From Candidatus Rokuibacteriota bacterium (GTDB taxonomy: Bacteria > Methylomirabilota > Methylomirabilia > Rokubacteriales > CSP1-6): a DNA stretch of 64,000 bases. Both the position numbers and the translations under genes were made by a program. This document shows, piece by piece, positions 1-64,000 of this stretch. Where the stretch lies: contig QHSL01000061.1 of assembly GCA_003220435.1 (NCBI GenBank), positions 1-64,000 of the forward strand, in the 5' to 3' direction. The notes beneath the pieces were generated by a model. It ran no database searches. It was not told the origin of the DNA and saw only the letters and a list, made by a program, of their open reading frames with translations. Within the stretch, counting starts at the first letter, position 1, and every line of letters begins with the position of its first letter.

Positions 1-259
1 CCGTCGCCCGTGAGACTCCCACGATTTCCAGAGGGAGCTGCTCGACTGCCCCGAGGGTGCGACGGGCAGCGACGAGGCCGCGCTCGCGTTCCGTGATGTA
101 GAGTACCTCGCCGAGGTTGATCAGTGACAGATACACGGTGTGGCGCTTCGCCTCTGCGCTCTCGAGAACCGATCGGACTCGCGGCATCCCCGCCTCGCCC
201 TCGAGGTAGGCCAGGACCGCGAAGCTGTCGAGCACGTAGGCTGCGGGACTACCGGCCAC
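1..259 (-). CDS. vapC: VapC-like PIN-domain toxin, partial (runs off left edge)
   Basis: Toxin half of a toxin-antitoxin pair; PIN-domain proteins of this type are RNases that cut tRNA or mRNA. The visible 86 codons begin with GTG at 259 and read AYVLDSFAVLAYLEGEAG near the N terminus, the first acidic PIN motif (Asp of LDSF, Glu of YLEGE). A second conserved acid follows in LINLGEVLY. The C terminus, with the remaining acidic residues, lies outside the window. The start overlaps the end of the antitoxin gene by 11 bases in another frame, the usual translational coupling of vapBC. Family assignment is firm; the target RNA cannot be told. Confidence 0.8.
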   Translation of the reverse strand, partial: MAGSPAAYVLDSFAVLAYLEGEAGMPRVRSVLESAEAKRHTVYLSLINLGEVLYITERERGLVAARRTLGAVEQLPLEIVGVSRAT

Positions 260-482
260 GCGCGCGCTCTCTCCTGTGCTCGGTGAGGAGCGCGCGAGTG
301 AGAGATGGCCGCCCCTTCAGCATGCCGGCGGCCTGCCGGACTGGTCTGGCCATCGCCGGGACGAGGGCGAGGACGCCCCCGTAATCGACGACGGAGACTT
401 CGGCGCCTGGATGCAAGTTGTACTTCTTCCGAAGGTCGGCCGGAATGACGACCCAACCCTTCTCGGAGACCGTGACGGACAT
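249..482 (-). CDS. vapB: AbrB/SpoVT-type antitoxin (VapB)
   Basis: Antitoxin that should neutralise the adjacent PIN toxin and repress its own promoter. The 77-residue protein opens with a swapped-hairpin AbrB DNA-binding domain: TVSEKGWVVIPADLRKKYNL then PGAEVSVVDYGG. The C-terminal part, rich in Arg, is the likely toxin-binding tail. A strong ribosome binding site (AAGGAGG, 4-nt spacer) precedes the ATG at 482. The gene is first in a two-gene operon and overlaps the toxin start by 11 bases. A perfect inverted repeat sits just upstream (497-524). Confidence 0.85.
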   Translation of the reverse strand: MSVTVSEKGWVVIPADLRKKYNLHPGAEVSVVDYGGVLALVPAMARPVRQAAGMLKGRPSLTRALLTEHRRERARGR

Positions 483-496
483 AGGCCCTCCTTCGC

Positions 497-524
497 GTTA
501 TACGATCAGGCATGAATGTATAAC
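497..524. promoter_or_regulatory. Palindromic operator of vapBC
   Basis: Perfect inverted repeat with 7-bp arms GTTATAC and GTATAAC separated by 14 bp, so the half-site centres are 21 bp (two helical turns) apart. It lies 15-42 bp upstream of the vapB start and its AT-rich arms also resemble a -10 element. VapB/AbrB antitoxins usually autorepress by binding such repeats; binding here is inferred. Confidence 0.6.
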
Positions 525-821
525 TCCGCATCATACGGCACAAGGGCAGACTGTGCTGGCGCGGCGCGGCTAGTGCGGCGCGGCTTGCGCCCCGGCGGGT
601 GTTCGGGGTGTCCTAACGGCGGGCCGCGACCACCCGGGAAGGGAAACGATGATCGTCCAGGGACTCCGGCCACCCTCGAGTGAGAGCTCGCCCCCTGTCA
701 CCGAGACTGTCACTCACGCCGCGCGACAGGGTTCAACTGGCCGCCATTCCCCGCAACGTCGGCCGCACGCAACCGGCGAAGCACGTTGTTGAGAGTGCGG
801 CGCTGCGGGCGATTCAGGGAG
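525..821. other. Intergenic stretch without a recognisable gene
   Basis: About 300 bp between the vapBC promoter and the tRNA-like fragment. I see no open frame with coding character, no ribosome binding site followed by a plausible protein, and no strong hairpin. It may hold worn-out sequence next to an integration site, but nothing can be named. Confidence 0.4.
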
Positions 822-870
822 AGAACTGAAAATCCTGGTGTCGGCGGTTCAATCCCGTCCCTGCCCACCA
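822..870 (+). other. tRNA-Phe-like 3' half (gene remnant or attachment site)
   Basis: The segment reads as an anticodon loop CTGAAAA (anticodon GAA at 828-830), a 5-nt variable region, a T-arm whose loop is TTCAATC with a 5-bp stem (one G-T pair), the acceptor 3' strand and an encoded CCA at 868-870. The anticodon stem is imperfect. The matching 5' half is missing: no D-arm can be built upstream and the acceptor 5' strand pairs at only five of seven positions. It is therefore not a working tRNA. Such 3' tRNA ends are typical attachment-site duplicates left by integrases, and the sequence changes character on its right side. Confidence 0.5.
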
Positions 871-994
871 ACACTTCGGGCGGGTTAAATCGAGCCTCCG
901 CGTTTGAGTGCCGGGAAGCGTCCAGACACCGCTTCTATAGCACCTGTGCGTGGCTCGGTGGCTCTTCTCTTTCATCCTTCGTGAATTTTCCGGG

Positions 995-1297
995 CTAGTC
1001 CTTCTCGCTGGGCTGGTAGGCTGGGTTCCGCTCGCACGAAGTGCTCTGAATCATGTTCCGCAACAATGGGTTCGAGCTACGGAGCGCCGTCGCGCGGGCC
1101 TCCGCGCAAGACCCGATGTCGTCGAACCTGCACGATTTCACCCCAAGAGACCAGTCCACCATGCAGTACTGGCTCCAGCCGAACTGCACCCGTCTATTCA
1201 CATACAGGGCCAGTGGGTCATCGACGTAGTTGGGCTGGGCTTTGGCCGTGACAGTCCACCCCAGCATCACGACGCACGATAGGACCACTATCCACAT
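995..1297 (-). CDS. Small secreted Cys-containing protein, DUF3551-like
   Basis: A 100-residue exported protein of unknown function. From the ATG at 1297 (GGAG 6 nt upstream) it has a clear signal peptide, WIVVLSCVVMLGWTVTAKAQ, with cleavage likely after AKA. The mature part contains QYCMVDWSLGVKSC, then GSCAEAR and SCERNPAY. The spacing of four Cys with a final NP-aromatic resembles DUF3551 proteins, small periplasmic proteins of soil bacteria. An in-frame ATG at 1333 would extend the N terminus by 12 residues but lacks a signal-peptide shape. The family match is by eye and moderate. Confidence 0.55.
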   Translation of the reverse strand: MWIVVLSCVVMLGWTVTAKAQPNYVDDPLALYVNRRVQFGWSQYCMVDWSLGVKSCRFDDIGSCAEARATALRSSNPLLRNMIQSTSCERNPAYQPSEKD

Positions 1298-1341
1298 GAA
1301 GTTCTCCACACTCTGCCTTGGGGCCATTATCATAGCTCTTC

Positions 1342-2012
1342 TCAGCCCGACTGGTCAGTGTCAGGATTACTACTGCGGCCACCGAAGTCATTCTCGGGAC
1401 CGCCCCTTGCGTCGCTGCGGCCGACGACTCCAAGAGTCCCAGTCATGCTAGGCCCCATGGTAACAACCCTGTTGCCGGCCTCGTTGATGGCGACCGTGAT
1501 ACCAGCGGGCAGCGAGGCGATCGCCGGGCTGGAGAGATTGAAGTTACGACCCATTTCTACAGGTTGGCCCTCAACAGTCAGATCAGCGGGGGCGGTAGCC
1601 TGGATTTCACCGTCGGTCCGCGCGCCGAAAAAATTGAAGATGAGACTGGCTATATCGAAAGAGTACGGATCCTTACCTGGAGGCCAGGGCGGTACTTGCT
1701 CGTGCTTTGGCGGACCGTGCCTGACGGCGTCGAGGTAGGCCTCGATTTGCGCGATTATGCTCAGGGTGAAAAACGACGGCCCAAGCGGGGGGGGTAGCCC
1801 AAGGCGACGTACTGTTGATGGAGGTGGGCGTAGAAGGCGTCTCGACCTAACCCCTGGTACGCGTTCACATTATGTTGAAAAGTAGCCTGGCTGGCGGCAT
1901 CCTTTGCTGCTGAATTCATCGTCTCCTGAGCGTAGAAGTACGCAGCCGCTCCGTAGAGGAGGTCCTGCGCTCGACCTCTGACCTGATCGGATAGCGATAA
2001 GTCCTGTCCCAT
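1342..2012 (-). pseudogene. Unknown protein, frameshifted at a G8 tract
   Basis: Two overlapping minus-strand frames make one continuous protein if a single base is added to the run of eight G (1789-1796 on the plus strand). The first part (ATG at 2012) reads MGQDLSLSDQVRGRAQDLLY through AHLHQQYVALGYPP. The second frame continues with LGPSFFTLSIIAQIEAYLDA, then KDPYSFDIASLIFNFFGART, and ends SSNPDTDQSG at 1342. Neither half has a sensible start or end alone, and both have coding-like composition. Joined, it would be about 223 residues, soluble, of no family I recognise. The shift may be a homopolymer sequencing error, true decay, or slippage at the tract. Confidence 0.55.
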
Positions 2013-2027
2013 TGCCGGAGTCCCCCT

Positions 2028-2440
2028 TCAGGCATCCCCGCGACTCAGAAGCGTTTCGATCACACGCCATCCGCCGCCATCGGCCGCCTCCAACTCCATG
2101 CTCCACTCGATCCCGGACTGCCGCCAGCGTCAAAGTCGACTCCGGACCACCACCGCCGTAGGAGCGAGGCGTCCCGGCTAGACCCCTGTGGAACGAATTT
2201 AATTTAGGCGTCTCCGCGACCGAGAAGGGTTTCGAAGTTCCCGCCGTCGGAGCCCGGTCCACCAATTAGAACGATCACTCTAGGGCCATTGCTGCCGGGG
2301 AGTCGCACGGGACGACCTTGACCGACAACTCGTCGCTGGCCGGCACGTTGAGAGCGTGGGAGATGCCGCTGAGATATGAGTCAACGCTGTAGCACTTCGG
2401 GCATCGTCACGCGTCTCCTCGAGACAGCAGCGTCACGAAG
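2028..2440 (-). repeat. Three copies of a TLLxRGDA peptide-coding tail
   Basis: On the minus strand three short frames end in nearly the same peptide followed by a stop: VIETLLSRGDA (stop at 2028-2030), NFETLLGRGDA (stop at 2204-2206) and DFVTLLSRGDA (stop at 2407-2409, the end of the response regulator). At DNA level the first two copies agree at about 23 of 28 bases. The middle copy belongs to a 24-codon frame starting GTG at 2278 (IVLIGGPGSDGGNFETLL); the left copy to a frame containing MELEAADGGGWRVIETLL. Otherwise 2013-2406 holds no convincing gene. The copies look like leftovers of a duplicated gene end. Confidence 0.5.
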
Positions 2441-3516
2441 TCCCCAGTGTTCCGAAGGAGATGTTTCGTAATCTCGATGCGCACGCGGGCCACGAACTGC
2501 CTTGGCGTCATGCCGAGATCGGTCCGACAGAGACTAGCGAGATGGCCACGCGACACCCCGATCGACGAAGCGACGGCCGTCAGCGTGGAGGTTTCGGCAA
2601 AATGATCGCGGAAATAGTCTATGGCGCGACCGATGACGGAATTGAAACGGGTAGCGGTATGCTGCTCGTGGTCCATGGTGAGCGCGGTCGCGAGGTGGTC
2701 CATAAGATCGTTCAACCGATACGGCTTTGGCACGACCGCGCTAATCGCTAACGTTGCGAACTCGGTGGTGGTCCATAGCTCGGGACGAGCAGCCAATACG
2801 ATTACCGAGCAAGATGGGAGGCGTGCACGAACAGCACGAAGGAAGACGAGGCTATCCACTGGCGTGACCGAGTCGTCTAGTAGAATCGCCACGTACGACG
2901 GTGACTTCAGTCTTTCCAAGGCCGCCGGTAGGGTCCATGCAGAGTCGACGGGGAATCGGGTGCTGATCGCAATCTGTAGGGTACCGACAACCCCTAGGTC
3001 GATACCGACTATGAGTAGCTGAGTGAGTGGCTTTTGCATTGAACGCGAGCCGGGCTGTCTGGCAAGTGCATCACGGACTCGTGACAGGAGTTCCTTGTTG
3101 GCGAATGGCTTGATGAGGCAATCGAGGGCTCCTAGCTTCATGGCCGTGACTGCCGTGGGAACTGTAGCCGCGCCAGTAACAAGGATCACCGCGGTCTTGG
3201 GGTGCGTGACGCGGAGGCGTGACAAGACCTCGATCCCACTCATTCCCGGAAGCAAGACATCGAGCAGAATGAGATCGACCCGGCGAGAACGCAGGAGCGT
3301 GAGCGCCGCCGGGCCATTCGGTGCATCCAGAACGTCGTAATCATTCTCCAAGATCCGTCTGAGCAACTCACGGATCGCGGGCTCGTCGTCGACGACAAGG
3401 ATCACGCAACACTGAGACCGCTGTCGCGTCCCCGACGTCGCCGGGTCGGATCGGCGAGCAGATCTGGCGGCCCGCGAGCGCGATCTGCCGCGGCCGCCTG
3501 CACTAGAGCGCCCCAT
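2407..3516 (-). CDS. Response regulator with two receiver domains and an AraC-type helix-turn-helix
   Basis: A DNA-binding two-component regulator. Residues about 38-155 form a canonical receiver (LVVDDEPAIREL, phospho-Asp in LILLDVLLPG, VTGAA, LIKPF). Residues about 162-275 form a second receiver-like domain that keeps AILLDDSV and VVPKPYRL but lacks the first acid pair. Residues about 285-345 carry one AraC-type HTH (LTAVASSIGVSRGHLASL, MTPRQFVARVRIE). The second AraC HTH is cut short and replaced by the tail DFVTLLSRGDA. The first 37 residues are Arg/Ser-rich and dubious; GTG at 3405 is an alternative start. No sensor kinase is adjacent. Confidence 0.7.
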   Translation of the reverse strand: MGRSSAGGRGRSRSRAARSARRSDPATSGTRQRSQCCVILVVDDEPAIRELLRRILENDYDVLDAPNGPAALTLLRSRRVDLILLDVLLPGMSGIEVLSRLRVTHPKTAVILVTGAATVPTAVTAMKLGALDCLIKPFANKELLSRVRDALARQPGSRSMQKPLTQLLIVGIDLGVVGTLQIAISTRFPVDSAWTLPAALERLKSPSYVAILLDDSVTPVDSLVFLRAVRARLPSCSVIVLAARPELWTTTEFATLAISAVVPKPYRLNDLMDHLATALTMDHEQHTATRFNSVIGRAIDYFRDHFAETSTLTAVASSIGVSRGHLASLCRTDLGMTPRQFVARVRIEITKHLLRNTGDFVTLLSRGDA

Positions 3517-3733
3517 GCCTACCGCAGCTCCACTTCGTCAACACCGGCCATTGGCCGTCATCGCGGCGACTTCCCCCTAACACCGTCGCCCACGACGGAG
3601 AGCCCGATCAATGCACGCCGAGAACGAATTGATGCACCGGCTCAACCTATGGACGGTGCAAGAAGCATTCCCGATGTGATCGATGCGCACACCCGCGCGC
3701 GATTGTCGCGTCCCGACCCTCACGCTAAACTCG

Positions 3734-4813
3734 ATGCCAGTGAGCGCAGGGGCCCGCCACCTCCGCAGCCGCACGCGTCTGGCGCCTTACGTCGCGGCCG
3801 TGGCCGTGATGCTTGTCGCCCTCGTTCTGCTGGTGCGGGGGCAGGTCACGGTCGACGTCGTCGCCAGCCGCCTGGAGATACCGTGGGCGCTCGCGTTCGC
3901 GGCCGACAAGAGACTCTTCGTCACGGAGCGACCAGGGCGGGTCCGCCTCGTGACAGTCAGCGGGCTCCAGGCGAAGCCGGTCGCCGTTCTGCCGGTCACT
4001 GAGCGGGGCGAGAGCGGGTTGCTTGGGTTGACCCTCGACCCGCGGTTCGACGAGAACGGCTATCTCTATGTCTGCTACACGACATCGGGCCGTGGCGATC
4101 GGCTGGTCAATCGCGTCACCCGCCTGACGTTTCGCGACGGCACCGCGGGTCACGAGGTGATCCTGCTCGACGGCATGCCTGCGGCCGGGAACCACGACGG
4201 CTGCCGGCTCAAGTTCGGATCCGACGGTAAGCTGTACATCACGATGGGGGATGCCGGCGAGCCCGCGCTCGCCCAGCGGCTTGAGTCTCCCGCGGGCAAG
4301 ATTCTTCGCCTCAACGCCGAAGGATCAGTGCCGACCGACAATCCGTTCCCCGGTTCGCCCATCTACTCTCTCGGGCATCGCAACCCGCAGGGCCTCGCCT
4401 GGGACCGCAAGGGGCGGCTGATCGCTGCTGAACACGGTCCCGTCGGCCACGACGAGATCAACCACATCAGGCCAGGCGGGAACTACGGCTGGCCCGCCGT
4501 ATGGGGTCGGGCCAAAGATGCGCGGTACATCGATCCCATCCTCGAATCGGGTCGTGACACGTGGGCCCCGTCCGGGATCGCCATCCGCGGCGACGACCTC
4601 TTCGTGGCGGCGCTTCGCGGGTGGCTGTTGCGGGTGACCTTGGGGCCGGACCTCGAGGTCACGAGCGTCTCGACCATCCTCGCTCACAAGTACGGGCGGC
4701 TGCGCGACGTCGTCGTCGGGCCGGACGGAGCGCTGTACGTCACCACGAGCAATCGCGAGGGCCGGGCTATTCCTGCCCCCGACGACGATCGCGTGCTCCG
4801 GGTGGCGCCGTGA
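3734..4813 (+). CDS. PQQ-dependent sugar dehydrogenase-like beta-propeller, membrane-anchored
   Basis: Member of the glucose/sorbosone dehydrogenase (GSDH) family, which oxidises sugars in the periplasm with PQQ. The 359-residue protein has an N-terminal hydrophobic anchor (APYVAAVAVMLVALVLLV) and then the propeller. Family hallmarks are WALAFAADKRLFVTERPGRV, ESGLLGLTLDP, NHDGCRLKFGSDGKLYITMG and SLGHRNPQGLAWD, followed by EHGPVGHDEIN and GGNYGWP. The catalytic His of the NHxG motif is present. I chose the ATG at 3734 because upstream residues look non-coding. The gene stands alone; no PQQ biosynthesis gene is near. Substrate is unknown. Confidence 0.8.
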   Translation: MPVSAGARHLRSRTRLAPYVAAVAVMLVALVLLVRGQVTVDVVASRLEIPWALAFAADKRLFVTERPGRVRLVTVSGLQAKPVAVLPVTERGESGLLGLTLDPRFDENGYLYVCYTTSGRGDRLVNRVTRLTFRDGTAGHEVILLDGMPAAGNHDGCRLKFGSDGKLYITMGDAGEPALAQRLESPAGKILRLNAEGSVPTDNPFPGSPIYSLGHRNPQGLAWDRKGRLIAAEHGPVGHDEINHIRPGGNYGWPAVWGRAKDARYIDPILESGRDTWAPSGIAIRGDDLFVAALRGWLLRVTLGPDLEVTSVSTILAHKYGRLRDVVVGPDGALYVTTSNREGRAIPAPDDDRVLRVAP

Positions 4814-5044
4814 CCATGTGGCGGCCCGAGCTCGAGGCGAGCTTCGCCCCTGAGGATCGCACTCTGCGCCGGAGAGTAGCCAGGGATTCTCCTACACTTC
4901 ATGCAGTTGTTCCTCTGCCTCCGTTGTAGACAACCACCCGATTGCGGTGTCGCCGGATCCCTAGCCACCATGGGGTAAGGTCATCTCGATGTGGTCGGTC
5001 GGCGGAGCCGTACCCGCCAAGGAGTAAGAATCAGGAGGCTCGCG

Positions 5045-7255
5045 ATGCTCTCCAGAGCCCGTGTGGTCGGGTGGACTCGCTTTGTTCTCGTCGCCATCGC
5101 GTCTACCGTCTCGATCATCGTCCCTCGCGGGCCAGCGTTCGGTCAGGCGGACCTACCGAGCGTGTTTTTGGACACCGCCTACTCGCCACCCACCACCGGG
5201 CGACTGATTACGGTGAGCGCCGGCGGTAACTTCCAGGACGCACTCAACCGGGCGCAGCCGGGAGATATCATCGACCTTCAGGCGGGCGAGACCTTTACCC
5301 CCGATCCCTTGACCCCTGGCTCCCTCTCGGGAAGCTTCACCCTTCCCAACAAGGCGGGGGCGGGGTGGATCTACGTCCGATCCTCTGCTCATGACCAACT
5401 GCCGCCCGCTGGCGCCCGCGTCACGTCCGCCAATGCGAATCTGATGCCCAAGATCGTGAGCCCGGCGGGCTTACCGGCCATCAAGACGGACACGGGAGCC
5501 CATCACTATCGGTTTGTCGGGATCGAGGTCAAACCGGCGGCGGGAGTCGTCGTGTCGGATCTCATCGCGCTGGGCACGGGAGCCGAGCTCCTCGAAGGTG
5601 ACCTGCCGCACGACATTATTTTCGATCGCTGTTACATCCATGGAGACTCGTCCGTGGGCGGCAAGCGGGGCATCGCGCTGAACTCTAAGGCGACAGCAGT
5701 CATCGATTCGTACCTGGCGGACTTCAAGCTGGTCAACCAGGACTCTCAAGCGATTGCCGGCTGGAACGGCCCTGGTCCTTTCAGGATCGCGAACAACTAC
5801 CTGGAGGGTGCGGGCGAAAATGTGCTGTTCGGCGGCGCCGATCCGCGGATTCTAGGTCTCGTTCCCTCGGACATCGACATTCGCGGCAACTACTTCTTCA
5901 AACCCTCGAGCTGGCGGCCGGGCGACCCGTCGTACGCCGGCACCCCCTGGACCGTCAAGACCCTCCTCGATCTCGAAAACGCGCGGCGCGTGCTGATCGA
6001 GGGCAACGTGTTCGAAAACAACTGGGCCGGCGACTATCACGGGACCGCCATCAGAGTTACAGTCCGTAATTCACAGGGCACGGCACCCTGGGCCACGGTG
6101 ACCGACGTCACGCTTCGTTACAACATCGTGAAGCTTGCGGCGGCTGGCATCGCGATATACGGTCGCGACGATCGCAATTCCAGCCAGGCGACCGAGCGTA
6201 TCGTCGTTCGGGACAATCGCTTCTACGATATCGATTCGAGCCGGGGTGGGGGCGACCCGGCGATCACGAACGCCGGAAGGCTGTACGAGATGCGGACGAG
6301 CGTTCCCGCGGCGCCGAACTTCGTGACGATTGATCACAATACCGGTGACAGCGAAGACGGTGTGCCCGTCGGCGGAGTGCTTGTCGCAGGCGAAGGACCG
6401 CCGGGCACGGCAGCGAGCTTCGTCTACAAGAACAACATTGCCCCGAGGGGACAGTACGGCGTGAGTGGTCCGCCGGGGTCGGGTGAAGGCAGTGCCACGC
6501 TCGACACGTATTTCCCCGACCACGTATTCGCGAGGAACGTCATCTGGGGCCCCAGCTTCAGCTGCGCCATCTATCCAGCGGAGACCTTCTGCCCGTCCGC
6601 ATCGATCGACATCGGATTCGTGGACCGAGCGAACCAAAACTATCGACTCGCGCCGGGCACCCCGTATAAGAACCTCGGGACCGACGGCAAAGACATCGGT
6701 GCCGACATTGATGCGCTCGAAACCATGACGGTCGGAGCCGTCTCGGGTGCCTCCAACCCCCCGACCCCCGTTCGTGAGAACGTCGTCTGGACCAATCTCG
6801 TCAACGTGATCGCCCACGGGAACTCATTGCAGAAAACCTCGGGCTGCGACGGCTGCGAGGATGCCGGGGCGACCTCCGTACAGCAAATCACCGGGCCGGA
6901 TGGCTACGTGGAGTTCACGGCCTCCGAGCCCACCACGCTGCGCGCGCTGGGGCTGAGCAACGGCAACACCGACATGACCGCCGCCGACATCGACTTCGCC
7001 ATCGCGCTGTGGCCGTTCGGCGGCACCGACGTCCGGGAAAACGACGTGTGGCCTCCGGATAGCCCTTCGCTTACGCGGTATGTGCCTGGCGATGTGTTCC
7101 GTATCGCGGTGGAATCGCGCGTCGTCAGGTATTACAAGAACGGGACACTGCTGTATGAGAGCAAGAACGCTCCGCTCTTTCCCCTGCTCGTGGACACCAC
7201 GTTGCTGACCATGAACAGCACGATCACTAACGCGGTGATTTTGCGATACCGCTGA
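5045..7255 (+). CDS. Secreted right-handed beta-helix protein with C-terminal sandwich-like domain
   Basis: A 736-residue exported protein. ATG at 5045 is preceded by AGGAGG at 6 nt; the signal peptide ends near GPAFGQ. Residues about 50-560 show the pattern of a pectin-lyase-like beta-helix (short repeats such as HHYRFVGIEV, HDIIFDRCYIHGDSS, DIDIRGNYFFKPSSW, VLIEGNVFENNWAGD). The last 150 residues form a separate domain beginning ENVVWTNLVNVIAHGNSLQK, with GCDGCEDAGA, DIDFAIALWPFGG, GDVFRIAVES and YYKNGTLLYES, which looks carbohydrate- or surface-binding. A catalytic activity (lyase or hydrolase) cannot be asserted because no catalytic residues are recognisable. Confidence 0.7.
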   Translation: MLSRARVVGWTRFVLVAIASTVSIIVPRGPAFGQADLPSVFLDTAYSPPTTGRLITVSAGGNFQDALNRAQPGDIIDLQAGETFTPDPLTPGSLSGSFTLPNKAGAGWIYVRSSAHDQLPPAGARVTSANANLMPKIVSPAGLPAIKTDTGAHHYRFVGIEVKPAAGVVVSDLIALGTGAELLEGDLPHDIIFDRCYIHGDSSVGGKRGIALNSKATAVIDSYLADFKLVNQDSQAIAGWNGPGPFRIANNYLEGAGENVLFGGADPRILGLVPSDIDIRGNYFFKPSSWRPGDPSYAGTPWTVKTLLDLENARRVLIEGNVFENNWAGDYHGTAIRVTVRNSQGTAPWATVTDVTLRYNIVKLAAAGIAIYGRDDRNSSQATERIVVRDNRFYDIDSSRGGGDPAITNAGRLYEMRTSVPAAPNFVTIDHNTGDSEDGVPVGGVLVAGEGPPGTAASFVYKNNIAPRGQYGVSGPPGSGEGSATLDTYFPDHVFARNVIWGPSFSCAIYPAETFCPSASIDIGFVDRANQNYRLAPGTPYKNLGTDGKDIGADIDALETMTVGAVSGASNPPTPVRENVVWTNLVNVIAHGNSLQKTSGCDGCEDAGATSVQQITGPDGYVEFTASEPTTLRALGLSNGNTDMTAADIDFAIALWPFGGTDVRENDVWPPDSPSLTRYVPGDVFRIAVESRVVRYYKNGTLLYESKNAPLFPLLVDTTLLTMNSTITNAVILRYR

Positions 7256-7358
7256 TCACTCAAAAGTGACCGCGTGCGGCGTCGGGGTGCTGGCGACAAC
7301 ATAGCCTCGGGCCATCGATCGCCGGCCTCGATGGACGGCCCACGATGCTGTCGCTGTG

Positions 7359-9827
7359 CTAGTCGTCCTGCAAAGGGTGCGATCGGAACGCGGTCTTCGG
7401 CCGAGGCATAGGAACGTGCGTCCCCTTGACCGCGTGCCATAGGATGGCGTTCAGGATCTGGGCATCCGCCTCGTCCGGCCGATCAAGGGCCAGCGCCATC
7501 GCGTCCGTGGCGCGATACGCGTTCTTCGGATTGACCTCGCTGAGGGATTGCTGGGGCTGGAGAGCGTCGTAGGGCATGAGTGTCGGCGTGTCGCTGAAGA
7601 CGGTGATCATTGGTGCGGCGGCTGCGTCGAATTGACTCATCGGTGGAAGACCGAGGATGAGTTCGATGGTCCGCAGCATCGAGACCGTGGAGTACATGCG
7701 GTGATCGACGACGCCTCGTCGCACGTAGGGCGAGGCGACCAAGCACACGGTGCGGTGCGCATCGACGTGGTCCGGTCCGTCCTGCGCGTCGTCCTCAATG
7801 ATGAAGATGGCCGTCTCCCGCCAGACTGTCGAGCGGGACACGGTTTGCACAATCCGACCTAGTGCGAGATCGTTGTCCGCCACCATGGCTTTCGGCGATG
7901 GGTAGCCGGGACGGGTGGCCGCCGTATGGTCATTGGGGAGTGAGAGGATCATCAGCCTCGGAACCGCGCCGCGCCGAACGAAGTCCTCGAACTCTGCCTC
8001 CCAGGCGTCGACACGCGTCTGGTCGCGAATCGAGAGATCGTAGCCTGCGTAGGTCGGAGAGAAGTGCCCGGCTAGCGCATGGGTGAACGGAGCCGGCTCC
8101 ACGGCCGGTGGCTTGGAGCGGAACGCGAAGAACTCTCCGTACACGCGATACGTCAGACCGGCCCGTGCGGCGTACTCCCACAGATAGCCTCGCAGGGGCG
8201 CCGAGGCGCCTGACCCCCCCTGGAAATCGTAGAAGCGATTCCGGTTGGAGTAGTTGGCCGGCCACATCTTCTGCACATAGTCTGTCGCGACGGCGGCGGT
8301 CGACCAATTGTGGCCATCGGCAGAGACTTCCGCGTCCGCATAGCAGTTGTCCAAGAGGACAAAGGTTTCCGCCAGCGCGTGGTGGTTGGGCGTGACGTCG
8401 CGACCGAACAGGACGAGATTGCGGTCACCGTCGCCTTGGGAAAGATCGCCGAGGACCTGATCGTAGGTTCGGTTCTCCTTGATGATGTAGATGACATGCC
8501 GGATGAGACTCGGATCCCCAACGCGGCGAGGCACGGCGTGCGGAATCGTGTCTCGTGGACCCTGGGTGAGAATCTTCTGGGTCTCGTCAAACCCGTTGTT
8601 CTGCACGACCTGCGTCGTGTACTTGCCGAGCGATGCCGCGTTGGGCACACCGATCACCGACAGCGTCCCGCGCGCCATGCTACCGATGTACTGTGCGGTC
8701 GGCGCGGGTCGTTCCGGGTGAGGACCGCGCGGATTTGGCCCGGCGCCGAGGCCCTTCATGTTCCCAACGTAGAGCGACTGCCCATCGCGTGAGACCGCGA
8801 CCGCGCTCGGAAACCACGCGGTCGGAATCAGCCCACGGATGCGAAAGGTCGCAGTGTCCACGACGGCGACATCGTCATTGCCCCCGTTCGCGACGTACAA
8901 CGTGTGGCCATCCGGCGCCACCGCGAGGGCGTTGGGCATCGAGCCCATCGGCGCCCCCGGATAGGGTGAGAGGTCTACAGTTCCCACCACCGCGTCCGTC
9001 GATGTGTCGACGACGCTGACGGTGTCGCTTGTCGCGTTCGCAACGTAGAGACGCTTGCGGTCAGGTGATAGCGCCAGCCCGCTGGCGTGACCTCCGGTAG
9101 GAATTCGCTGAAGCAATCGCTGCTGACCGATGTCGATGACGCTCACGCCGCCGCCATTCCACTCGGAGACGTAGAGTTTCGCGCCGGCGTGGACCAGCGT
9201 ATACGGAAGCGTGCCGATGTTGTCGGCCCTCGCGGCCGGCGCGAGACGAACTCGGGCGCGCACCTGGCCGGTCGCCGTGTCGATGAACGCCACGGCGTTC
9301 TCGAGATTGAGGGCGGCATAGAGGACTGCGCCGTCAGGCGAAATCGCGAGACCCGCAGGGTAGATCCGGGCCGTAGCGGGGCCGAGCGAAATGGGCAGGC
9401 GTTCGGCCATGGCCCGTCCATCGAAGTCGTACACGCGAATCTTGTTGTTCCCGCCGGCGGAGGCATACACGCGTCGACCATCCGGCGTGACGGCGATCCC
9501 CAGAAAGAGCGCCTCGGGGCTGCGGTACGAAATCGTCTGGACGACCTTCTCCGTCGTGGAATCGAAGAGCACAAGACTCTGCTCGCCCTGACCGTTGTTG
9601 GAGATCAGCAGGTATCGGCCATCCGGAGTGGTCGCGATACCCAGCGGTCGATCTCCGATCTCGACCTGGAGACCGGCGGGCGTGAGCAGCCAATGATTGG
9701 GGGTGATCCCCGTCCCGTCTGGCTGAGGGCCAACGCGACCGAAGAAGGCCGAGCCCACCACAGCGCACGCTCCCAAGACGACGACCAGAAGAACCACGAG
9801 GATCGACCTCCTCGGGTCGAGCACCAT
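7359..9827 (-). CDS. YncE-type YVTN propeller fused to an alkaline phosphatase-like phosphoesterase
   Basis: An 822-residue lipoprotein (lipobox VVVLGAC, ribosome site AGGAGG). Residues about 50-400 form a seven-bladed YVTN propeller (GIATTPDGRYLLISNNGQGE, GLALSPDRKRLYVANATSDT, ALAVAPDGHTLYVANGGNDD). Residues about 430-760 are a phosphoesterase of the PF04185 class: VIYIIKENRTYDQVLGDL, ADGHNWSTAA, LSLPNDHTAATRPG and AIFIIEDDAQDGPDHVDAHR, which supply the metal ligands. The fusion is a known family; phosphomonoester or phospholipid substrates are possible. It is monocistronic, starting opposite a small plus-strand frame. Confidence 0.85.
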   Translation of the reverse strand: MVLDPRRSILVVLLVVVLGACAVVGSAFFGRVGPQPDGTGITPNHWLLTPAGLQVEIGDRPLGIATTPDGRYLLISNNGQGEQSLVLFDSTTEKVVQTISYRSPEALFLGIAVTPDGRRVYASAGGNNKIRVYDFDGRAMAERLPISLGPATARIYPAGLAISPDGAVLYAALNLENAVAFIDTATGQVRARVRLAPAARADNIGTLPYTLVHAGAKLYVSEWNGGGVSVIDIGQQRLLQRIPTGGHASGLALSPDRKRLYVANATSDTVSVVDTSTDAVVGTVDLSPYPGAPMGSMPNALAVAPDGHTLYVANGGNDDVAVVDTATFRIRGLIPTAWFPSAVAVSRDGQSLYVGNMKGLGAGPNPRGPHPERPAPTAQYIGSMARGTLSVIGVPNAASLGKYTTQVVQNNGFDETQKILTQGPRDTIPHAVPRRVGDPSLIRHVIYIIKENRTYDQVLGDLSQGDGDRNLVLFGRDVTPNHHALAETFVLLDNCYADAEVSADGHNWSTAAVATDYVQKMWPANYSNRNRFYDFQGGSGASAPLRGYLWEYAARAGLTYRVYGEFFAFRSKPPAVEPAPFTHALAGHFSPTYAGYDLSIRDQTRVDAWEAEFEDFVRRGAVPRLMILSLPNDHTAATRPGYPSPKAMVADNDLALGRIVQTVSRSTVWRETAIFIIEDDAQDGPDHVDAHRTVCLVASPYVRRGVVDHRMYSTVSMLRTIELILGLPPMSQFDAAAAPMITVFSDTPTLMPYDALQPQQSLSEVNPKNAYRATDAMALALDRPDEADAQILNAILWHAVKGTHVPMPRPKTAFRSHPLQDD

Positions 9828-9867
9828 TCAGCATCTCCTCCTGGGCGGGCTGAGGTTTCCGAAGGCC

Positions 9868-10032
9868 GTGAACTGGAACACGAATTCACGCGCCGAGATT
9901 CTACTGTACGAGCTGGCGACACGGCTCGCCTTGCTTCTCACCGTGAAGATCTTGATCGTCGCCGTGATTGTGACGGCGCTCTTCGGTAGGCGGCAGTGCG
10001 ACTCCCTCGAGCCGAGTCAGGGGCGGCGTTGA
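9868..10032 (+). CDS. Possible small single-span membrane protein
   Basis: A 54-codon frame from GTG at 9868 to TGA at 10030-10032. It reads NWNTNSRAEILLYELATR and then a membrane span, LALLLTVKILIVAVIVTALF, closed by GRRQ. It fills the gap between the divergent YncE fusion gene and the convergent gene that ends at 10033, with no overlap on either side. There is no strong ribosome binding site and I recognise no family. The clean amphipathic-then-hydrophobic design favours a real protein, but confidence is limited. Confidence 0.4.
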   Translation: MNWNTNSRAEILLYELATRLALLLTVKILIVAVIVTALFGRRQCDSLEPSQGRR

Positions 10033-10470
10033 TCAGTCATGCTTCCCCTTGCCCTGGCCTGGTCCGTGCCCGATGCCAGGGGGCGGTCCGCCCATCTTTT
10101 GGGCCTGCCCGGGCGGAACCTTGTAGTACGCCACAGGCACTTCGAGCACCGGAGCCGGAACGAGGGCCGGCTTGGTGAACGCCCAAGGCCCGTTGTGCTG
10201 CTTCGCAGAGAACCATGCGCCGTCGTGGAAGGTGTAGTACCGCCCGGAGTAGAAGAAGAAGTTCACGGACGCGCGTGGAGCGTAGTAGACGGGGCTCCCA
10301 GGGATCACGACGAGCTGCGGCGGCGCCGCGAAGACCATTGGCGGCGCCGGGGGCGGGGGCACGCCGCGGTTGACACCGATGCTGACGTTCTCCGCGACGG
10401 CGACGGCTGGCAGTACCGCGCCTACAATCATCGCCACGAAGCCTGCCACCACAGTTGCTTGAGTTTTCAA
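10033..10470 (-). CDS. Exported proline/tyrosine-rich hypothetical protein
   Basis: A 145-residue exported protein of unknown function. It begins with TTG at 10470 (GGAGG upstream) and has a signal peptide, FVAMIVGAVLPAVAVAENVS. The mature region has a short repeat-like core: PGSPVYYAPRASVNFFFYSG, YYTFHDGAWFSA, GPWAFTKPALVPAPVLEVP and AYYKVPPG. Similar Y/W-rich modules occur in small envelope proteins of Deltaproteobacteria and allies. The tail is Gly/His/Lys-rich. Function is not inferable. Confidence 0.65.
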   Translation of the reverse strand: MKTQATVVAGFVAMIVGAVLPAVAVAENVSIGVNRGVPPPPAPPMVFAAPPQLVVIPGSPVYYAPRASVNFFFYSGRYYTFHDGAWFSAKQHNGPWAFTKPALVPAPVLEVPVAYYKVPPGQAQKMGGPPPGIGHGPGQGKGKHD

Positions 10471-10795
10471 CGGTCCAATCCTCCAGCGGTGCGGCGGTGT
10501 CGATCGCCGCTCGCGGAATCAGAAACGGCAGGAACGTTATGTGCAGGTCTCGTGCCGGGAGAGCGTGGATAGGAACGCCAGGAATCCCAGTAGTTGCATC
10601 CGCCATTGAGGGCCCGGCGCCAAGCGATGTCCGACAGGAGTGCCGTTTTTACATCGCCCGCTCCATCGACCTCGTGCCAAGTACCGCAGGTGGCTGCACG
10701 TTGAAGAAATTCCAGGCCAGGACCGGGAGCAGATCAGCAGCGTATCAGGACGACCGAGTTGTCCCATCGGTGCGGGCTTCGTCCGGCTCGAGGGT
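10471..10795. other. Intergenic region without a supported gene
   Basis: About 325 bp upstream of the exported protein and downstream of the small lipoprotein gene, both on the minus strand. Frames crossing it lack ribosome binding sites, signal peptides or motifs. It presumably holds the promoter of the gene ending at 10033; I cannot point to clear -35/-10 boxes. Confidence 0.4.
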
Positions 10796-11089
10796 CTATT
10801 GGGGCGTTAGAGGCTGCCCATCAGATCCTCGCTTGATGTATCCCCTCGCCGTGAGGCAGCGCTCGGCTAACGTCTGCCGTCGTCCAGGGACACGGAAAAG
10901 GCTAGGGATGGCCTCCCGGGCGTCGCGGTCGCACTCGTACGAGTCCTTCTCCCAGTTGCTCTGTGCTGGTGCAACCCAATCGGTGTAGATGAGGCTGATG
11001 CCGCTCATGTTGATGTCGCTGCCGTGGTCGCTGACCGTGAAGCTGCAGCCAGCGACCATCGAGACCAGGAGCCAGAGCCACCGCTTCAT
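10796..11089 (-). CDS. Small lipoprotein of unknown function
   Basis: A 97-residue protein with a lipoprotein signal (KRWLWLLVSMVAGC), so it should be lipidated at Cys15 and sit in the envelope. The mature part contains NWEKDSYECDRDAREA and ERCLTARGYIKRG. The pattern of two Cys with 'CLxxRGY' resembles small lipoproteins that carry a disulfide and end in a conserved RGY turn. Its start overlaps the stop of the PAC2 gene (TGATG), so it is translationally coupled as the last gene of an SDR-PAC2-lipoprotein operon. Confidence 0.65.
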   Translation of the reverse strand: MKRWLWLLVSMVAGCSFTVSDHGSDINMSGISLIYTDWVAPAQSNWEKDSYECDRDAREAIPSLFRVPGRRQTLAERCLTARGYIKRGSDGQPLTPQ

Positions 11090-11988
11090 CAGCCTTCCTT
11101 GCCACCTTCCGGTTGGCCACGCAGGAAGTCCTGTAACTCTTGCATCAGCTTTTCTGAATCGAGTTTGCCGCTCGGTAGCGGTGGCTGCTCCTCGGCCGCC
11201 GTCGCGTCGTACTGCTGCTCGAGTTGATGCACGTGCTCTCGGGTGGCGCGATTCCGAGCCACCTCGCGATCACATTGGGTGCGGAATTCTTGGATGGCCT
11301 CGGCGAAGTGGGACAGGTCCGGGCTGAGGTGGAGCAGGCGGGCAACATGGGTCAACAGTGCGTGGATCGCCGCTGGATTCTCGGCGTTTTGCAGGTAATG
11401 GGGCGCTTGCCCCATCAAGCCGAGATGCGACATTCCACGTCGCTCGGCGGCGTCCAAGACTACGGTGGAAATACCGGTCGGCCCTTCGTAGCTCGGACGA
11501 CGATAGATGCCCCAGGCTTCGATCACCGATCGCCAGGCGGGGTCGCTGGAGCGTCCGGTGACACGTATTGGACGGGTATGAGGCGCGCCCGCCAAGAGCG
11601 CTCCGAGCGAGACGATCCGCCTCACCCCGCAGCGCTCGGCCACATCAAGGAACGCCTTCGTATAGGCGCGCCACTTCTGATGGGGCTCTACACCGCAAAA
11701 CAGGAGTAGGCCGTCGCGACCATCCCCTGGATGCCACGCGAAGAACTCACTCCGTGGCCACTGGATGTCACGTTCCCCATCAGCCTTCAACCGCACCTCG
11801 GGCCGTTCCTGGGTGAACACGAAGAATTGTTCAGGATCTATCCAGGCCAGCCGGGCGGCCGGGAGGTCGCGCACCAGATGGCGCAAGGCGCCCGTTGCCG
11901 CCTGGCCGGCATCGACCCATCCCCCGAACGCCATCACCATCGTCGTCAAGTTGGCGGGCGGCTCGCGGTCAAAACCTACATGGTCCAT
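11089..11988 (-). CDS. PAC2 family protein (proteasome-assembly-chaperone-like)
   Basis: About 299 residues of the PAC2 superfamily, ATP-grasp-unrelated Rossmann-like proteins related to eukaryotic proteasome assembly chaperones, also common in proteasome-bearing bacteria. Motifs: TMVMAFGGWVDAGQAATGAL, ARLAWIDPEQFF, RIVSLGALLAGAPHTRP and LGLMGQAPHYL. The C-terminal 60 residues are coiled-coil-like and acidic. ATG at 11988 has GAGAGG 6 nt upstream; ATG at 11994 is also possible. No proteasome genes lie in the window, so the role is open. Middle gene of a three-gene minus-strand operon. Confidence 0.8.
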   Translation of the reverse strand: MDHVGFDREPPANLTTMVMAFGGWVDAGQAATGALRHLVRDLPAARLAWIDPEQFFVFTQERPEVRLKADGERDIQWPRSEFFAWHPGDGRDGLLLFCGVEPHQKWRAYTKAFLDVAERCGVRRIVSLGALLAGAPHTRPIRVTGRSSDPAWRSVIEAWGIYRRPSYEGPTGISTVVLDAAERRGMSHLGLMGQAPHYLQNAENPAAIHALLTHVARLLHLSPDLSHFAEAIQEFRTQCDREVARNRATREHVHQLEQQYDATAAEEQPPLPSGKLDSEKLMQELQDFLRGQPEGGKEG

Positions 11989-12018
11989 GATCATCCTCTC
12001 GGCAGTGGAGAGCGTCGC

Positions 12019-12861
12019 TCAAAAGCTCGGCTTGGTTGCGAATGGTGTCAACTGCAACTCGTGCGTCCAACAGGATTTGTCCTGGGTGTGCAAGTAATAG
12101 AAAGCCTCGGCGATCTTCACGGGATTCATCACGACGTCGGGGTTCTGTTGGGCTCTCGGAAGTGCTCGGGTGCCCGGCGAGTCGATGAGGCCGTCGATCA
12201 CGACATTGGCCACGTGTACGCCGTGCTCGGAATATTCTTCCGTCAGCACCTGCGCCAGCGTGCGCATCATGACGCGCGGATAATACAGCGACTGCCCGGT
12301 CATGCGTTTGCGACCACGCAATGAGAACGCGTTGTTTGAAATAAGGAAGGAGCCGGCACCACGCTGTCGCATGGCCGGCAATACCTCCTGGGCGACGAGG
12401 AACGGCCCGCGGCTGGCAATGTGCTGGGCGGTTTCGAATATGTCGATGGGGACGTGCTCCAGCAACTCTTTCTCCGGCGGCAAGTCGCGCCCCTCGAGAT
12501 ACCCGGCGTTGTAGACCAGGACATCGGGGTCACCAGCTTGCTGGCGAATCGTGGCGAATGCCCGTGAGATGGATTCGCCTGACACCAGGTCCAGCTCGAC
12601 GATCGTACCTTCACCGCCTTGCTCGATGATGGCCTTCTCCAGCGCCGAGGCATTGGCGGCACTTCGCGTCGTCAGGACGACAAAAAACCCCTCCTGGGCA
12701 AATTTCTGCGCGATGGCGCCGCCGACGCCCCACCGCATGCCGACGGGTATGTCGCTGTCGTCGAGCGCCTTGCCGTGCGCCAGCTTGGTGTTGCGTCCAT
12801 CGGACTGCCACTTGGAGGTTGCCCCAACCACGACGGCGACCCGCTTGCGGCCTGGGTTCAT
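12019..12861 (-). CDS. Short-chain dehydrogenase/reductase with an expanded glycine motif
   Basis: A 280-residue Rossmann-fold protein. The cofactor motif begins VAVVVGATSKWQSDGRNT and is interrupted by about 25 residues before GVGGAIAQKFAQEGF, so the usual TGxxxGIG is expanded. The Asn motif is VLVYNAG. In the catalytic region, FLISNNAFSLRG is followed by GQSLYYPRVMMRTL: the Tyr is present but the Lys of YxxxK is replaced. It may bind nucleotide without classical SDR chemistry. ATG at 12861 has GAGGA at a good distance; TTG at 12888 is less likely. First gene of an operon with the PAC2 and lipoprotein genes. Confidence 0.75.
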   Translation of the reverse strand: MNPGRKRVAVVVGATSKWQSDGRNTKLAHGKALDDSDIPVGMRWGVGGAIAQKFAQEGFFVVLTTRSAANASALEKAIIEQGGEGTIVELDLVSGESISRAFATIRQQAGDPDVLVYNAGYLEGRDLPPEKELLEHVPIDIFETAQHIASRGPFLVAQEVLPAMRQRGAGSFLISNNAFSLRGRKRMTGQSLYYPRVMMRTLAQVLTEEYSEHGVHVANVVIDGLIDSPGTRALPRAQQNPDVVMNPVKIAEAFYYLHTQDKSCWTHELQLTPFATKPSF

Positions 12862-13011
12862 GAGGGATTCCTCGGTAAGCATAGGCAAAAGAGGCGCCCT
12901 TCACAACCGCGTCCCTGGGGCTGCACGGTCCTTGACCCTCCGCGAACCCTCCGGTTAAGCTCGGCCACACCTTCGACGCGGTGCCCAGGGCCGATTGAGA
13001 GGAGTCGCACC

Positions 13012-13962
13012 ATGCCCATGAGACTCGGCGGCGGCAACTTGCTGTTCGAACCGGTGGAGGGCTGGGAAAAGCTTCCGGCGGGGTGGTCCTTCATCGACGT
13101 GGCCGGCGTCGCAGTGGACGGCAAGGACAACGTCTACGTCTTCAACCGGGGGGAGCATCCCGTCGTCGTCTTCGACCGCGATGGCAACCTCCTGCGATCG
13201 TTCGGCGAAGGCCTGTTCAGCCAGCGCCCGCACGGCATCCACACCGGCCCCGACGACTCGGTCTACTGCGTGGACGATGGACTGCACACGATCCAGAAGT
13301 TCTCCGTGGACGGCAAGTTGCTGATGACCTTGGGTAGCCCCAACCAACCGGCCCCCAAGTGGCAGGGTAAGCCCTTCAACCGTCCGACCCACGTCGCGGT
13401 GTCACGCGTCACCGGGCATCTCTATGTTTCTGACGGGTACGGCAACAGCCGCGTCCACAAGTTCACGCCCGAGGGCCGTCACGTTCTGTCGTGGGGCGAG
13501 CCAGGCATCGACCCTGGCCAGTTCATCCGGCCGCACAACGTCGTGATCGACAAGGACGATCGCGTCTACATCGCCGACCGCGAAGCCCATCGCGTCCAGG
13601 TGTTCGACGCCAATGGCAAGTTCATCACCATGTGGAACAACATCCATCGACCGGACGGCATTTGCCTGGACGCGGAAGGGAACTTCTTCATCGGAGAACT
13701 GAACGGCATGGGCGGCGTGGACGACGCGCCGGGATTGGGCCACCGCGTGAGCGTGTACGATCTCCAGGGCCGCCTGCAGACCCGCTTCGGCGACCCCGAA
13801 GAGGGTGAAGGGCCGGACCAGTTCATCGCGCCGCACGGCGTCGCCGTCGACTCCCGTGGCGATCTCTACGTGGGCGACGTGGCCTTCACGATCAGGGGGC
13901 GCCACCTGAATCCGCCGCGACACCTCAGGTGCTTTCGAAAGTTCCGTCGGATCAGGGCGTGA
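13012..13962 (+). CDS. NHL-repeat beta-propeller, amidating-lyase-like
   Basis: A 316-residue cytosolic propeller built of NHL repeats: VAVDGKDNVYVFNRGEHPVV, HGIHTGPDDSVYCVDDGLHT, VAVSRVTGHLYVSDGYGNSR, NVVIDKDDRVYIADREAHRV and GVAVDSRGDLYVGDVAFTIR. It resembles the peptidyl-alpha-hydroxyglycine alpha-amidating lyase family of bacteria, whose actual reactions are mostly unknown. ATG at 13012 has GAGAGGAG upstream. There is no signal peptide. It precedes a solute-binding protein gene by 34 bp and may be cotranscribed with it. Confidence 0.8.
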   Translation: MPMRLGGGNLLFEPVEGWEKLPAGWSFIDVAGVAVDGKDNVYVFNRGEHPVVVFDRDGNLLRSFGEGLFSQRPHGIHTGPDDSVYCVDDGLHTIQKFSVDGKLLMTLGSPNQPAPKWQGKPFNRPTHVAVSRVTGHLYVSDGYGNSRVHKFTPEGRHVLSWGEPGIDPGQFIRPHNVVIDKDDRVYIADREAHRVQVFDANGKFITMWNNIHRPDGICLDAEGNFFIGELNGMGGVDDAPGLGHRVSVYDLQGRLQTRFGDPEEGEGPDQFIAPHGVAVDSRGDLYVGDVAFTIRGRHLNPPRHLRCFRKFRRIRA

Positions 13963-13996
13963 GCACGCCGGCTGAATGCCGCCCGAGGGAGACGTG

Positions 13997-15208
13997 ATGG
14001 TGCGCGTGCGTACGAATCGTCGGGTCGTCGTGGCGATCGCGATCGTCCTGAGCCTCGCGTTCACCGGCAGCAGCGCATCTGCGCCGTCGGGTGCTCCCGT
14101 CCGGATCGGAGGCACCCTCGCCCTGACGGGCCCACTGGCCTCGACGGCGCTCCTGCACAAGATCGCGGGCGAGACCTACGTCGAGGAGATGAACCGGGGC
14201 AGCGGGCTGCTGGGCCGGCCGGTCGAGTGGGTCCTTCTCGACGATCAGTCCAAGGCCGAGGTCACCCGGAGCCTCTACGAGCGACTGATCACGGTCGACA
14301 AGGTCGATCTGTTGATGGGCCCGTACGCGACGAACGCGATCCTGGCCGCCATGCCGGTGGCCCAGCGGCATCAGAAGATGCTCATCCACCACACGTTCGG
14401 CATTCCCCATCTGGCGAAGTACGAGATGCACTTCCCGACGGCGGCCTGGGGCCCCGAGCCCCATCGCACCACGCCCGGCATGGTCTTCGACGCGCTGGCC
14501 TCGACCGCGACCCCTCCGAAGACGATCGCGATCGTCACCAGCAAGTTCTCCTCGGCGCAGTACCAGTCCGCCGGAGCACGGGACGTGGCGCCGGCGCGGG
14601 GGCTGAAGGTCGTCCTCTATCTCGAGTACGAGTTCGGCACGCGGGATTTCGGGCCGATCGCGGCGCGCATCAAGGACGCGAACGCGGACTTGCTGTGGGT
14701 CGGCGCGCTCGGCCTCGACAGCAACCAGATCCTCGAGGCGCTGAAGAAGCTCGACTACACGCCCCCGCGGCACTTCCACCTGTTCCCGGCCCCGGGGCCG
14801 CTGGCCCTGGCCCCGGAGGGGAAGCTCGCGCTCTCGTTCACACAGTTCGAGGAGCACCCGCCCTTCACGTCGAACCCCACGACCGCCCGGCTGGTCAGCC
14901 TCTTCCACGAGCGTGCGGCCAAGGCCAATCTGCCGTACCCGTACGTGGACACCCAGCCCGCCAATTCCTTCGCGGCCTGGCAGGTGCTCGAGGCGGCGGT
15001 CAACGCCACGAAGAGCCTCGACGACAAGGTGCTCGCGCAGTGGCTCAAGCGGAACCGGGTCGACACGGTCCTCGGCAAGCTCCGCTTCGACGGACCGAAC
15101 AACTACGGCGACGACCTCACGAAGATCAAGCAGGTCCACGACGGCAAGTGGATGGTCGTATGGCCAAGAGAGTTCGCGGCCCCGGGTGCCCGACTCCTGT
15201 CCCCCTGA
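13997..15208 (+). CDS. ABC transporter substrate-binding protein, branched-chain amino acid (LivK) type
   Basis: Periplasmic ligand-binding protein (Peripla_BP_6 fold), 403 residues. Signal peptide RRVVVAIAIVLSLAFTGSSA; mature part opens VRIGGTLALTGPLASTALLH, the family's first ligand-loop region, and has EEMNRGSGLLGRPVEWVLLD and VDLLMGPYATNAILA. Ligands of this class are amino acids or aromatic/aliphatic acids. ATG at 13997 lies downstream of a GAGGGA site. No permease or ATPase gene follows; instead another binding protein overlaps its 3' end by 49 bp. Confidence 0.85.
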   Translation: MVRVRTNRRVVVAIAIVLSLAFTGSSASAPSGAPVRIGGTLALTGPLASTALLHKIAGETYVEEMNRGSGLLGRPVEWVLLDDQSKAEVTRSLYERLITVDKVDLLMGPYATNAILAAMPVAQRHQKMLIHHTFGIPHLAKYEMHFPTAAWGPEPHRTTPGMVFDALASTATPPKTIAIVTSKFSSAQYQSAGARDVAPARGLKVVLYLEYEFGTRDFGPIAARIKDANADLLWVGALGLDSNQILEALKKLDYTPPRHFHLFPAPGPLALAPEGKLALSFTQFEEHPPFTSNPTTARLVSLFHERAAKANLPYPYVDTQPANSFAAWQVLEAAVNATKSLDDKVLAQWLKRNRVDTVLGKLRFDGPNNYGDDLTKIKQVHDGKWMVVWPREFAAPGARLLSP

Positions 15209-16770
15209 CGGCGTCGGCGGGCTCTACGGGCTTGCCCTCGCGTAGTCTGGCCGCCCTGGTCGCGCTGGCGTGGCTCCTGCTCGTCCCTGCGCGCCCGCTC
15301 CACGCAGCGCCCGAAGGGGTCATGACGTGGGGGGTGCACGTGTCCCTGGCTGCCCGGTGGCTCGACCCGGCGGAGACCGAAGGGACCATCATTCCGTTCA
15401 TGGTGCTCTACGCGCTTCACGATGCGCTGGTGAAGCCGATGCCGGGTGGTCTCAGCACGCCGAGCCTGGCCGAATCGTGGACGCTGTCGAAGGACAATCT
15501 CACCTACGAGTTCGTCCTCAGGAAGGGCGCCAGGTTCCACAACGGCGAGCCCGTGACCGCCGAGGACGTCAAGTTCTCGTTCGAGCGGTACCGGGGCGGC
15601 GGCGCCAAGCTGATCAAGGAGAGAGTTCGAGAGGTGCAGATCGTGGACCCGGGGCGCGTGCGGTTCCTCCTCAAGGAACCCTGGCCCGATTTCCTGACGT
15701 ACTATGGCACGACGGCGTCGAGTGTGGGCTGGATCGTCCCCCGGAAATACGTCGAGCGGGTGGGCGACGACGGCTTCAAGAAGGCGCCCGTCGGCGCGGG
15801 CCCGTACCGGTTCGTCTCGTTCAATCCCGGCGTGGAGCTGGTGGCCGAGGCGTTCGAGGGCTACTGGCGGAAGGAGCCTCAGGTCAAGCGGCTCGTGTTC
15901 AAGGTCATGCCCGACGACACGACGCGCAGTGCCGCGCTCAAGAAGGGCGACGTCGACGTCATCTTCCAGGTGAACGGGCCCGTCGCCCAGGACCTGCAAC
16001 GGACTCCGCACGTGCGGATCGTATCGAGAGCGGGCGGCAACGGCGTCTTCTGGCTCGATCTGCCCGACCAGTGGGACCCGAAGTCGCCGTGGCACGACAA
16101 GCGCGTCCGGCAGGCGGCGAGCCTGGCGCTCGATCGCCAGGCCGTGAATCAGGCCGAGTCGCTCGGCACCTCGCGTCTGAGCGGCTCGATCGTTCCCCGG
16201 TCCTTCGAGTTCGCGGTCCCGTTCGATCCACCCCCGTACGATCCGGGCAAGGCCAGACAGCTTCTGGCCGAGGCCGGCTATCCGAGCGGCTTCGACGCCG
16301 GAGACTTCTATCCGTATCCGCCGTTGTATGCCATGGGCGAGGCGCTGGCCAGCTACCTCGGTGCCGTCGGGATCCGCACCCGCATCCGCACGATGGAGCG
16401 AGCGGCGTTCCTGACCGCCTGGCGCGACAAGAGGCTCAAAGGCGTTGTCATGGGGCTCAACGGCTCCGGCGGGAACGCGGCGACGAGGCTCGAGGCCTAC
16501 GTGACCACGACCGGCATCTACGCATACGGCGTGCTCCCGGAAGTGGAGGACCTGTTCCAGCGCCAGGCCCGTGAGATCGATCGAGCGAAGCGCGAGGCGC
16601 TGCTCCATCAAATCCAGCGCGTCTTGCACGAGCGCGTCATCCACGTGCCCATCTACGAGCTGAGCCCCATGGCGGGAATCTCTGCGCGCGTCGAGCAGGC
16701 CGGTATCGGTCTGATTCCGGGACACCCGTACTCGGCGCCGTACGAAGACCTCCAGCTGAAGAAGCCATGA
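15160..16770 (+). CDS. ABC transporter substrate-binding protein, peptide/nickel (DppA, SBP_bac_5) type
   Basis: A 536-residue periplasmic binding protein. ATG at 15160, inside the 3' end of the preceding gene, gives a long n-region then LAALVALAWLLLVPARPLHA. Family features: LAESWTLSKDNLTYEFVLRK, RFHNGEPVTAEDVKFSFERY, PVGAGPYRFVSFNPGVELV and VRQAASLALDRQAVNQAESL. It is a close paralogue of the product at 41837, sharing the spacing of almost every motif. No Dpp permease or ATPase is adjacent, so the transporter partner is encoded elsewhere or the protein acts as a scavenger/sensor. Confidence 0.85.
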   Translation: MAKRVRGPGCPTPVPLTASAGSTGLPSRSLAALVALAWLLLVPARPLHAAPEGVMTWGVHVSLAARWLDPAETEGTIIPFMVLYALHDALVKPMPGGLSTPSLAESWTLSKDNLTYEFVLRKGARFHNGEPVTAEDVKFSFERYRGGGAKLIKERVREVQIVDPGRVRFLLKEPWPDFLTYYGTTASSVGWIVPRKYVERVGDDGFKKAPVGAGPYRFVSFNPGVELVAEAFEGYWRKEPQVKRLVFKVMPDDTTRSAALKKGDVDVIFQVNGPVAQDLQRTPHVRIVSRAGGNGVFWLDLPDQWDPKSPWHDKRVRQAASLALDRQAVNQAESLGTSRLSGSIVPRSFEFAVPFDPPPYDPGKARQLLAEAGYPSGFDAGDFYPYPPLYAMGEALASYLGAVGIRTRIRTMERAAFLTAWRDKRLKGVVMGLNGSGGNAATRLEAYVTTTGIYAYGVLPEVEDLFQRQAREIDRAKREALLHQIQRVLHERVIHVPIYELSPMAGISARVEQAGIGLIPGHPYSAPYEDLQLKKP

Positions 16771-16798
16771 CGTCGCGCGTCCGCATAGAGGAGATCCC

Positions 16799-18562
16799 AT
16801 GAGCTGGAACGGCGAGATCGTGATCGATCTGGATTCGCACGTCGTCGAGCGCGCCGATCGCTTCTACCAGGACTACATCGACCCGAGCTACCGGGAGGCC
16901 TATCAGCAGCTGTGTGACGGCGTCGCTCAGCAGGCGAAGGCCGGGCATCGGTACTCGCTCTTCGGCAGTCGCACGTCCGTCATCGAGCAGATCGAGACGG
17001 GCCGGCCGCTGGGCACCCGCGACACGTTCGGCCTGACGCGGCGGTCCGGCATGGAAGGCGGTCGCAAGGCGTTCCCGCCGGGCCGGGTCGACGCGCTGCC
17101 GCCGATCAGGCCCGAGGCGAGCTGGGACGTGAAGGTCCGCATCGAGGACATGGACCGGGCGATGGTCGACGTCGGAGTCCTCTATCCCACCCACGTCTCG
17201 AGCTACTGCGCGCTCCGCGACGGCGGCTTCGAGAACGCGCTGTACCGCGCCTACCACCGCTGGGTCGCCGATTTCTGCGCCCAGGCGCCGAAGCGACTGA
17301 AGTGGACTCTGGTGGCGAACATGCGCGACGTGGCGGCGGGCGTCGCGGAGGTCAAGCACTGGGCCCGCGATCCCAATCTCGCCGGCATCTACGTCTCGCC
17401 GCAGGCTCCCGACGGGAAGCTGCTCGACAACCCCGACCTCTATCCGCTGTACGAGGTCGCGCAGGACCTCGAGCTCCCGTTGCTGGCCCACGGGGGCACC
17501 GCGCGGCCGCCCTATGCGCCGGGGACGTTCGATCTCGACGGCGCGTGGTTCCTCTTCCACAGCTTTGGGAATCCCTGGGCGGGGATGGCGGCGCTGGGCG
17601 CGCTCATCGGCGGCGGGATCTTCGAGATGTTCCGCGAGCTGCGGGTCGCGATCATCGAGACCGGCGGCGGCTGGCTTCCGCTCGCGATGGATCGGCTGGA
17701 CACGCACTACCTGATGTCCCCGGGCCACGTGCCGAACCTCAAGCGCCTGCCGCGCGACGTGCTCGCCGAAGGCCGCTACTTCCACGCGATCGACACGTGG
17801 GAGCGGTCGGTCGAGTTCTGCGTTCAGGAGCTGCCACCGACTGGCCGCACGCGGACACGGCGTGGCCGGAGAGCGTGCAGCAGATCACCGGTCGCCACCG
17901 AGTGCGTCCAGTTCGGGGGCTACATCGCGCGCGCGGTCTCGTTTCCCGTGATCCTCGACGGCGACACCGGTCACGGTGGCCCGCCCGCGGTGCGCCGGCT
18001 CGTTCACGAGTGCATCCGCGCCGGTCTGGCCGGCATTCGCATCGACGACCAACCGATCGAGGGCAAGCGCAGCACCCAATCGCTTGGCATCGAGGTGGTC
18101 TCGCGGGACGCGGCCGTGGAGCGTTATCAGGTGGCCGTGCGCGCGCGCGATGAGCTCGATTCGAGCTTCGTGATCATGGCCCAGTGCTACGCGCGTGACG
18201 CCGTCAACGGCGGCATGGGCGAGCTCCTCGAGCGATTGAATCTGTACCTGACGCACGGGTGTGCCGATTGGGTGCAGTTCGAGTCGCCGCATTCGGTCGA
18301 CGAAGTCCGGCAGGCGCGCGCTGCGGTGTCGGGCACGCTCTCCGTCATGCAGGGCAAGCTGCCGAAGCCGTTGACCCTGTCGGAGCATTTCGCCCTCGGG
18401 CTGCGCGTCGCCTGGTACACGTTCCTGCCCGACCAGGTTCTGAAAGCGACGAGCTGGGACTTTCTTCGAGAATTCAAGGCGCGGGACATCGACGCCTGGA
18501 TTGATTTCCGGGCCAAGCACGACGGCAACCCGTACCTCCGAACTCGGCCATCGAGTCCGTAG
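16799..18562 (+). pseudogene. Amidohydrolase joined to an isocitrate-lyase/PEP-mutase-type fragment (deletion fusion)
   Basis: The open frame codes 587 residues but is a join of two genes. Residues 1-345 are a metal-dependent amidohydrolase (PF04909 type: IVIDLDSHVVERADRF, LLAHGGTARPPYAPG, VAIIETGGGWLPLAMDRL). At 17835 the frame breaks. The expected amidohydrolase ending, TDWPHADTAWPESVQQITGR, is present at 17836-17895 but in another frame. From about 17897 the original frame enters the interior of an isocitrate-lyase superfamily enzyme (TECVQFGGYIARAVSFPVIL, DGDTGHGG, IRIDDQ), whose first 80 or so residues are missing. The product is unlikely to be active as two enzymes. Either two deletions happened in the genome or the assembly is collapsed here. 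Confidence 0.75.
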
Positions 18563-18602
18563 GGGCTCCCGCAACGTCCGGGCTTTCAAGGAGGCGCCGC
18601 CC

Positions 18603-19775
18603 ATGACTCTCGTCCGACTGCTTCTCGCCCTCACGATCGCGATTGCGCTGGCCTGGTGTCCTGCTTCGTCCCTCGCCGATCTCATGATCGTCGGCAACGA
18701 CGAAAAAGTCGTCTTCGACGCCGAGGGCAACCGGGCCTTCGTGGCCCCCGGCAAGGACACGATCTCCATCGTGGACATCACCAACCGCGAGGCGCCGAGG
18801 ATCGTCATCAGCTTTCCGTTGATGAACTCGATCTTCGGCCCGCCGGTCAACCTCGCCATCACCCCGGATGAGCGGCTGGCGCTCGTGGCGAACTCGGTGG
18901 ACTGGATCCAGGACGGTGCGAGCTGGAAGCCAGGGCCCGACACCAAGCTCTACGTCTTCGATCTGAAATCGAACCCGCCCAGCCACATCGGGACCGTCGA
19001 GGTCGGCAAGCAGCCGTCGGGGCTCGCGATCAACCGGGCGGGGAACCTGGCGCTCGTGGCCAACCGCGCGGACAAGTCGATCAGCGTGCTGTCCATCCAG
19101 GGCAACAGCGTCAAGCTCGTCGACACGGTGACGATGGGTGATGAGGTGGCCTCGGTGGCCATCACGCCCGACGGCAAGCGGGCGCTCGCCACCAAGTTCC
19201 CGGCGCACAAGATCGCGCTGCTCTCGATCGACGGCCAGAAAGTCACTTACACCAAGCACGACATGCCGGTCGGCCTCTGGCCCTACAACATCGACATCAC
19301 GCCCGACGGCAAGATCGGGATCAGCGCCGACAACGGCAACTCCGGCGCACCCGACGGTCATATCGACACCGTCAGCATCATCGATCTCGAGCACCAGCCG
19401 CCCCGCGTGATCGACCGCGTCGTGGTCGGTGACGCGCCCGAGGGCTTCGCGATCAGCCCGAAGGGCGACGTGGCGGTGGCCGTGCTGCTGGGCGGCGCCA
19501 GCGTCGCCAAGAACGCGTGGTTCAACACCAGGCGAAACGGCAGTCTGGCCGTGCTCAAGATCGATGGCAAGAAGGTCACCAAGGTCGGCGAGGTCGAAGT
19601 GGGCGGCCTGCCGGAGGGCGTGGTCTTCAGCCCCGACGGGAAGTATCTGTACGTCGGTAACTACACCGATCGCGACGTCTCCATCCTCAAAGTCGACGGG
19701 ACGAGGATCACCGACACCGGCAAGAAGCTCAAGCTGCCGGGCCAGCCTGCTTCGATGCGCGGGCGGGCTCAGTAG
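18603..19775 (+). CDS. Secreted YVTN beta-propeller protein
   Basis: A 390-residue exported propeller. ATG at 18603 follows AAGGAGG. The signal peptide is VRLLLALTIAIALAWCPASS, processed near SLA. Blades read FDAEGNRAFVAPGKDTISIV, LAITPDERLALVANSVDW, LAINRAGNLALVANRADKSI, VAITPDGKRALATKFPAHKI and VVFSPDGKYLYVGNYTDRDV. Such YncE-like proteins bind metals or partners in the periplasm; no catalytic residues are known. It follows the fused amidohydrolase gene by 40 bp. Confidence 0.8.
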   Translation: MTLVRLLLALTIAIALAWCPASSLADLMIVGNDEKVVFDAEGNRAFVAPGKDTISIVDITNREAPRIVISFPLMNSIFGPPVNLAITPDERLALVANSVDWIQDGASWKPGPDTKLYVFDLKSNPPSHIGTVEVGKQPSGLAINRAGNLALVANRADKSISVLSIQGNSVKLVDTVTMGDEVASVAITPDGKRALATKFPAHKIALLSIDGQKVTYTKHDMPVGLWPYNIDITPDGKIGISADNGNSGAPDGHIDTVSIIDLEHQPPRVIDRVVVGDAPEGFAISPKGDVAVAVLLGGASVAKNAWFNTRRNGSLAVLKIDGKKVTKVGEVEVGGLPEGVVFSPDGKYLYVGNYTDRDVSILKVDGTRITDTGKKLKLPGQPASMRGRAQ

Positions 19776-19791
19776 GAGGACGGCTCTCCCG

Positions 19792-20595
19792 GTGACGCCG
19801 CCGCTGCATCGCGCCTTCCTGGAGCGCGCGCTCCCGCTGTTCCAGGCCGACGCGCGCCTCGCCGGGTTGGCGGTCGGAGGCTCGTTCATCACCGGCGCAA
19901 TGGACGAGCACTCCGACCTCGACCTCGTCGTCGTCTCGCCTCCCGAGACGTCGCGCGACGTGCTGCGGGACGGATCGGACATCGCGCAGCGGCTCGGACC
20001 TCTGCTGGCCGCCTTTCCCGGAGACCACGTTGGCGAGCCGCGGCTCCTCATCTGTCTTTATGGGCCGCCGCTCCTCCTCCACGTGGATCTGAAGTTCATA
20101 TCCACCGACGAGCTCTCGCGCCGGGTCGAGGATCCGACGATTCTCTGGGATCGCGACGGCGCTCTCCGTTCCGTGCTGTCCACGTCGACGGCGGAGTATC
20201 CGCGGCCGCGGTTCCAGTGGATCGAGGACCGGTTCTGGGTGTGGGTGCACTCCATCGCGGTCAAGATCCGCTGCGGCGAGCTGTTCGAGGCGATCGACGG
20301 CTTGGCGTTCGTCCGGGCCCGCGTGCTCGGCCCCCTCGCCCTGCACCAGGCGGGCGCCCAGCCCAACGGCGTCCGCCGCGTCGAGCAGCGGGTGGCGACG
20401 CGCGTTTCGGCGCTGCGATCGACCCTGTCGCTCCACGACCCCGAGTCGTGTCGGGACGCGCTCGTGGCCACGGTAGCGCTCTACGCCGAGCTGCGCGAGC
20501 AGCTCGGTCCGCCGATCCTGGTCCGCCGGTCCGGGGCCGAGCACGCCGTCCGGAGCTACCTCGCCCGTGCCGACGGGAACGGCGGCGCCTCGTGA
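19792..20595 (+). CDS. Nucleotidyltransferase-domain protein
   Basis: A 267-residue protein of the DNA polymerase beta nucleotidyltransferase superfamily. The motif [20 protein letters not shown] gives the GS dipeptide and two catalytic Asp (DxD); a third acid lies in [10 protein letters not shown]. The C-terminal half is helical ([20 protein letters not shown]), as in aminoglycoside adenylyltransferase-like proteins, so the substrate might be a small molecule or a protein. GTG start at 19792 with AGGAGGA upstream. The stop overlaps the next start (GTGA), indicating an operon with the truncated GDPD gene. Confidence 0.7.
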
Positions 20596-20790
20596 CTCGC
20601 CCGGACTTCTTGGTTATTGCTCATCGGGGAGCCTCGTCCTACGCTCCCGAGAACACGCTGGCCGCGTTCGATCTGGCCATCCAGATGGGCGTGAGTCACA
20701 TCGAGCTCGACGTCCACGCCACACGTGACGGCCAGATCGTGGTGATTCACGACGACACCGTCGACCGCACGACGAACGGCTCTGGTCACG
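20592..20790 (+). pseudogene. Glycerophosphodiester phosphodiesterase, 5' fragment
   Basis: Only about 66 residues remain of a family that normally has 230-250. They are a perfect GDPD N terminus: [20 protein letters not shown] (catalytic HRG and ENT), [20 protein letters not shown] and [11 protein letters not shown]. Directly after GSGH the sequence becomes the interior of a membrane transporter in another frame. The catalytic His/Glu/Asp set is present but the barrel is not. The start overlaps the stop of the nucleotidyltransferase gene. Truncation by deletion or by misassembly at about 20788. Confidence 0.75.
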
Positions 20791-21612
20791 CCTCCCGATC
20801 GCATCGGCCTTGGCCAGGGCGTGTCGTTCTCGGGCCCGGGCCTCGGTCTCACCTTCGGTCTCGTCATCGGCGGCCTGCTGGTGGAGGTGCTGCCCTGGCG
20901 GACCGTGGTCATGCTCTTCGGGATCGGCCCCATCGTGGCCGCGCTCCTCATCGTCCGCTATGTGCCGGCGGCGGCCCCATCGACCGCGCGCGTGCCGCTC
21001 AGCCGGCGCCTCCGACGTCTCTTCTCCAACGGACCTCTCTGCGTGTTGGGGCTCGTGAGCTTCTGCGCCATCGCCGACCAGTTCGTCCTGGCGACCTGGG
21101 CGCCGCTGTTCTTCAACGAGGTGGGCGTGGCCGATCTCGGTCGCGCCGGCACCTACGCGGCGCTGCAGGGCGTCGCAGCCTCCCTGGGGATGGTTGTCAG
21201 CGGATGGGCTCACGACCGCCTCGTCAAGCGCGGCTACGGCTCGAAGACCGCGATCGTGGCCGGGCTCACCGGGCTGGCGGTGTCGATGCTCGCGATGGCC
21301 GCGGCCATCACCCAACGATCGATCCCGGGCCTGGCCGTGGTGCTGTTCCTGGCCGCCTTCTTCTGTTGGTCGATCTGGGGCGCGGTCTACGCGCTGTTGG
21401 CGCGGCTCGTCCGCGAAGACGAGCTGGGCACGGCCTTCGGGTTCTCGAACAGCATCAGCTTCGTCGGCGCCGTCGTCGCCCCGACCGCGACCGGCTGGGC
21501 GCGCGACCTCACGGGCTCCTTCAGTGCCGGGTGCGTGCTCGCCGCGATGCTCGCCGGCGCCGGCGTACTACTCACGTTCGCGGTCCGCGTCCCACCGCGA
21601 GCGGCGGCCTAG
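20791..21612 (+). pseudogene. MFS transporter, 5'-truncated
   Basis: The C-terminal two thirds (about 273 residues) of a major facilitator superfamily protein. The frame enters at [17 protein letters not shown], which is the family's cytoplasmic loop before helix 5 ([15 protein letters not shown]). It then runs through seven to eight membrane spans, such as [40 protein letters not shown] and [20 protein letters not shown]. The first four helices are missing and no good start codon with a ribosome site exists at the join. GTG at 20821 would give 263 residues, but a functional transporter is unlikely. Confidence 0.75.
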
Positions 21613-21656
21613 GTGGGCCGAGCTGGAGCTTCTGTATACTTTGTGTTGTGGAGCGT

Positions 21657-22046
21657 ATGGCTCATCCCGGGCGGGTGATGATGCAGCACGTGCTCGGCGG
21701 CGGCATCGCGGTGGTGCTGCTGACGTCGTCGGCGTCCGATGCCGCGGCGAACGACATCGAGCGTCTCGCCATGAGTCGCGTGCGACTGACGACCGAGGCC
21801 GTCGCGACCAAGGGATGCACGAAGCTGGGGTGGGTGAACGACGATTCCGCCAAGGACCTGCGCCGAAAGATCGTCAGGTCCGGAGGCGATACCGGGCTGA
21901 TCACGTTCGGGGTCGGCGACGACATGTCGCAAATCTACGCGCAGGTGTATCGTTGCCCGCACGCCCCGAGCACCGCTGCGCCGCCCCCACCCCCGCCGCC
22001 CCCACCCCCGCCGCCCCCGGGCCCGCCGCCAGGCCCCACGCGATAA
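21657..22046 (+). CDS. Small exported protein with polyproline tail
   Basis: A 129-residue protein. A signal peptide ([20 protein letters not shown]) is followed by a compact domain, [20 protein letters not shown] and [20 protein letters not shown], ending in RC. The CTKLG...C layout recalls DUF4156/RcsF-like envelope lipoproteins, though here it is a plain signal peptide. The tail is 13 consecutive Pro, then GPPPGP, coded by repeats of CCGCCCCCACCC. A TATACT box 20 bp upstream of the ATG (21635-21640) may be its -10. Function unknown. Confidence 0.6.
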
Positions 22047-22074
22047 CCAGCACGGCCTCAAGGTAGGCGTTGGC

Positions 22075-22902
22075 CTACGGCGCCTCAATCTTCACCGGCG
22101 GTGCGACTGGCGGGACCGGCGTGAACGAGACGAGAAGCTTGCCGATGTGCGTGTCGCTGTTGAAAAGCCCAACCGCCGAGATCCGCCGGTGCTCGGCCTC
22201 GGCCACCTTGCCGACGCCGTCGGCATAGAACGTGTAGAGCGTGTCCCGGACCGACACGACCGCGAAGATGTCGATGCGGTACTCGGTCCTGATGAGGGTC
22301 GCGCGAAACGTCCCCGCGGGCGTCCGAACCTGATAAACGCCGGCGTACACCGTCGTCGCCCTGATCCGCCCGCCATACCACCTCACCGATGGATCCTTCG
22401 AGCTATACACCTCCATGCGACCGTCGAACGCTCGGCTCTCGCCGGGCCGGAGACCCGCGAGCAAATAGCTCAACGGCGGCTCGAAGTGCACGAGAGCGCT
22501 GTGAGCGTGCGCGACCTGGCTGGGCAGGACCAGGCTGCCCTCGGCGGTCTGGCGTAGATAGAGCGTGTAATCCTGGCCGACGGTGCGCTTCCAGCTCTCT
22601 CCCCGCGTGGTCGTGTCGATCGGCTCCAGGCTCTCGTGCTCGGTCTGGCCCTTGCGCGAGCCGGTCATCACCCGGTACCGCCATTCGCCCGGCTCCCAGC
22701 GGGCGACCCGGATCGGGTCGTTCAGCGGCGGCGCCGACTCGGGTGCGCCGACGACGTCATCACCGAGAACCCGGAGCACCTCGTTTCCCGCCAGGCTCGG
22801 CGCGATGTCCTGGGCGTCCGTCTCCGTCGGAGACGTGCTCCTCAAGATGCTCGACGCCAGAACGATCGCGCCGCCGACCAGGGCCATCCGTAGCACGCGC
22901 AT
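22075..22902 (-). CDS. Exported protein of unknown function, DUF3108-like
   Basis: A 275-residue protein with a signal peptide (ALVGGAIVLASSILRS). The central and C-terminal parts are beta-rich: EWRYRVMTGSRKGQTEHE, YGGRIRATTVYAGVYQVRTP, AGTFRATLIRTEYRIDIF and RDTLYTFYADGVGKVAEAEH. The TPAGTF...FYADGVGxV pattern is shared with DUF3108-type periplasmic proteins that measure or bind lipidic material, but the match is by eye. It converges with the polyproline gene (28-bp gap). Confidence 0.6.
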   Translation of the reverse strand: MRVLRMALVGGAIVLASSILRSTSPTETDAQDIAPSLAGNEVLRVLGDDVVGAPESAPPLNDPIRVARWEPGEWRYRVMTGSRKGQTEHESLEPIDTTTRGESWKRTVGQDYTLYLRQTAEGSLVLPSQVAHAHSALVHFEPPLSYLLAGLRPGESRAFDGRMEVYSSKDPSVRWYGGRIRATTVYAGVYQVRTPAGTFRATLIRTEYRIDIFAVVSVRDTLYTFYADGVGKVAEAEHRRISAVGLFNSDTHIGKLLVSFTPVPPVAPPVKIEAP

Positions 22903-22980
22903 AGCGAGCCATGATACCCAAGCCCCCGGTGTCGCGACGGCTCACCGTCAGTGGGGAACGGCGCTGAGGCTGGAGGGACG

Positions 22981-23003
22981 CGGAGGGCCCTAGCGGCCCT
23001 CCG
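22981..23003 (-). terminator. Hairpin after the BON/hypothetical operon
   Basis: Perfect 9-bp stem (CGGAGGGCC / GGCCCTCCG) with a 5-nt loop, 3 bp downstream of the stop of the minus-strand gene ending at 23007. It has no U-tract on the minus strand, so it would act as a GC-rich terminator or 3' stabiliser. Confidence 0.5.
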
Positions 23004-23006
23004 TGC

Positions 23007-23621
23007 TCAATCGCCTCTGGAGGTGGTCCTCTGGTCGCTGCTGCCCGTCGCGCGGCGCCACTGCCAGATCTCGAACTCGCGCTTGAAGCGGCGCAGAATT
23101 CGGCGTCCGCCCGGGCCGGTCGCCAGCACCACGCTCGAGCCGAGGGGTGCGACGGGCACCGCCGGGCGTGGCGGCGCGGCGGTGGGGATCAGTGTGGGCG
23201 CGACGGGCGCGGGAGCCACTGACACCTCGGCGACCTCGCGAGGCGGTGACGGGCCCGCGGCGACGGCCAAGGGGCGCCGGAAGAAGTGTCCCGCATCGCG
23301 CTCGGTGCTCGGGGCGACGCCGATGTCTTCCAGGTAGCGCCGCATCGGATCCGGGTTGCCGTGGACGTAGGCGTCGACGAGGGAGAGGGCCACCGCGCGG
23401 TGCAGGCTGGCGCTCGGTTCGTCGGCGACCCGGCGGCCCAGCACCTTGAGACGCCCGGTCACGCGATGGCGCAGGTTGACGTGAAAGCTCTGGGAGCCCA
23501 CCGCCCAGTGGCTCGGGTCGAGGGGATCGACCGCTGAGCAGTCGCTGACGATCTTCCAGGCCGGGCCGAACTCCCCGAGGGCCTGGGCGAGCGCGTTCTG
23601 GAGGTCCGCCTGAGCCAGCAT
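23007..23621 (-). CDS. Hypothetical protein, two-part, proline/alanine linker
   Basis: A 204-residue soluble protein I do not recognise. The first 90 residues look folded (LQNALAQALGEFGPAWKIVS, HWAVGSQSFHVNLRHRVTGR, AVALSLVDAYVHGNPDP), the middle is a low-complexity Pro/Ala/Val linker, and the end is basic (RRILRRFKREFEIWQWRR). It lacks a signal peptide. It follows the BON gene by 8 bp in the same operon. Confidence 0.55.
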   Translation of the reverse strand: MLAQADLQNALAQALGEFGPAWKIVSDCSAVDPLDPSHWAVGSQSFHVNLRHRVTGRLKVLGRRVADEPSASLHRAVALSLVDAYVHGNPDPMRRYLEDIGVAPSTERDAGHFFRRPLAVAAGPSPPREVAEVSVAPAPVAPTLIPTAAPPRPAVPVAPLGSSVVLATGPGGRRILRRFKREFEIWQWRRATGSSDQRTTSRGD

Positions 23622-23629
23622 GCCGTCGA

Positions 23630-24154
23630 TTAGCTCTTCTGGGCGAGCTCGTTCCTTACGGCTTTGACGCCGGGAACCCCGCGCGTCACGTCGGCGGCGC
23701 GGGTCTTGAGCTTCGGATCGGCGATCTTGCCCATCAGGGTGACCACGCTGTTGTCGGCACGCACCTCGATGCCGGCATCCTTGAGCCGGTCGTCCTTGTC
23801 GAGGCGCACCTTGACCGCCTTCTCGAGCTCGCCGTCCTTGGCGTCGACCGACTTCCGCAGATCTTCGGGCACGACCTGGAGGGCGTTGCTGACGGAGGTC
23901 GTGCCGGCGATCCCGCGGGCGATCTCTTCCGCTGCGGTCCGTTCCTCAGTGGTCGCCACCTTGCCACGCAGGATGACGACGCCGTCCTGCGTCTCGACCT
24001 TGACGCGCCGGGCTTTCACGCGGTCGTCCTTGACCATGGCCATCTTCGTCTTGGTCGTGACCCACGAGTCCTTCATCTCGCCGGCACCGGACGTCGCGGG
24101 CGACAGAGCGAGCGTGGTTGCGATCGCAGCGAGAACCACAAGTCCCCGTCTCAT
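23630..24154 (-). CDS. Periplasmic protein with two BON domains
   Basis: A 174-residue OsmY-like protein that should bind or stabilise the inner face of the outer membrane under stress. Signal peptide RRGLVVLAAIATTLALSPA; then two BON domains of about 65 residues: VKVETQDGVVILRGKVATTE with GTTSVSNALQVV, and IEVRADNSVVTLMGKIADPK with GVKAVRNELAQ. ATG at 24154 is preceded by AAGGAGC. It is first in an operon with the hypothetical gene at 23007. Confidence 0.85.
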   Translation of the reverse strand: MRRGLVVLAAIATTLALSPATSGAGEMKDSWVTTKTKMAMVKDDRVKARRVKVETQDGVVILRGKVATTEERTAAEEIARGIAGTTSVSNALQVVPEDLRKSVDAKDGELEKAVKVRLDKDDRLKDAGIEVRADNSVVTLMGKIADPKLKTRAADVTRGVPGVKAVRNELAQKS

Positions 24155-24480
24155 ATGGCGGCTCCTTCCTTCGAGCTCAGGGCATGGTGTATCCGCCCTA
24201 CATTCAGCATGGCCGGTGCCACCGGCCCGCCGGGCCCCAAAACGCCGCAATATCCGATCCCTAACCGCGGATCATCTTAGTCAGACTGGCAACTCTGTGC
24301 AACACGGGCAGCACAAATGTGCCATCATAGTGGGCGTCTGGACTGGTCGCTGGTTCATCGCGGACCCCTTCCTTACCAGACCACGATTTCTGGCGCCCTC
24401 TTCCGCGTTCCAGGGGGTGTCGTCAACGGTGGGAGATCGTTCCCCGGGGGGGAGTGTCCAATGACCGGCGCGAGTCCACG
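24155..24480. other. Divergent intergenic region
   Basis: About 326 bp between the BON gene (minus) and the small gene before rpsU (plus). It must contain both promoters. No protein-like frame is convincing and I could not assign -35/-10 boxes with confidence. Confidence 0.4.
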
Positions 24481-24696
24481 ATGCAAGTCATAGCGTTCTC
24501 GAACCCGCGGCAGCCGCACTGGCGCTGGCGCATCGTCAACTACGCGGGCGAGGTCGTCGAGGAATCGAGCGAAACCTTCGGGACGATCGCCAGCGCCGTG
24601 GCGCAGGGGACGAAACGGCTCGTGCAGATGAACGTCGTCGACAATTCCCAGCCGGTCCGCACCTTTCGATCGACCGCTCACTTGAGAGGGCGCTGA
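24481..24696 (+). CDS. Small hypothetical protein cotranscribed with rpsU
   Basis: A 71-residue protein (ATG at 24481) that reads MQVIAFSNPRQPHWRWRIVN, then AGEVVEESSETFGTIASAVA and ends HLRGR. It has a two-strand then helix layout and high Trp/Arg in the first 20 residues, compatible with a small RNA- or ribosome-associated protein. It is separated from the S21 start by no gap (stop 24694-24696, GTG at 24697), so the two are surely translated from one message. A start at 24454 is possible but less likely. No family recognised. Confidence 0.65.
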   Translation: MQVIAFSNPRQPHWRWRIVNYAGEVVEESSETFGTIASAVAQGTKRLVQMNVVDNSQPVRTFRSTAHLRGR

Positions 24697-24897
24697 GTGA
24701 AGATCGAGGTCTTCGACAATCAGATCGAGGCCGCGCTGAAGCAGCTCAAGAAGCAGATGCTGAAGGACGGCGTCTTCCAGGAGATGAAGCGGCGGGCCCA
24801 CTACGAGAAGCCGTCGGTCAAGCGCAAGCGCAAGGCGGCCCAGGCGCGGAAGAAGCGCCGCAAGGCCCTCAAGCGGTTCCAGGGCGACTCCGACTAG
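24697..24897 (+). CDS. rpsU: 30S ribosomal protein bS21
   Basis: A 66-residue basic protein of the small ribosomal subunit, needed for initiation and anti-Shine-Dalgarno exposure. It matches bS21 along its length: [40 protein letters not shown] and [17 protein letters not shown] start immediately after the preceding stop. A strong hairpin follows at 24916. Confidence 0.9.
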
Positions 24898-24915
24898 GCC
24901 CGAGCCCGGCGGCGA

Positions 24916-24947
24916 GGCGGCCCTGGAGCACAGGCCCCAGGGCCGCC
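24916..24947 (+). terminator. GC-rich hairpin after rpsU
   Basis: Perfect 11-bp inverted repeat (GGCGGCCCTGG / CCAGGGCCGCC) with a 10-nt loop, starting 19 bp after the rpsU stop. No U-tract follows on either strand. It also lies just past the end of the opposing gene fragment at 24963, so it may serve both directions. Confidence 0.55.
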
Positions 24948-24962
24948 CGCCGCCGCCAAGAC

Positions 24963-25055
24963 TTACTGCTTGCGCGTCAGCTGGATGCTGCCGACCGTTG
25001 CGGCTTCCTCGTACAGCTTCACCGAATCGTCGTGCTTGCCACGCACCGATTCCCG
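24963..25055 (-). pseudogene. C-terminal gene fragment
   Basis: On the minus strand a frame ending in TAA at 24963-24965 reads GKHDDSVKLYEEAATVGSIQ and ends LTRKQ, with strongly coding-like composition and a TPR-like helix. Upstream it runs without a start codon into the promoter region of the methyltransferase gene on the other strand, where the sequence stops looking like the same protein. It looks like the 3' remnant of a larger gene. Confidence 0.35.
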
Positions 25056-25102
25056 GGCGGGGAGCCTTGGCGAGAGCCGCGGATCGACGTACGATCAGCC
25101 CC

Positions 25103-26146
25103 GTGGCCATCGACTCCGGGGCGCCGCCGCTGCCGCTCGAGCAGGTCGACTGCCCGCTGTGCGACGCCCCGACGGCCGTGCACGTGGCCTGCTCGCGCGA
25201 CGTCGCGCTGGGCGTGCCGGGAGTGTTCTCGCTCGCACGGTGCATGCGCTGCGGCCTTCTCTACCAGAATCCGCGCGTCTGCCGGGATCACCTCGATCGC
25301 GCCTATCCGCCGCACTACGGGCCGCACGTTCGCGATCCCGAGCTCCCCCGAATCATCTGGAGCCGCGGGCGCGCGGTGCGTTTCGTCCTGCACGAGCGCC
25401 TCGGCTACGGCCATCTCGACGTGTCGGACGTCGGTTGGCGCGATCGTCTCGCCGGTCGGTGGCGCCGGCGCAAGATCGTGACCGCTTTTCCGCCGTGGCA
25501 CGGCCGAGGGCGGCTCCTCGACGTGGGCTGCGCGAGCGGCAGGTTCCTCAGCCAGATGCGCGCGATGGGCTGGTCGGTGGCCGGGATCGAGTTCGACCCC
25601 GAGGCGGCGACCAAGGCGAAGACGATCACACCGGAGGTGTTCGTCGGCGATCCGGTCGACGCGCCGTTCGCGCCCGCCAGCTTCGACGTGATCACGGCGT
25701 TTCACGTCATCGAGCACCTGCCGTTCCCGCGCGAGGCGCTCGGTCGAATGCTCGGCTGGCTCGCCCCGGGCGGCCTGATCGTCGTCGACGTGCCGAACGT
25801 CGGCGGCGTGGGCGGCCGGCTCTTCGGCCGCTACTGGTCTGGCCTGGATTTCCCGCGGCACCTGGTCCACTTCACGCCGCGCACGATGGACGCGATGGTC
25901 GCGCGGGCCGGCGGCCGTGTCGTCGGCGCCGTGCACCGCACGAAGCCGCGCTATCTCACCCGGAGCATCAAGTGTTGGCTCAGCAGCCGGCCGGGCGGCG
26001 CCGCGCGACTCGGCCTGGCGCTGCTCCAGAGCAGGCCGGTGCGGGGCGGGCTCAAGGCCGCGCTCGAGGTCACGAAGCCGCTCGGCCACGCGCTCGGCTA
26101 CGGTGAAGTGGTGCGCTACTTCATTCGTCGCCCGGACGACGGGTGA
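25103..26146 (+). CDS. Class I SAM-dependent methyltransferase with N-terminal zinc site
   Basis: A 347-residue methyltransferase of the UbiG/Methyltransf_11-23 type. An N-terminal four-Cys module, CPLCDAPTAV and RCMRCGLLYQNPRV, probably binds zinc. The SAM-binding motif is GRLLDVGCASGRFLSQM, followed by the acidic loop AGIEFDPEAATKAK and FDVITAFHVIEHLPFPREAL. The C-terminal FDFPRH-type segment (LDFPRHLVHFTPRTM) is common in enzymes acting on saccharides or lipid precursors of the envelope. Substrate unknown. GTG at 25103 is the likely start. Confidence 0.8.
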   Translation: MAIDSGAPPLPLEQVDCPLCDAPTAVHVACSRDVALGVPGVFSLARCMRCGLLYQNPRVCRDHLDRAYPPHYGPHVRDPELPRIIWSRGRAVRFVLHERLGYGHLDVSDVGWRDRLAGRWRRRKIVTAFPPWHGRGRLLDVGCASGRFLSQMRAMGWSVAGIEFDPEAATKAKTITPEVFVGDPVDAPFAPASFDVITAFHVIEHLPFPREALGRMLGWLAPGGLIVVDVPNVGGVGGRLFGRYWSGLDFPRHLVHFTPRTMDAMVARAGGRVVGAVHRTKPRYLTRSIKCWLSSRPGGAARLGLALLQSRPVRGGLKAALEVTKPLGHALGYGEVVRYFIRRPDDG

Positions 26147-26152
26147 GGGGCG

Positions 26153-26605
26153 TCAGCGCGCCGCGCGGACGACCAGCGAGATCCGGTTGCGGTCGCCGGC
26201 GCGCCGGTACCGGACCTGCTCCGCCATCGCCGCGACCAGCAGCACGCCCAGGCCTCCCACACCCCGCTCCTCGACGGCCGTGCGCTCGTCGGGTGGGCTC
26301 AGCGCGGCGAAGGGGTCGTGAGGCGGCGCGGCGTCCTCGTACGTGAGCGCGATCGCGTCGGATCCGACCTCGAACGCGAGCTCCACCGGCCCGTCGGAAT
26401 CGCCGCCGTAGCCGTGTTCGAGGGTGTTGGTGAAGAGCTCCTCGATCAGGAGCCTGAGCCGCAGCGAGGGCTCGCGTCCCAGTCGCGCGGCTTCGCACAC
26501 GTCGGCGACGAACGCCGTGACCTCGGGCAGCGCCCGACGCCGAGCAGCAAACGTCCTGTGGTGGTATCCGCCGCCCCGCCCACAATCGCTCGTGCCGGTC
26601 TCCAT
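26153..26605 (-). CDS. RsbW-like anti-sigma factor kinase (HATPase_c_2)
   Basis: A 150-residue GHKL-fold serine kinase/anti-sigma-type protein. The N box is LLIEELFTNTLEHGYGG and the G box is ERGVGGLGVLLVAAMAEQV; the ATP lid is short. Such proteins bind either a sigma factor or a STAS antagonist, switching partner on phosphorylation. A STAS protein (30857-31219) and a SpoIIE-type phosphatase (27752-29923) are encoded close by on the same strand, which suggests that the three form one partner-switching circuit. No sigma factor gene lies in the window. Confidence 0.8.
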   Translation of the reverse strand: METGTSDCGRGGGYHHRTFAARRRALPEVTAFVADVCEAARLGREPSLRLRLLIEELFTNTLEHGYGGDSDGPVELAFEVGSDAIALTYEDAAPPHDPFAALSPPDERTAVEERGVGGLGVLLVAAMAEQVRYRRAGDRNRISLVVRAAR

Positions 26606-26710
26606 GCGACCTCCTGACGTGTCACTGCGATATTATAGGCGGAGTGCAGTTGTCGTGCGGCGCCGGGCCGCGTCCGTCTCGAGAGATTTTCCGGAGACAC
26701 GGAGATTGCC

Positions 26711-27160
26711 ATGATGATGCGAGGGCTTCTTTCTGCCGTTCTGATGGTCGCCGTCTTCGCGACCGCCGCCGCCGCGGTCGACGAAGTGGGACAGATCAAG
26801 GTATCGAAGGGTAACGTTCACATCGAGCGCGAGGGCAAAAGCCTGCCGGCGCCGGTAGGCGCCAAGGTCCGGCTGCGCGACGTGGTCGTGACCGGCGCCG
26901 ACGGGTCGGCCGGGGTCACCTTCCTCGACAACAGCCTGATGTCGGTCGGACCGGGCAGCGCCTTGGCCATCGACCGCTTCGCGTTTGACTCGACGACAAA
27001 CCAGGGCGCGTTCGAGAGCTCGCTCAAGCGCGGGACCCTGTCGGTCGTCTCCGGCAAGATCGCCAAGCAGGCGCCGGACGCGATGAAGGTGAGGACGCCG
27101 GCCGCGATCCTGGGCGTGCGGGGCACCGAGTTCGTTGTCCGGACCGGGGAAAAGGACTGA
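26711..27160 (+). CDS. FecR-domain periplasmic protein
   Basis: A 149-residue exported protein: signal peptide LLSAVLMVAVFATAAAA, then a FecR domain (GQIKVSKGNVHIEREGKSLP, GAKVRLRDVVVTGADGSAGV, TFLDNSLMSVGPGSALAIDR, TPAAILGVRGTEFVVRTGE). Unlike iron-sensing FecR it lacks a transmembrane anchor and an anti-sigma domain. This stand-alone form typically accompanies OmpA-like lipoproteins and CHASE2-containing signalling enzymes, as here. Its stop overlaps the probable CTG start of the OmpA gene. Confidence 0.85.
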   Translation: MMMRGLLSAVLMVAVFATAAAAVDEVGQIKVSKGNVHIEREGKSLPAPVGAKVRLRDVVVTGADGSAGVTFLDNSLMSVGPGSALAIDRFAFDSTTNQGAFESSLKRGTLSVVSGKIAKQAPDAMKVRTPAAILGVRGTEFVVRTGEKD

Positions 27161-27765
27161 GCCTCACTCCGAGGGTTCTGCTCGGCGCCGCGGTCCTGTC
27201 GGCGCTCGCCATCGGTGGCTGCGCCAAGCCGCGTAACGATCTCTACGTCCTCCTGCCGGGAGCGGACGGCAAGACCGGCGCTGTGTCGGTGACGAGCGAC
27301 GGTAAGGAGCAGGTGCTGAACCAGCCGTACGCCTCCGCGAAAGTGGAGCGGGCGGGCAACGTCGAGACCAGTACCACCAGCCGGCCGGACGTCCAGCAGG
27401 TGTTCGGTCCGGCGCTGGCCGCCATGCCCGTTCGCCCCGCCTCGTTTACGGTCTACTTCGATGAAGGAAGCGACGAGCTCACACCTCAGTCGCGAGGGGT
27501 CGTCGCCCGGATCTTCGCCGAGATCGCGCGGCGCCAGGCGCCGGAAGTGGTCGTGATCGGGCACACCGACGCCGTGGGGACCATGGCGTACAACGACGAG
27601 CTCTCCATCAAGCGGGCCGAGCGGATGCGCGACGAGCTCGTCAAGCTCGGCGCCGCCAAGGACCGGATCAGGATGGCCGGGCGCGGCAAGCGCGAGCCGC
27701 TGATCCGCACGCCCGACGGCGCGCCGCAGCCCCGCAACCGGCGAGTCGAAGTCACCGTCCGGTAG
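27157..27765 (+). CDS. OmpA-family peptidoglycan-binding lipoprotein
   Basis: About 202 residues. The lipoprotein signal VLLGAAVLSALAIGGC is in frame, but no ATG, GTG or TTG precedes it. The only start in place is CTG at 27157, overlapping the FecR stop (CTGA) with AAAAGGA just before. The C-terminal OmpA domain reads SFTVYFDEGSDELTPQSR, VVVIGHTDAVGTMAYNDELS, IKRAERMRDELVKLGA and GKREP...PRNRRVEV, with the Asp and Arg that bind diaminopimelate. It anchors to peptidoglycan. The 3' end overlaps the convergent CHASE2 gene by 14 bp. Confidence 0.8.
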   Translation: MSLTPRVLLGAAVLSALAIGGCAKPRNDLYVLLPGADGKTGAVSVTSDGKEQVLNQPYASAKVERAGNVETSTTSRPDVQQVFGPALAAMPVRPASFTVYFDEGSDELTPQSRGVVARIFAEIARRQAPEVVVIGHTDAVGTMAYNDELSIKRAERMRDELVKLGAAKDRIRMAGRGKREPLIRTPDGAPQPRNRRVEVTVR

Positions 27766-29923
27766 CGCCCGGACCGATCCAGCGCAGCACCAGGATCGCC
27801 ACGTCGTCGGCTCGCTCCGCGCCCGCGGCGAACGACTCCACGTCGCTCCGCACCGCCTCGCCGACATGGCTCGCGCTCACGGCGTCGCCCAGGCGCGACA
27901 GCACCGACGCGAGCCGCGACCGACCGTAGAGCTCGCCGGAGGCGCTCATCGCTTCGGTCACGCCGTCCGTGACGAGGCACAGGGTGTCCCCCGGCGCCAG
28001 TCGCAGCGACGTCGCCGCATAGGCGAAATCGTCAACCGCGCACAGGGGCGGGCCGCCGCCGTCGAGGCGTCGCAGCGAGCGCTCGCGGCGTGGCAGGAGG
28101 TAAGGCGTCTCGTGTCCAGCGTTGCAGTACTCGAGCTCGCCGGTCGAAACGTTCAAGGTGCCCGCAAGCACCGTGACGAACAGCCCCTCGGCGTTGTCCC
28201 TCGAAAGCTCGGTATGGGCTTCGCCGAGGACCCGTGCCACACGGCCGTCCTGCCGGAGCGCGGCGCCCTTGCAGAGGGCTTTGCTCATCGTCATGAAGAG
28301 GCTGCCCGGTAGCCCCTTGCCCGACACGTCGCCGATCAGGAAGAAGAGGCGGTCGGCGTCGAGGGGGAAGAAGTCGTACAGGTCGCCCCCCACCTCGCGC
28401 GCCGGATCGAGGAACGCGTAGAGGTCGAACCGCGTTTCGTTGGCAAACACGTCTGCCGCCCGCGGGAGGCTGCCGAGCTGGATCCGTCGCGCCGCCTCCA
28501 GCTCGCCGGCGAGCCGCGCGGCGGCCTCGCGTTGTCGCGCGATCTCGAGCCGCAGCGCGCGGCGCTGGCTCTCGCCCTCGGCGAGCGTGACCACCAGCAT
28601 CGCGGTGTAGAGCACCGACAGGGATAGTGCCGGCGCCGCCCCGTCGAGCAAGATCCCGACCTTCAAGTACAGGAGCGATCCGAGCGCGATCAACACCACG
28701 ATCAGCGCGACCAGGAGCCCGGCCGACCGCCGCGCGGACAGGTGGGGCACCGCCAGGATGAGCAGGAGCCCTCCCGCGGCCAGCAGGCCGCCTTCGACCA
28801 GGCCAACCCAGCGCGGGCGAGAGAGCAGCGAGCCGTCGAAGATGTCCTCCAGCAGCTGGGCGTGGATCTCCACGCCCGGCATCCGATCGGCGACCGGCGT
28901 CGCCTGGTGGTCGGACAGGCCGACCGCCGTCACGCCGATCAGGACCAGCTTTCGTTCGAACAGGTGGGGCGCCACCCGCCCGGCCAGCACGTCGGCTGCC
29001 GACACGAAGCGGCTGGGATCATGGGGCGAGTAGTGGATCCACACGCTGCCGTCCGCCTCGGTCGGGACGACGAGGTCGCCGACGCCCACCGACTCGACGC
29101 CGCGGGCGCTCGCGCGCACCGCGAACGCCGGCACGCCGGCCGCCACGCGCAGCGTTTCGATCGCGAGCGTCGGCACCAGCGACGGGCCGACCGCCGCCAT
29201 CAGCGGGACGCGGCGGACGACGCCTCGCTCGATGTCGACGCTGAGGAGCCCGTGGCCTCCTCCCGCGCCGTCGATCTCGTCGAGGTTGCGCAGTGCGGCG
29301 TCGAAGCGGCGGAGGAACGGGAGTGGATCGGCGCCGAACGCGCGCACCGGCGCCCGCCGCCCGCCGGCTCCGAGGCCTTCGCCGTCGAGCCCGGCCATGG
29401 GGACGACCACCTGGTGGCTCCGGATCGCGTGGGCGAGGACGGCGTCGTTGCTCGGGAGCCGCTGCAATCCTGCCACGGCGTCCGGAGCGAGGCCGGTGAT
29501 CAGGCCCGGCAAGCGGCCCGGCGACAGCCGGTCCGGCTCGGGCATCAAGATGTCCAGCGCGATCGCCGCCGGCCGCCCCTCGGCGACCCGATCGACGAGC
29601 GTCGCGAGCCAGGTGCGCGGCCACGGCCACTGTCCGAGGTGTCGCAGGCTCGCGTCGTCGATCGCGACGATCAGCGCCGGCGCCGAGCGCCGCGCGCGGG
29701 GGGCCTGATGCTGGTAGGCGTCGAAGACCGCCAGGCGCAGGGGACGGAGCAGCGAGACCCAGCCCTCGGGAGCCAGGAGCAGGAGCAGCAGCACCACGAG
29801 CAGCCCGACGCCGAGCGGTCGCCCCCGCGCTCCGCGCAGGGCGCGGAGCCATCGGCGCTCGGACCAGTGCGAGCGCTCGGCGTTGCTCAGGGGCGTGCCG
29901 TCAGAGGACGATCTCCAGGCCAT
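27752..29923 (-). CDS. CHASE2 sensor joined to SpoIIE/PP2C serine phosphatase (RsbU-like)
   Basis: A 723-residue membrane protein. One N-terminal span (GLLVVLLLLLLAPEGWV), an extracytoplasmic CHASE2 domain (residues about 50-340: LIVAIDDASLRHLGQWPWPR, AAIALDILMPEPDRLSPG, KLVLIGVTAVGLSD), three further spans, a short coiled coil, and a C-terminal PP2C phosphatase: DPAREVGGDLYDFF, IGDVSGKGLPGSLFM, YCNAGHETPYLL, LVTDGVTEAM. Metal-binding Asp are present. It should dephosphorylate the adjacent STAS protein. ATG at 29923 lies inside the 3' end of the metallo-beta-lactamase gene (23-bp overlap). Confidence 0.85.
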   Translation of the reverse strand: MAWRSSSDGTPLSNAERSHWSERRWLRALRGARGRPLGVGLLVVLLLLLLAPEGWVSLLRPLRLAVFDAYQHQAPRARRSAPALIVAIDDASLRHLGQWPWPRTWLATLVDRVAEGRPAAIALDILMPEPDRLSPGRLPGLITGLAPDAVAGLQRLPSNDAVLAHAIRSHQVVVPMAGLDGEGLGAGGRRAPVRAFGADPLPFLRRFDAALRNLDEIDGAGGGHGLLSVDIERGVVRRVPLMAAVGPSLVPTLAIETLRVAAGVPAFAVRASARGVESVGVGDLVVPTEADGSVWIHYSPHDPSRFVSAADVLAGRVAPHLFERKLVLIGVTAVGLSDHQATPVADRMPGVEIHAQLLEDIFDGSLLSRPRWVGLVEGGLLAAGGLLLILAVPHLSARRSAGLLVALIVVLIALGSLLYLKVGILLDGAAPALSLSVLYTAMLVVTLAEGESQRRALRLEIARQREAAARLAGELEAARRIQLGSLPRAADVFANETRFDLYAFLDPAREVGGDLYDFFPLDADRLFFLIGDVSGKGLPGSLFMTMSKALCKGAALRQDGRVARVLGEAHTELSRDNAEGLFVTVLAGTLNVSTGELEYCNAGHETPYLLPRRERSLRRLDGGGPPLCAVDDFAYAATSLRLAPGDTLCLVTDGVTEAMSASGELYGRSRLASVLSRLGDAVSASHVGEAVRSDVESFAAGAERADDVAILVLRWIGPGATGR

Positions 29924-30860
29924 CCCACGCCGCCGAGACCTCGACCCGGTGATCGGCGCGCGTGATCTCCTCGAGCCGGCGCGTCTCGTCGAGCAGCGCG
30001 GCGATCCGCTCGTCGTCGAAGATCGGCTCGTGATGGTAGAGGCACAACCGCCTGGCGCGCGCCAGCTGGCAGAGCTCCACGCCGACGATGTTGCTCGAGT
30101 GCCCCCAGTCCTCCTTGATGGAGATCGCGTCCGCGAGCGAGTACTGCGAGTCAAAGATGACGAGATCGGCGTTACGGAAGAACTCCACGAAGCCCATGAC
30201 CTCGGCCGGATCGTCCTGCTTGTGCTCGGAGTCGGTGGAATAGACGACGACCTTGCCGTTCTGCTCGATCCGGTAACCGTACGAGTCGCCGCCGTGGCGC
30301 TGGAGCTTCGCCCGCACCCGCGCCCCATTGATCTCGTAGTCGCGCTCGGGCTCGAGCTGCACGAACTCGATCGTCGCGGTCATCCGCGCGTACTCGACCG
30401 GGAAGAACGGCGCCGCGTTCTGGCGGCGAAAGGCCTCGCTCAGCGCCGGGTGGCAGCCGTAGATCACGATCCGGTTGCCCTCGGTGTAGGCGGGCATGAA
30501 GAACGGAAAGCCCATGACATGGTCCCAATGCGGATGGGACATGAGGACGTGGAAGGTGTGGCCGGAGGGTCCGCGAGCCGCCTGCAGGTCGTTGCCGAAC
30601 ACCCGCGCGCCGCTCCCCAGGTCGCAGAGCGTGTACTCGGAGCCGCCCGCGTCGATCTGCACGCACGACGAGTTGCCGCCGAATGTGTGCGAGACCGCGA
30701 AGCCGAGGTCGCGCTCGACGAACTCCCTGACCTTCTGCGGCGTGTCCAGGACGCGTCCGGCCGCCCGCGTCAGCGCCGCAACGAGCTTTCGCTGCACCTG
30801 CGCCGTCGTCATGGCGACGGGGATCGAGCCCCGCGTGCCCCAGAATCGGACCACCATCAC
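29901..30860 (-). CDS. Metallo-beta-lactamase-fold hydrolase
   Basis: A 319-residue MBL-fold protein. Zinc ligands: HVLMSHPHWDHVMGFPFFMP (HxHxDH), VYSTDSEH for the bridging Asp, and LYHHEP near the end. The N terminus VVRFWGTRGSIPVAM and the TFGGNSSCVQID segment place it with RNase Z / phosphodiesterase-like MBLs that often handle cyclic nucleotides or RNA. GTG start at 30860 overlaps the STAS stop (GTGA), and its own 3' end overlaps the phosphatase gene, so it is the centre of a tightly coupled three-gene operon. Its signalling role is inferred. Confidence 0.8.
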   Translation of the reverse strand: MMVVRFWGTRGSIPVAMTTAQVQRKLVAALTRAAGRVLDTPQKVREFVERDLGFAVSHTFGGNSSCVQIDAGGSEYTLCDLGSGARVFGNDLQAARGPSGHTFHVLMSHPHWDHVMGFPFFMPAYTEGNRIVIYGCHPALSEAFRRQNAAPFFPVEYARMTATIEFVQLEPERDYEINGARVRAKLQRHGGDSYGYRIEQNGKVVVYSTDSEHKQDDPAEVMGFVEFFRNADLVIFDSQYSLADAISIKEDWGHSSNIVGVELCQLARARRLCLYHHEPIFDDERIAALLDETRRLEEITRADHRVEVSAAWDGLEIVL

Positions 30861-31219
30861 GCGGCCAGGGCCTCGTCGAGCGTGGCGAACACGTTCAGGA
30901 CCAGGGTGAACCGGCTGATCTCGAAGATCTCCCGCACGATCGGTTGGAGCGCCGCCACCGCGAGAATGCCGCCCTGCACCTTCGCCTGCTTGGCGGCGAG
31001 CATCAGGACGCGCAGGCCCGCGCTGCTGATGTACTCGACGGCGCCGAAGTCGAGCACGAGGCGATCCTGGCCGGCCGCGCAGCGCGCAACGTGAGGCGCC
31101 AGCGCGGCCTTGAACGCCTCGGCGGTGGCGTGATCGATGCGCCCCGCCGGCGACAGCACCGTCGTGCCGGCGATGCGCGTGTGCGCGAGATCCATGCGTC
31201 TCTCGTCGGGATCACTCAT
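30857..31219 (-). CDS. STAS-domain anti-sigma factor antagonist (RsbV-like)
   Basis: A 120-residue STAS protein: TTVLSPAGRIDHATAEAFKA, LVLDFGAVEYISSAGLRVLM with the phosphorylatable Ser pair, and LAVAALQPIVREIFEISRF. In partner switching, the unphosphorylated form binds the HATPase kinase. It leads an operon with the MBL protein and the CHASE2-SpoIIE phosphatase, the latter being the expected enzyme for reactivating it. Confidence 0.9.
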   Translation of the reverse strand: MSDPDERRMDLAHTRIAGTTVLSPAGRIDHATAEAFKAALAPHVARCAAGQDRLVLDFGAVEYISSAGLRVLMLAAKQAKVQGGILAVAALQPIVREIFEISRFTLVLNVFATLDEALAA

Positions 31220-31304
31220 TGAGGGCTGCCGGCGAACAATCTTACCATCGGGGGTGGGCTCGGCCGGAGCAGCTTCGACCGAGCGCGGTCGGTGCGGGCC
31301 GGGC

Positions 31305-31703
31305 TCAGCGCGGCAGGCGCTGCGGGCGGTTGAAGCGGACCATCAGATACCCGGGCGGCGTGAACGACCACGGACGGATCCTCGCGTCGGGCCGCCGGCG
31401 CCGCTCCGTGCTCACCGGGTCGCCTCGGCGACGGCGCTCCGCCCGACGTCGATCGACGAGCACCCTGACGCCGCGCACGCCGGACCACCGGCGATCGAGG
31501 TGCTGGAACAGCGACTCTTCGCGCGGCCGGACGACGATCAGCAGATCGACGCCGGGGAACGACGACGACGGGAGCGATTCGAGCAGCTCGTCGCGGTGGC
31601 GGCGGCAGATGCCGTGGCTCTCCGTCGGATCGTCCAGGGGCGGTTTCTCACCGAGCACGCCCGGTCGGCCCTCGGCCCGGCACCACGAGCAGATCAGCTT
31701 CAT
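31305..31703 (-). CDS. CxWC...HGICxxH small protein with DRRxxERR basic region (paralogue 1)
   Basis: A 132-residue cytosolic protein of a family I cannot name. It opens KLICSWCRAEGRPGVLGEK, then ESHGICRRHRDELLESLPSS: two Cys, then Cys and His, spaced like a treble-clef zinc site. The middle, SFPGVDLLIVVRPREESLFQ, looks like one beta-alpha unit. The end is Arg-rich: LVDRRRAERRRRGD and TERRRRPDARIRPW. The gene at 36315 codes a clear paralogue and the one at 61698 shares the C-terminal half. ATG at 31703 matches the paralogue's start. Divergent from the selenoprotein gene at 31934. Confidence 0.6.
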   Translation of the reverse strand: MKLICSWCRAEGRPGVLGEKPPLDDPTESHGICRRHRDELLESLPSSSFPGVDLLIVVRPREESLFQHLDRRWSGVRGVRVLVDRRRAERRRRGDPVSTERRRRPDARIRPWSFTPPGYLMVRFNRPQRLPR

Positions 31704-31730
31704 CGTCCGATCGGTCCTCGACGCCCCCGT

Positions 31731-31759
31731 TTCCGGAATGCCGCCTATAATTCCGGAAT
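31731..31759. promoter_or_regulatory. Repeated TTCCGGAAT sites and TATAAT box
   Basis: Two identical nonamers TTCCGGAAT (31731-31739, 31751-31759), each nearly self-complementary, start 20 bp apart. A perfect TATAAT (31746-31751, plus strand) lies between and touches the second copy. They occupy the region between the divergent CxWC gene and the selenoprotein gene. No good -35 is at 17 bp on the plus strand. This looks like a regulator-controlled promoter. Confidence 0.4.
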
Positions 31760-31933
31760 ACACGTCTTTTGTTCCACGCGGTCCGAACGACTGTAGCACT
31801 CCGCGCCGCTCGCTCGTCGAAGAGTTTGGGACGCCGCGTGCGGCGGCGCGTGTGGGATTGCGCTGCTCGCGGGCTCGGTCTAGTGTTTGTAGCCGCGGAG
31901 CGCTGTCCAAACTCCCCGGGAGACTCGACCGCG

Positions 31934-33127
31934 ATGCCACGACTCGACCGGCTGTCCCAGATCGCGCGCAACAATCTGCTCACGTTTCCGGCGCAAGTCA
32001 ACGAGACGGCGCCCTTCGTCCGCCTCCCGAAGCCGCTCGAGGGCTGCCGGCTGGCGATCGTCACCACCGCGGGCCTTCACGTCCGTGGCGATCGGCCCTT
32101 CGCACCCGGTGATCAGACGTATCGCGCGATCCCATCCGACACGCCGGCGGTCGACATCGTCCAGAGCCACACCAGCATCGGCTTCGATCGGGTGCCGATG
32201 CTGCGCGACGTCAACATCTCGTTCCCGATCGACCGGCTGCGCGAGCTGGTGGCGCGCGGCGAGGTCGGGGGACTGGGCTCCCGCAGCTACTCGTTCATGG
32301 GCGCGCAGCGCGAGGCCGCACGGATCGAAAGCGAGACCGGTCCCGAGGTCGCCCGGCTGCTCCGGGACGAGGGCGTGGACGTGGCGCTGATCACGCCGAC
32401 CTGACCGAACTGCACGCACACCGGTGGTGTGCTGGCGCGGACTCTGGAAGTGGAGGGGATCGCCACGACCTCGATCAGCCTCGTGCGCGAGCACACCGAG
32501 AAGGTGAAGCCGCCGCGCGCGCTCTGGGTGCCGTTCCCCTTCGGCCACGCCCTCGGGCGGCCGGACGACGCGGCGCTCCAGCATCGCGTCCTGCGCGCGG
32601 CCCTCGAGCTCCTGAGCGCGCCGGCCGGGCCCGTTCTGCGCGACTTCCCCGACGACGCCGAGGGGAGCGACCAGCCGCCGGCGCCCGTGCAGGCGTCGAC
32701 GATCGCGCCGGCCACGGACGTGCCCCGAGACGTCGCGATGGAGACGACCCAGATGCGCCGGTACCACGAGCGCTGGCTCGAGACAAGCGGCGGCCGCACC
32801 GCGTGCGGTCTCACCGGGATCCCGGTGACGCGGTTCCGCGGCGTAGTGCGCTTCCTCGAGGAGTTCGCGGACGGCGGGGATGCCGACATGACCGAGCGTT
32901 CGGCGGATGTGCCGCTGCCGAACTTCGTCCGCTACTGTGCCGACGACCTGAAGGCGCTCTACTACGAGGGCCACCTGGCGATGAAGTCGGCGGCGGGCGG
33001 CGAGGAGATCGCGCGGTGGTTCTGGGGCGAGACCGCGGCCGGCCAGCTGCTCCGGCGCGTCCGCAATCGGCTCGACGCCTCCGACGATCCGCGCTGGAAG
33101 GCCGCCGCCTTCGGCGTCGCCCGCTAG
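31934..33127 (+). CDS. Selenoprotein of the glycine/sarcosine/betaine reductase B (GrdB) family, UGA at codon 157
   Basis: One reading frame of 397 residues with a single in-frame UGA (32402-32404) read as selenocysteine. The sequence around it is VDVALITPT-U-PNCTHTGGVL, giving a UxxC redox motif at the position where GrdB-family proteins carry Sec or Cys. Before it: LSQIARNNLLTFPAQVNETA, YRAIPSDTPAVDIVQSHTSI and GFDRVPMLRDVNISFPIDRL, all typical of the family. After it: LEVEGIATTSISLVREHTEK and RALWVPFPFGHALGRPDD. A stem-loop with the features of a bacterial SECIS starts 11 nt after the UGA. The C-terminal 150 residues are not part of GrdB and look like a separate helical extension. Probably a thiol/selenol redox enzyme; no other Grd subunits are nearby. 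Confidence 0.85.
32416..32432 (+). promoter_or_regulatory. bSECIS stem-loop of the GrdB-like gene
   Basis: Perfect 7-bp stem GCACACC / GGTGTGC with apical loop GGT; beyond a 2x2 internal loop three more pairs form. The loop begins 18 nt after the UGA, and its first two bases are G. Bacterial SECIS elements need a G at the start of the apical loop, 16-37 nt after the UGA. Confidence 0.75.
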
Positions 33128-33187
33128 CTGTGACGAATCAAGCGGGCACCACCTCCGTGTAGAGTCGCGCGTGAAAGGAACGGACCC

Positions 33188-33901
33188 ATGACCATCATGG
33201 ACGTCAAAGCGCTCACCTTCGACGTGTTCGGGACAGTCGTCGACTGGCGCTCGAGCCTTATCCGCGAGGGCGAGGCCCTCGGAAAGGCGAAGGGGTTCGG
33301 GGTCGACTGGGCGAAGTTCGCCGACGCCTGGCGCGGCATGTACCAGCCAGCGATGGACGAGGTGCGGAGCGGCCGCCGGCCGTGGACGAAGCTCGACGAC
33401 CTCCATCGCGAGAGCCTCGAGAAGCTGCTCGTCCAGTTCGCGATCAAGGGGCTCTCGGACGGCGAGATCGACCACCTCAATCGGGCGTGGCATCGGCTCG
33501 ATCCCTGGCCCGACAGCGTGCCCGGCCTCACGCGACTCAAGAAGAAATACGTGCTGGCGACGCTCTCGAACGGCAACGTCGCGCTGATGGTGAACATGGC
33601 CAAGCACGGCGGGCTTCCGTGGGACGCGATCCTCGGGGCCGAGGTCGCGCGACACTACAAGCCCCAGCCCCAGTGCTATCTGACGACGGCCGCGCTGCTG
33701 GGCCTGCCGCCCGAGGAGTGCATGATGGTCGCCGCCCACAACGGCGACCTCGCCGCCGCCAGCTCGGTGGGTCTCCGCACGGCGTTCGTCCCGCGGCCGG
33801 CGGAGCACGGCGCGGGCCAGACCCGCGACGTGAAGCCGGCGCGCGAGTGGGACGTCGTGGCGAGCGACTTCGTCGACCTCGCCGCGCGGCTCGGTTGCTA
33901 G
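33188..33901 (+). CDS. Haloacid dehalogenase type II-like HAD hydrolase
   Basis: A 237-residue HAD-superfamily enzyme close to L-2-haloacid dehalogenases. Nucleophile motif LTFDVFGTVVDWRSSL; cap domain (about residues 20-95); motif II ATLSNGNVALM; motif III Lys in RHYKPQPQCYLTT; motif IV MMVAAHNGDLAAASSVGLRT. The second acid of the phosphatase DxD is V/F here, which fits dehalogenases that do not need Mg. Release of halide from short 2-halo acids is plausible but unproven. ATG at 33188 with AAGGAA upstream. Confidence 0.8.
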   Translation: MTIMDVKALTFDVFGTVVDWRSSLIREGEALGKAKGFGVDWAKFADAWRGMYQPAMDEVRSGRRPWTKLDDLHRESLEKLLVQFAIKGLSDGEIDHLNRAWHRLDPWPDSVPGLTRLKKKYVLATLSNGNVALMVNMAKHGGLPWDAILGAEVARHYKPQPQCYLTTAALLGLPPEECMMVAAHNGDLAAASSVGLRTAFVPRPAEHGAGQTRDVKPAREWDVVASDFVDLAARLGC

Positions 33902-33920
33902 GTATCGAGGTGCGCGCCGC

Positions 33921-33952
33921 CGGCCGTCGCGGGGCCGGGGCCCCGCCGGCCG
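33921..33952 (+). terminator. Strong hairpin after the HAD gene
   Basis: Stem of CGGCCG, a 2-nt bulge, then GCGGGGCC, paired with GGCCCCGC and CGGCCG across a 2-nt gap (14 bp in all), starting 20 bp after the stop of the HAD gene. No U-tract follows. Confidence 0.5.
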
Positions 33953-34012
33953 AGGCGCGGCTATCAGCCGAGGTGCGACTATAAATAGGCGCCACTCACC
34001 CGGAGGGATCCT

Positions 34013-36097
34013 ATGGCGAAGATCACCCAGTCCGTCGATCTCGAGACCCGCGGCCGTGTGGCCGTGCTCACCGTCGACAACCCGCCCGTCAACGCCCTGA
34101 GCCAGCACGTGCGCAAGGGACTGCATGACGGGCTCGGCCGTGCGGTGGCCGACGGCGGGGTACAGGCCGTCGTCATCGTCTGCGCAGGGCGCACGTTCAT
34201 CGCCGGCGCCGACATCACGGAATTCGGCAAGCCTCCGGTGGAGCCGGGGCTGCACGCGGTGCTCGACCTGATCGAGAGCTCGCCGAAGCCGGTCGTGTCG
34301 GTCATCCACGGCACCGCGCTCGGCGGCGGCCTCGAGGTCACGCTGGCTTGCCACTCTCGCGTCGGCGTCAAGGACGCGCGCTTCGGCCTGCCCGAGGTGA
34401 AGCTTGGTCTCCTGCCCGGCGCCGGCGGCACCCAGCGCCTGCCGCGTGTGGTCGGCGTCGAGAAGAGCCTACAGATGATGGTCAGCGGCGACTCGATCCG
34501 CGCCGACGAGGCGCTTCGGGTCGGGCTCATCGACGAGATCATCGCCGGGGACCTCGCCGCCGCCGGCGTCGCCTTCGCCGAGAAGGTCCTGAACGAGCGG
34601 CGCCCGCTCAGGAAGATTCGCGATTTCACCGACAAGATCGACGCGGCGCGGGGCAAGCCCGAGATCTTCGCGGAGTTCCGCAAGAGCGTCGCGCGCCAGA
34701 CGCGGGGCTTCCGGGCGCCCGAGAACATCGTGAAGGCGGTCGAGGCCGCGGTCAGCCTGCCGTTCGACCAGGGGATCAAGCGCGAGCGCGAGCTGTTCGT
34801 CGAGCTGCTCAACTCGCCGGAGTCGAAGGCGCAGCGCTACTTCTTCTTCGCGGAGCGCGAGGCGGCGAAGATCCCGGACGTGCCGGCCGACACGCCGCCG
34901 CGCGAGATCAAGACGGCCGCGGTGATCGGCGCCGGCACGATGGGCGGCGGCATCGCGATGAACTTCGCCAACGCCGGCATCCCGGTCACGGTGGTCGAGG
35001 TGGCTCAGGAGGCGCTCGACCGCGGCCTGGGGATCGTGCGCAAGAACTATGAAGCGACCGCGGCGCGCGGCCGGCTCACCGCGGCGGACGTCGAGAAGCG
35101 GATGGGCCTCATCATGCCCTCCGTCGATTTCACGGCGGTGGCGAACGCCGACATCGTCATCGAAGCGGTGTTCGAGGAGATGCCGATCAAGAAGGAAGTC
35201 TTCGCCAAGCTCGACGCGATCTGCAAGCCCGACGCGGTGCTGGCGACCAACACCTCGACGCTCGACGTCGACGAGATCGCCTCGGCCACCAAGCGGCCGG
35301 AGAGCGTGATCGGCACCCACTTCTTCAGCCCCGCCAACGTGATGCGACTGCTCGAGAACGTGCGCGGCCAGAAGTCGTCGAAGACCACGATCGCGACCGC
35401 GATGACCGTCGGGCGCCGCATCGGCAAGGTGCCGGTGCTCGTCGGCGTCTGCTACGGCTTCGTGGGCAATCGCATGCTCCACCAGCGCGGCCTGCAGGCC
35501 GAGAAGCTCATTCTGGAGGGCGCGGCGCCGCACCAGGTCGACAAGGTGCTCACCGACTTCGGCTTCCCGATGGGCCCGTTCGCGATGGGCGACCTGGCCG
35601 GCCTCGACGTGGGCTGGCGCATCCGGAAGGGCCGCGGGACCAAGGCGCCGGTGGCCGACCGCATCTGCGAGCTGGGGCGGTTCGGGCAGAAGACGGGCGC
35701 CGGCTATTTCAGGTATGAGAAGGGCGACCGCACGCCGATCCCCGACCCCGAGGTCGAGAAGATCATCGTGGACGTCGCGACGTCCATGGGCGTCACCCGT
35801 CGCTACATCTCCGACGAGGAGATCCTCCAGCGTCTCCTCTACCCGATGGTCAACGAGGGCGCCAAGATCCTCGACGAGAAGATCGCGATCCGTGCCAGCG
35901 ACATCGACGTGATCTGGGTCTACGGCTACGGCTGGCCGGTGTATCGTGGCGGCCCGATGTTCTGGGCGGACTCGATCGGTCTGCGGGCGCTGCGCGACCG
36001 GATGCTGGAGTTCAGGAAGCAGAGCGGCGACGACTTCTGGTCGCCGGCGCCGCTGCTCGACCGGCTCGCAGGCGAGGGCAAGGGCTTCACCGGCTGA
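34013..36097 (+). CDS. FadB-like bifunctional enoyl-CoA hydratase / 3-hydroxyacyl-CoA dehydrogenase
   Basis: A 694-residue beta-oxidation enzyme. Residues 1-190 are crotonase-fold (VLTVDNPPVNALSQHVRKGL, GRTFIAGADITEFGK oxyanion loop, LPEVKLGLLPGAGGTQRLPR with the catalytic Glu region). From residue 303 comes the NAD-binding dehydrogenase (AAVIGAGTMGGGIAMNFANA, IEAVFEEMPIKKEVFAKLD, GTHFFSPANVMRLLE with the catalytic His, and VGVCYGFVGNRML), followed by two C-terminal dimerisation domains. It would take trans-2-enoyl-CoA to 3-ketoacyl-CoA. No thiolase is adjacent. GGAGGG precedes the ATG. Confidence 0.9.
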   Translation: MAKITQSVDLETRGRVAVLTVDNPPVNALSQHVRKGLHDGLGRAVADGGVQAVVIVCAGRTFIAGADITEFGKPPVEPGLHAVLDLIESSPKPVVSVIHGTALGGGLEVTLACHSRVGVKDARFGLPEVKLGLLPGAGGTQRLPRVVGVEKSLQMMVSGDSIRADEALRVGLIDEIIAGDLAAAGVAFAEKVLNERRPLRKIRDFTDKIDAARGKPEIFAEFRKSVARQTRGFRAPENIVKAVEAAVSLPFDQGIKRERELFVELLNSPESKAQRYFFFAEREAAKIPDVPADTPPREIKTAAVIGAGTMGGGIAMNFANAGIPVTVVEVAQEALDRGLGIVRKNYEATAARGRLTAADVEKRMGLIMPSVDFTAVANADIVIEAVFEEMPIKKEVFAKLDAICKPDAVLATNTSTLDVDEIASATKRPESVIGTHFFSPANVMRLLENVRGQKSSKTTIATAMTVGRRIGKVPVLVGVCYGFVGNRMLHQRGLQAEKLILEGAAPHQVDKVLTDFGFPMGPFAMGDLAGLDVGWRIRKGRGTKAPVADRICELGRFGQKTGAGYFRYEKGDRTPIPDPEVEKIIVDVATSMGVTRRYISDEEILQRLLYPMVNEGAKILDEKIAIRASDIDVIWVYGYGWPVYRGGPMFWADSIGLRALRDRMLEFRKQSGDDFWSPAPLLDRLAGEGKGFTG

Positions 36098-36102
36098 CGG
36101 AC

Positions 36103-36117
36103 GGCCCCGCCGGGGCC
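36103..36117 (+). terminator. Short GC hairpin after fadB-like gene
   Basis: Stem GGCCCC / GGGGCC with a 3-nt loop, 5 bp after the stop codon, followed by C-rich sequence and no U-tract. Confidence 0.35.
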
Positions 36118-36314
36118 CCCCGGCCCGCGGCGACGCTCGCGCGCGTCGGGCGTCGTGCGCCGAAACTGTCAGTCCTTGCCAATCCGGCTTGACGCGTCTT
36201 GCCGACGGCCACCTAACCGCGCGAGAATCCTCGGCGTCGGACCATCCACAAATTCGGCAAGCGCTGGCATCGCCCGTGCTCTCGAAGCTGTTCGTCGAGG
36301 GGAGGCGGTTTCGG

Positions 36315-36701
36315 GTGATCGTCACGTGCGCGTGGTGCGAGCAAGAGGGGCGACCGGCGGGCCTGGGTGAGCGGGCCCCGCTCGACGACAAGTCGAAGAC
36401 CCACGGAATCTGCCGCCGCCATGCGATCGAGCTCCTCAACCGCCTGCCGTCGCGCTCGTTCCCGGGTGTGCGGCTTTTGCTCGTGGTCAGCTCTGGGCAG
36501 ACGGCCCTCTACCAGTTCCTCGAGCGGGAGCTCGCGGGGGTCAGCGGGGTCCGCGTGATGCTCGAGCGCCGCCGGAACGATCGCCGGATCGCCCCGAAAG
36601 CGGTGCCGGCCGAGAAGCGCCGAGCCGAGCGCCGGGTGCGCGAGGGCCAGGTCTATGCGCTCGGATACACGGTGATCCGCTTCGGAGCATCGTCGCGATG
36701 A
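36315..36701 (+). CDS. CxWC...HGICxxH small protein with DRRxxERR-like region (paralogue 2)
   Basis: A 128-residue paralogue of the product at 31305. It reads VTCAWCEQEGRPAGLGERAP, KTHGICRRHAIELLNRLPSR, SFPGVRLLLVVSSGQTALYQ, and ends with LERRRNDRRIAP, EKRRAERRVREGQVY and LGYTVIRFGA. GTG at 36315 has GGGAGG 9 nt upstream and aligns exactly with the start of paralogue 1. The four metal-ligand candidates are all kept. Function unknown; nucleic-acid binding is possible given the Arg density. Confidence 0.6.
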   Translation: MIVTCAWCEQEGRPAGLGERAPLDDKSKTHGICRRHAIELLNRLPSRSFPGVRLLLVVSSGQTALYQFLERELAGVSGVRVMLERRRNDRRIAPKAVPAEKRRAERRVREGQVYALGYTVIRFGASSR

Positions 36702-36758
36702 GGCGCGCGTAGCCGCCGCCTTTCAGGTCGCCTGCGCTATTCTTGGCGGGCCAGCACC

Positions 36759-38187
36759 ATGCTGAAGGACTCCCGCTCCACCGACGATCTCCGTCGAAGT
36801 GTGGCCGACGTGTACGCGGTCGAGCTCGACTACCTCGTCGAGCGTCGGCGCCGACTCGGCGACAAGGACGTCGACGCCTCGACCCTCAGGCCGAGCGCCA
36901 GCGCGCCGGAACCGCGATCCCGCCGCGAGTCGCCCACGGAACGATCGGCCTTGCCCTCTCGGGAGGCGGGATTCGCTCGGCGACGTTCTCGATCCTCGCC
37001 GCCGTGATTCCGGCGGCCGTCATCGGGTACCTGAAGCGATCGCTGTGGATCTTCGGCTTCGCCGCGGCGGGGCTCCTGGCCGCCGTGGAGCTCGTTCACT
37101 TCGGCGAGTGGCTCTCGCGCGAACACTATGCGGTGCTGGTGGAGTGGTATCCGCGATTCCTCGTGATTGCTGGAGTGTCGGGCTTCGCCATCAACGTGAA
37201 CAAGGTGTCGCTGCTCAACTTCTATCGCGACCGCCTCGCCGACGCCTACATGATCCGCCGTTCCCCCGGGCAGATCACCACCAGCGATCGGATCAGGCTG
37301 CGCGACGTTCTCCCCACGAGCAACGGCCCCTATCATCTGCTGAACGCCACGCTCAACCTCGCCGGGTCGCGGGATCTCTCGCTGCGCGGCCGGCGGTCAG
37401 CGCACTTCCTGTTCTCGAAGCTCTACTGTGGCTCGCCGCGCGTGGGCTACGCGCCCACCAGCGCGTACGCGCGGGGGCGGCTGGATCTCCCGACCGCGAT
37501 GGCGGTCTCTGGCGCGGCGGTGAGTCCGCAAATGGGCTCGGCCACGAAGCCGGGCCTCGCGGTCCTGATGGCGCTGCTCAACGTTCGCCTGGGTCAGTGG
37601 CTGCCGAACCCGGCCGTTCGCCTGAGGGCCGGGCTGGTCTTCTGGAACTACTTCTTCGTGAAGGAGCTCTTCAGCCTGACGGACGAGAATGACTGGTACG
37701 TGTTCGTGAGCGACGGCGGCCACTTCGACAACACCGGCCTCTACGGCCTGCTGGAGCGGCGCTGCCGGACCATCATCGCGGTCGACTGCGGCGCGGACCC
37801 GGATCGGAAGTTCGACGACGTCGCCAACATCATGAGGAAAGCGCGGATCGACTTCGGGATCGAGATCCAGCTCGATCTCGGCAAGCTCCACGGCGACCCG
37901 ACGACTCAGCGGGCGGCCGCGGGGTTCCAGGTGGGCAGGATCCTCTATCCGCCCAACCAGGGCGACGTCGCCGGGGAGGGCCGCATCGTCTACATCAAGC
38001 CGACCATGAGCGCGGACTTCCACGAGAGCGAGGACCTCCTGGAGTACGCGCGGACCATCCGACCTTCCCCCAGGAGACGACCGCCGATCAATTCTTCGAC
38101 GAGGGGCAGTTCGAGTCCTACCGCGAGCTCGGCTACCAGCTCACCAAGACCGGCTTCGCCGCGCTCGGGCCCCGCTGGATCCGCTGA
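36759..38187 (+). pseudogene. Decayed patatin-like phospholipase with membrane segments
   Basis: Pieces of one protein lie in three frames. ATG at 36759 gives LKDSRSTDDLRRSVADVYAV and VERRRRLGDKDVDASTL; near 36886 one base is lost and the frame shifts to AERQRAGTAIPPRVAHGTIG. The oxyanion loop LALSGGGIRSATFS is intact, but at about 36993 it jumps straight into membrane helices (AAVIPAAVIGYLKRSLWIFG), removing the segment that should hold the nucleophile Ser (GxSGG). Later parts are recognisable (SGAAVSPQMG, SDGGHFDNTGLYGLLERRCR). Near 38056 another base is lost; restored, the ending reads FPQETTADQFFDEGQFESYR and stops at 38187. Inactive as it stands. Confidence 0.8.
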
Positions 38188-38364
38188 CGCCCGTCGGGCG
38201 GCGCCACGGTGCTCGAGCGGTCGGCCCCAGTATTCAAGCCGCCCGTCGCGTTGGCGAGCCTCAGTTCGACGTTCGTGAGTGATCGGCCAGCCCGCGCGCG
38301 TGGCATACTGCGCCCGTGGCCAAGAATCCGAAGTGTCCGCGCGACCCCTGACGGCGTAGCGTCC

Positions 38365-38952
38365 ATGGACGGCGGCGCGCTCCCAACCGCGTGGCCGAGC
38401 AGTTTCCCCGAGCTGGCCACCGAGCGGCTCCGACTCCGCGCGCCGCTCCCGCGCGACGCCGCAGCGCTCCTGGGCATCCTCGGCGACCCCGAGGTCACCA
38501 GATACCACAACATGCCGACGCTCACGACGCTGGCCGAAGCGCACGCGGCGCTCGAGCGGCTCGAACAGCGCTATACCGGCCGCGATGCGATCCGCTGGGC
38601 GATCGAGCTGGTCGAGCACGGCCAAATGATCGGCACAGTCGGACTGCTCCGGTTCGACTTCGAGCATCGCCGGGCCGAGGTGGGGTACGAGATCGCGCGC
38701 CGCGAGTGGGGCCGAGGGCTTGCGCCCGAGGCGGCCGCGGCCGTCATCAGGTACGGATTGTCCGTCTTGGGCCTCCACCGGATCGAGGCCGGGGTGCTGC
38801 CCGAGAACGACGCGTCGGTGCGGGTCCTCCAGAAGCTCGGATTCCTTGAGGAGGGGCCGAGGCGGGACTACCTGTACGCCAAGGGTTGCTTTCACACCTT
38901 CCGGTGGTTCAGCCTGCTCGAAACCGACGAGTTGCCTGGAACCGCCCGATGA
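38365..38952 (+). CDS. GNAT acetyltransferase, RimJ/RimL type
   Basis: A 195-residue N-acetyltransferase: LATERLRLRAPLPRDAAALL, MIGTVGLLRFDFEHRRAEVG, YEIARREWGRGLAPEAAAAV (acetyl-CoA loop) and LGLHRIEAGVLPENDASVRV with LQKLGFLEEG. This is the subgroup that acetylates protein N termini or small amines. Its stop overlaps the dinB start (ATGA), so the two are coupled. Confidence 0.85.
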   Translation: MDGGALPTAWPSSFPELATERLRLRAPLPRDAAALLGILGDPEVTRYHNMPTLTTLAEAHAALERLEQRYTGRDAIRWAIELVEHGQMIGTVGLLRFDFEHRRAEVGYEIARREWGRGLAPEAAAAVIRYGLSVLGLHRIEAGVLPENDASVRVLQKLGFLEEGPRRDYLYAKGCFHTFRWFSLLETDELPGTAR

Positions 38953-40031
38953 CGTCGCCGGCGGAGCGACGCGTCGTCCATCTCGACATGGACGCCTTCT
39001 ATGCGTCGGTCGAGCAGCGCGACCAGCCGGAGCTGCGCGGCCGTCCGGTCGTCGTCGGCGGTGACTCGCGTCGGGCCGTCGTCGCGGCCGCCTCCTACGA
39101 GGCGCGGAAGTTCGGGATCCGGTCGGCTATGCCGATGTTCCGCGCGCGGCGGCTGTGTCCCGATCTGGTCATCGTGGAGCTCCGGATGGACCACTACCGG
39201 GCGGTGTCCCAGGAGATCCGCGCGATCCTCGGACGATTCACCGAGCAGATCGAGCCGCTGGCCCTGGACGAGTGCTACCTGGACGTCTCCGAGCATGCCC
39301 CAACGCTCACCGCCGCCGGACGGCTCGCCCAGGCGATGAAGGACGAGATCCGCGCGCGGGTGCGGCTGACCGCGTCGGCGGGCGTGGGGCCGAACAAGTT
39401 CGTGGCGAAGATCGCCTCGGCGCTGCGCAAGCCGGACGGGCTGGTCCTGGTGCCGACCAACGAGGTGCTGGGTTTCCTGGCGCCGCTGCCCGCCTCACGC
39501 ATGTGGGGCGTCGGGAAGGTCACGGAGCGGAGGCTCGCGCACGCCGGCATCACGACGATCGGCGGCCTCGCCGCCGCCGACCCGGCCGCGCTCGAAGCGC
39601 TGCTCGGCAAGCAAGGACGCCGGATGTGGGAGTTCGCTCACGGCGACGATCAGCGCGACGTGCAGGTGGCGCGCCGGGCAAAGTCCGTGAGCAACGAAAC
39701 CACCTTCGAGGAGGACACGACGGACCTCGTCGTGCTCCGCGAGAAGCTCGAGGCGCTCGCGCGGCGGGTCGCCGAGCGGCTCCACCGGCGTCGCCTCGCC
39801 GGCCGCACGATCGTGCTGAAGCTGACCTACCGAAACTTCCAGCACGCCTCGCGCCGGACGACCCTCGGCGCGCCCACCAGCGACGACCGCGTCATCGCCG
39901 ACGAGGCCGTGAGGCTCCTGGGCCGCAGCGAGGCGGGCACGCGACCGGTGCGGCTCGTCGGCGTGGGAGTGTCCGGCTTCGACGCCGGCGCCGCCGACGC
40001 GCCGCCCCAGCTCGGCTTCTTCTCTTCGTAG
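38949..40031 (+). CDS. dinB: DNA polymerase IV (Y-family translesion polymerase)
   Basis: A 360-residue Y-family polymerase for lesion bypass. Catalytic acids: VVHLDMDAFYASVEQRDQPE and LALDECYLDVSE; steric region VVVGGDSRRAVVAAASYEAR; helix-hairpin-helix in LPASRMWGVGKVTERRLAHA; little finger SNETTFEEDTTDLVVLREKL and LVGVGVSGF. It lacks a C-terminal beta-clamp motif that I can recognise beyond the final QLGFFSS, which fits the QLxLF clamp consensus. ATGA overlap with the GNAT gene. Confidence 0.9.
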   Translation: MTSPAERRVVHLDMDAFYASVEQRDQPELRGRPVVVGGDSRRAVVAAASYEARKFGIRSAMPMFRARRLCPDLVIVELRMDHYRAVSQEIRAILGRFTEQIEPLALDECYLDVSEHAPTLTAAGRLAQAMKDEIRARVRLTASAGVGPNKFVAKIASALRKPDGLVLVPTNEVLGFLAPLPASRMWGVGKVTERRLAHAGITTIGGLAAADPAALEALLGKQGRRMWEFAHGDDQRDVQVARRAKSVSNETTFEEDTTDLVVLREKLEALARRVAERLHRRRLAGRTIVLKLTYRNFQHASRRTTLGAPTSDDRVIADEAVRLLGRSEAGTRPVRLVGVGVSGFDAGAADAPPQLGFFSS

Positions 40032-40043
40032 CGACGCCTCGCT

Positions 40044-40071
40044 TGACGTGCTCGCGTCGCGTGCAATAATT
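40044..40071 (+). promoter_or_regulatory. Sigma70-type promoter upstream of the Sec-peroxiredoxin gene
   Basis: TTGACG (40044-40049), a 16-bp spacer and AATAAT (40066-40071), each five of six to consensus. The expected start near 40078 leaves a leader of about 200 nt before the ATG at 40278, with no convincing protein in it. Confidence 0.5.
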
Positions 40072-40277
40072 CGCGCGTGGCGCTGTCGGACCCTCCATCG
40101 AGTACATCGCGCCGCTCCACGGCGTGCGACGGCGCCGGCGAGAAACCGGCGACGCGACGTCGTCATCGCGACCATTCGAGGCGTCAGGCCAGCACGTGAT
40201 ACCGTGTTCCGCAGCGTCCGGAGGGAACCGGGTGCCGGTCTCAGCCGTTATCCCGGAAAATCCGGGGAGGAGGAGTC

Positions 40278-40826
40278 ATGTCCATCAAGCGTGCGGTAGC
40301 TCGGACTCTCGTCCTGAGCGCCCTGGCGGTCGCGACCTTGGCCAGCGCCGCCGTCGCCCTCGAAGTCGGTCAGAAGGCGCCCGACTTCGCCCTGAACGGG
40401 ACCGACGGCAAGCCGGTCAAGCTCTCCGACCTTACGGCCAAGGGCCCGGTCGTCATCTACACGTTCATCGCGGCGTTCACCCCGACCTGAACCCGTGAGC
40501 TGAACGGCTTCGAGGCGGCGCTGCCGCAATTCGAGGCCGTGGGCGCCCAGGTCGTGGGTGTCAGCACAGATCATCACCTCGCACTGGCCGGATGGCAGAA
40601 GGATCAGAAGTCCAGGCAGCTCCTCCTCTCGGATTTCCGTCGGCAGATGCTTCCAGCGTATGGCGCGATGGTGACCGACGACAAAAGCCCGGTCTACCGC
40701 TACGCCAAGCGCGCGTACTTCATCATCGACAAGAGCGGTACGATTAAATTCGTGAAGGTCATGGACAGCGGGCTGGATCTACTCAACCCGGAGGAAGTGC
40801 TGGCCGCCGTCAAGGCGGCGATGTAG
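40278..40826 (+). CDS. Exported peroxiredoxin with selenocysteine (UGA at codon 71)
   Basis: One frame of 182 residues with a single in-frame UGA at 40488-40490. Signal peptide TLVLSALAVATLASAAVA; then VGQKAPDFALNGTDGKPVKL, VVIYTFIAAFTPT-U-TRELNG, where U sits exactly at the peroxidatic Cys of the AhpC/TSA family (xPTCT). The remainder follows the family: AQVVGVSTDHHLALAGWQKD, LLLSDFRRQMLPAYGAM and RAYFIIDKSGTIKFVKV. It should reduce peroxides in the periplasm. The ATG has GGAGGAGG upstream. A stem-loop at 40505 fits a bacterial SECIS. Reading the UGA as a stop would leave a useless 70-residue piece and a headless peroxiredoxin. Confidence 0.88.
40505..40539 (+). promoter_or_regulatory. bSECIS stem-loop of the exported peroxiredoxin gene
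   Basis: Lower stem of 10 pairs (CGGCTTCGAG with TTCGAGGCCG, two G-U pairs), an AA bulge on the 3' side, an upper 5-bp stem GCGGC / GCCGC and apical loop GCT. The loop starts 29 nt after the UGA with G in first place, inside the known spacing range of bacterial SECIS elements. Confidence 0.75.
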
Positions 40827-40837
40827 GGAGGTAGGCG

Positions 40838-41251
40838 GTGGCAATCGTCCGCTTCACGGCGCTCGTCGGCCTGATCGTCCTGACGTCCGCGGCGTGCGCG
40901 ACAACGGGGGACGAGCCTCCGTTGTCGAGCTCCACCACGACGACTCTCGTGTACGGCTGGGAACGTCACTTCAGACTCGAATGGGCCGCCGAGCCCGAGC
41001 GGGGCGGCGCCCGGCAGCTCAGCGGCTACCTCTACAACACCAACGGCGAGACTGCGACGACCGTCCGTGTCCTGGCCCAGGCGCTCGACCCGGCGGGCGC
41101 TGTGGTCGGCCAGCGCATCCAGGCGATTCCCGGTGGGGTGGGAGGGTTCGGGCGCGTCTACTTCACGGTCCCGAGCTTGCCCGAGGCTAACAGCTATCGC
41201 GTGTCGGTCTGGGACTACACGTGGTTCCAGGCCCCGCGCGACCGGATGTGA
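40838..41251 (+). CDS. Lipoprotein with an immunoglobulin-like (FxLYD-type) fold
   Basis: A 137-residue envelope protein. Lipobox LIVLTSAAC; mature part begins with a Ser/Thr stretch, then a beta-rich domain, LSGYLYNTNGETATTVRVLA, QALDPAGAVVGQRIQAIPGG and FGRVYFTVPSLPEANSYRVS. This pattern of a hydrophobic-alternating sandwich is like FxLYD domains. GTG start 11 bp after the peroxiredoxin stop with GGGAGG upstream, so the two probably share a transcript. Confidence 0.65.
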   Translation: MAIVRFTALVGLIVLTSAACATTGDEPPLSSSTTTTLVYGWERHFRLEWAAEPERGGARQLSGYLYNTNGETATTVRVLAQALDPAGAVVGQRIQAIPGGVGGFGRVYFTVPSLPEANSYRVSVWDYTWFQAPRDRM

Positions 41252-41760
41252 CTTGCTCCGCGTAGCCTCTCGATGACGGAGCCGCGGGGCCCATCCGCCG
41301 TCCGGCGGACCAGCTCGACAGGGCCCTGCGGCTCCCAGCTCGCTCGCGACGTTCCCGTTCCCACGAGGCGGTGCTGATCCGCCAGCCCGAGCGTGATCTG
41401 TCCGCCGTTGACCGTCACGGGATCGATGACCAGCGTGAGTCGTCCGTTCCAATCGCCGAGCCGCCCCTGAACGTTCACCGAGACCGGCTCACCTCGGACC
41501 GTGAAGGTCAGGACGCCGGAGGCGCTGGGCAGCTCGCGTCCGAGCAGGTGCCAGGGGCCGAGCGAGACGCCGTCGGCGGGCGTGGCCTGCTGTTGCTCGA
41601 GCACGACCAGCGTCAGGGGCGTGCCGCCCCAGGTGCCCGTCCACGTGCCCCGCAGGTCCGGCAGGAGACTCGGCGGCATCGTCAGCGGCGGGGTCGTCGC
41701 GCAGGCGGCGAGCACCGTCGCCAGAGCGACCATGCGGAGAGCTCTTCCTTTGAGCTTCAT
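41215..41760 (-). CDS. Lipoprotein of unknown function
   Basis: A 181-residue protein with lipobox VALATVLAAC (ATG at 41760). The mature domain reads LRGTWTGTWGGTPLTLVVLE, VLTFTVRGEPVSVNVQGRLG and NGRLTLVIDPVTVNGGQITL, a small lipocalin-like barrel pattern beginning with GTWTG. Its 3' end overlaps the convergent lipoprotein gene by 37 bp. The last 25 residues may be unfolded. Confidence 0.6.
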   Translation of the reverse strand: MKLKGRALRMVALATVLAACATTPPLTMPPSLLPDLRGTWTGTWGGTPLTLVVLEQQQATPADGVSLGPWHLLGRELPSASGVLTFTVRGEPVSVNVQGRLGDWNGRLTLVIDPVTVNGGQITLGLADQHRLVGTGTSRASWEPQGPVELVRRTADGPRGSVIERLRGASHIRSRGAWNHV

Positions 41761-41836
41761 CCCCTCGAATATACTCATCCTTGACGTGGAGCACCTTCGA
41801 GCGGATTCTCTCGCGCACGATAGGAGGATAGAGACC

Positions 41837-43402
41837 ATGCATCTTCGTCGGGGGACGACGCGGTCCTTCCGCCGCACGCTCCCGCTGTTCGTGGTGGCAA
41901 TCCTGATGCTGGGTACGGTCGGGCAGGCGGTCGCGCAGACGGCGCCGGCCGGCGAGGTGACGATCGCCTGGCACGTTACGATCGCGCCGAGCTGGTTCGA
42001 TCCGTCGAGCGCGCCCCCTCAGATCACCGCGTTCGGGATGCTGTTCGCGCTCCACGACGCGCTGGTTCGCCCGTTGCCCGGAAAGGGCAAGATGTCCCCC
42101 GGTCTGGCCGAGTCCTGGAGCGAGAGCCCCGACGGGCTCGTCTACGAGTTCAAGCTGCGCCGCGACCTCAAGTTCCACAACGGCGACCCGTTGACCGCCG
42201 AGGATGTGAAGTTCAGCTTCGAGCGCTACAAGGGCGCCGGTGCGAAGGAGCTGCAGAGTCACGTTCGCTCCGTCGAGATCGTCGACCCGCTGACCGTGCG
42301 CTTCCGTCTGACCGAGCCGTGGCCGGACTTCATGACCTTCTACGGCACCACGGCGACCGCGGCGGGCCTCGTCGTTCCAAAGAAATACGTGACCCAGGTC
42401 GGCGACGACGGCTTCCGCAAGCATCCGATCGGCGCCGGTCCCTACAAGTTCGTCAGTCACAAGCCCGGCATCGAGGTGGTGGTGGAGGCGTACACGGGCT
42501 ACTGGCGGCACGTGCCGTACGTCAAACGCTTCGTCATGAAGAGCGTGCCCGAGGGTACCTCGCGGGTGGCGATGCTGAAGAACGGCGAGGCCGACATCGC
42601 TTACGCGCTGGACGGCGAGGACGCGCTGAACGTGCGGCGCGATTCGCGGCTGCAGCTGGTGCCCTCCAAGCACGCCTCGATCTACTGGATCGAGTTCGCG
42701 GAGCAGTGGGATCCGAAGTCGCCGTGGCACGACAAGCGGCTGCGGCTGGCGGTCAACCACGCGCTCGACCGCAAGGCGATCAACGAGGTTTCGTGCCTGG
42801 GCTACTGTCCGCCGGCGGGCGTCATCGTGCCCCGGGTCATGGAGTTCGCGCTGCAGGCGCCGGTGACGCCGTACGATCCGCTGAAGGCGAAGCAGCTCCT
42901 CGCCGAGGCCGGGTATCCCAACGGCATCGACGCCGGTGATTTCACGCCGAATCCGCCGTTCTTCACGACGGCCGAGGCGGCGACGAACTATCTGGGCGCG
43001 GTCGGCATCCGCACGAAGATGCGGCAGATGGAGCGCGCGGCGTTCCTGACCGCCTGGCGCGAGAAGAGGCTGCGCGGCCTGTTCATGGCCGCCGTGGGCA
43101 ACTCGGGCAACGCGGCCAGCCGGGTCGAGGCGTTCATGTATTCGAAGGGGAGCTCCGCCTACGGTGGCTACCCCGATCTCGACGACCTGTTCCTTCAGCA
43201 GGCGCGCGAGCGGGACACGGCCAGGCGCGAGGCCCTGCTCCATCGCATCCAGCAGCTCTCGATTGATCGCGTGATGTTCGTGCCGATCATGGATTACCGA
43301 ACGCTGCGGGGCGTCGGGCCGCGGGTGGCCGAGCACATGCTCGACTCGATGCACCTGATCCCGTTCCCCGCCTACGAGGACGTGCGCCTCAGGGCGCAGT
43401 GA
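41837..43402 (+). CDS. ABC transporter substrate-binding protein, peptide/nickel (DppA) type
   Basis: A 521-residue periplasmic SBP_bac_5 protein and paralogue of the product at 15160. Signal peptide FVVAILMLGTVGQAVAQ; motifs LAESWSESPDGLVYEFKLRR, KFHNGDPLTAEDVKFSFERY, HPIGAGPYKFVSHKPGIEVV, RLAVNHALDRKAINEVSCLG and AFLTAWREKRLRGLFM. AGGAGG precedes the ATG. Again no permease or ATPase neighbours. It follows the divergent lipoprotein gene by 76 bp. Confidence 0.88.
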   Translation: MHLRRGTTRSFRRTLPLFVVAILMLGTVGQAVAQTAPAGEVTIAWHVTIAPSWFDPSSAPPQITAFGMLFALHDALVRPLPGKGKMSPGLAESWSESPDGLVYEFKLRRDLKFHNGDPLTAEDVKFSFERYKGAGAKELQSHVRSVEIVDPLTVRFRLTEPWPDFMTFYGTTATAAGLVVPKKYVTQVGDDGFRKHPIGAGPYKFVSHKPGIEVVVEAYTGYWRHVPYVKRFVMKSVPEGTSRVAMLKNGEADIAYALDGEDALNVRRDSRLQLVPSKHASIYWIEFAEQWDPKSPWHDKRLRLAVNHALDRKAINEVSCLGYCPPAGVIVPRVMEFALQAPVTPYDPLKAKQLLAEAGYPNGIDAGDFTPNPPFFTTAEAATNYLGAVGIRTKMRQMERAAFLTAWREKRLRGLFMAAVGNSGNAASRVEAFMYSKGSSAYGGYPDLDDLFLQQARERDTARREALLHRIQQLSIDRVMFVPIMDYRTLRGVGPRVAEHMLDSMHLIPFPAYEDVRLRAQ

Positions 43403-43407
43403 CCGGC

Positions 43408-43436
43408 TTGACGCGGGCGCCGTCTTTCTCTAGCTT
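43408..43436 (+). promoter_or_regulatory. Sigma70-type promoter of the gspA-like gene
   Basis: TTGACG (43408-43413), 17-bp spacer, TAGCTT (43431-43436). It lies 17 bp upstream of the gspA ATG and immediately after the stop of the binding-protein gene, giving a very short leader. Confidence 0.4.
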
Positions 43437-43452
43437 CGACACTGGCTGACCC

Positions 43453-45075
43453 ATGTACGCGGCATACTTCGGGCTCTCCGAGCGACCGTTCTCGCTTGCA
43501 CCGGATCCGCGGTACCTCTATCTCAGCGACGTCCACCGTGAGGCCCTCGCCCACCTGCTCTACGGGCTCGGCGAGGGCGGGAGCTTCGTCCAGCTGACCG
43601 GGGAGGTCGGCACGGGCAAGACCACCGTCTGCCGCGCCCTGCTGGAGCAGTTGCCGCCCGAAGTCGACGTCGCGATGATCTTCAATCCCCGGCTCACCTC
43701 GGTCGAGCTGCTCGGCCTCGTGTGCGACGAGCTCCAGATCCCGTACCCGGCGGGGACGACGAGCCTCAGGGTGCTCGTCGACGCGCTCTCCCGCGCCCTG
43801 CTCGACGCGCACGCGCGCGGCCGGCGCACGGTGCTGATCATCGACGAGGCCCAGAACCTGAGTACCCGTGTGCTGGAGGAGATCCGCCTCTTGACCAATC
43901 TGGAGACGACGAAGGAGAAGCTCCTTCAGGTCATCCTGATCGGTCAACCCGAGCTGGCAGACCACCTGGCCCGGCCGAACCTGCGCCAACTGGCCCAGCG
44001 CGTGACGGCGCGCTATCACTTGCGGCCGTTCACCGAGGAAGAGACGCACCGCTACGTACAGCATCGGATGGAGATCGCCGGCCAGCGAACGCCGATCTTC
44101 ACCCGGCTCGCGGTGCGCACCGCCCATCGGCTGTCGCACGGCATTCCGCGGCTGCTCAACACCATTTGTGATCGCGCCCTGCTCGGCGCCTACGCGACCG
44201 GTCAGACGCGGGTCAAGGAGACGGTCGTCCGCCGAGCCGCGACGGAAGTGCTGGGCCCTCGGTCCTCACGGCACCGGTGGATCATGGGTGCCGCGACCGC
44301 GGCGGTGGTCGTCGCGGCGGCCGGTACGCTCGCCCTCGTGGCGGCCCGCGGGCTGCCTTCGATGGGGGCCTGGCCGCTGCGCGCGGAGACGCCCACGCCG
44401 GCGCCCGCGGTCGCGGCGACATCGCTGGAGCGGCCGAGTCCGGAGCCCGCGCTGGCGTTGATCCTGGGAGACCCGTCGGTCGGCGCCGATCGGACGAGCG
44501 CGTTCGTGAACCTCTACGGGCTCTGGCAGCTCAACGTGCCCCCCGGGCCGGGCGATCCCGGCTGCGAGTTCGGACGCAAGGCGGGGCTTCGCTGCCTCTC
44601 GCGGACCGGGACGTGGACGGTGCTCCGCCGCCTGAACCTGCCCGCGGTGCTCGAGCTAGTCACGCCGGACGGCGCCAAGCACCACGTCGTGATTTCGCAG
44701 CTGGACGGCGATCGTGCGACGCTCCAGATCGGTGAGCGGCGAGTGATCCTGCCGACGGTAGAGATCGAGCGCTTCTGGGACGGCCCCTTCACGATGGTCT
44801 GGAAGGCCCCGGTCACGGGGCCGCTGCCGCTGCAACCGGGCACACGCGGCCGGGACGTCCTCTGGCTCCGCCAACAGCTGACCGCCATCGACGGCGCGAG
44901 CTCTTCAGCCAGCGGCAGTCAGCTCTACGACGACGAGCTGAAGCGTCGTGTCGTAACCTTTCAGCAGAGCGAGTCGCTGACGCCCGACGGGATCGTGGGA
45001 GAGGAGACGCTGATCCGTCTCGCCGCCGTGACGCAGCGCGGGAGCGGCCCGTCGCTCGTGGGAGCTCGCCCCTAG
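43453..45075 (+). CDS. GspA/ExeA-like ATPase with peptidoglycan-binding domain
   Basis: A 540-residue inner-membrane protein that, with GspB, helps insert the type II secretin through peptidoglycan. Residues 1-260 are an AAA ATPase: YAAYFGLSERPFSLAPDPRY, QLTGEVGTGKTTVCRALLEQ (P-loop), RTVLIIDEAQNLSTRVLEEI (Walker B) and VTARYHLRPFTEEET. One span follows (GAATAAVVVAAAGTLALVAA). The periplasmic part has a peptidase-C39-like inactive domain and ends with a PG-binding domain (QPGTRGRDVLWLRQQLTAID, VVTFQQSESLTPDGIVGEET). Core Gsp genes are not in the window. The next start lies 2 bp after its stop. Confidence 0.88.
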   Translation: MYAAYFGLSERPFSLAPDPRYLYLSDVHREALAHLLYGLGEGGSFVQLTGEVGTGKTTVCRALLEQLPPEVDVAMIFNPRLTSVELLGLVCDELQIPYPAGTTSLRVLVDALSRALLDAHARGRRTVLIIDEAQNLSTRVLEEIRLLTNLETTKEKLLQVILIGQPELADHLARPNLRQLAQRVTARYHLRPFTEEETHRYVQHRMEIAGQRTPIFTRLAVRTAHRLSHGIPRLLNTICDRALLGAYATGQTRVKETVVRRAATEVLGPRSSRHRWIMGAATAAVVVAAAGTLALVAARGLPSMGAWPLRAETPTPAPAVAATSLERPSPEPALALILGDPSVGADRTSAFVNLYGLWQLNVPPGPGDPGCEFGRKAGLRCLSRTGTWTVLRRLNLPAVLELVTPDGAKHHVVISQLDGDRATLQIGERRVILPTVEIERFWDGPFTMVWKAPVTGPLPLQPGTRGRDVLWLRQQLTAIDGASSSASGSQLYDDELKRRVVTFQQSESLTPDGIVGEETLIRLAAVTQRGSGPSLVGARP

Positions 45076-45077
45076 CT

Positions 45078-45851
45078 GTGTCCTATATCCTCGACGCGCT
45101 CACCAAGGCCGCTCAGCAGCGGGACAGACGGGTCCCGGTGGTCCAGCGGCTTCTCACGCCCACGGCGCGCGCCCCGAGGTCGCCGTGGAGGCGCCCGCTC
45201 GGCCGTCTCGTCGTGGCGCTCGCGGTAAACGTGGGCCTGCTGACGGTGCTGATCCTCTGGTGGCTACAGCCCATCCCTGTGCCAGAGTCGCCCGGTCCTG
45301 CGCCCGCGGCATCGGTCCCCGTGAGGGCCCCGACCGTCGCAGAACCGGCACGTGGCGTCGCTGGGACCGCGCACTCGCCGGTCGAGCCCCAGCGCGCTGT
45401 CGTCGAGCCCTCACACGCTGTGGCTGAGCCGCCGCGCGCGGCCGCCGCGCCGCCGCCGAAGGTCGCTGCCCGAACGGACAGGCCCGCGCCGCTGGGACGC
45501 TCCGCGGTTGGCGCGAGTCCCGCGCCCAGCGTCGCGCCGAAGGCGCAGCCCCCGATCCCTCCACCGACGCCCCAGCGTCCGGCGTCGCCGCCCCAACCGG
45601 CGCCGCTCGTCAGCGCTCCGGTCACGCCGGTCACGCCGGCCGCGCCCACGACGCCCCCAGGCCGGGCCCCGCTCAGGCTCGAGGCGTTGATCTACTCCGA
45701 CGTTCCGTCCCAGCGGATGGTCTTCATCAACGGTCGCCGATACATCGTGGGCGACCTGGTCGAGGGACGGCTCCGCGTCGAGGAGATCCATGAAGACGGG
45801 GTCGAGTTGAGCGAGCAGGGCCGGCGCACCACGCTGCGCGCCGTTCGCTAG
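45078..45851 (+). CDS. GspB-like partner of GspA
   Basis: A 257-residue single-span protein. N-terminal SYILDALTKAAQQRDRRVPV is the hallmark of this family; a span follows (LVVALAVNVGLLTVLILWWL), then a 120-residue Pro/Ala/Val-rich periplasmic spacer and the C-terminal GspB domain, LRLEALIYSDVPSQRMVFIN, GRRYIVGDLVEGRLRVEEIH and GVELSEQGRRTTL. GTG at 45078. Cotranscribed with the ATPase gene. Confidence 0.85.
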   Translation: MSYILDALTKAAQQRDRRVPVVQRLLTPTARAPRSPWRRPLGRLVVALAVNVGLLTVLILWWLQPIPVPESPGPAPAASVPVRAPTVAEPARGVAGTAHSPVEPQRAVVEPSHAVAEPPRAAAAPPPKVAARTDRPAPLGRSAVGASPAPSVAPKAQPPIPPPTPQRPASPPQPAPLVSAPVTPVTPAAPTTPPGRAPLRLEALIYSDVPSQRMVFINGRRYIVGDLVEGRLRVEEIHEDGVELSEQGRRTTLRAVR

Positions 45852-46060
45852 AGTTCCGCTGAGCGCCGTCGACCGGCCCCCAGGCCGGTCAATCGTGTCA
45901 CGAGCCGGCCAAATCGCGCCACTCGTTTCGACCCGAGGACGCGCCGTGCGTCAGAAGCCTCCAGTATTCATTCACATACGGCCTCACTCTTTTGTGGCCC
46001 GACTCTTGCTGTAGGTCTCGACGGGCATTCCTGATGCTCGACGCGAATCAGGGGGTACAC

Positions 46061-47044
46061 ATGCGCAAGCGATTCCGGAGTCTCACGGCTCTCTCGGTAA
46101 TAGGTCTGGTGGTCGCCCTGGTATCCGTGCTGAACGCCGCACCACCGGCGCGAACCGTGCGGGTCGCCGTGCTGACTCCCGGCCTCACCTTCGGTGAGAT
46201 CCTGGTGGGGCTCCGCGAGGGGCTCGACCACCTCGGCTATCGCGAGGGCAGAAACCTGATCTTGCTCGTCGAGGACACCAAAGGCATCGGGCCGGAGGTC
46301 AAAGCGCAGGCGCAGGCGCTCATCGCGGCGAAGCCCGACGTCGTGGTCACGATGGGCACCTCGCACACGGCGGCGGCCAAGGCCGCGACCTCGACGATTC
46401 CGATCGTCTTCACCTGGGTCGGCGACCCGGTGAAGTCTGGGCTGGTTCCCAGTTACGCTTCGTCCGGCAACAACCTCACCGGCGTCTCCGTGTATTCGGG
46501 TCCGCTCTCCGGCAAGCGTCTGGAGATCCTGAAGGAGATCGCGCCCAACGTGCGGCGCATCCTCTGTATAGTCGGCAAGGACTCGATCGCCGAGATCAGC
46601 TTCGGCGTCGCGCAGAAGACGGCTGATCAGTTCGGCCTCGTGCTGATTCGCCGTAACGTGGGCAGCCGCGATGACATCATCCGCGAGCTCTCGGCAATGC
46701 CGACGGGAGCCTTCGACGCGATCTACCACGTGCCCTCCACCCTCGTGAGCGCGCACCTGAATCTATTGATCCAGCGCGCCAGGCAGGACCGGGTCGCGCT
46801 GATGGCGCACGAGGACGACTTCGTGGCGGCCGGGGCACTCGCCTCCTACGGCGCGGACTATCGGCGGATGGGCGCGCAGACCGCGCGCGTCGTCGACAAG
46901 GTCCTCAGCGGCGTGGCGCCCGCGGAGATCCCGATCCAGGTTCCCGAGAAGCTGTTCCTCGCCGTCAACCTCGCGACGGCGAAGGCGATCGGCGTGAAGC
47001 CGCCACTCACGATCCTCGAGCGCGCCGACCGCATCGTCGAATAG
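46061..47044 (+). CDS. ABC transporter substrate-binding protein (PF04392, TrpX-like)
   Basis: A 327-residue periplasmic binding protein. Signal peptide LSVIGLVVALVSVLNAA; mature part RVAVLTPGLTFGEILVGLRE, GYREGRNLILLVEDTKG, PDVVVTMGTSHTAAAKAATS, IPIVFTWVGDPVKSGLV and LEILKEIAPNVRRILCIVG. This family includes tryptophan and sugar-acid binding proteins; the ligand here is unknown. It sits 20 bp upstream of a sensor kinase gene with a Cache-type sensor, suggesting the pair could sense the same ligand. Confidence 0.85.
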   Translation: MRKRFRSLTALSVIGLVVALVSVLNAAPPARTVRVAVLTPGLTFGEILVGLREGLDHLGYREGRNLILLVEDTKGIGPEVKAQAQALIAAKPDVVVTMGTSHTAAAKAATSTIPIVFTWVGDPVKSGLVPSYASSGNNLTGVSVYSGPLSGKRLEILKEIAPNVRRILCIVGKDSIAEISFGVAQKTADQFGLVLIRRNVGSRDDIIRELSAMPTGAFDAIYHVPSTLVSAHLNLLIQRARQDRVALMAHEDDFVAAGALASYGADYRRMGAQTARVVDKVLSGVAPAEIPIQVPEKLFLAVNLATAKAIGVKPPLTILERADRIVE

Positions 47045-47064
47045 CGCCCCATGTCCCGACGACG

Positions 47065-49797
47065 ATGACGCCGGCGATCGGCCTTCGCCTCGGTACGCTG
47101 CGGCGCCGGCTCTTCGTCCTGCTGGCGGTGACGAGCGTTCTCACGGTCGTCGGCGTCAACCTGGTCTGGCTGCCCGGCGCGCTCCACGACGTCACCAGCG
47201 CGCGGTCCGAGCTGCAGCTCGTCGCGGTCCGCGGGGTGCGCGATCAGATCGAGCTGTTCCTCGCCGACAAGGAAGACGCGCTGACGGCGGCCGCGCGCCA
47301 GTTCCGCGCGGTGCTCCTCGGTGGCGACGTGTCGCAGATGGCGGTCGTCGGTCACCGGTTTCTCCAGCGCGAGGGGGCCTTCGAGGAGATCGGGGTCGTC
47401 GACGGCCACGGCGCGTGGCGCTACCGCCTGTCGCGCCGCGAGGTGGTGACTCACGCGTCCGCCGACGCGCGGCCTCCGGTCGATCTCGTGTCGGACGGCG
47501 GGGCCGTCATCTGGGGGTCGGTCGTCACGACCGAGACCTCCGAGCCATGGGTGACGCTGGCCGCGCCCCTGTCCGAGCCGGCGGGCGACGCCTTCGTGGT
47601 GGGCGTGCTGAACCTCAAGGTCCTCTGGGCGCTGACGTCGGACGTGCAGGTCGGACAGGGGGGGCGCGCATACCTCGTCGACCGCCGCGGCGGCCTCATC
47701 GCGGCCGACGACCCGAGCCTGGTGCTCAAGCAGCTATCCTTCGCCGAGCGACCGTTCGTCCGGAGCCTCCTGGCGGAGGGCAGCGCGAACGGGGTCAACG
47801 GATTCTATACCAACGAGCGCGGCATCGAGGCGATGGCCACGGGGCTGCACCTGGATCGGGTGGGGTGGGGCGTGGTCGTCGAGCACCCGCGCGCCGTGGT
47901 CGCACGGGCCGTCGAGCGAAAGCTCCTGTTCTTCGCGGTCCTCACGGTCGCCGGAATCCTGGTCAGCGCGGCGATCGGCCACCTCCTCAGCCGGCGCTTG
48001 ACGCGGCCGCTCGAGCGGCTGCGCCTCGGCGTTCAACGCTTCGGCCGGGGCGAACTCGATCACCGCGTGTCGATCGAGACCTCCGACGAGATCGGCGAGC
48101 TGGCGCAGCAGTTCAATCAGATGGCGACGGAGCTCGGGGCGTCGCACGCGCGGCTCGAGGAGCGCATCCGCGACGCCACCCGCGACCTCGCACGCCGGCA
48201 GCACGAGGCCGAAGAGCTCGCCCGGGTCGCGCGCACGTTGACGGAAAACCTCGAGGTGAGCCAGTTGGCCGATCGGGTCGTTCGCACCGCGCTGGACCTC
48301 TTCGCGGTCCAGTCGTCGGTGCTGTGGTCGCGCGACCCCGACGGCTCGCTCGTCGCGCTCGGCATCTCGGGGCAGGCCCGCAACGGATTCAGGGTCGGCG
48401 ACGTGCTGCCGAGGGGCGTCTCGCTGGCGGGGCGAGCCGTCAGCCAGGGCCGGGCGGTGTGGACGAGAGATGTCTTCGCGGAGCCCGATCTCGTCGTGAC
48501 CGCGGAGCAGCGGACGCGGCTGGAGGCGACCGGGGATCGGGCGATCCTGTGCGTGCCGCTCGCGGTCAAGGGCGAAACCATCGGGGTGCTCTCGCTGGGC
48601 GACGACTCGACGCGTGAGTTCACGACCGAGGAGATCACGCTGCTGCAGACCGTCGCCGACCAGGCGGCGATCGTCCTGCAGAACGCGAACCTCTACGTCG
48701 AATCGCAGACCCAGCGGCTCCAGCTGACCCAGATCTTGGAGTCGACCTCGGACGGCGTGCTGTTCGTCGACGCCGGCCGCCGAGTCCAGGCCGCGAACTA
48801 TCACACCGGCGAGCTGCTCGGGTGCGAGTCGATCCCGCTGGTCGGTGGGGACCTGGGCGCGATCCTGGGCCACGAGTGCACGCCGGCGTCGGCGGCGGAG
48901 CTCCTCCGGACCTGCGACGCCGGGCTCACCGCCGGGTTCGTCGGAGAGGGGCGCGGGGCTGCGGGCGACCTCGAGATGCCGAACCTCAAGCGGGTCGTGC
49001 GCTGGGAGACGCGGACCACCCGCGACGCCGCCGACCGGACGGTCGGTCTGACCATCACGCTGCACGACGTGACCCGGGAGCGCGAGATCGCTCAGATGAA
49101 GAGCGACTTCGTGTCCTTCGCGACTCACCAGCTGCGTACCCCCCTGTCCGGGATCAAGTGGATGCTGGAGCTGGGCGTCCAGGAGCGCGAGGTCTCGGAG
49201 CAGGCGAAGAGCTACATGCACGACGCGCTGGGGGCGGCCCAGCGCCTCATCCAGCTCGTCAACGACCTGCTCGACGTGTCCAGGCTGGAGAGCGGGCGGA
49301 TGAAGACCGCGGTCCAGGCCGTCGACCTGGTCGGACTGACCCGGAACGTCCTCGGCGACCTGAAGCCGCAGATCGACGATAAGGATCACCGTCTCACCGT
49401 GGACGTGTCCGAGGACATCCTGGAGGTCGCCGCCGACCCGCAGCTCCTGCGGCAGGTCGTTTTGAATCTGAGCTCGAACGCCATCAAGTACTCGCGCCCG
49501 GGCGGTCGGATCATGGTCCGGCTGACCCGCGATCACGAGCTCGTCCGCTGGCAGATCCAGGACACCGGAATCGGGATCCCCAAGGAAAGCCAGCGGCACC
49601 TCTTCGAGAAGTTCTACCGGGCGGACAACGTGGTCGCGCTCGAGACCGACGGAACCGGTCTCGGCCTGTATCTCGTGCGCCTGATCGTCGAGCAGATGGG
49701 CGGCCGCGTGTGGTGCGAGTCGGAGGAAGGGCAGGGCGCGACATTCTTCTTCACGGCGCCGTGCGGCAAGGGCGGTCAGCCTCTGGCCGTCGCGTAA
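47065..49797 (+). CDS. Large membrane sensor histidine kinase (sensor-HAMP-GAF-PAS-HisKA-HATPase)
   Basis: A 910-residue kinase. First span residues 17-37; extracytoplasmic Cache-like sensor 38-287 (FEEIGVVDGHGAWRYRLSRR, GGRAYLVDRRGGLIAADDPS); second span 288-310; HAMP 310-362 (RRLTRPLERLRLGVQRFGRG); GAF 390-545; PAS 552-675; HisKA with SFATHQLRTPLSGIKWMLEL (phospho-His); HATPase with NLSSNAIKYSRPGG, DTGIGIPKESQRHLFEKFYR and GTGLGLYLVRLIVEQMGG. No response regulator is adjacent. ATG at 47065. Confidence 0.9.
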   Translation: MTPAIGLRLGTLRRRLFVLLAVTSVLTVVGVNLVWLPGALHDVTSARSELQLVAVRGVRDQIELFLADKEDALTAAARQFRAVLLGGDVSQMAVVGHRFLQREGAFEEIGVVDGHGAWRYRLSRREVVTHASADARPPVDLVSDGGAVIWGSVVTTETSEPWVTLAAPLSEPAGDAFVVGVLNLKVLWALTSDVQVGQGGRAYLVDRRGGLIAADDPSLVLKQLSFAERPFVRSLLAEGSANGVNGFYTNERGIEAMATGLHLDRVGWGVVVEHPRAVVARAVERKLLFFAVLTVAGILVSAAIGHLLSRRLTRPLERLRLGVQRFGRGELDHRVSIETSDEIGELAQQFNQMATELGASHARLEERIRDATRDLARRQHEAEELARVARTLTENLEVSQLADRVVRTALDLFAVQSSVLWSRDPDGSLVALGISGQARNGFRVGDVLPRGVSLAGRAVSQGRAVWTRDVFAEPDLVVTAEQRTRLEATGDRAILCVPLAVKGETIGVLSLGDDSTREFTTEEITLLQTVADQAAIVLQNANLYVESQTQRLQLTQILESTSDGVLFVDAGRRVQAANYHTGELLGCESIPLVGGDLGAILGHECTPASAAELLRTCDAGLTAGFVGEGRGAAGDLEMPNLKRVVRWETRTTRDAADRTVGLTITLHDVTREREIAQMKSDFVSFATHQLRTPLSGIKWMLELGVQEREVSEQAKSYMHDALGAAQRLIQLVNDLLDVSRLESGRMKTAVQAVDLVGLTRNVLGDLKPQIDDKDHRLTVDVSEDILEVAADPQLLRQVVLNLSSNAIKYSRPGGRIMVRLTRDHELVRWQIQDTGIGIPKESQRHLFEKFYRADNVVALETDGTGLGLYLVRLIVEQMGGRVWCESEEGQGATFFFTAPCGKGGQPLAVA

Positions 49798-49856
49798 ACC
49801 GGCGCCGTCGGCCTCGCCTACCGCTCGTCGACCGTCTCGCGATACGCTTCGAACAC

Positions 49857-50639
49857 GTGGACGCTCTGGCTCTGAAGCTCGTGCTCACGCCCGCCCTGAT
49901 CGGCGCGGTGAGCATCGCGGGACGTCGTTGGGGACCGGGAGTGAGCGGGTGGCTCGTGGGGTTTCCCCTCACGTCCGGCCCGATCGCCCTCATCCTGGCG
50001 CTCGAGCAGGGCGTCGACTTCGCGGCCGCGGCGGCGGCCGGCTCCATGGCGGGCGCGATCGCCCAGTCGGCCTTCTGCGTCGTGTACGGAAAATCGGCGA
50101 GGCGTTGGCGCTGGGGCCCGGCGCTCGTCGCCGGCTCTCTTGCCTTCGCGGCGGCGGCCGTCGGCCTGCAGGCCTTGACCCTCTCAGCGGTCGCGCTGGC
50201 GGTGGCCGTCGTCGTGGCGCTCGTCGCCGCGCTGCGCCTGATGCCCGACGACGCTCGCGCCGCGCGCGCGGCGCCGCTGCCGCGCTGGGACATTCCGGCC
50301 CGAATCGGCGTGACGACCGCCGTGGTCCTGGCCCTGACGGGCGTCGCTCACCTCCTGGGCCCCCGGCTGACCGGCCTGCTCGCCACGTTTCCTCTCTACG
50401 GCGCGATCCTGGCGGGATTCGCGCACCACCTGGAGGGACCGGGTCCGGCGATCGGAGTGCTCCGCGGCCTGCTGCTAGGACTGTTCGCCTTCGCCGGGTT
50501 CTTCTTCGTGCTGGCCTTGCTACTCGATCGGTTCGGCATCCCTGGGGCCTTCGCCGCGGCCATCGCGGCAGTCCTGGCGCTCCAGGGCGGAGCACTCTGG
50601 GCTCTGCGCCGCTTTGGGAGTGCTGCGGGACGTGCTTGA
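49857..50639 (+). CDS. Polytopic membrane protein with two repeated halves
   Basis: A 260-residue inner-membrane protein with about eight spans and no recognised family. The two halves resemble each other: LVLTPALIGAVSIAGRRWGP with GWLVGFPLTSGPIALILALE, and TTAVVLALTGVAHLLGPRLT with GLLATFPLYGAILAGFAHHL. The repeated G-(W/L)-L-x-x-F-P-L signature near a break between spans suggests an inverted or tandem-repeat transporter. GTG at 49857 is the likely start. Confidence 0.65.
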   Translation: MDALALKLVLTPALIGAVSIAGRRWGPGVSGWLVGFPLTSGPIALILALEQGVDFAAAAAAGSMAGAIAQSAFCVVYGKSARRWRWGPALVAGSLAFAAAAVGLQALTLSAVALAVAVVVALVAALRLMPDDARAARAAPLPRWDIPARIGVTTAVVLALTGVAHLLGPRLTGLLATFPLYGAILAGFAHHLEGPGPAIGVLRGLLLGLFAFAGFFFVLALLLDRFGIPGAFAAAIAAVLALQGGALWALRRFGSAAGRA

Positions 50640-50664
50640 CCCGGCTCGACCCCGCCGCTACTCT
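50636..50664 (+). promoter_or_regulatory. Sigma70-type promoter of the VOC gene
   Basis: TTGACC (50636-50641), 17-bp spacer and TACTCT (50659-50664), beginning inside the end of the preceding membrane-protein gene. It is 85 bp upstream of the VOC start. Confidence 0.4.
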
Positions 50665-50748
50665 CGATTCGCCCAGGACCCACAGGCGATCAAGGACTAC
50701 GCCCAGGCGGGGAAGCCCTCCGCTAGGAGAGGCGGGAGGAGACTACTG

Positions 50749-51225
50749 ATGATACGGCTCGACGGAATCGGCCATGTGCTGCTGCGGGTGATCGACGTCG
50801 AAGCGGCCCGGAAGTTCTACACGACGATCCTCGGGCTCCAGGTGGTGGAAGAGGACCCTGAGCACGGCGGAATCTTCATGGCGCTCGAGGGGACCGGCCA
50901 CACGGTCGACCTCTTCCCGGTCAAGGACCCCGAGGCGGTTCGGCGCCAGACGCCGGGCGAGCGGGGCGTCGCCCACGTCGCGTTCAAGGTGTCCAGCGAT
51001 GCGGCGCTCGAGGACGCGTACTACACGCTCCAGGAGCACGGCGTGGAGATCACGCGCACGATCGACCATGTGAGCCAGAAGAGTATTTACTTCCGCGACC
51101 CAGACGGTAATCTCCTCGAGATCTACTACGAGCTGCCGAATGCGGAGGAGCTGTTTCGCCAGGGACGGCACGATCGCGACGAGCCGCTGACCTTCGGGGC
51201 ACGGCCGAGCGCCCCCGGCGCCTGA
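50749..51225 (+). CDS. VOC-superfamily (glyoxalase/dioxygenase-like) protein
   Basis: A 158-residue single-VOC-domain protein with two beta-alpha-beta-beta-beta units: LDGIGHVLLRVIDVEAARKF with YTTILGLQVVEEDPEHG, then GVAHVAFKVSSDAALEDAYY and YFRDPDGNLLEIYYELP. Metal ligands: His of GIGH, His of VAHVAF, Glu of LLEIYY, the 2-His-1-Glu set of extradiol dioxygenases and glyoxalase-type enzymes. Substrate unknown. ATG at 50749 with GGAGGAG upstream. Confidence 0.85.
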   Translation: MIRLDGIGHVLLRVIDVEAARKFYTTILGLQVVEEDPEHGGIFMALEGTGHTVDLFPVKDPEAVRRQTPGERGVAHVAFKVSSDAALEDAYYTLQEHGVEITRTIDHVSQKSIYFRDPDGNLLEIYYELPNAEELFRQGRHDRDEPLTFGARPSAPGA

Positions 51226-51237
51226 TCTCGAGGAGTC

Positions 51238-52953
51238 CTAGCCTCCCACGGTGCGGACGAATCCGCGCTCGGCGAGGAACGCGATGATCCGGTGGGCGTT
51301 CGCCTCGGGCGTGGACACGACCGTGTCGAGCGTGATCTCCGGGCTCGGCGGCGGCTCGTAGGGATCGTCGATCCCGGTGAAGCCGCGAATCTCCCCGCGC
51401 CGGGCCTGGGCGTACATCCCCTTGGTGTCGCGCTGCTCGCACACCTCGAGTGGGGTGTTCACGAAGACCTCGACGAAGTGGTCGCCCCCGACCATGCGCC
51501 GACACTCGTCGCGCGTCACCCGGTAGGGGCTCACCGCCGAGCAGATCGCCACGCCGCCGTGCCTGACGATCTCGGCGGCCACGAAGCCGATGCGCCTGAT
51601 GTTGGTGTCCCGGTCCTCCTTGCTGAACCCGAGCCCCTTCGAGAGATGGGTGCGAACCACGTCGCCGTCCAGGACCGTGACCTGCCGACCTTTTTCCAGG
51701 AAGAGCACCGTGAGCACGTCCGCGGTGGTGGACTTGCCTGAGCCACTCAGGCCCGTGAACCAGACGCAGACGCCCTGGCGGTGCCGGGCCGGATAGCTCT
51801 CCTCGAGCACCTCGGCCACCTCCGGGCGCGTGAACCACTCCGGCAGGCGCCGGCCCTTGTTGAGGTACTCCTCGCGCACCTGAGTGCCCGAGATCGACGC
51901 CGTGCGCACGTTCGCCGGAGCCTTGGAGATTTCCTCGTATCGGTCGTGGTCGGGCAGGTACACCAACTCGTGGAAAGGCACGACGCCCACGCCCAGCTCG
52001 TCGCGGTGGCGCGTGACCAGATCCTGCGCGTCGTAGGGACCGTAGAACGGCTTCCCCTTCGAGTCGACGCCCGGGCTCGCGTGGTCGCGCCCGACGATGA
52101 AGTGGTTGGCCCCGTAGTTTCGCCGGATGATCGCGTGCCAGAGCGCCTCCCGGGGGCCGGCCAGACGCATCGCCAGCGGCAGGAGCGCCAGGAGAAGGCG
52201 CCCCGGCTCGTAGTACCGGCCGGCCAGGGCCTTGTACGTCCGCACACGTGTGAAGTGATCCACGTCGCCCGGCTTGGTGAGGCCGACGACGGGGTGGAGC
52301 AAGAGCACTCCGTCGACCTCGCGCGCCGCCCGCTTCGTCAGCTCCTCGTGCACGCGATGAAGGGGATTGCGCGTTTGAAACGCGACGACGTTCTCGCGGT
52401 CGAACTCGGTCAGCCGCGCGCGCGTCTGTTCCGGCGTCAACCGGATATCCTGGAAGTCGTAGCGTCGGGGCAGCGCCAGGACCTGGAGCGCGCCCGAAAC
52501 GCTCAGGGGCCCCCAGCTCCGCATCTCGGCCACGAGCGGGTGGCGCGGGTCCAGCGTCTCGAACACTTTCGAGGCGACCGCGTCGCGATCCCACTCCCAG
52601 ACCTCCTCGACACGCATGATCGCGAGCAGGTCATTGCGGCCGTCGCGGAGCGCGATCTCCTGGTCGAGGCTGAGCGGCGCCTTGTGGTCGACCGGCAGTG
52701 TGACCGGGATCGGGAAGAGGGCGCCCCGGGCGAGCCGCATCTCGTCGAGCACGCGCTCGTGATCCCGTCGCGACATGAAGCGATCGAGCGGCGAGAACCC
52801 GCCGATCGCGAGCATCTCGAGATCGCAGACCGCGCGGTCCGAGAGCTGGAGGGACGGCAGGCTGGCGGCGTGCGCGCGGCGCGCCTCGCGCGCCTCGGGG
52901 GGCACCAGAAGGTTCACGAGCTTCCCGCCGTGCGGGGCGATGAGCTTAGCCAT
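51238..52953 (-). CDS. Bifunctional sulfate adenylyltransferase / adenylylsulfate kinase
   Basis: A 571-residue fusion that makes APS from ATP and sulfate and phosphorylates it to PAPS. N-terminal ATP sulfurylase: VVAFQTRNPLHRVHEELTKR, LLHPVVGLTKPGDVDHFTRV, FIVGRDHASPGVD. C-terminal APS kinase from about residue 391: VWFTGLSGSGKSTTADVLTV (P-loop), VLDGDVVRTHLSKGLGFSKE, VEVFVNTPLEVCEQRDTKGM and GFTGIDDPYEPPPSPEITLD. All catalytic motifs intact. It ends 12 bp from the convergent VOC gene. No other sulfur genes are near, so a biosynthetic (sulfation or assimilation) role is likely. Confidence 0.92.
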   Translation of the reverse strand: MAKLIAPHGGKLVNLLVPPEAREARRAHAASLPSLQLSDRAVCDLEMLAIGGFSPLDRFMSRRDHERVLDEMRLARGALFPIPVTLPVDHKAPLSLDQEIALRDGRNDLLAIMRVEEVWEWDRDAVASKVFETLDPRHPLVAEMRSWGPLSVSGALQVLALPRRYDFQDIRLTPEQTRARLTEFDRENVVAFQTRNPLHRVHEELTKRAAREVDGVLLLHPVVGLTKPGDVDHFTRVRTYKALAGRYYEPGRLLLALLPLAMRLAGPREALWHAIIRRNYGANHFIVGRDHASPGVDSKGKPFYGPYDAQDLVTRHRDELGVGVVPFHELVYLPDHDRYEEISKAPANVRTASISGTQVREEYLNKGRRLPEWFTRPEVAEVLEESYPARHRQGVCVWFTGLSGSGKSTTADVLTVLFLEKGRQVTVLDGDVVRTHLSKGLGFSKEDRDTNIRRIGFVAAEIVRHGGVAICSAVSPYRVTRDECRRMVGGDHFVEVFVNTPLEVCEQRDTKGMYAQARRGEIRGFTGIDDPYEPPPSPEITLDTVVSTPEANAHRIIAFLAERGFVRTVGG

Positions 52954-52987
52954 CGATCGGTCTCCCTGAGTCTCCCATCGAGCGCCG

Positions 52988-54103
52988 TCAGCGCTTCACG
53001 TCCATGATCTCCACGCGCCGGCCGTTCCGCAGCTTCGCGCGACCCTGATCGATCACGAGGTCTCCGGGGCTCAGGCCCAGCACGACCTCCACGACATCAT
53101 CTCCCTGAAGCCCCGTCTTGATCCTTCTCAGGACCGCTCGCTGATCCTCCAGTACGTAGACGGCCTCCTCCTCACCCTGCTGGACGATGACCGACACCGG
53201 CAGCGCCAGAGCGTCGGTCTTTTTCGCGATCACGAACTTGGCGCTTCCGGACATTCCGACCTTGAGGGTCCCCGGCGCCGCGTGCACCGCGAGCTTGACC
53301 TCGTATCGTACGCGACCCGTCGGGTCCGGCGTCGAGGCCACCGCGATCTCGCGAGTCAGGGCCTCGAAGGTCTTGTCCGGGAAGGCGTCGATCTGGACCG
53401 TCGCCGGAAGGCCGACGCGAACCTGCGCGATATCGGACTGGTCGACGTCGGCGTGGAACTCCACCGACCCCAGTTCGGCCACCTCCGCGATCTGGACGCT
53501 CTGTGGCGGCTGGCCCGGGCGCAGGGCGGGGCCGTCGGCGGTGACGCCGCCCACGTCGGCGAGCTTCCGCTTCACGATCCCGGTGACCGGCGAGTACACC
53601 GACGTGCGCGCTAGCTTCGCCTCGACCATGGCGATGGCGGCCTTGCGGTCCTCGATCTGAGTGCGGTAGACCTCGACCTGCCGCTCCGCGTTCTCGACCT
53701 CCTGTCGGGCCGCGAAGCCCTTCTCGTACAGCCGGCGAATCCGATCGAGGTTGACCTGCGCGGAGGCCAGGCTCGACCGCGCCAGCGTCAAGTTCGCGCG
53801 GTGCTGTTCGAGTTGCGGTCGAAGATCGGAGTCGTCGAGCGACGCCAGGAGCTGGCCCTTGTTGACGGGCTGCTGCTCCTTGAAGTGAATCGCCGTGATG
53901 CGGGATCCGACCTCGGCGGTGACCAGGACGAGGCGCGAAGCGTCCACGCTCCCGGTCGCCACGACCGCCTTCTCGATCGTCAACGTCGAGGGCTTGAAGA
54001 CCGTGACCTTCTCGGCCTCCTCGCGGTGGAGGTACTGATAGGCGCCACCGACGAGCACCACCGACACGACGAGGAGCAGCGCGAGCTTGGGGACGTGCCT
54101 CAC
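52988..54103 (-). CDS. MacA/HlyD-type periplasmic adaptor
   Basis: A 371-residue membrane-fusion protein. Single N-terminal span (LALLLVVSVVLVGGAYQYLH); barrel-sandwich segments VVATGSVDASRLVLVTAEVG and VYSPVTGIVKRKLADVGG flank an alpha-hairpin (LEQHRANLTLARSSLASAQV, RRLYEKGFAARQEVENAERQ). Links the inner-membrane ABC pump to the TolC-like channel. GTG at 54103, 10 bp after the permease stop. Last gene of a four-gene minus-strand operon. Confidence 0.88.
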   Translation of the reverse strand: MRHVPKLALLLVVSVVLVGGAYQYLHREEAEKVTVFKPSTLTIEKAVVATGSVDASRLVLVTAEVGSRITAIHFKEQQPVNKGQLLASLDDSDLRPQLEQHRANLTLARSSLASAQVNLDRIRRLYEKGFAARQEVENAERQVEVYRTQIEDRKAAIAMVEAKLARTSVYSPVTGIVKRKLADVGGVTADGPALRPGQPPQSVQIAEVAELGSVEFHADVDQSDIAQVRVGLPATVQIDAFPDKTFEALTREIAVASTPDPTGRVRYEVKLAVHAAPGTLKVGMSGSAKFVIAKKTDALALPVSVIVQQGEEEAVYVLEDQRAVLRRIKTGLQGDDVVEVVLGLSPGDLVIDQGRAKLRNGRRVEIMDVKR

Positions 54104-54113
54104 GTGCGGGGCC

Positions 54114-55313
54114 TCATTCGTGCCGAAGCGCCTCGATCGGATCGAGGCCGGCGGCGCGATACGCCGGATAGGCCCCGAAGAACGTACCCACGGCGACCGA
54201 GAAGCCCAGCGACAGCACGACCGCGAAGGGCGACACGCTGACCGCAAAGGTGGGATAGGCCCTGGAGATACCCAGCGCTCCCAGGTACGAGAAGATCATC
54301 CCGAAGCAGCCGCCCATGAACGACAGGAGGATCGCCTCGCTGAGAAACTGCGCGAGCACGTCGGGCTCGCGCGCCCCGAGGGCCTTGCGGAGACCAATCT
54401 CCCGGGTCCGTTCGGTCACCGACACGATCATGATGTTCATGATCCCGATGCCGCCCACCAGGAGCGAGACCCCTGCGACGCTCCCCAGCATCGCCGTGAA
54501 GATGAGGCTGATGGACTGCACCGTCTGGAGGGTCTCGCCCTGGCTCCTGACCTCGAACTGGTCGGGGGTCATGCGCTTGCTCAGGATGCGCTTGGCCTCG
54601 GCCATCGCCGCCGGGACGTCGTCCGCCGTCGCCACGCCCACGACGATGTAGCTGAGCGCTGTCGTGCCGAAGAGCCGCTGAGCCGTCGAGAGCGGGATGA
54701 AGACCTGGTTGTCCAGGTCGATGTCGAACAGCTGCCCCTTGGCTTCCATGACTCCGATCACCTTGAACTTCTCGCCCGCGATCGTGATCTCCTTCCCGAC
54801 CGAGTCACCGTCCTTGAAGAAGCCGGTGTGGACCGTCTGGCCGAGCACGACGACCCGCCGGGCCAGATCGCCGTCGTGCTTCTTGATGAACGTCCCCTGG
54901 ACGACATGCCAGTTCCGAGCGTCCTGGAAGTTTGGCAGCGCGCCGCTCACCATCACGCCGGATTTCACCTCCCGCGCGTACCGGACCGGGGCGGGGTTGT
55001 TGAGAACCGGCGAGACGACGACGCGGAGCGCCGTCTCCTTCTGCAGGAGATCCGCGTCCTGAGCTTGCAATCGGCTGACCGTGGCCACCCCGGTCAGGGC
55101 GGCTGCCTTCGGCCGCGTCGGAGTGACCAGATAGAGGTTCGACCCCAGGCCCTCGACCAGCTTCGTCACCTCCCGGCTGGCGCCCGTCGAGATCGAGATG
55201 AGGAGAACGATCGCGGTGGTCCCGATGGTGACGCCGAGCGTCGTCAGCGTCGAGCGGAGCTTGTTCGAGGTGATGGCCTCGAAGGAGACCTGCACGTACT
55301 CGATCGTCGTCAC
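54114..55313 (-). CDS. MacB-type ABC transporter permease
   Basis: A 399-residue permease with the MacB/FtsX layout: first span within TLTTLGVTIGTTAIVLLISI, a large periplasmic domain (residues about 50-270), then three C-terminal spans in the FtsX domain, SVTERTREIGLRKALGAREP, FLSEAILLSFMGGCFGMIFS and AVGTFFGAYPAYRAAGLDPI. Unlike classic MacB the ATPase is a separate polypeptide, encoded just upstream with a 4-bp overlap. The substrate might be a lipid, peptide or antibiotic. Confidence 0.88.
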   Translation of the reverse strand: MTTIEYVQVSFEAITSNKLRSTLTTLGVTIGTTAIVLLISISTGASREVTKLVEGLGSNLYLVTPTRPKAAALTGVATVSRLQAQDADLLQKETALRVVVSPVLNNPAPVRYAREVKSGVMVSGALPNFQDARNWHVVQGTFIKKHDGDLARRVVVLGQTVHTGFFKDGDSVGKEITIAGEKFKVIGVMEAKGQLFDIDLDNQVFIPLSTAQRLFGTTALSYIVVGVATADDVPAAMAEAKRILSKRMTPDQFEVRSQGETLQTVQSISLIFTAMLGSVAGVSLLVGGIGIMNIMIVSVTERTREIGLRKALGAREPDVLAQFLSEAILLSFMGGCFGMIFSYLGALGISRAYPTFAVSVSPFAVVLSLGFSVAVGTFFGAYPAYRAAGLDPIEALRHE

Positions 55314-56032
55314 GCCAATTGCTCGCCGAGCTGCGCCGTCGCCGACCGGCGCTCGGCGACCACTTCGTCGCGGAGCACCACGCCGTCCAGGAGATGAACG
55401 ATCCGGTCCGCGTGCTCCGCGAGCTCGCGGCTGTGCGTCACCATGATGATCGTCTTACCTTCCCGGTTCAGGCGCTCCAGCAGGGCCATGATCTCGAGAC
55501 CCGAGCGGGAGTCGAGGTTGCCCGTCGGCTCGTCGGCAAGGAGTAGCTGCGGGTCGTTCGCCAGGGACCGGGCGATGGCGACTCGCTGCTGCTGGCCGCC
55601 CGACATCTGATTCGGCCGGTGCCGCATTCGATCCTGCAATCCGACGTACCGGAGCAGCTTCATGGCCCGGTCCCGGCGCTGCGCCTTGGGGAAGTCGCTG
55701 TAGACGAAGGGCAGCATGACGTTGCTCAGCGCCGTCGCGCGCGTGAGCAGGTGGAACGTCTGGAAGACGAACCCGATCTGCCGGGAGCGGAGGATGGCGA
55801 GGTCGGTGCGGTTCATCTTGGACGTGTCGACGCCCTCGATTTCCAGGGTACCGCTGGTGGGCCGATCCAGACATCCGAGGAGGTTCAACAGCGTCGACTT
55901 GCCGCACCCGGACGGACCCATGATCGCGATGAACGCCCCGGCCTCGACCGAGAACGACAGGCCGCGGAGCGCTGGAACCTCGAGCCCTTCGAGCCGGTAG
56001 GTCTTGATGAGATCCTTGGCTCGTACCATCAT
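55310..56032 (-). CDS. MacB/LolD-type ABC transporter ATPase
   Basis: A 240-residue ATPase: Walker [22 protein letters not shown]-loop [20 protein letters not shown], signature [20 protein letters not shown], Walker [22 protein letters not shown]-loop [20 protein letters not shown]. Subfamily MacB/LolD/FtsE, which powers mechanotransmission transporters. Operon order on the minus strand: outer-membrane factor, ATPase, permease, adaptor. Confidence 0.92.
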
Positions 56033-56065
56033 CCGTCGACGACCGGCTCTTCCAGCTCGAAAACC

Positions 56066-57697
56066 CTAGAGGTCCACACGGTACTTCTCCAGCATCGAGC
56101 CCGTCGCCCGATCGAACTGGACGAGGACCTTGTTGTAGTCGACGACCGCCTTCCACTCCTCCTGTTCGGCCGTGATCAGATCTCGTTGCGCCTCGACGAC
56201 CGCACTCAACGAAGCCAGGCCCAGCTCGAACTGATCCCTCGTCATCTCCACGCGCTTCAGCGCCTGCTCGCGAAACGCGCGGGTCACCTCGATCGCCTTG
56301 TACGACGACTCGACCTGGCGCCCCAGCCGCTCGACCTCGAGGGTGATCACGTGCTCCACGTTCTTCACGGCGATCTCGGCGCGCTGCATCTCCAGTTCGG
56401 CCTTCTCGAGCTGGCTCTTGGCGGCCACGTTCCCGAGAGGGAACGTCAGGTTCATACCAACCTTCCAGGTGGGGAAATCGCCCGAGATGAGGTTGTTCAG
56501 CGCGGTCCCGTAATCGCCCACCGCCTGACTCGTCGCGCTCGGGAAAATGTCGACCGTCGCGTTCACCGACGCCAGACCTCTGCGGCCGATCGGGATGGTG
56601 ACCGTCGGATTGGCCGCATTGACCGGTTCACCGGCCAGACCCGAGAGTCCATAACTGCCGAAGAGGTTCAGCTGCGGCAGAATCTGGTTTCGCGCAACGC
56701 CCAGCAAGACATCCTTGTTCTTGAGATCGAGTTTGACCTGCGGCAGCTCGGGGCGCCGGGCCAGCGCGTCCTTCACCGCCTGCGAGAGGTCGACGGCCGT
56801 TGGCTCGACGCGCGGCTGATCGAGCGGCACGATCAAGGGATCGCTTCCCGGAGCGAGGTTGAGCATATCTTGAAGACGGCGCGCCGCGTCGCGCTCAGCG
56901 TTCTGCGCGATCGTGAGGTCCGCTTGCCGCTGGAGGACGGAGCTCTTCGATTGGAGGCGGGCGGTTTCTGGAAGGATCCCCTCCGATACCAGCTCTTCGG
57001 TTCGCCGCGCCAACTGCCGCGTGAGATCGAGCGCCTGCTCCTTGATCTCGACGTCACGATGCGTCCGGGCGAGATCCCAATACACACTCTCGGCCTCGGC
57101 CAGGATGGCGGCAACCCGAGCCTGGAGCTGGTAACGGGAGATACCGACATTGTTCTCCGCAACCCGGAGCCGCCAGGTGTTCACGGTGGGCCCGAACCCA
57201 CGGAGCAGCGGCTGCGTCAGACTGAGAGCCAGCGTCGACTGGTACTGGGGGTTGATGGTCAGAAACTGGGAGTTGCTGTCAAGCCGGCTGTTCGTGAAGT
57301 CCAGGGACGCCGTGCCGCCGCTCAGGAGCTTGGCCCGAATGCCGGAGCTCCAGGTGGTCGTCTCGGTCTCGATCTCGGTGGCTCCCGCGAGCGCCGATCC
57401 CGTGAGGTTCTTGCTCTTGCTTTCGCTGCTCTCCAGCGACAGCACGGGATGGAAGGCCGAGCGCTCGCTCGAAATCTCGGTCGCCACGATCCGGGCGCTC
57501 AACCGATCCACCTTGAGGTCACGGCTACCCAGCAGGGCGAGGTAAGCGACGTCGTCTCGGGTGAGGGGCAGCGCCTCCCGTGACGCCCCGAGCTGCCCTT
57601 CGGCCCCGGCGGACGCCGTCGAGGCCGACACCACACCGACCACGGCCGCTCCGGCGAGCAGCAAGACCCGCAATCGAAGAAACCGCCACATCCTCAT
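56066..57697 (-). CDS. TolC-family outer-membrane efflux protein
   Basis: A 543-residue outer-membrane factor. Signal peptide LRVLLLAGAAVVGVVSASTA; two OEP repeats with long helices (LQARVAAILAEAESVYWDLA, EQALDLTRQLARRTEELVSE, LEKAELEMQRAEIAVKNVEH, FREQALKRVEMTRDQFELGL) and beta-strand turns (FTNSRLDSNSQFLTINPQYQ, LALSLTQPLLRGFGPT). First gene of the MacAB-TolC-like operon, 33 bp before the ATPase gene. Confidence 0.9.
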   Translation of the reverse strand: MRMWRFLRLRVLLLAGAAVVGVVSASTASAGAEGQLGASREALPLTRDDVAYLALLGSRDLKVDRLSARIVATEISSERSAFHPVLSLESSESKSKNLTGSALAGATEIETETTTWSSGIRAKLLSGGTASLDFTNSRLDSNSQFLTINPQYQSTLALSLTQPLLRGFGPTVNTWRLRVAENNVGISRYQLQARVAAILAEAESVYWDLARTHRDVEIKEQALDLTRQLARRTEELVSEGILPETARLQSKSSVLQRQADLTIAQNAERDAARRLQDMLNLAPGSDPLIVPLDQPRVEPTAVDLSQAVKDALARRPELPQVKLDLKNKDVLLGVARNQILPQLNLFGSYGLSGLAGEPVNAANPTVTIPIGRRGLASVNATVDIFPSATSQAVGDYGTALNNLISGDFPTWKVGMNLTFPLGNVAAKSQLEKAELEMQRAEIAVKNVEHVITLEVERLGRQVESSYKAIEVTRAFREQALKRVEMTRDQFELGLASLSAVVEAQRDLITAEQEEWKAVVDYNKVLVQFDRATGSMLEKYRVDL

Positions 57698-57983
57698 CGG
57701 GCTCCTCCATTCTCACCTAGACTCGGGAAAGGCTACTCAGGTTACGCGAGCGTGCTCCAGGACTCGGTCGGCACCCGCCTCGAGGGTCAGAGGGGGTTAC
57801 GGGCGGATTTGCTTCCGGCGCGTGCGGTCCGGAACGTGCCCGTAGTCGACATCTTCCGACTATGACAACTGTCCGCAACCGCTGTCAAGAATCGCCCTGC
57901 GCCGTGAAAAAACTACAGGGTCACTGCTCCGAACCGACAGAATCGGCGGCCCTGCGATGATGTCTTGCTAACATTTCAGCGCT

Positions 57984-58829
57984 GTGGCCGCTTACATCGG
58001 GAGGTCCACCTGGCCCCGCCTGGCGGCGCGAGCGCGGCTTGGGCTGGGGTTGGTGGCGGCCCTGAGCCTGGGTGCGTGCGCGACTCGCCAACCTCCAGCC
58101 TGGGAAAGGTACATGGATGTGGGCATGGCCGCCTACCAGCAGGGTCGCTACGGGGAGGCGGAGACGGCGCTTCAGTCCGCGCTGCGGGAGGCCGAAGGCT
58201 ACAGCCCCGAGGATCCACGCGTGGCCAGCACCCTGAAAAGCCTGGCCAACCTCTACTACAGCCAGGGGCGGTTCAGCGAGGCTGCGCCGCTACAGCGACG
58301 CGGCCAGGCGATCGACGAGAAGTTCCAGAAGGCCCGAGACTCGAGCATGCCCGAGATGCTCGGGGACCTGGCCGCGACGTACCTGCGTCAGGGTCGCTAC
58401 GACGACGCCGCCCGGATCTTCAACCGGGCGCTCGCCGAGTGGGAGCGGGCCCTGGGCCCGGACCATCCGCGGGTCGCCGGAGCCATGAACATCGTGGCCG
58501 AGGCCTATCGTGCCCAGGGCCGATACGACGATGCCGCGACGATGTACCAGCGTGCCCTGACGGTCCTCGAGAACGCCTTCGGGGCCGATTCGCCCGGCCT
58601 CACGAGCAATCTCCAGAGCCTGGCAAGAGTCTACGCGCGGCAGGGACGGAACGCCGAGGCGCAAGCGGTGTTCGGGCGGTTGCTGGCGCTGCGTGAGCGA
58701 ACGCTCGGCCACGATCACCCGGAGGTCGCCCTGACGCTCGACGAGTACGCGAGCCTGCTCAAGAAGATGGACAGGATCGGCGAGGCGGCCGATCTCGAGG
58801 CTCGCGCCAAGGCCATTCGACGGAAGTAG
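57984..58829 (+). CDS. TPR-repeat lipoprotein
   Basis: A 281-residue envelope protein. Lipobox LVAALSLGAC (GTG at 57984); then kinesin-light-chain-type TPRs: GMAAYQQGRYGEAETALQSA, LANLYYSQGRFSEAAPLQRR, LAATYLRQGRYDDAARIFNR, VAEAYRAQGRYDDAATMYQR and LARVYARQGRNAEAQAVFGR. Likely a scaffold for protein complexes at the membrane. It is divergent from the TolC gene. Confidence 0.82.
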   Translation: MAAYIGRSTWPRLAARARLGLGLVAALSLGACATRQPPAWERYMDVGMAAYQQGRYGEAETALQSALREAEGYSPEDPRVASTLKSLANLYYSQGRFSEAAPLQRRGQAIDEKFQKARDSSMPEMLGDLAATYLRQGRYDDAARIFNRALAEWERALGPDHPRVAGAMNIVAEAYRAQGRYDDAATMYQRALTVLENAFGADSPGLTSNLQSLARVYARQGRNAEAQAVFGRLLALRERTLGHDHPEVALTLDEYASLLKKMDRIGEAADLEARAKAIRRK

Positions 58830-58842
58830 CCGAGCTCGGACG

Positions 58843-59295
58843 CTAGCGAGCCGCCGACGCGGCTTCTTGCGGTAACTGGGAGCGCTTGATCTCGTCGGCC
58901 GTCACGTAGAGCGGGGAGGAGCAGGTCCGCTCGACGACGGTGTTGCCGATCCATTCGAGCGTCGGGCCGCTGCCCACCTGGTCCCCGAACGTCGCCGCCC
59001 AGATCATCGAGCGGAAGACCGACCCGACGATGAACCCGCTGAACTCGCCGAATGCGCACCACGCTTCCCTGAACGGGAACGTGACGAAAGTCGCGCCGGC
59101 GGCGGCGACCGTGTAGGCGGCTTCGGGATGCGGTAGGACCTCCACCCTTGGCGCCACACCCGCGGTCTCCGGCCCGGGGAACAGCGAGATGCCGCGCACC
59201 GGCTCCTGGCCGTGGGCGGCCGGGGCCAGCGGGCCAAGGAGCATGGACGCCGCAAGGCCGATCGCGGCCAGGCTTTTCGGTGTGAGCGCTCGCAT
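58843..59295 (-). CDS. Exported hypothetical protein with a glycine/phenylalanine-rich central span
   Basis: A 150-residue protein of no known family. Signal peptide LAAIGLAASMLLGPLAPAAH; mature part contains YTVAAAGATFVTFPFREAWC, EFSGFIVGSVFRSMIWAATF and ERTCSSPLYVTADEIKR. The hydrophobic middle might insert in a membrane; two Cys may form a disulfide. Convergent with the TPR gene (13 bp apart). Confidence 0.6.
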   Translation of the reverse strand: MRALTPKSLAAIGLAASMLLGPLAPAAHGQEPVRGISLFPGPETAGVAPRVEVLPHPEAAYTVAAAGATFVTFPFREAWCAFGEFSGFIVGSVFRSMIWAATFGDQVGSGPTLEWIGNTVVERTCSSPLYVTADEIKRSQLPQEAASAAR

Positions 59296-59409
59296 CGGCG
59301 TGGTCCTCGTACCCAGTAAACATCGGCGCGACCGCTCGTGTCCAGTTGCTCGGAGGGGGCATCGGCGGCGCGCTCGCGCCGGCGAGAGGCCCCTGGTACT
59401 ATCGGAGCC

Positions 59410-60015
59410 GTGCCGAAGATCAGGTGCGCGACGGTGCTGGCCCGGCCGGGTGTTCTGGCCCTGGCGCTGGCCGTGTCGCTCGGGAGCTCGGCGCCCGCGG
59501 TCGCCCAGTGGTCCGAACTAGATCGCTGGCTCAACGGCTCGCAACCCGTCTCGCTCGGAGTCGATACGTCGCGCTTCCGCATCAGCGTTCTCGGGGCCAG
59601 GCCGGTCATCGCGACTGCCGAACAGCCCCAAGACAGTACGCCGTACCGGCTCATCGATCCCGAGCTTCGCGGCACGGCCGTGTCCGTGGACCTCAAGCTG
59701 CGCTGGCCGTCGGGAGCCGGGGCCTTCGGCACGAGCGCGCTCGAACCCTATCTCCTGTTTGGCCCGACGCTCTACCTGTCGGATTCCGATGGCCAGCGCC
59801 TCGGTCTGCCCCCTTCGAGGGAAGGCAGCTCGATGTCGCTCGGCGTCAACGTCGGCGCCGGGCTCTCGTGGCGGCTGTCGAAGGACGCCGAGCTCTTCGG
59901 AAGCTACCGGTTCATGCAGTCGGGTCGAGAGGGGCTCTTGTCACGCGATCGGTCGCCGTCGGACACCGACTTCGCCGGGCACGACGTCCTGTACGGCATT
60001 TCCGTCCGGTTCTGA
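59410..60015 (+). CDS. Outer-membrane beta-barrel protein
   Basis: A 201-residue protein (GTG at 59410). Signal peptide VLALALAVSLGSSAPAVAQ; barrel strands alternate as in OmpA/OprG-type small barrels: TAVSVDLKLRWPSGAGAFG, LEPYLLFGPTLYLSDSDG, SLGVNVGAGLSWRLSKDAEL and FGSYRFMQSGREG, closing with DVLYGISVRF, the C-terminal Phe needed by the BAM insertion machine. Function unknown. Confidence 0.7.
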   Translation: MPKIRCATVLARPGVLALALAVSLGSSAPAVAQWSELDRWLNGSQPVSLGVDTSRFRISVLGARPVIATAEQPQDSTPYRLIDPELRGTAVSVDLKLRWPSGAGAFGTSALEPYLLFGPTLYLSDSDGQRLGLPPSREGSSMSLGVNVGAGLSWRLSKDAELFGSYRFMQSGREGLLSRDRSPSDTDFAGHDVLYGISVRF

Positions 60016-60059
60016 TTTCGCGCGGCGTCCCCGAGGGCCTCGACGGGCCCCATCGACCC

Positions 60060-60515
60060 TCACTTGCGGAGGGCGAGGTCGATCTCGTCCAGGTGCTCGC
60101 GCCGATGTTCGGCACGGAACAGGTTGAGCGGGCGGCCGGCGGCGGTGTTCGCGGCGACCTGCGCGTCCGACAGCTCCTCGACGGCGCGGTCCACGGCTTC
60201 CGCCGTGGCGAGCGCGAGTCGCGCCGCGGTGCGCGGCGGCAGCGCCAGGCAGAGAGCCTTGGCCGAATCGTTGATCCAGTCGACGTCGTTTTGATCGATC
60301 GTGCGCGGCGCCGGGCCGTGCGGGGTCCCCTTCCAGCCTTCGATCAAGACCAGGGTGCGTTGGTCCCAGAAGGTCAGGTGGGCGAGCACCGCGGCGATGG
60401 TCCAGCCCGCGTCGAGCGGGCGGGTCAGGTCGTCGTCGCTGAGCCGCGTGACGAGCGCGCGCAGCCGCTCGCGCTGCGCGTTGTTCTCCCCTACGTAAGA
60501 ACGGCTCCCAGCCAT
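60060..60515 (-). CDS. DinB/maleylpyruvate-isomerase-like four-helix protein
   Basis: A 151-residue DinB_2-type protein: SYVGENNAQRERLRALVTRL, AGWTIAAVLAHLTFWDQRTL (first metal His), and NLFRAEHRREHLDEIDLAL (two later His). These are the three His of the metal site found in thiol-dependent transferases using bacillithiol, mycothiol or glutathione. Substrate unknown. It is a member of the DinB helix-bundle family, not DNA polymerase IV. Confidence 0.75.
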   Translation of the reverse strand: MAGSRSYVGENNAQRERLRALVTRLSDDDLTRPLDAGWTIAAVLAHLTFWDQRTLVLIEGWKGTPHGPAPRTIDQNDVDWINDSAKALCLALPPRTAARLALATAEAVDRAVEELSDAQVAANTAAGRPLNLFRAEHRREHLDEIDLALRK

Positions 60516-60607
60516 AGGTCCTCCAGCGGCCCGTGCGTGCCGGTGGGCCGGTCGTCTGCCCCAACTCTACCCGATGCCCGACCTCAGGGGCACGCGGGGC
60601 CGCGCGC

Positions 60608-60636
60608 TTGACACGCCGAAAGCGTGAGCGGATAGT
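60608..60636 (+). promoter_or_regulatory. Sigma70-type promoter of the aldo/keto reductase gene
   Basis: TTGACA (60608-60613, perfect), 17-bp spacer, GATAGT (60631-60636), 29 bp upstream of the ATG. Confidence 0.5.
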
Positions 60637-60664
60637 TCCGCCCGAACCCGATCGAGGAGGGACC

Positions 60665-61654
60665 ATGGAACTGCGCAGTCTCGGCAAGACGGGGCTCACG
60701 GTGTCGACGCTCGGCTTCGGGTGTGGCAACGTGGGCGGGTTGATCATTCGCGGCACGCCGGCCGAGCGTGAGCGCGCGGTCGCGCGGGCGCTCGAGCTGG
60801 GCATCAACTATTTCGACACCGCGCCGTCCTACGGCGACGGGCAGTCCGAGCAGAACCTCGGCCAGGTGCTGAAGGCGCTGAAGCCGAAGGTGTACGTCGG
60901 GACGAAGTTCCGGGTCGACGGGAGCGATCTCGCCGACATTCCAGGCGCGGTCGGGCGCTCGCTCGACGCGAGCCTCCGTCGCCTCGGGGTCGAGCGCGTC
61001 GACCTGCTGCAGCTGCACAATCGCATCGAGCCGTCGCGCGGCGCAGGCGCCGTCAGCCTGAAGGACGTGCTGAGCGAGATCGTGCCCGCGGTCCGCAAGC
61101 TCGTCCAGCAGGGGAAGGTCGGCTTCTGTGGAATTACCGCGCTCGGCGCGACGCCGGCGCTGCACCAGGCGATCGACTCCGGCGCGCTCGACACGGCGCA
61201 GGTCTGCTACAACCTGCTCAACCCGAGCGCGGGCGTCGCGGTGCCGCCCGGCTTCCCGGCGCAGGACTTCGGCGGCCTCCTCGGGCGCACGCGCGAGCGG
61301 CGGGTGGGCGTCATCGTCATCCGCGCGCTGGCGGCCGGCGCCCTCAGTGGAGTGGAGGCGCGCCACCCGATCGCGGTCCCGACGGTCGACCCGATCGCGA
61401 CGGCGCCCGACTATCGCACCGACGTGGTGCGGGCCCAGCAGCTGGCTCCACTCGTGCGCGAGGGACACGTCTCGAGCCTGATCGAGGCATCGGTGCGGCT
61501 CGCGGTGAGCTCGGACGCGGTCTCGACGGTTCTGGTGGGGTACTCGAGTCTCGAGCACCTCGAGAGCGCCGCGGCGGCGGTCAATCGGGGCCCGCTCCCG
61601 CGGGCGGCGCTGGAGCGGCTGGCGACGATGTGGTCCTCGCTCGCCGGGTGCTGA
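60665..61654 (+). CDS. Aldo/keto reductase
   Basis: A 329-residue NADPH-dependent oxidoreductase. Catalytic tetrad: Asp and Tyr in INYFDTAPSYGDGQSEQNLG, Lys in VYVGTKFRVDG, His in VDLLQLHNRIEP. Nucleotide-binding end: LAVSSDAVSTVLVGYSSLEH. The active-site extension after the His (LHNRIEPSRGAGAV) resembles AKRs acting on sugars or L-galactose-like substrates. GGAGGG precedes the ATG. Confidence 0.88.
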   Translation: MELRSLGKTGLTVSTLGFGCGNVGGLIIRGTPAERERAVARALELGINYFDTAPSYGDGQSEQNLGQVLKALKPKVYVGTKFRVDGSDLADIPGAVGRSLDASLRRLGVERVDLLQLHNRIEPSRGAGAVSLKDVLSEIVPAVRKLVQQGKVGFCGITALGATPALHQAIDSGALDTAQVCYNLLNPSAGVAVPPGFPAQDFGGLLGRTRERRVGVIVIRALAAGALSGVEARHPIAVPTVDPIATAPDYRTDVVRAQQLAPLVREGHVSSLIEASVRLAVSSDAVSTVLVGYSSLEHLESAAAAVNRGPLPRAALERLATMWSSLAGC

Positions 61655-61697
61655 GTCGCCCCGGCGAGCGGCGGCGCGGGACGGCGGAGAGGCGCGC

Positions 61698-62117
61698 CTA
61701 GGTTCGGCTGACCCGCACGATCGCCCAGCCGAACGTGCGCAGGCGCTCGTCGACGTCGGGCCGCGTGCGCCGCCCGCCGACGCGCCGATCGACCATCCAC
61801 TGGCACTGCTGCTGCCGGCGCTCGCCCTGCCGACGATCGAAGATCACGTCGGCCCACTCGACGTCGGCGAAGGCGTGCTTGAGATACCGGTGGTGATTGG
61901 TCGCGCGGCGGGACACGACGAAGAGCAGGCGATGGCGCCACCGCTTGAGGACGTGAGTGACGTTGAGCACCCGGATCAGCGCGCCCACGCTCGTGTGGAT
62001 GACGCCGGTGTCGCCGACGCTCGAGCGCGTCACCATCCCGATGTTGTCGGCTCGCAGACGGCTCTTCCGGCCGTCGTGCGTCGTGAACTCGATCCAATCA
62101 GCAGCCGGTTCGTCCAT
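61698..62117 (-). CDS. Small protein with DRRxxERR basic region (paralogue 3, different N terminus)
   Basis: A 139-residue protein (ATG at 62117, AGGGGGAGAG upstream). Residues 1-55 form a small beta domain, IEFTTHDGRKSRLRADNIGM and VGALIRVLNVTHVLKRW, unlike the zinc module of the paralogues. The rest matches them: RLLFVVSRRATNHHRYLKHA, VIFDRRQGERRQQQCQWMVD, RRVGGRRTRPDV and LRTFGWAIVR. So the Arg-rich half is a mobile module shared by three products in the window. Function unknown. Confidence 0.55.
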   Translation of the reverse strand: MDEPAADWIEFTTHDGRKSRLRADNIGMVTRSSVGDTGVIHTSVGALIRVLNVTHVLKRWRHRLLFVVSRRATNHHRYLKHAFADVEWADVIFDRRQGERRQQQCQWMVDRRVGGRRTRPDVDERLRTFGWAIVRVSRT

Positions 62118-62344
62118 CGCTCTCCCCCTCGCGCGGTGTGCGCGCGGCGACCAACACATGCGTTCAGGGGAGACACGCTAACAATCACCCCGTCGACGCC
62201 ACGAAGGAATTCGGACACGCGAGAGGTTGGCGCCGCGGCCGTCGACGGCTACTGGATCTGGTGCAACGTCAGGCGCCGACGACGACCCAGGCGCGTCGCG
62301 CCCGCGACTCGAGAACGGCGTCGAGAACCATCTGGGCGAGCGCG

Positions 62345-62665
62345 CTAGGAGCGGATCCGGCCGTTGACCAGCGCGCCCCACGTCGAGACGAGGAAGGGCA
62401 CGAGGTACGTGAGCGGCACTTTCCAGGCGAGGGCGCGCGGCCACTCGGCGCGCAGCACCACATCGCCCTGATTGATGGCCAGCAGGAGCGTGCCGAAGAT
62501 GGCGGCGATCATGAGCGAGCGCTTCAGCATGGGACGGTGGCGCAGGGCGCAGCGCTGGCACTTGACGATCGGGCCGTGGGGCGTCGGGAAGAGGAACGTG
62601 GTACCGCGCCCGCGCCCGCGCCCGCACCCGGCGCAGCGGCGATCGACGGTCGTGGCCGAGCTCAC
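62345..62665 (-). CDS. NrtS-like small membrane protein with N-terminal zinc ribbon
   Basis: A 106-residue protein. The end matches the NrtS type of two-span protein (LKRSLMIAAIFGTLLLAINQ, then KVPLTYLVPFLVSTWGALVN), a family linked with nitrate/nitrite transport. In front is a four-Cys module, RRCAGCGRGRGRG and IVKCQRCALRHRP, which should bind zinc and is an addition to the plain family. GTG at 62665. Divergent from the Sec-peroxiredoxin gene, 46 bp apart. Confidence 0.65.
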   Translation of the reverse strand: MSSATTVDRRCAGCGRGRGRGTTFLFPTPHGPIVKCQRCALRHRPMLKRSLMIAAIFGTLLLAINQGDVVLRAEWPRALAWKVPLTYLVPFLVSTWGALVNGRIRS

Positions 62666-62711
62666 GCGGTCGATTCTATGTCCCCTACCCAAACGTGGTA
62701 TAGGGAGATTC

Positions 62712-63188
62712 ATGATCGGGCTGCGCTTCGGCCAGGAGGCGCCGAGCTTCACGCTGCCGTCGACCGGAGGCGGTGCCGTGACGCTGTCCGACTTCAAGGG
62801 GAAGTCGGACGTGGTCCTCGTCTTTTACTGTTACGACTGGGGCAGCATCTGAACGCCCGAGCTGAGCGACCTGGGCCAGGTCGCTGACGAGATCGCCCGG
62901 CGGGGAGCAGTCCTCCTCGGCATCAGCGGCGACACCTCCTTCTGCCACGCCGCCTTCACCAAGGCGCGGAGCTTCCCGTTTCCGCTCCTGAGCGACGTCC
63001 ACCGCACGGCGATCGGCGCCTACGGCGTGCACGACGCCGAGCGCAACGTCGCGTACCGCTCGACCTTCGTCGTGGACCGCGCCGGCGTGCTGCGCTGGGG
63101 CCAGGCCGGGGACCGCCAGATGGTCCGCGACGGACGCGAAATCCTTCGCGTTCTCGACGTCATCGAGGGACTCCGTCGAAAGGGCTGA
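62712..63188 (+). CDS. Cytosolic peroxiredoxin (AhpC/Bcp type) with selenocysteine, UGA at codon 47
   Basis: One frame of 158 residues with a single in-frame UGA (62850-62852). MIGLRFGQEAPSFTLPSTGG and VTLSDFKGKSDVVLVFYCYD lead into WGSI-U-TPELSDLGQ, with U at the peroxidatic Cys position of the DWxxxCTxEL motif. After it: AVLLGISGDTSFCHAAFTKA, SFPFPLLSDVHRTAIGAYGV and STFVVDRAGVLRWGQ, all normal for the family; Cys in SFCHAAF could resolve. No signal peptide, so cytosolic. A perfect hairpin follows at 62865. Its partner reductase is not encoded here. The MoxR gene starts 20 bp downstream. Confidence 0.9.
62865..62885 (+). promoter_or_regulatory. bSECIS stem-loop of the cytosolic peroxiredoxin gene
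   Basis: Perfect 9-bp stem AGCGACCTG / CAGGTCGCT with apical loop GGC. It starts 12 nt after the UGA and the loop begins 21 nt after it, with two G first. This fits the bacterial SECIS rules. Confidence 0.8.
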
Positions 63189-63207
63189 GTTGGGGTAACG
63201 TGGATGT

Positions 63208-64000
63208 ATGACCCTCGCGCCCCAAGAAGTCTTCCGGAAGCTCACCCGCAACATCGAGACGGTGATACGGGGCCAGTCCGGGGCGATCCGGAAGCTTCTC
63301 GCCGCCTTCGCGAGCGGCGGCCACGTCCTGCTCGAGGACAATCCGGGGACCGGTAAAACCACTCTCGCCAAGGCGCTCGCCCGGTCCATCGGCGCGCGCT
63401 TCAAGCGGATCCAGTTCACGCCCGACCTCTTGCCCTCGGACATCCTCGGCGTGTCCGTGTTCGATCAGCGCGACCACGCCTTCCGCTTCCACGAGGGCCC
63501 GGTCTTCACCAACATCCTGCTCGCCGACGAGATCAACCGGGCCTCACCGCGGACGCAATCGGCGCTCCTCGAGGCGATGGCGGAGGGCCAGGTCTCGGTC
63601 GAGGGCAGCACGCACCCGCTGGCCGAGCTCTTCTTCGTGATCGCCACGCAGAATCCGGTCGAGTTCCGCGGCACCTACCCGCTCCCCGAGGCGCAGATGG
63701 ACCGGTTCGCCGTGCAATGCAGCCTCGGCTACGTCGTTCCGGAGGAAGAAGTCGCGATCCTTTCGGCCCAGGAGCAACGGCACCCCATCGACACGCTGGC
63801 GCCGTGCGTGTCCATCGACGACCTGCTCGCGGTGCGCCGGAGCGTGTTCGGCGTGCGTATGAGCGACGAGCTCAAGCGCTACGTCGTCGACGTCGTGCGC
63901 CAGACGCGCGCCGCCAACGGCGTCCAGCTCGGCGCGAGCCCCCGCGCGTCGCTCGCGCTGATGAAGGCGGCGCAGGCGCTGGCCCTCGCCGAGGGGCGCG
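63208..64000 (+). CDS. MoxR-family AAA ATPase, partial (runs off right edge)
   Basis: The first 264 residues of a MoxR chaperone-like ATPase. Walker A HVLLEDNPGTGKTTLAKALA, ILLADEINRASPRTQSALLE (Walker B), VEGSTHPLAELFFVIATQNP (sensor 1) and YPLPEAQMDRFAVQCSLGY. The helix-lid follows (GASPRASLALMKAAQALALA) and continues beyond the edge. MoxR proteins usually head operons with DUF58 and VWA-domain proteins and act in cofactor or metal insertion. The ATG at 63208 lies 20 bp after the Sec-peroxiredoxin stop, on the same strand. Confidence 0.88.
   Translation, partial: MTLAPQEVFRKLTRNIETVIRGQSGAIRKLLAAFASGGHVLLEDNPGTGKTTLAKALARSIGARFKRIQFTPDLLPSDILGVSVFDQRDHAFRFHEGPVFTNILLADEINRASPRTQSALLEAMAEGQVSVEGSTHPLAELFFVIATQNPVEFRGTYPLPEAQMDRFAVQCSLGYVVPEEEVAILSAQEQRHPIDTLAPCVSIDDLLAVRRSVFGVRMSDELKRYVVDVVRQTRAANGVQLGASPRASLALMKAAQALALAEGR

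Follow-up and report, generated by a model that had tools for sequence, protein, structure and literature searches.

PrdB-like selenoproteins of Rokubacteria, Acidimicrobiia and Chloroflexota that carry a conserved C-terminal helical domain

The gene and its selenocysteine codon

The window, that is, the whole stretch of 64,000 nucleotides analyzed here, comes from a soil bacterium of the Rokubacteria and contains on its forward strand a gene (31934..33127) that encodes a protein of 397 amino acids when its single in-frame TGA is translated as selenocysteine (Sec, U). The protein consists of a PrdB-like N-terminal domain (residues 25-227; 32006..32614), a variable linker (about residues 240-263; 32651..32722) and a C-terminal domain of six helices (about residues 265-397; 32726..33124). 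Its start, MPRLDRL, is common to the Rokubacteria orthologues. The TGA (32402..32404) is codon 157, lies in the motif PT-U-PNC and forms with Cys160 a UxxC motif that aligns with the Sec/Cys of PrdB. Without Sec decoding, the gene is split into two open reading frames of 211 and 232 amino acids, so that standard annotation may truncate or miss it. Sixty base pairs downstream and on the same strand lies a haloacid dehalogenase (HAD) type II gene (33188..33901; TIGR01428, 172.2 bits against a cut-off of 125.4), followed, also on the forward strand, by a gene for a FadB/FadJ-like enoyl-CoA hydratase/3-hydroxyacyl-CoA dehydrogenase (34013..36097; Pfam and NCBIfam). Two further selenoprotein frames are found on the forward strand. 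A peroxiredoxin gene about 7 kb downstream of the first (40278-40826; 106 bits to Pfam AhpC-TSA if the TGA is read through) has an apparent signal peptide and carries TGA at the peroxidatic position (TPT-U-TREL), and a third, likely selenoprotein frame, also peroxiredoxin-like (62472-63188, start approximate), carries TGA at 62850-62852 (DWGSI-U-TPEL). The many selenoprotein copies found agree with a 2026 review (PMC13188914), which reports 63 predicted selenoprotein genes in a Methylomirabilota MAG.

Codon 157 almost certainly specifies Sec, since the TGA is conserved, dN/dS is low past it, third codon positions are frozen and the stem of a bSECIS hairpin covaries. All ten full-length Rokubacteria genes, including that of the window, have TGA at this codon, and the tables for all three groups of relatives give one internal TGA in 83 of 85 full-length genes. 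The site residue, read individually in 46 aligned relatives that possess the C-terminal domain (hereafter, extended proteins), is U in 44 and Ala in two, with no Cys form among them. Values of dN/dS are 0.25 upstream of the TGA, 0.17 for residues 158-239 and 0.26 for residues 267-397, and the highest value of the gene (0.38) falls in the linker (residues 240-266). A real stop at codon 157 was ruled out by the conserved frame, the low dN/dS downstream and the covarying bSECIS. The genome also encodes tRNA-Sec (anticodon UCA) and SelB. The original prediction had described a UxxC selenoprotein and had considered that homologues might have a true stop here followed by unrelated sequence; the conserved TGA and the coincidence of both Sec and the second Cys with PrdB bear out the former, and the 83 genes that keep TGA speak against the latter.

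The predicted bSECIS, a 7-bp hairpin with a GGT loop 18 nt past the UGA, is present as proposed (GCACACC-GGT-GGTGTGC; 32416..32432, forward strand) and was found to covary. Among 36 distinct sequences from the three groups, 90% of the stem cells are paired, and 34 two-sided compensatory cells were counted vs 6.4 ± 3.2 in shuffles. When the stem was slid along the alignment, pairing dropped to 26-62% and the covariation signal was gone. Third positions are near-invariant in stem codons 160-163 and 165-167, whereas that of loop codon 164 varies among all four bases. Covariation and third positions were relied upon because simpler approaches discriminate weakly: only about one orthologue in two had the hairpin as its minimum when the 48 nt past the UGA were folded as single sequences, and scanning for simple hairpins gave a background of 24% in these GC-rich genes.

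The two domains of the protein

The N-terminal domain was best matched by TIGR04483 (PrdB, one subunit of the two-subunit D-proline reductase; 149.5 bits, E = 1e-43), at half of the equivalog cut-off of 300 bits. Aligned with PrdB of Enterococcus, whose gene adjoins prdA and prdC, and with that of Peptoclostridium, the window protein has its Sec, its second Cys and a number of Asp, Arg, Gly and Gln residues at corresponding positions. The window protein therefore shares with PrdB the N-terminal region of about 200 residues, the UxxC site and conserved Asp, Arg and Gln positions. It differs in having PNC where PrdB has GTC after Sec, in an extra C-terminal domain of 130 residues, in the lack of an adjacent proline-reductase cluster and in that PrdA was undetected in most carriers. 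The GrdB/GrdF/GrdH selenoprotein B models (PF07355, TIGR01917, TIGR01918, NF040794 and NF040795) match the Sec-site half (residues 82-229), whereas the N-terminal half of GrdB is unmatched and GrdE is not adjacent. GrdB-type NCBIfam models gave 34-46 bits, far under their cut-offs (TIGR01917 and TIGR01918, 33.8 and 36.7 bits vs 602 and 65), and Pfam GRDB (PF07355) gave 26 bits, covering only the last 74 of its 347 positions (274-347). The proposed assignment to the GrdB family thus holds at the level of the superfamily, where the Sec-site half matches, but the profile match of the N-terminal part to GrdB is weak and partial and the best family is PrdB (149.5 vs 33.8-36.7 bits). Judged by these profiles, the protein would be better labelled 'PrdB-like, GrdB superfamily' than 'GrdB family'. 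A profile of the N-terminal domain had no real match in the PDB, the glutaredoxin hits being insignificant (E 0.2 or worse).

About 150 unrecognized residues had been noticed at the C-terminus, and this region (about residues 240-397) is indeed present and without a match in Pfam, NCBIfam or the PDB. Its six-helix part was modeled by AlphaFold2 with a mean pLDDT of 84, belongs to no Pfam or NCBIfam family and is unmatched in the PDB, whether searched by sequence, profile or fold; a Foldseek search against the PDB gave no E below 1. CopM was considered as a family for this domain (E 0.0019 for the whole sequence), but the best stretch reached only 0.15 and the match consisted of weak stretches only, so it was treated as chance. 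At least 96% of the 46 sequences share E270, G292, D338, E345, W362, T367 and G370, and the domain is under purifying selection, as its dN/dS indicates. Such conservation appears to exceed what a plain linker would need. The full-length AlphaFold2 model was poor (pLDDT 53), and a contact between the C-terminal domain and Sec157 cannot be read from it. What looks new here is this conserved domain on a PrdB-like selenoprotein; it represents an unnamed family, and its invariant polar residues lend themselves to direct tests.

Distribution, neighbors and partner subunits

Full-length relatives with the C-terminal domain were found in Rokubacteria (10 genes), in the class to which the Acidimicrobiia genome L055 belongs (59 genes in 56 of 395 genomes) and in Chloroflexota (16 genes in 11 of 400 genomes, one of which holds four). 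The window protein is no orphan: its clade comprises 46 genes in the tree and 85 by count, drawn from three groups and all with the extension. The tree of the N-terminal domain (quick search, no bootstrap) united all 46 extended proteins (SH-aLRT 95) and placed the short paralogues, PrdB and the Cys relatives outside them, which is most simply explained by a single gain of the C-terminal domain. This domain was found only fused to the extended PrdB-like clade of the three groups or in deletion scars. A search for it within the phylum returned 15 genomes, comprising ten intact genes, four remnants and one insignificant match. Apparent free-standing copies (L057/L068, L069, L070 and L071) proved to be deletion scars in which the 3' end is kept (L068, 8421-8732; L069, 1-339; L070, 8384-8555; L071, 6359-6415), with out-of-frame remains of the 5' end still recognizable in two of them, L068 and L069. 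Since four Rokubacteria genomes retain pieces only, the extended gene is dispensable and has been lost repeatedly. An additional, frameshifted copy of the extended gene is present at L056. One Chloroflexota locus (L168, G877:C27) has three extended genes in tandem, with a fourth on another contig, and the second contig of Chloroflexota genome G061 contains a piece (L096, 303-479) similar to the final 59 residues of the C-terminal domain (44% identity).

Stand-alone PrdB-like selenoproteins, a group in which we include the marine-metagenome 'PrdB' (PMC1088965, PMC2398784), short Rokubacteria and Chloroflexota paralogues and the Cys relatives of Roseomonas and Haematobacter, resemble the window protein in having a PrdB-like domain with UxxC or CxxC and, in those examined, no adjacent PrdA. 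However, the short forms examined (about 234-308 residues) lack the C-terminal domain and fall outside the extended clade. The Roseomonas and Haematobacter relatives are annotated as 'glycine/sarcosine/betaine reductase selenoprotein B family protein'. The Sargasso Sea and Global Ocean surveys (PMC1088965, PMC2398784) ranked PrdB selenoproteins with their most abundant families, so there is precedent for PrdB-like selenoproteins in organisms other than classical Stickland fermenters. The selenoprotein fusions listed in the ocean survey are Prx, Prx-like and UGSC proteins, PrdB not being listed (PMC2398784), and no description of extended GrdB-like or PrdB-like proteins was found in the literature searched, whose coverage was incomplete and did not include supplementary files. 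At two loci (L097 and L098), a short PrdB-like selenoprotein clusters with genes for an SDR, an acyl-CoA synthetase, a family III CoA-transferase and a zinc alcohol dehydrogenase.

A conserved operon was ruled out for the extended gene: neighbors differ between loci, and the check for conserved neighbors proposed with the original prediction yielded none outside close relatives. Besides HAD type II, the neighbors include subunits of the xanthine-dehydrogenase type, Rieske oxygenases, acyl-CoA and CoA-transferase genes, MFS transporters and amino-acid ABC systems, each type recurring singly or a few times across loci.

Stickland partner genes had been reported as missing nearby, in agreement with our finding that neither GrdA, GrdC, GrdD, PrdA or PrdC nor a thioredoxin was recognized among the translated frames of the window from about 18.4 to 45 kb. 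PrdA (PF09338), the pyruvoyl subunit that accompanies PrdB, is not encoded with the extended gene, none being found among its neighbors. The genome has one PF09338 (GrdE/PrdA) subunit, which lies on another contig beside a full-length GrdB of its own, and a short PrdB-like selenoprotein on a third contig. PF04723 (GrdA) had no match in this genome, and the control genomes likewise gave none. Among 40 other carrier genomes, 34 gave no PF09338 match; some of these genomes are incomplete MAGs, and a diverged or unrelated partner would have escaped the search. The 34 include all 29 sampled carriers of the Acidimicrobiia class apart from the L055 genome. The search itself works, as six other carriers gave positive matches. 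In the genome of the window, the GrdE-like/GrdB-like pair (L073, G000:C17) adjoins branched-chain amino-acid ABC transporter genes.

Possible chemistry of the extended proteins

The window protein is a selenoprotein of a distinct PrdB-like subfamily, apparently of single origin, and we assign a probability of about 0.5 to C-X cleavage by one chain as its mechanism class. Its chemistry, as we infer it, is most likely that of a one-chain Sec/Cys reductase that would cleave a C-N, C-S or C-halogen bond in an activated substrate without a pyruvoyl subunit. Sec157 would attack a carbon-heteroatom bond activated, for example, by a neighboring carbonyl, in a substrate that may be a small acid or acyl compound; Cys160 would resolve the selenide to an Se-S bond, which an external dithiol reductant would recycle, and the C-terminal domain may stand in for the missing partner subunit by binding the substrate or aiding assembly. 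In PrdA/GrdE chemistry, a pyruvoyl group activates the amine of proline or glycine. The substrate is probably no free amino acid, because without this group that amine could not be activated in the known way. The neighboring functions counted in support of the one-chain reductase are those related to acyl-CoA, xanthine-dehydrogenase-type enzymes, Rieske proteins and dehalogenases. With somewhat less confidence, we tentatively regard the extended proteins as a PrdB offshoot that acquired a new catalytic or substrate-binding helical domain and dispenses with the pyruvoyl subunit. In Rokubacteria, Acidimicrobiia and Chloroflexota, they would catalyze an uncharacterized bond cleavage that depends on Sec.

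The adjacent HAD type II gene raises the alternative of a reductive dehalogenase acting on 2-halo acids in partnership with this enzyme, its selenolate attacking the carbon-halogen bond. HAD type II genes also occur near the extended gene in two orthologous Rokubacteria loci, and in Chloroflexota (L171) two of them flank it, one lying on its strand and about 60 bp upstream. This is the commonest neighbor family in the scanned set (4 of 88). A precedent is the fluoroacetate reductase FarB/FarE of Synergistota, in which a GrdB-type Sec with a GrdE-like partner is proposed to attack C-F (PMC10838667). It resembles our preferred reading in the proposed Sec attack on a carbon-heteroatom bond beyond amino-acid fermentation, but it is a GrdB-type two-subunit system with a transporter and a radical-SAM gene rather than a PrdB-like single chain (PMC10838667). 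Nevertheless, the association involves just two independent lineages in about 40 neighborhoods, in a tally that was made after the fact and with one orthologue added by hand, and a dehalogenase is missing from most loci of extended genes. HAD type II genes are, moreover, common in soil bacteria. We therefore take the adjacency as a functional lead, not as proof, and hold a dehalogenase to be improbable.

The UxxC motif and the two peroxiredoxin-like selenoproteins elsewhere in the window would suit a thiol-disulfide or peroxide-type redox protein, which trades electrons with proteins or small disulfides and cleaves no substrate bond. This seems unlikely, as the homology is to PrdB and not to a thioredoxin fold, with glutaredoxin matches at the insignificant level given above, and as the residues shared with PrdB besides UxxC (aspartates, R195 and Q216) suggest a substrate site. 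An ordinary PrdB, paired with a distant or unrecognized PrdA-like subunit encoded elsewhere and using its C-terminal domain as a docking or oligomerization module, could be reconciled with the PF09338 subunits of this genome and six other carriers. We nonetheless find such a pairing quite doubtful, since the subunit of this genome adjoins its own GrdB on another contig, most of the other carriers yielded no PF09338 and the TIGR04483 score is far under the equivalog cut-off.

The extended proteins form a selenoprotein subfamily with a domain architecture of its own that spans three bacterial phyla. Some members keep Sec and others have lost it, but Cys was never seen, making the extended clade a good case for asking which chemistry truly needs selenium. 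The two relatives with Ala in place of Sec, because of which some extended members may not be redox enzymes, are L138 and L139 of the Acidimicrobiia class. Their codon is GCG or GCT (VAPMC) and their C-terminal domain is intact, possibly with a non-redox or altered function; four of the seven stem pairs are broken, whereas the Sec-containing relatives compared alongside retain six of seven.

Follow-up and report, generated by a model that had tools for sequence, protein, structure and literature searches.

A gene for a peroxiredoxin (Prx)-fold protein with one in-frame TGA, read as selenocysteine (Sec, U), lies on the forward strand of the window, the 64,000-nt stretch of DNA analysed here. 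The window is part of contig C82 in a metagenome-assembled genome (MAG) of 5.44 Mb, which is 95.5% complete. Its nearest named relatives are MAGs of Candidatus Rokuibacteriota (97% identity, QHSI01000111.1). The features of the locus are listed in Table 1. The earlier note had placed the UGA at the peroxidatic residue within FTPT-U-TREL, and this position is confirmed as residue 71. Purine-rich stretches of the GGAG type are also found ahead of most orthologous starts. The small open reading frame (ORF) behind the Prx gene occupies the place of a TlpA-like gene in relatives. Six congeneric relatives (L020-L025) carry homologues of this ORF, 57-78% identical, in the corresponding position; a Pfam match was not obtained for it. 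A dinB-like gene upstream (38886-40031) was considered as part of the system and rejected, as none of the other 67 among the 68 Prx loci searched gave a tblastn match; many of these loci carry a flank of only about 1.5 kb.

Table 1. Features of the Prx-fold gene and its immediate surroundings in the window
Feature	Position	Strand	Description
Purine-rich stretch resembling a ribosome-binding site	40264..40275	+	GGGGAGGAGGAG, ahead of the ATG; from the sequence
Prx-fold selenoprotein gene	40278..40826	+	ATG at 40278, TAG at 40826; 182 codons plus stop, one in-frame TGA read through
Signal-peptide-like N-terminus	40278..40358	+	Residues 1-27 (..ASAAVA before LEVGQKAPDF); heuristic, cleavage inferred
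In-frame TGA read as Sec	40488..40490	+	Residue 71, peroxidatic position; TGA in 56/57 family members
bSECIS-like hairpin	40504..40540	+	11 lower pairs, AA bulge (40528-40529), 5 upper pairs, GCU loop (40520-40522); MFE fold
Small ORF	40838..41251	+	137 aa, N-terminal hydrophobic stretch; starts 11 nt after the Prx stop

The match of the read-through protein to the Pfam family AhpC-TSA (PF00578, E = 1.5e-30) covers residues 30-158, and the domain thus spans the TGA. A further match was obtained to PF08534 (E = 1.4e-20). An AlphaFold2 model based on 54 sequences reached a pLDDT of 89.5; residues 1-30 are modelled with low confidence and the rest with high confidence. In structure comparisons, the model matched Prx structures, with Z-scores of 25.1 for Bcp4, about 24 for AhpE and 22-24 for many 2-Cys Prx. 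None of the NCBIfam equivalog cut-offs for Prx was reached by the protein. It scored 41.1 bits against PrxU (NF040737, cut-off 270) and 37.3 bits against Prx-SUH (NF045827, cut-off 298).

A homologue search yielded 138 matches. Removal of 12 duplicates (identical 150 nt) left 126, and counts were made on the 115 that align over 100 residues or more. The residue aligned to position 71 is U in 75, C in 39 and A in one of these, a distant match. This bears out the proposal of the earlier note that homologues carry C or U at this site. All 39 homologues with at least 60% identity have U. Neither C nor U was found in four distant homologues, all far from the family defined below, with Ala in L123 and L124 and Ser in L102 and L114. 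A family of 57 members was defined by at least 39% identity, 100 aligned residues and E < 1e-25. Cys replaces Sec in one member (L140) and appears in more distant relatives. A FastTree phylogeny of 56 of the 57 members and eight Cys outgroups places the Cys variant on a long branch nested within the Sec clade. A search of 95 genomes from the phylum found matches at E <= 1e-40 in 47 of them; 56 of the 61 matches contain exactly one TGA.

The hairpin directly behind the UGA had been described in the earlier note with an AA bulge, five upper pairs, a GCT loop and a spacing of 29 nt. These elements stand; the lower stem comprises 11 pairs, not 10, with an extra closing A-U pair. The published bSECIS model specifies a loop of 3-9 nt, a distance of 16-37 nt from the UGA, a stem of 4-16 bp and an MFE of -7.5 or lower (PMC13188914, section 5). 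The hairpin in the window lies within these limits, with a 3-nt loop, 29 nt from the UGA and 16 pairs split by the bulge (five above it). The 68-nt segment that contains it folds with -29.9 kcal/mol. As a single sequence, this fold is unexceptional (z = -1.84; 10 of 200 shuffles fold equally well), and thermodynamics alone was rejected as proof of the hairpin. Rfam models, applied to the window with their gathering thresholds, gave no match. Conservation was assessed in 43 gaplessly aligned orthologues (alignment A1), with two controls that hold the protein fixed. Pairing in the 15-bp core amounts to 92.6%; 200 random synonymous recodings averaged 75.5%, and none exceeded 79.4%. For covariation, the orthologues score 660, and 1000 synonymous within-column shuffles averaged 271 and peaked at 425. 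Neither pairing nor covariation ever equalled the observed value in the 1000 shuffles; the orthologues are related, and the control figures are not strict probabilities. The covariance across homologues that the earlier note had named as a check is thus present. The hairpin is kept beyond codon constraint, which makes Sec insertion very likely.

The bSECIS model further includes a G in the first two loop positions, and some elements are stated to fail the model (PMC13188914). The GCU loop of the window has this G; among the 39 orthologues whose upper stem is intact, only 13 have it. A search by eye within the published spacing revealed no alternative hairpin nearer to the UGA that follows the apical-G rule in the orthologues. 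Either the SelB of this group reads something else in the hairpin, or the apical-G rule is loose here.

An absence of the Sec machinery, considered in the earlier note as a refutation, does not apply. The genome of the window encodes tRNA-Sec with the anticodon TCA/UCA (69.8 bits, GA 47), selB (351 bits, cut-off 242), selA (569 bits, cut-off 268) and selD (341 bits), the last with one in-frame TGA of its own. The genes selA, selB and tRNA-Sec are clustered within about 4.7 kb on contig C138. In relatives, selA was detected in 40 of 44 genomes carrying a TGA-Prx. With the thresholds applied, none of selA, selB and tRNA-Sec was detected in the remaining four assemblies (G038, G039, G051 and G091). 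Because these genes lie next to each other in the window genome, a single assembly gap could have removed them together in each of the four. G038 has an estimated completeness of 100%. It holds two TGA-Prx copies and one Cys-Prx beside a TlpA gene with TGA (L140, L159, L045), with no selA, selB or tRNA-Sec detected. This genome has either an assembly gap or a loss of Sec decoding in progress. In G004, selB is present without a selA match, and its Prx piece does not cover the site.

A true stop at codon 71, resulting from a pseudogene, a sequencing error or a pair of genes (70 aa and a downstream restart), would agree with the GTG-started ORF of 95 aa after the TGA and with the four TGA-Prx genomes whose assemblies lack selA, selB and tRNA-Sec. 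Such a stop is very improbable, since 56 of 57 members, some with identities as low as 39%, have TGA at this codon and distant homologues encode Cys there. The Prx domain and fold extend across the TGA, and the covariation of the hairpin also speaks against a stop. Differences from close relatives 3' of the TGA are located mostly at third codon positions (L021: 10, 8 and 40 at positions 1, 2 and 3), indicating that the downstream part is translated. Stop, pseudogene and sequencing error were rejected on TGA conservation, third-position bias and Cys homologues. A general recoding, with TGA71 read as Trp or by a near-cognate suppressor, would likewise open the frame; supporting evidence was not found, and this reading is hardly credible. 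TGA terminates 40 of the 57 family genes and many TlpA genes. It is thus also a stop in these genomes, and recoding is local and context-dependent. Homologues carry Cys at the site, not Trp, and a tRNA-Sec with the anticodon TCA is present. General reassignment was rejected on the use of TGA as terminator and on the Cys homologues. Comparison of the orthologues argues for decoding of UGA71 as Sec.

No cysteine is encoded beyond residue 30, in the mature part of the Prx protein, by 56 of the 57 family genes, the exception being the Cys variant. The Prx protein would therefore represent a '1-Sec' peroxiredoxin, which lacks a resolving residue and needs recharging from outside. To our knowledge, peroxiredoxins are thought to require an invariant Pro-Thr-Arg set. 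The proline of the PxxxTxxC/U motif is absent in all 57 members, with Ile in 49, Val in 4, Leu in 3 and Gly in 1. The protein is hence named Prx-fold and not a classical Prx, and its peroxidase activity is not assured. The threonine of the motif (Thr68) is kept in 51 of 57 members. The distal Arg145 is invariant in the 54 aligned rows of alignment A2, from which L147, L154 and L165 were left out, the first two for doubtful starts.

Export of the Prx protein is probable according to a heuristic applied to the N-terminus, which comprises a charged N-terminal end, a hydrophobic core and AxA before the domain. It is passed by 56 of 57 members, and the start of the sole failing member is misassigned. 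Selenoproteins are discussed mainly for anaerobes and as intracellular enzymes. E. coli FdnG is a periplasmic selenoprotein. The earlier note had called export unusual for selenoproteins. It is less so than claimed: exported types on record include an ExtKL multihaem cytochrome, an MtrB/PioB outer-membrane protein and ABC substrate-binding selenoproteins (PMC13188914, Table 1).

A TlpA/ResA-like gene with its own TGA (WATWUPDC) is located directly downstream of Prx in 31 of 57 loci. Seven members of a group with 45% identity have instead a TlpA-like CxxC gene 30-36 nt upstream, as measured from alignment ends. In 19 of 57 loci, no linked TlpA was detected within about 1.5 kb, some flanks being shorter. 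The count of loci without a partner includes L030, whose 'upstream U' entry was the Prx matching itself. Two linked loci (L143, L149) were missed by the motif search and found by tblastn. For L061, an entry of 'none' represents no test, as the locus was outside the set searched by tblastn. Readable starts of the Sec form (TlpA-U) usually overlap the Prx stop by -4 or -1 and encode a signal-peptide-like beginning. TlpA-U has its own short bSECIS, positioned 16 nt after the UGA with an AGUUR loop and encoded with rarely used Leu and Pro codons. It is 97.8% paired in 32 copies; 61.5% was expected, and the maximum of 500 controls was 67.9%. The protein matches PF00578/Redoxin, the ResA and TlpA models of NCBIfam and PDB entries, with scores below every NCBIfam cut-off. 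The window genome contains a TlpA-U copy unlinked to Prx (C112:25638-26114). The tree suggests that the Prx-TlpA linkage is old and was lost in the lineage of the window and in L033, L034 and L037.

Several related genes were observed besides these loci. A second Prx-U in the window genome (C75) is likewise followed by a TlpA-like CxxC gene. The locus L061 (JAQGMI010000109.1, labelled Betaproteobacteria) carries a TGA-Prx with 46% identity and a WATWUDIC motif upstream, resulting either from transfer or from a misbinned contig. In G008, a TlpA-like gene containing a single TGA and a single TAG (C226:22485-23173) is located beside a Prx fragment (residues 130-181); this looks like a decaying second copy of the Prx-TlpA pair. 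The window itself encodes a second AhpC/TSA protein with an in-frame TGA (62712-63188, plus strand; FYCYDWGSIUTPEL) and no apparent signal peptide. It matches PF00578 (E = 7.4e-35), its best NCBIfam match is PrxU, below the cut-off, and it is probably another selenoprotein. The whole window genome seems to abound in Prx/TlpA-like genes with an in-frame TGA: it occurs in 9 of 14 Prx matches and in 9 of 16 TlpA matches, the two lists overlapping. Some of these matches have the TGA before a Cys in a UxxC pattern (YRGRWUPYC, YRGYWUPFC).

The preferred reading of the locus, with a probability of roughly 0.7, is an extracytoplasmic Sec peroxidase that is produced by hairpin-guided decoding of UGA71 and recharged by a TlpA-type Sec redoxin. 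SelA, SelB, tRNA-Sec and SelD would decode UGA71 as Sec, guided by the directly downstream hairpin, and the protein would be secreted after synthesis. The Sec selenolate, held by Thr68 and Arg145, would attack a hydroperoxide, yielding a selenenic acid. The oxidised Prx, without a resolving residue of its own, would depend on a thiol or selenol from elsewhere for recharging, most likely that of the probably exported TlpA/ResA-like U-x-x-C protein. Most relatives encode this protein in the Prx operon; in the window genome it is unlinked. A selenol or thiol of TlpA-U would attack the Prx selenenic acid, followed by release through its second residue. TlpA-U would then be recharged across the membrane by a putative DsbD/CcdA-type carrier. 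Comparison shows the Sec decoding, the Prx fold, the lack of further Cys and the linkage of the genes; export, peroxide as substrate and TlpA-U as reductant are the steps we infer. A wider proposal is made tentatively, at somewhat less than even odds: Rokubacteria may have a dedicated all-selenium extracytoplasmic peroxide defence, consisting of a Cys-free, Pro-less Sec peroxidase and a co-encoded TlpA Sec redoxin, with a SECIS class that does not need the apical G.

The main rival, given the lost proline, is a role other than that of a peroxidase. The exported selenoprotein may act as a thiol-disulfide oxidoreductase, as a reductase of other oxidised residues or in selenium or metal handling, the loss of Pro accompanying a change of substrate. 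The replacement of Pro throughout the family agrees with such a role, as do the linkage to TlpA-like proteins, whose usual role is in disulfide chemistry, and the NCBIfam scores below all Prx equivalog cut-offs. It is nevertheless considered unlikely, as the Prx site retains its Thr and Arg, Bcp4 and AhpE are the best structural matches, and a Sec without a second redox residue cannot cycle an internal disulfide. An exported Sec Prx may also be recharged by a low-molecular-weight thiol or another redoxin, and the linkage to TlpA would then reflect shared regulation only. The window genome and the 19 loci without a linked TlpA fit this proposal, and 16 TlpA/redoxin matches at E <= 0.001 in the window genome offer other candidates. 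Recharging by a donor other than TlpA is rated as somewhat unlikely, since TlpA is linked on either side of Prx (Sec form downstream in 31 loci, Cys form upstream in 7) and a TlpA-like gene stands again beside the second Prx paralogue of the window genome.

Sec peroxiredoxins, exported selenoproteins, paired selenoprotein genes and selenoprotein-rich Methylomirabilota are already known. For one Methylomirabilota MAG, 63 predicted selenoprotein genes are mentioned in PMC13188914, with reference to Deng et al. (2026), a study that may already list the Prx and TlpA-U proteins. The open-access literature searched contained nothing on Rokubacteria selenoproteins or on a Prx-TlpA pair, and NCBIfam has no name for either protein. 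Standard gene callers would end the Prx protein at residue 70, and the pair has therefore probably been missed in many annotations. The interest lies mainly in the Cys-free, Pro-less active site and the Sec partner. In a soil lineage not yet in culture, a probably exported, Cys-free Sec enzyme has been retained that has only Thr and Arg of the Pro-Thr-Arg set and shares an operon with a possible Sec reductant. Three questions become testable: what restores a selenoenzyme to its reduced form in an oxidising compartment, whether a Prx can do without the proline once Sec replaces Cys, and what SelB reads where the apical G of the bSECIS is not kept.

The pair resembles known systems in which two selenoproteins act or are encoded together. 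A Sec glutaredoxin reportedly reduces a Sec MsrA, in work by Kim from 2011. Gene pairs of the Prx/SELENOW-like and Prx-like/AhpD-like types exist (PMC13188914). The pair described here differs from these in combining Prx with TlpA, both probably exported, a combination not among the pairs named in the available part of PMC13188914. The partner is of the same kind as the TlpA/ResA-like thiol-disulfide oxidoreductases. Their Sec forms include a Prx-like thiol:disulfide oxidoreductase (UxxC) and the UGC-containing TlpA family, and UxxC Sec forms have been tabulated (PMC13188914). It is distinguished from known TlpA/ResA proteins by the WATWUPDC motif, NCBIfam scores below the cut-offs and an operon with a Sec Prx. 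PrxU/TxxU (PF00578) of the Eubacterium acidaminophilum type shares the AhpC/TSA fold, the peroxidatic Sec in TxxU and a hairpin after the UGA (PMC13188914, Table 1). Unlike PrxU, the Prx protein of the window has a signal-peptide-like N-terminus, a Cys-free mature part and no Pro, and it scores 41 against the NCBIfam cut-off of 270. The closest solved folds are AhpE from Mycobacterium tuberculosis and the archaeal Bcp4. AhpE, whose entries are titled 1-Cys Prx, has no resolving Cys either. Both AhpE and Bcp4 are Cys enzymes of the cytoplasm, whereas the Prx protein described here has Sec at the active site, a predicted export signal and a TlpA-like neighbour.
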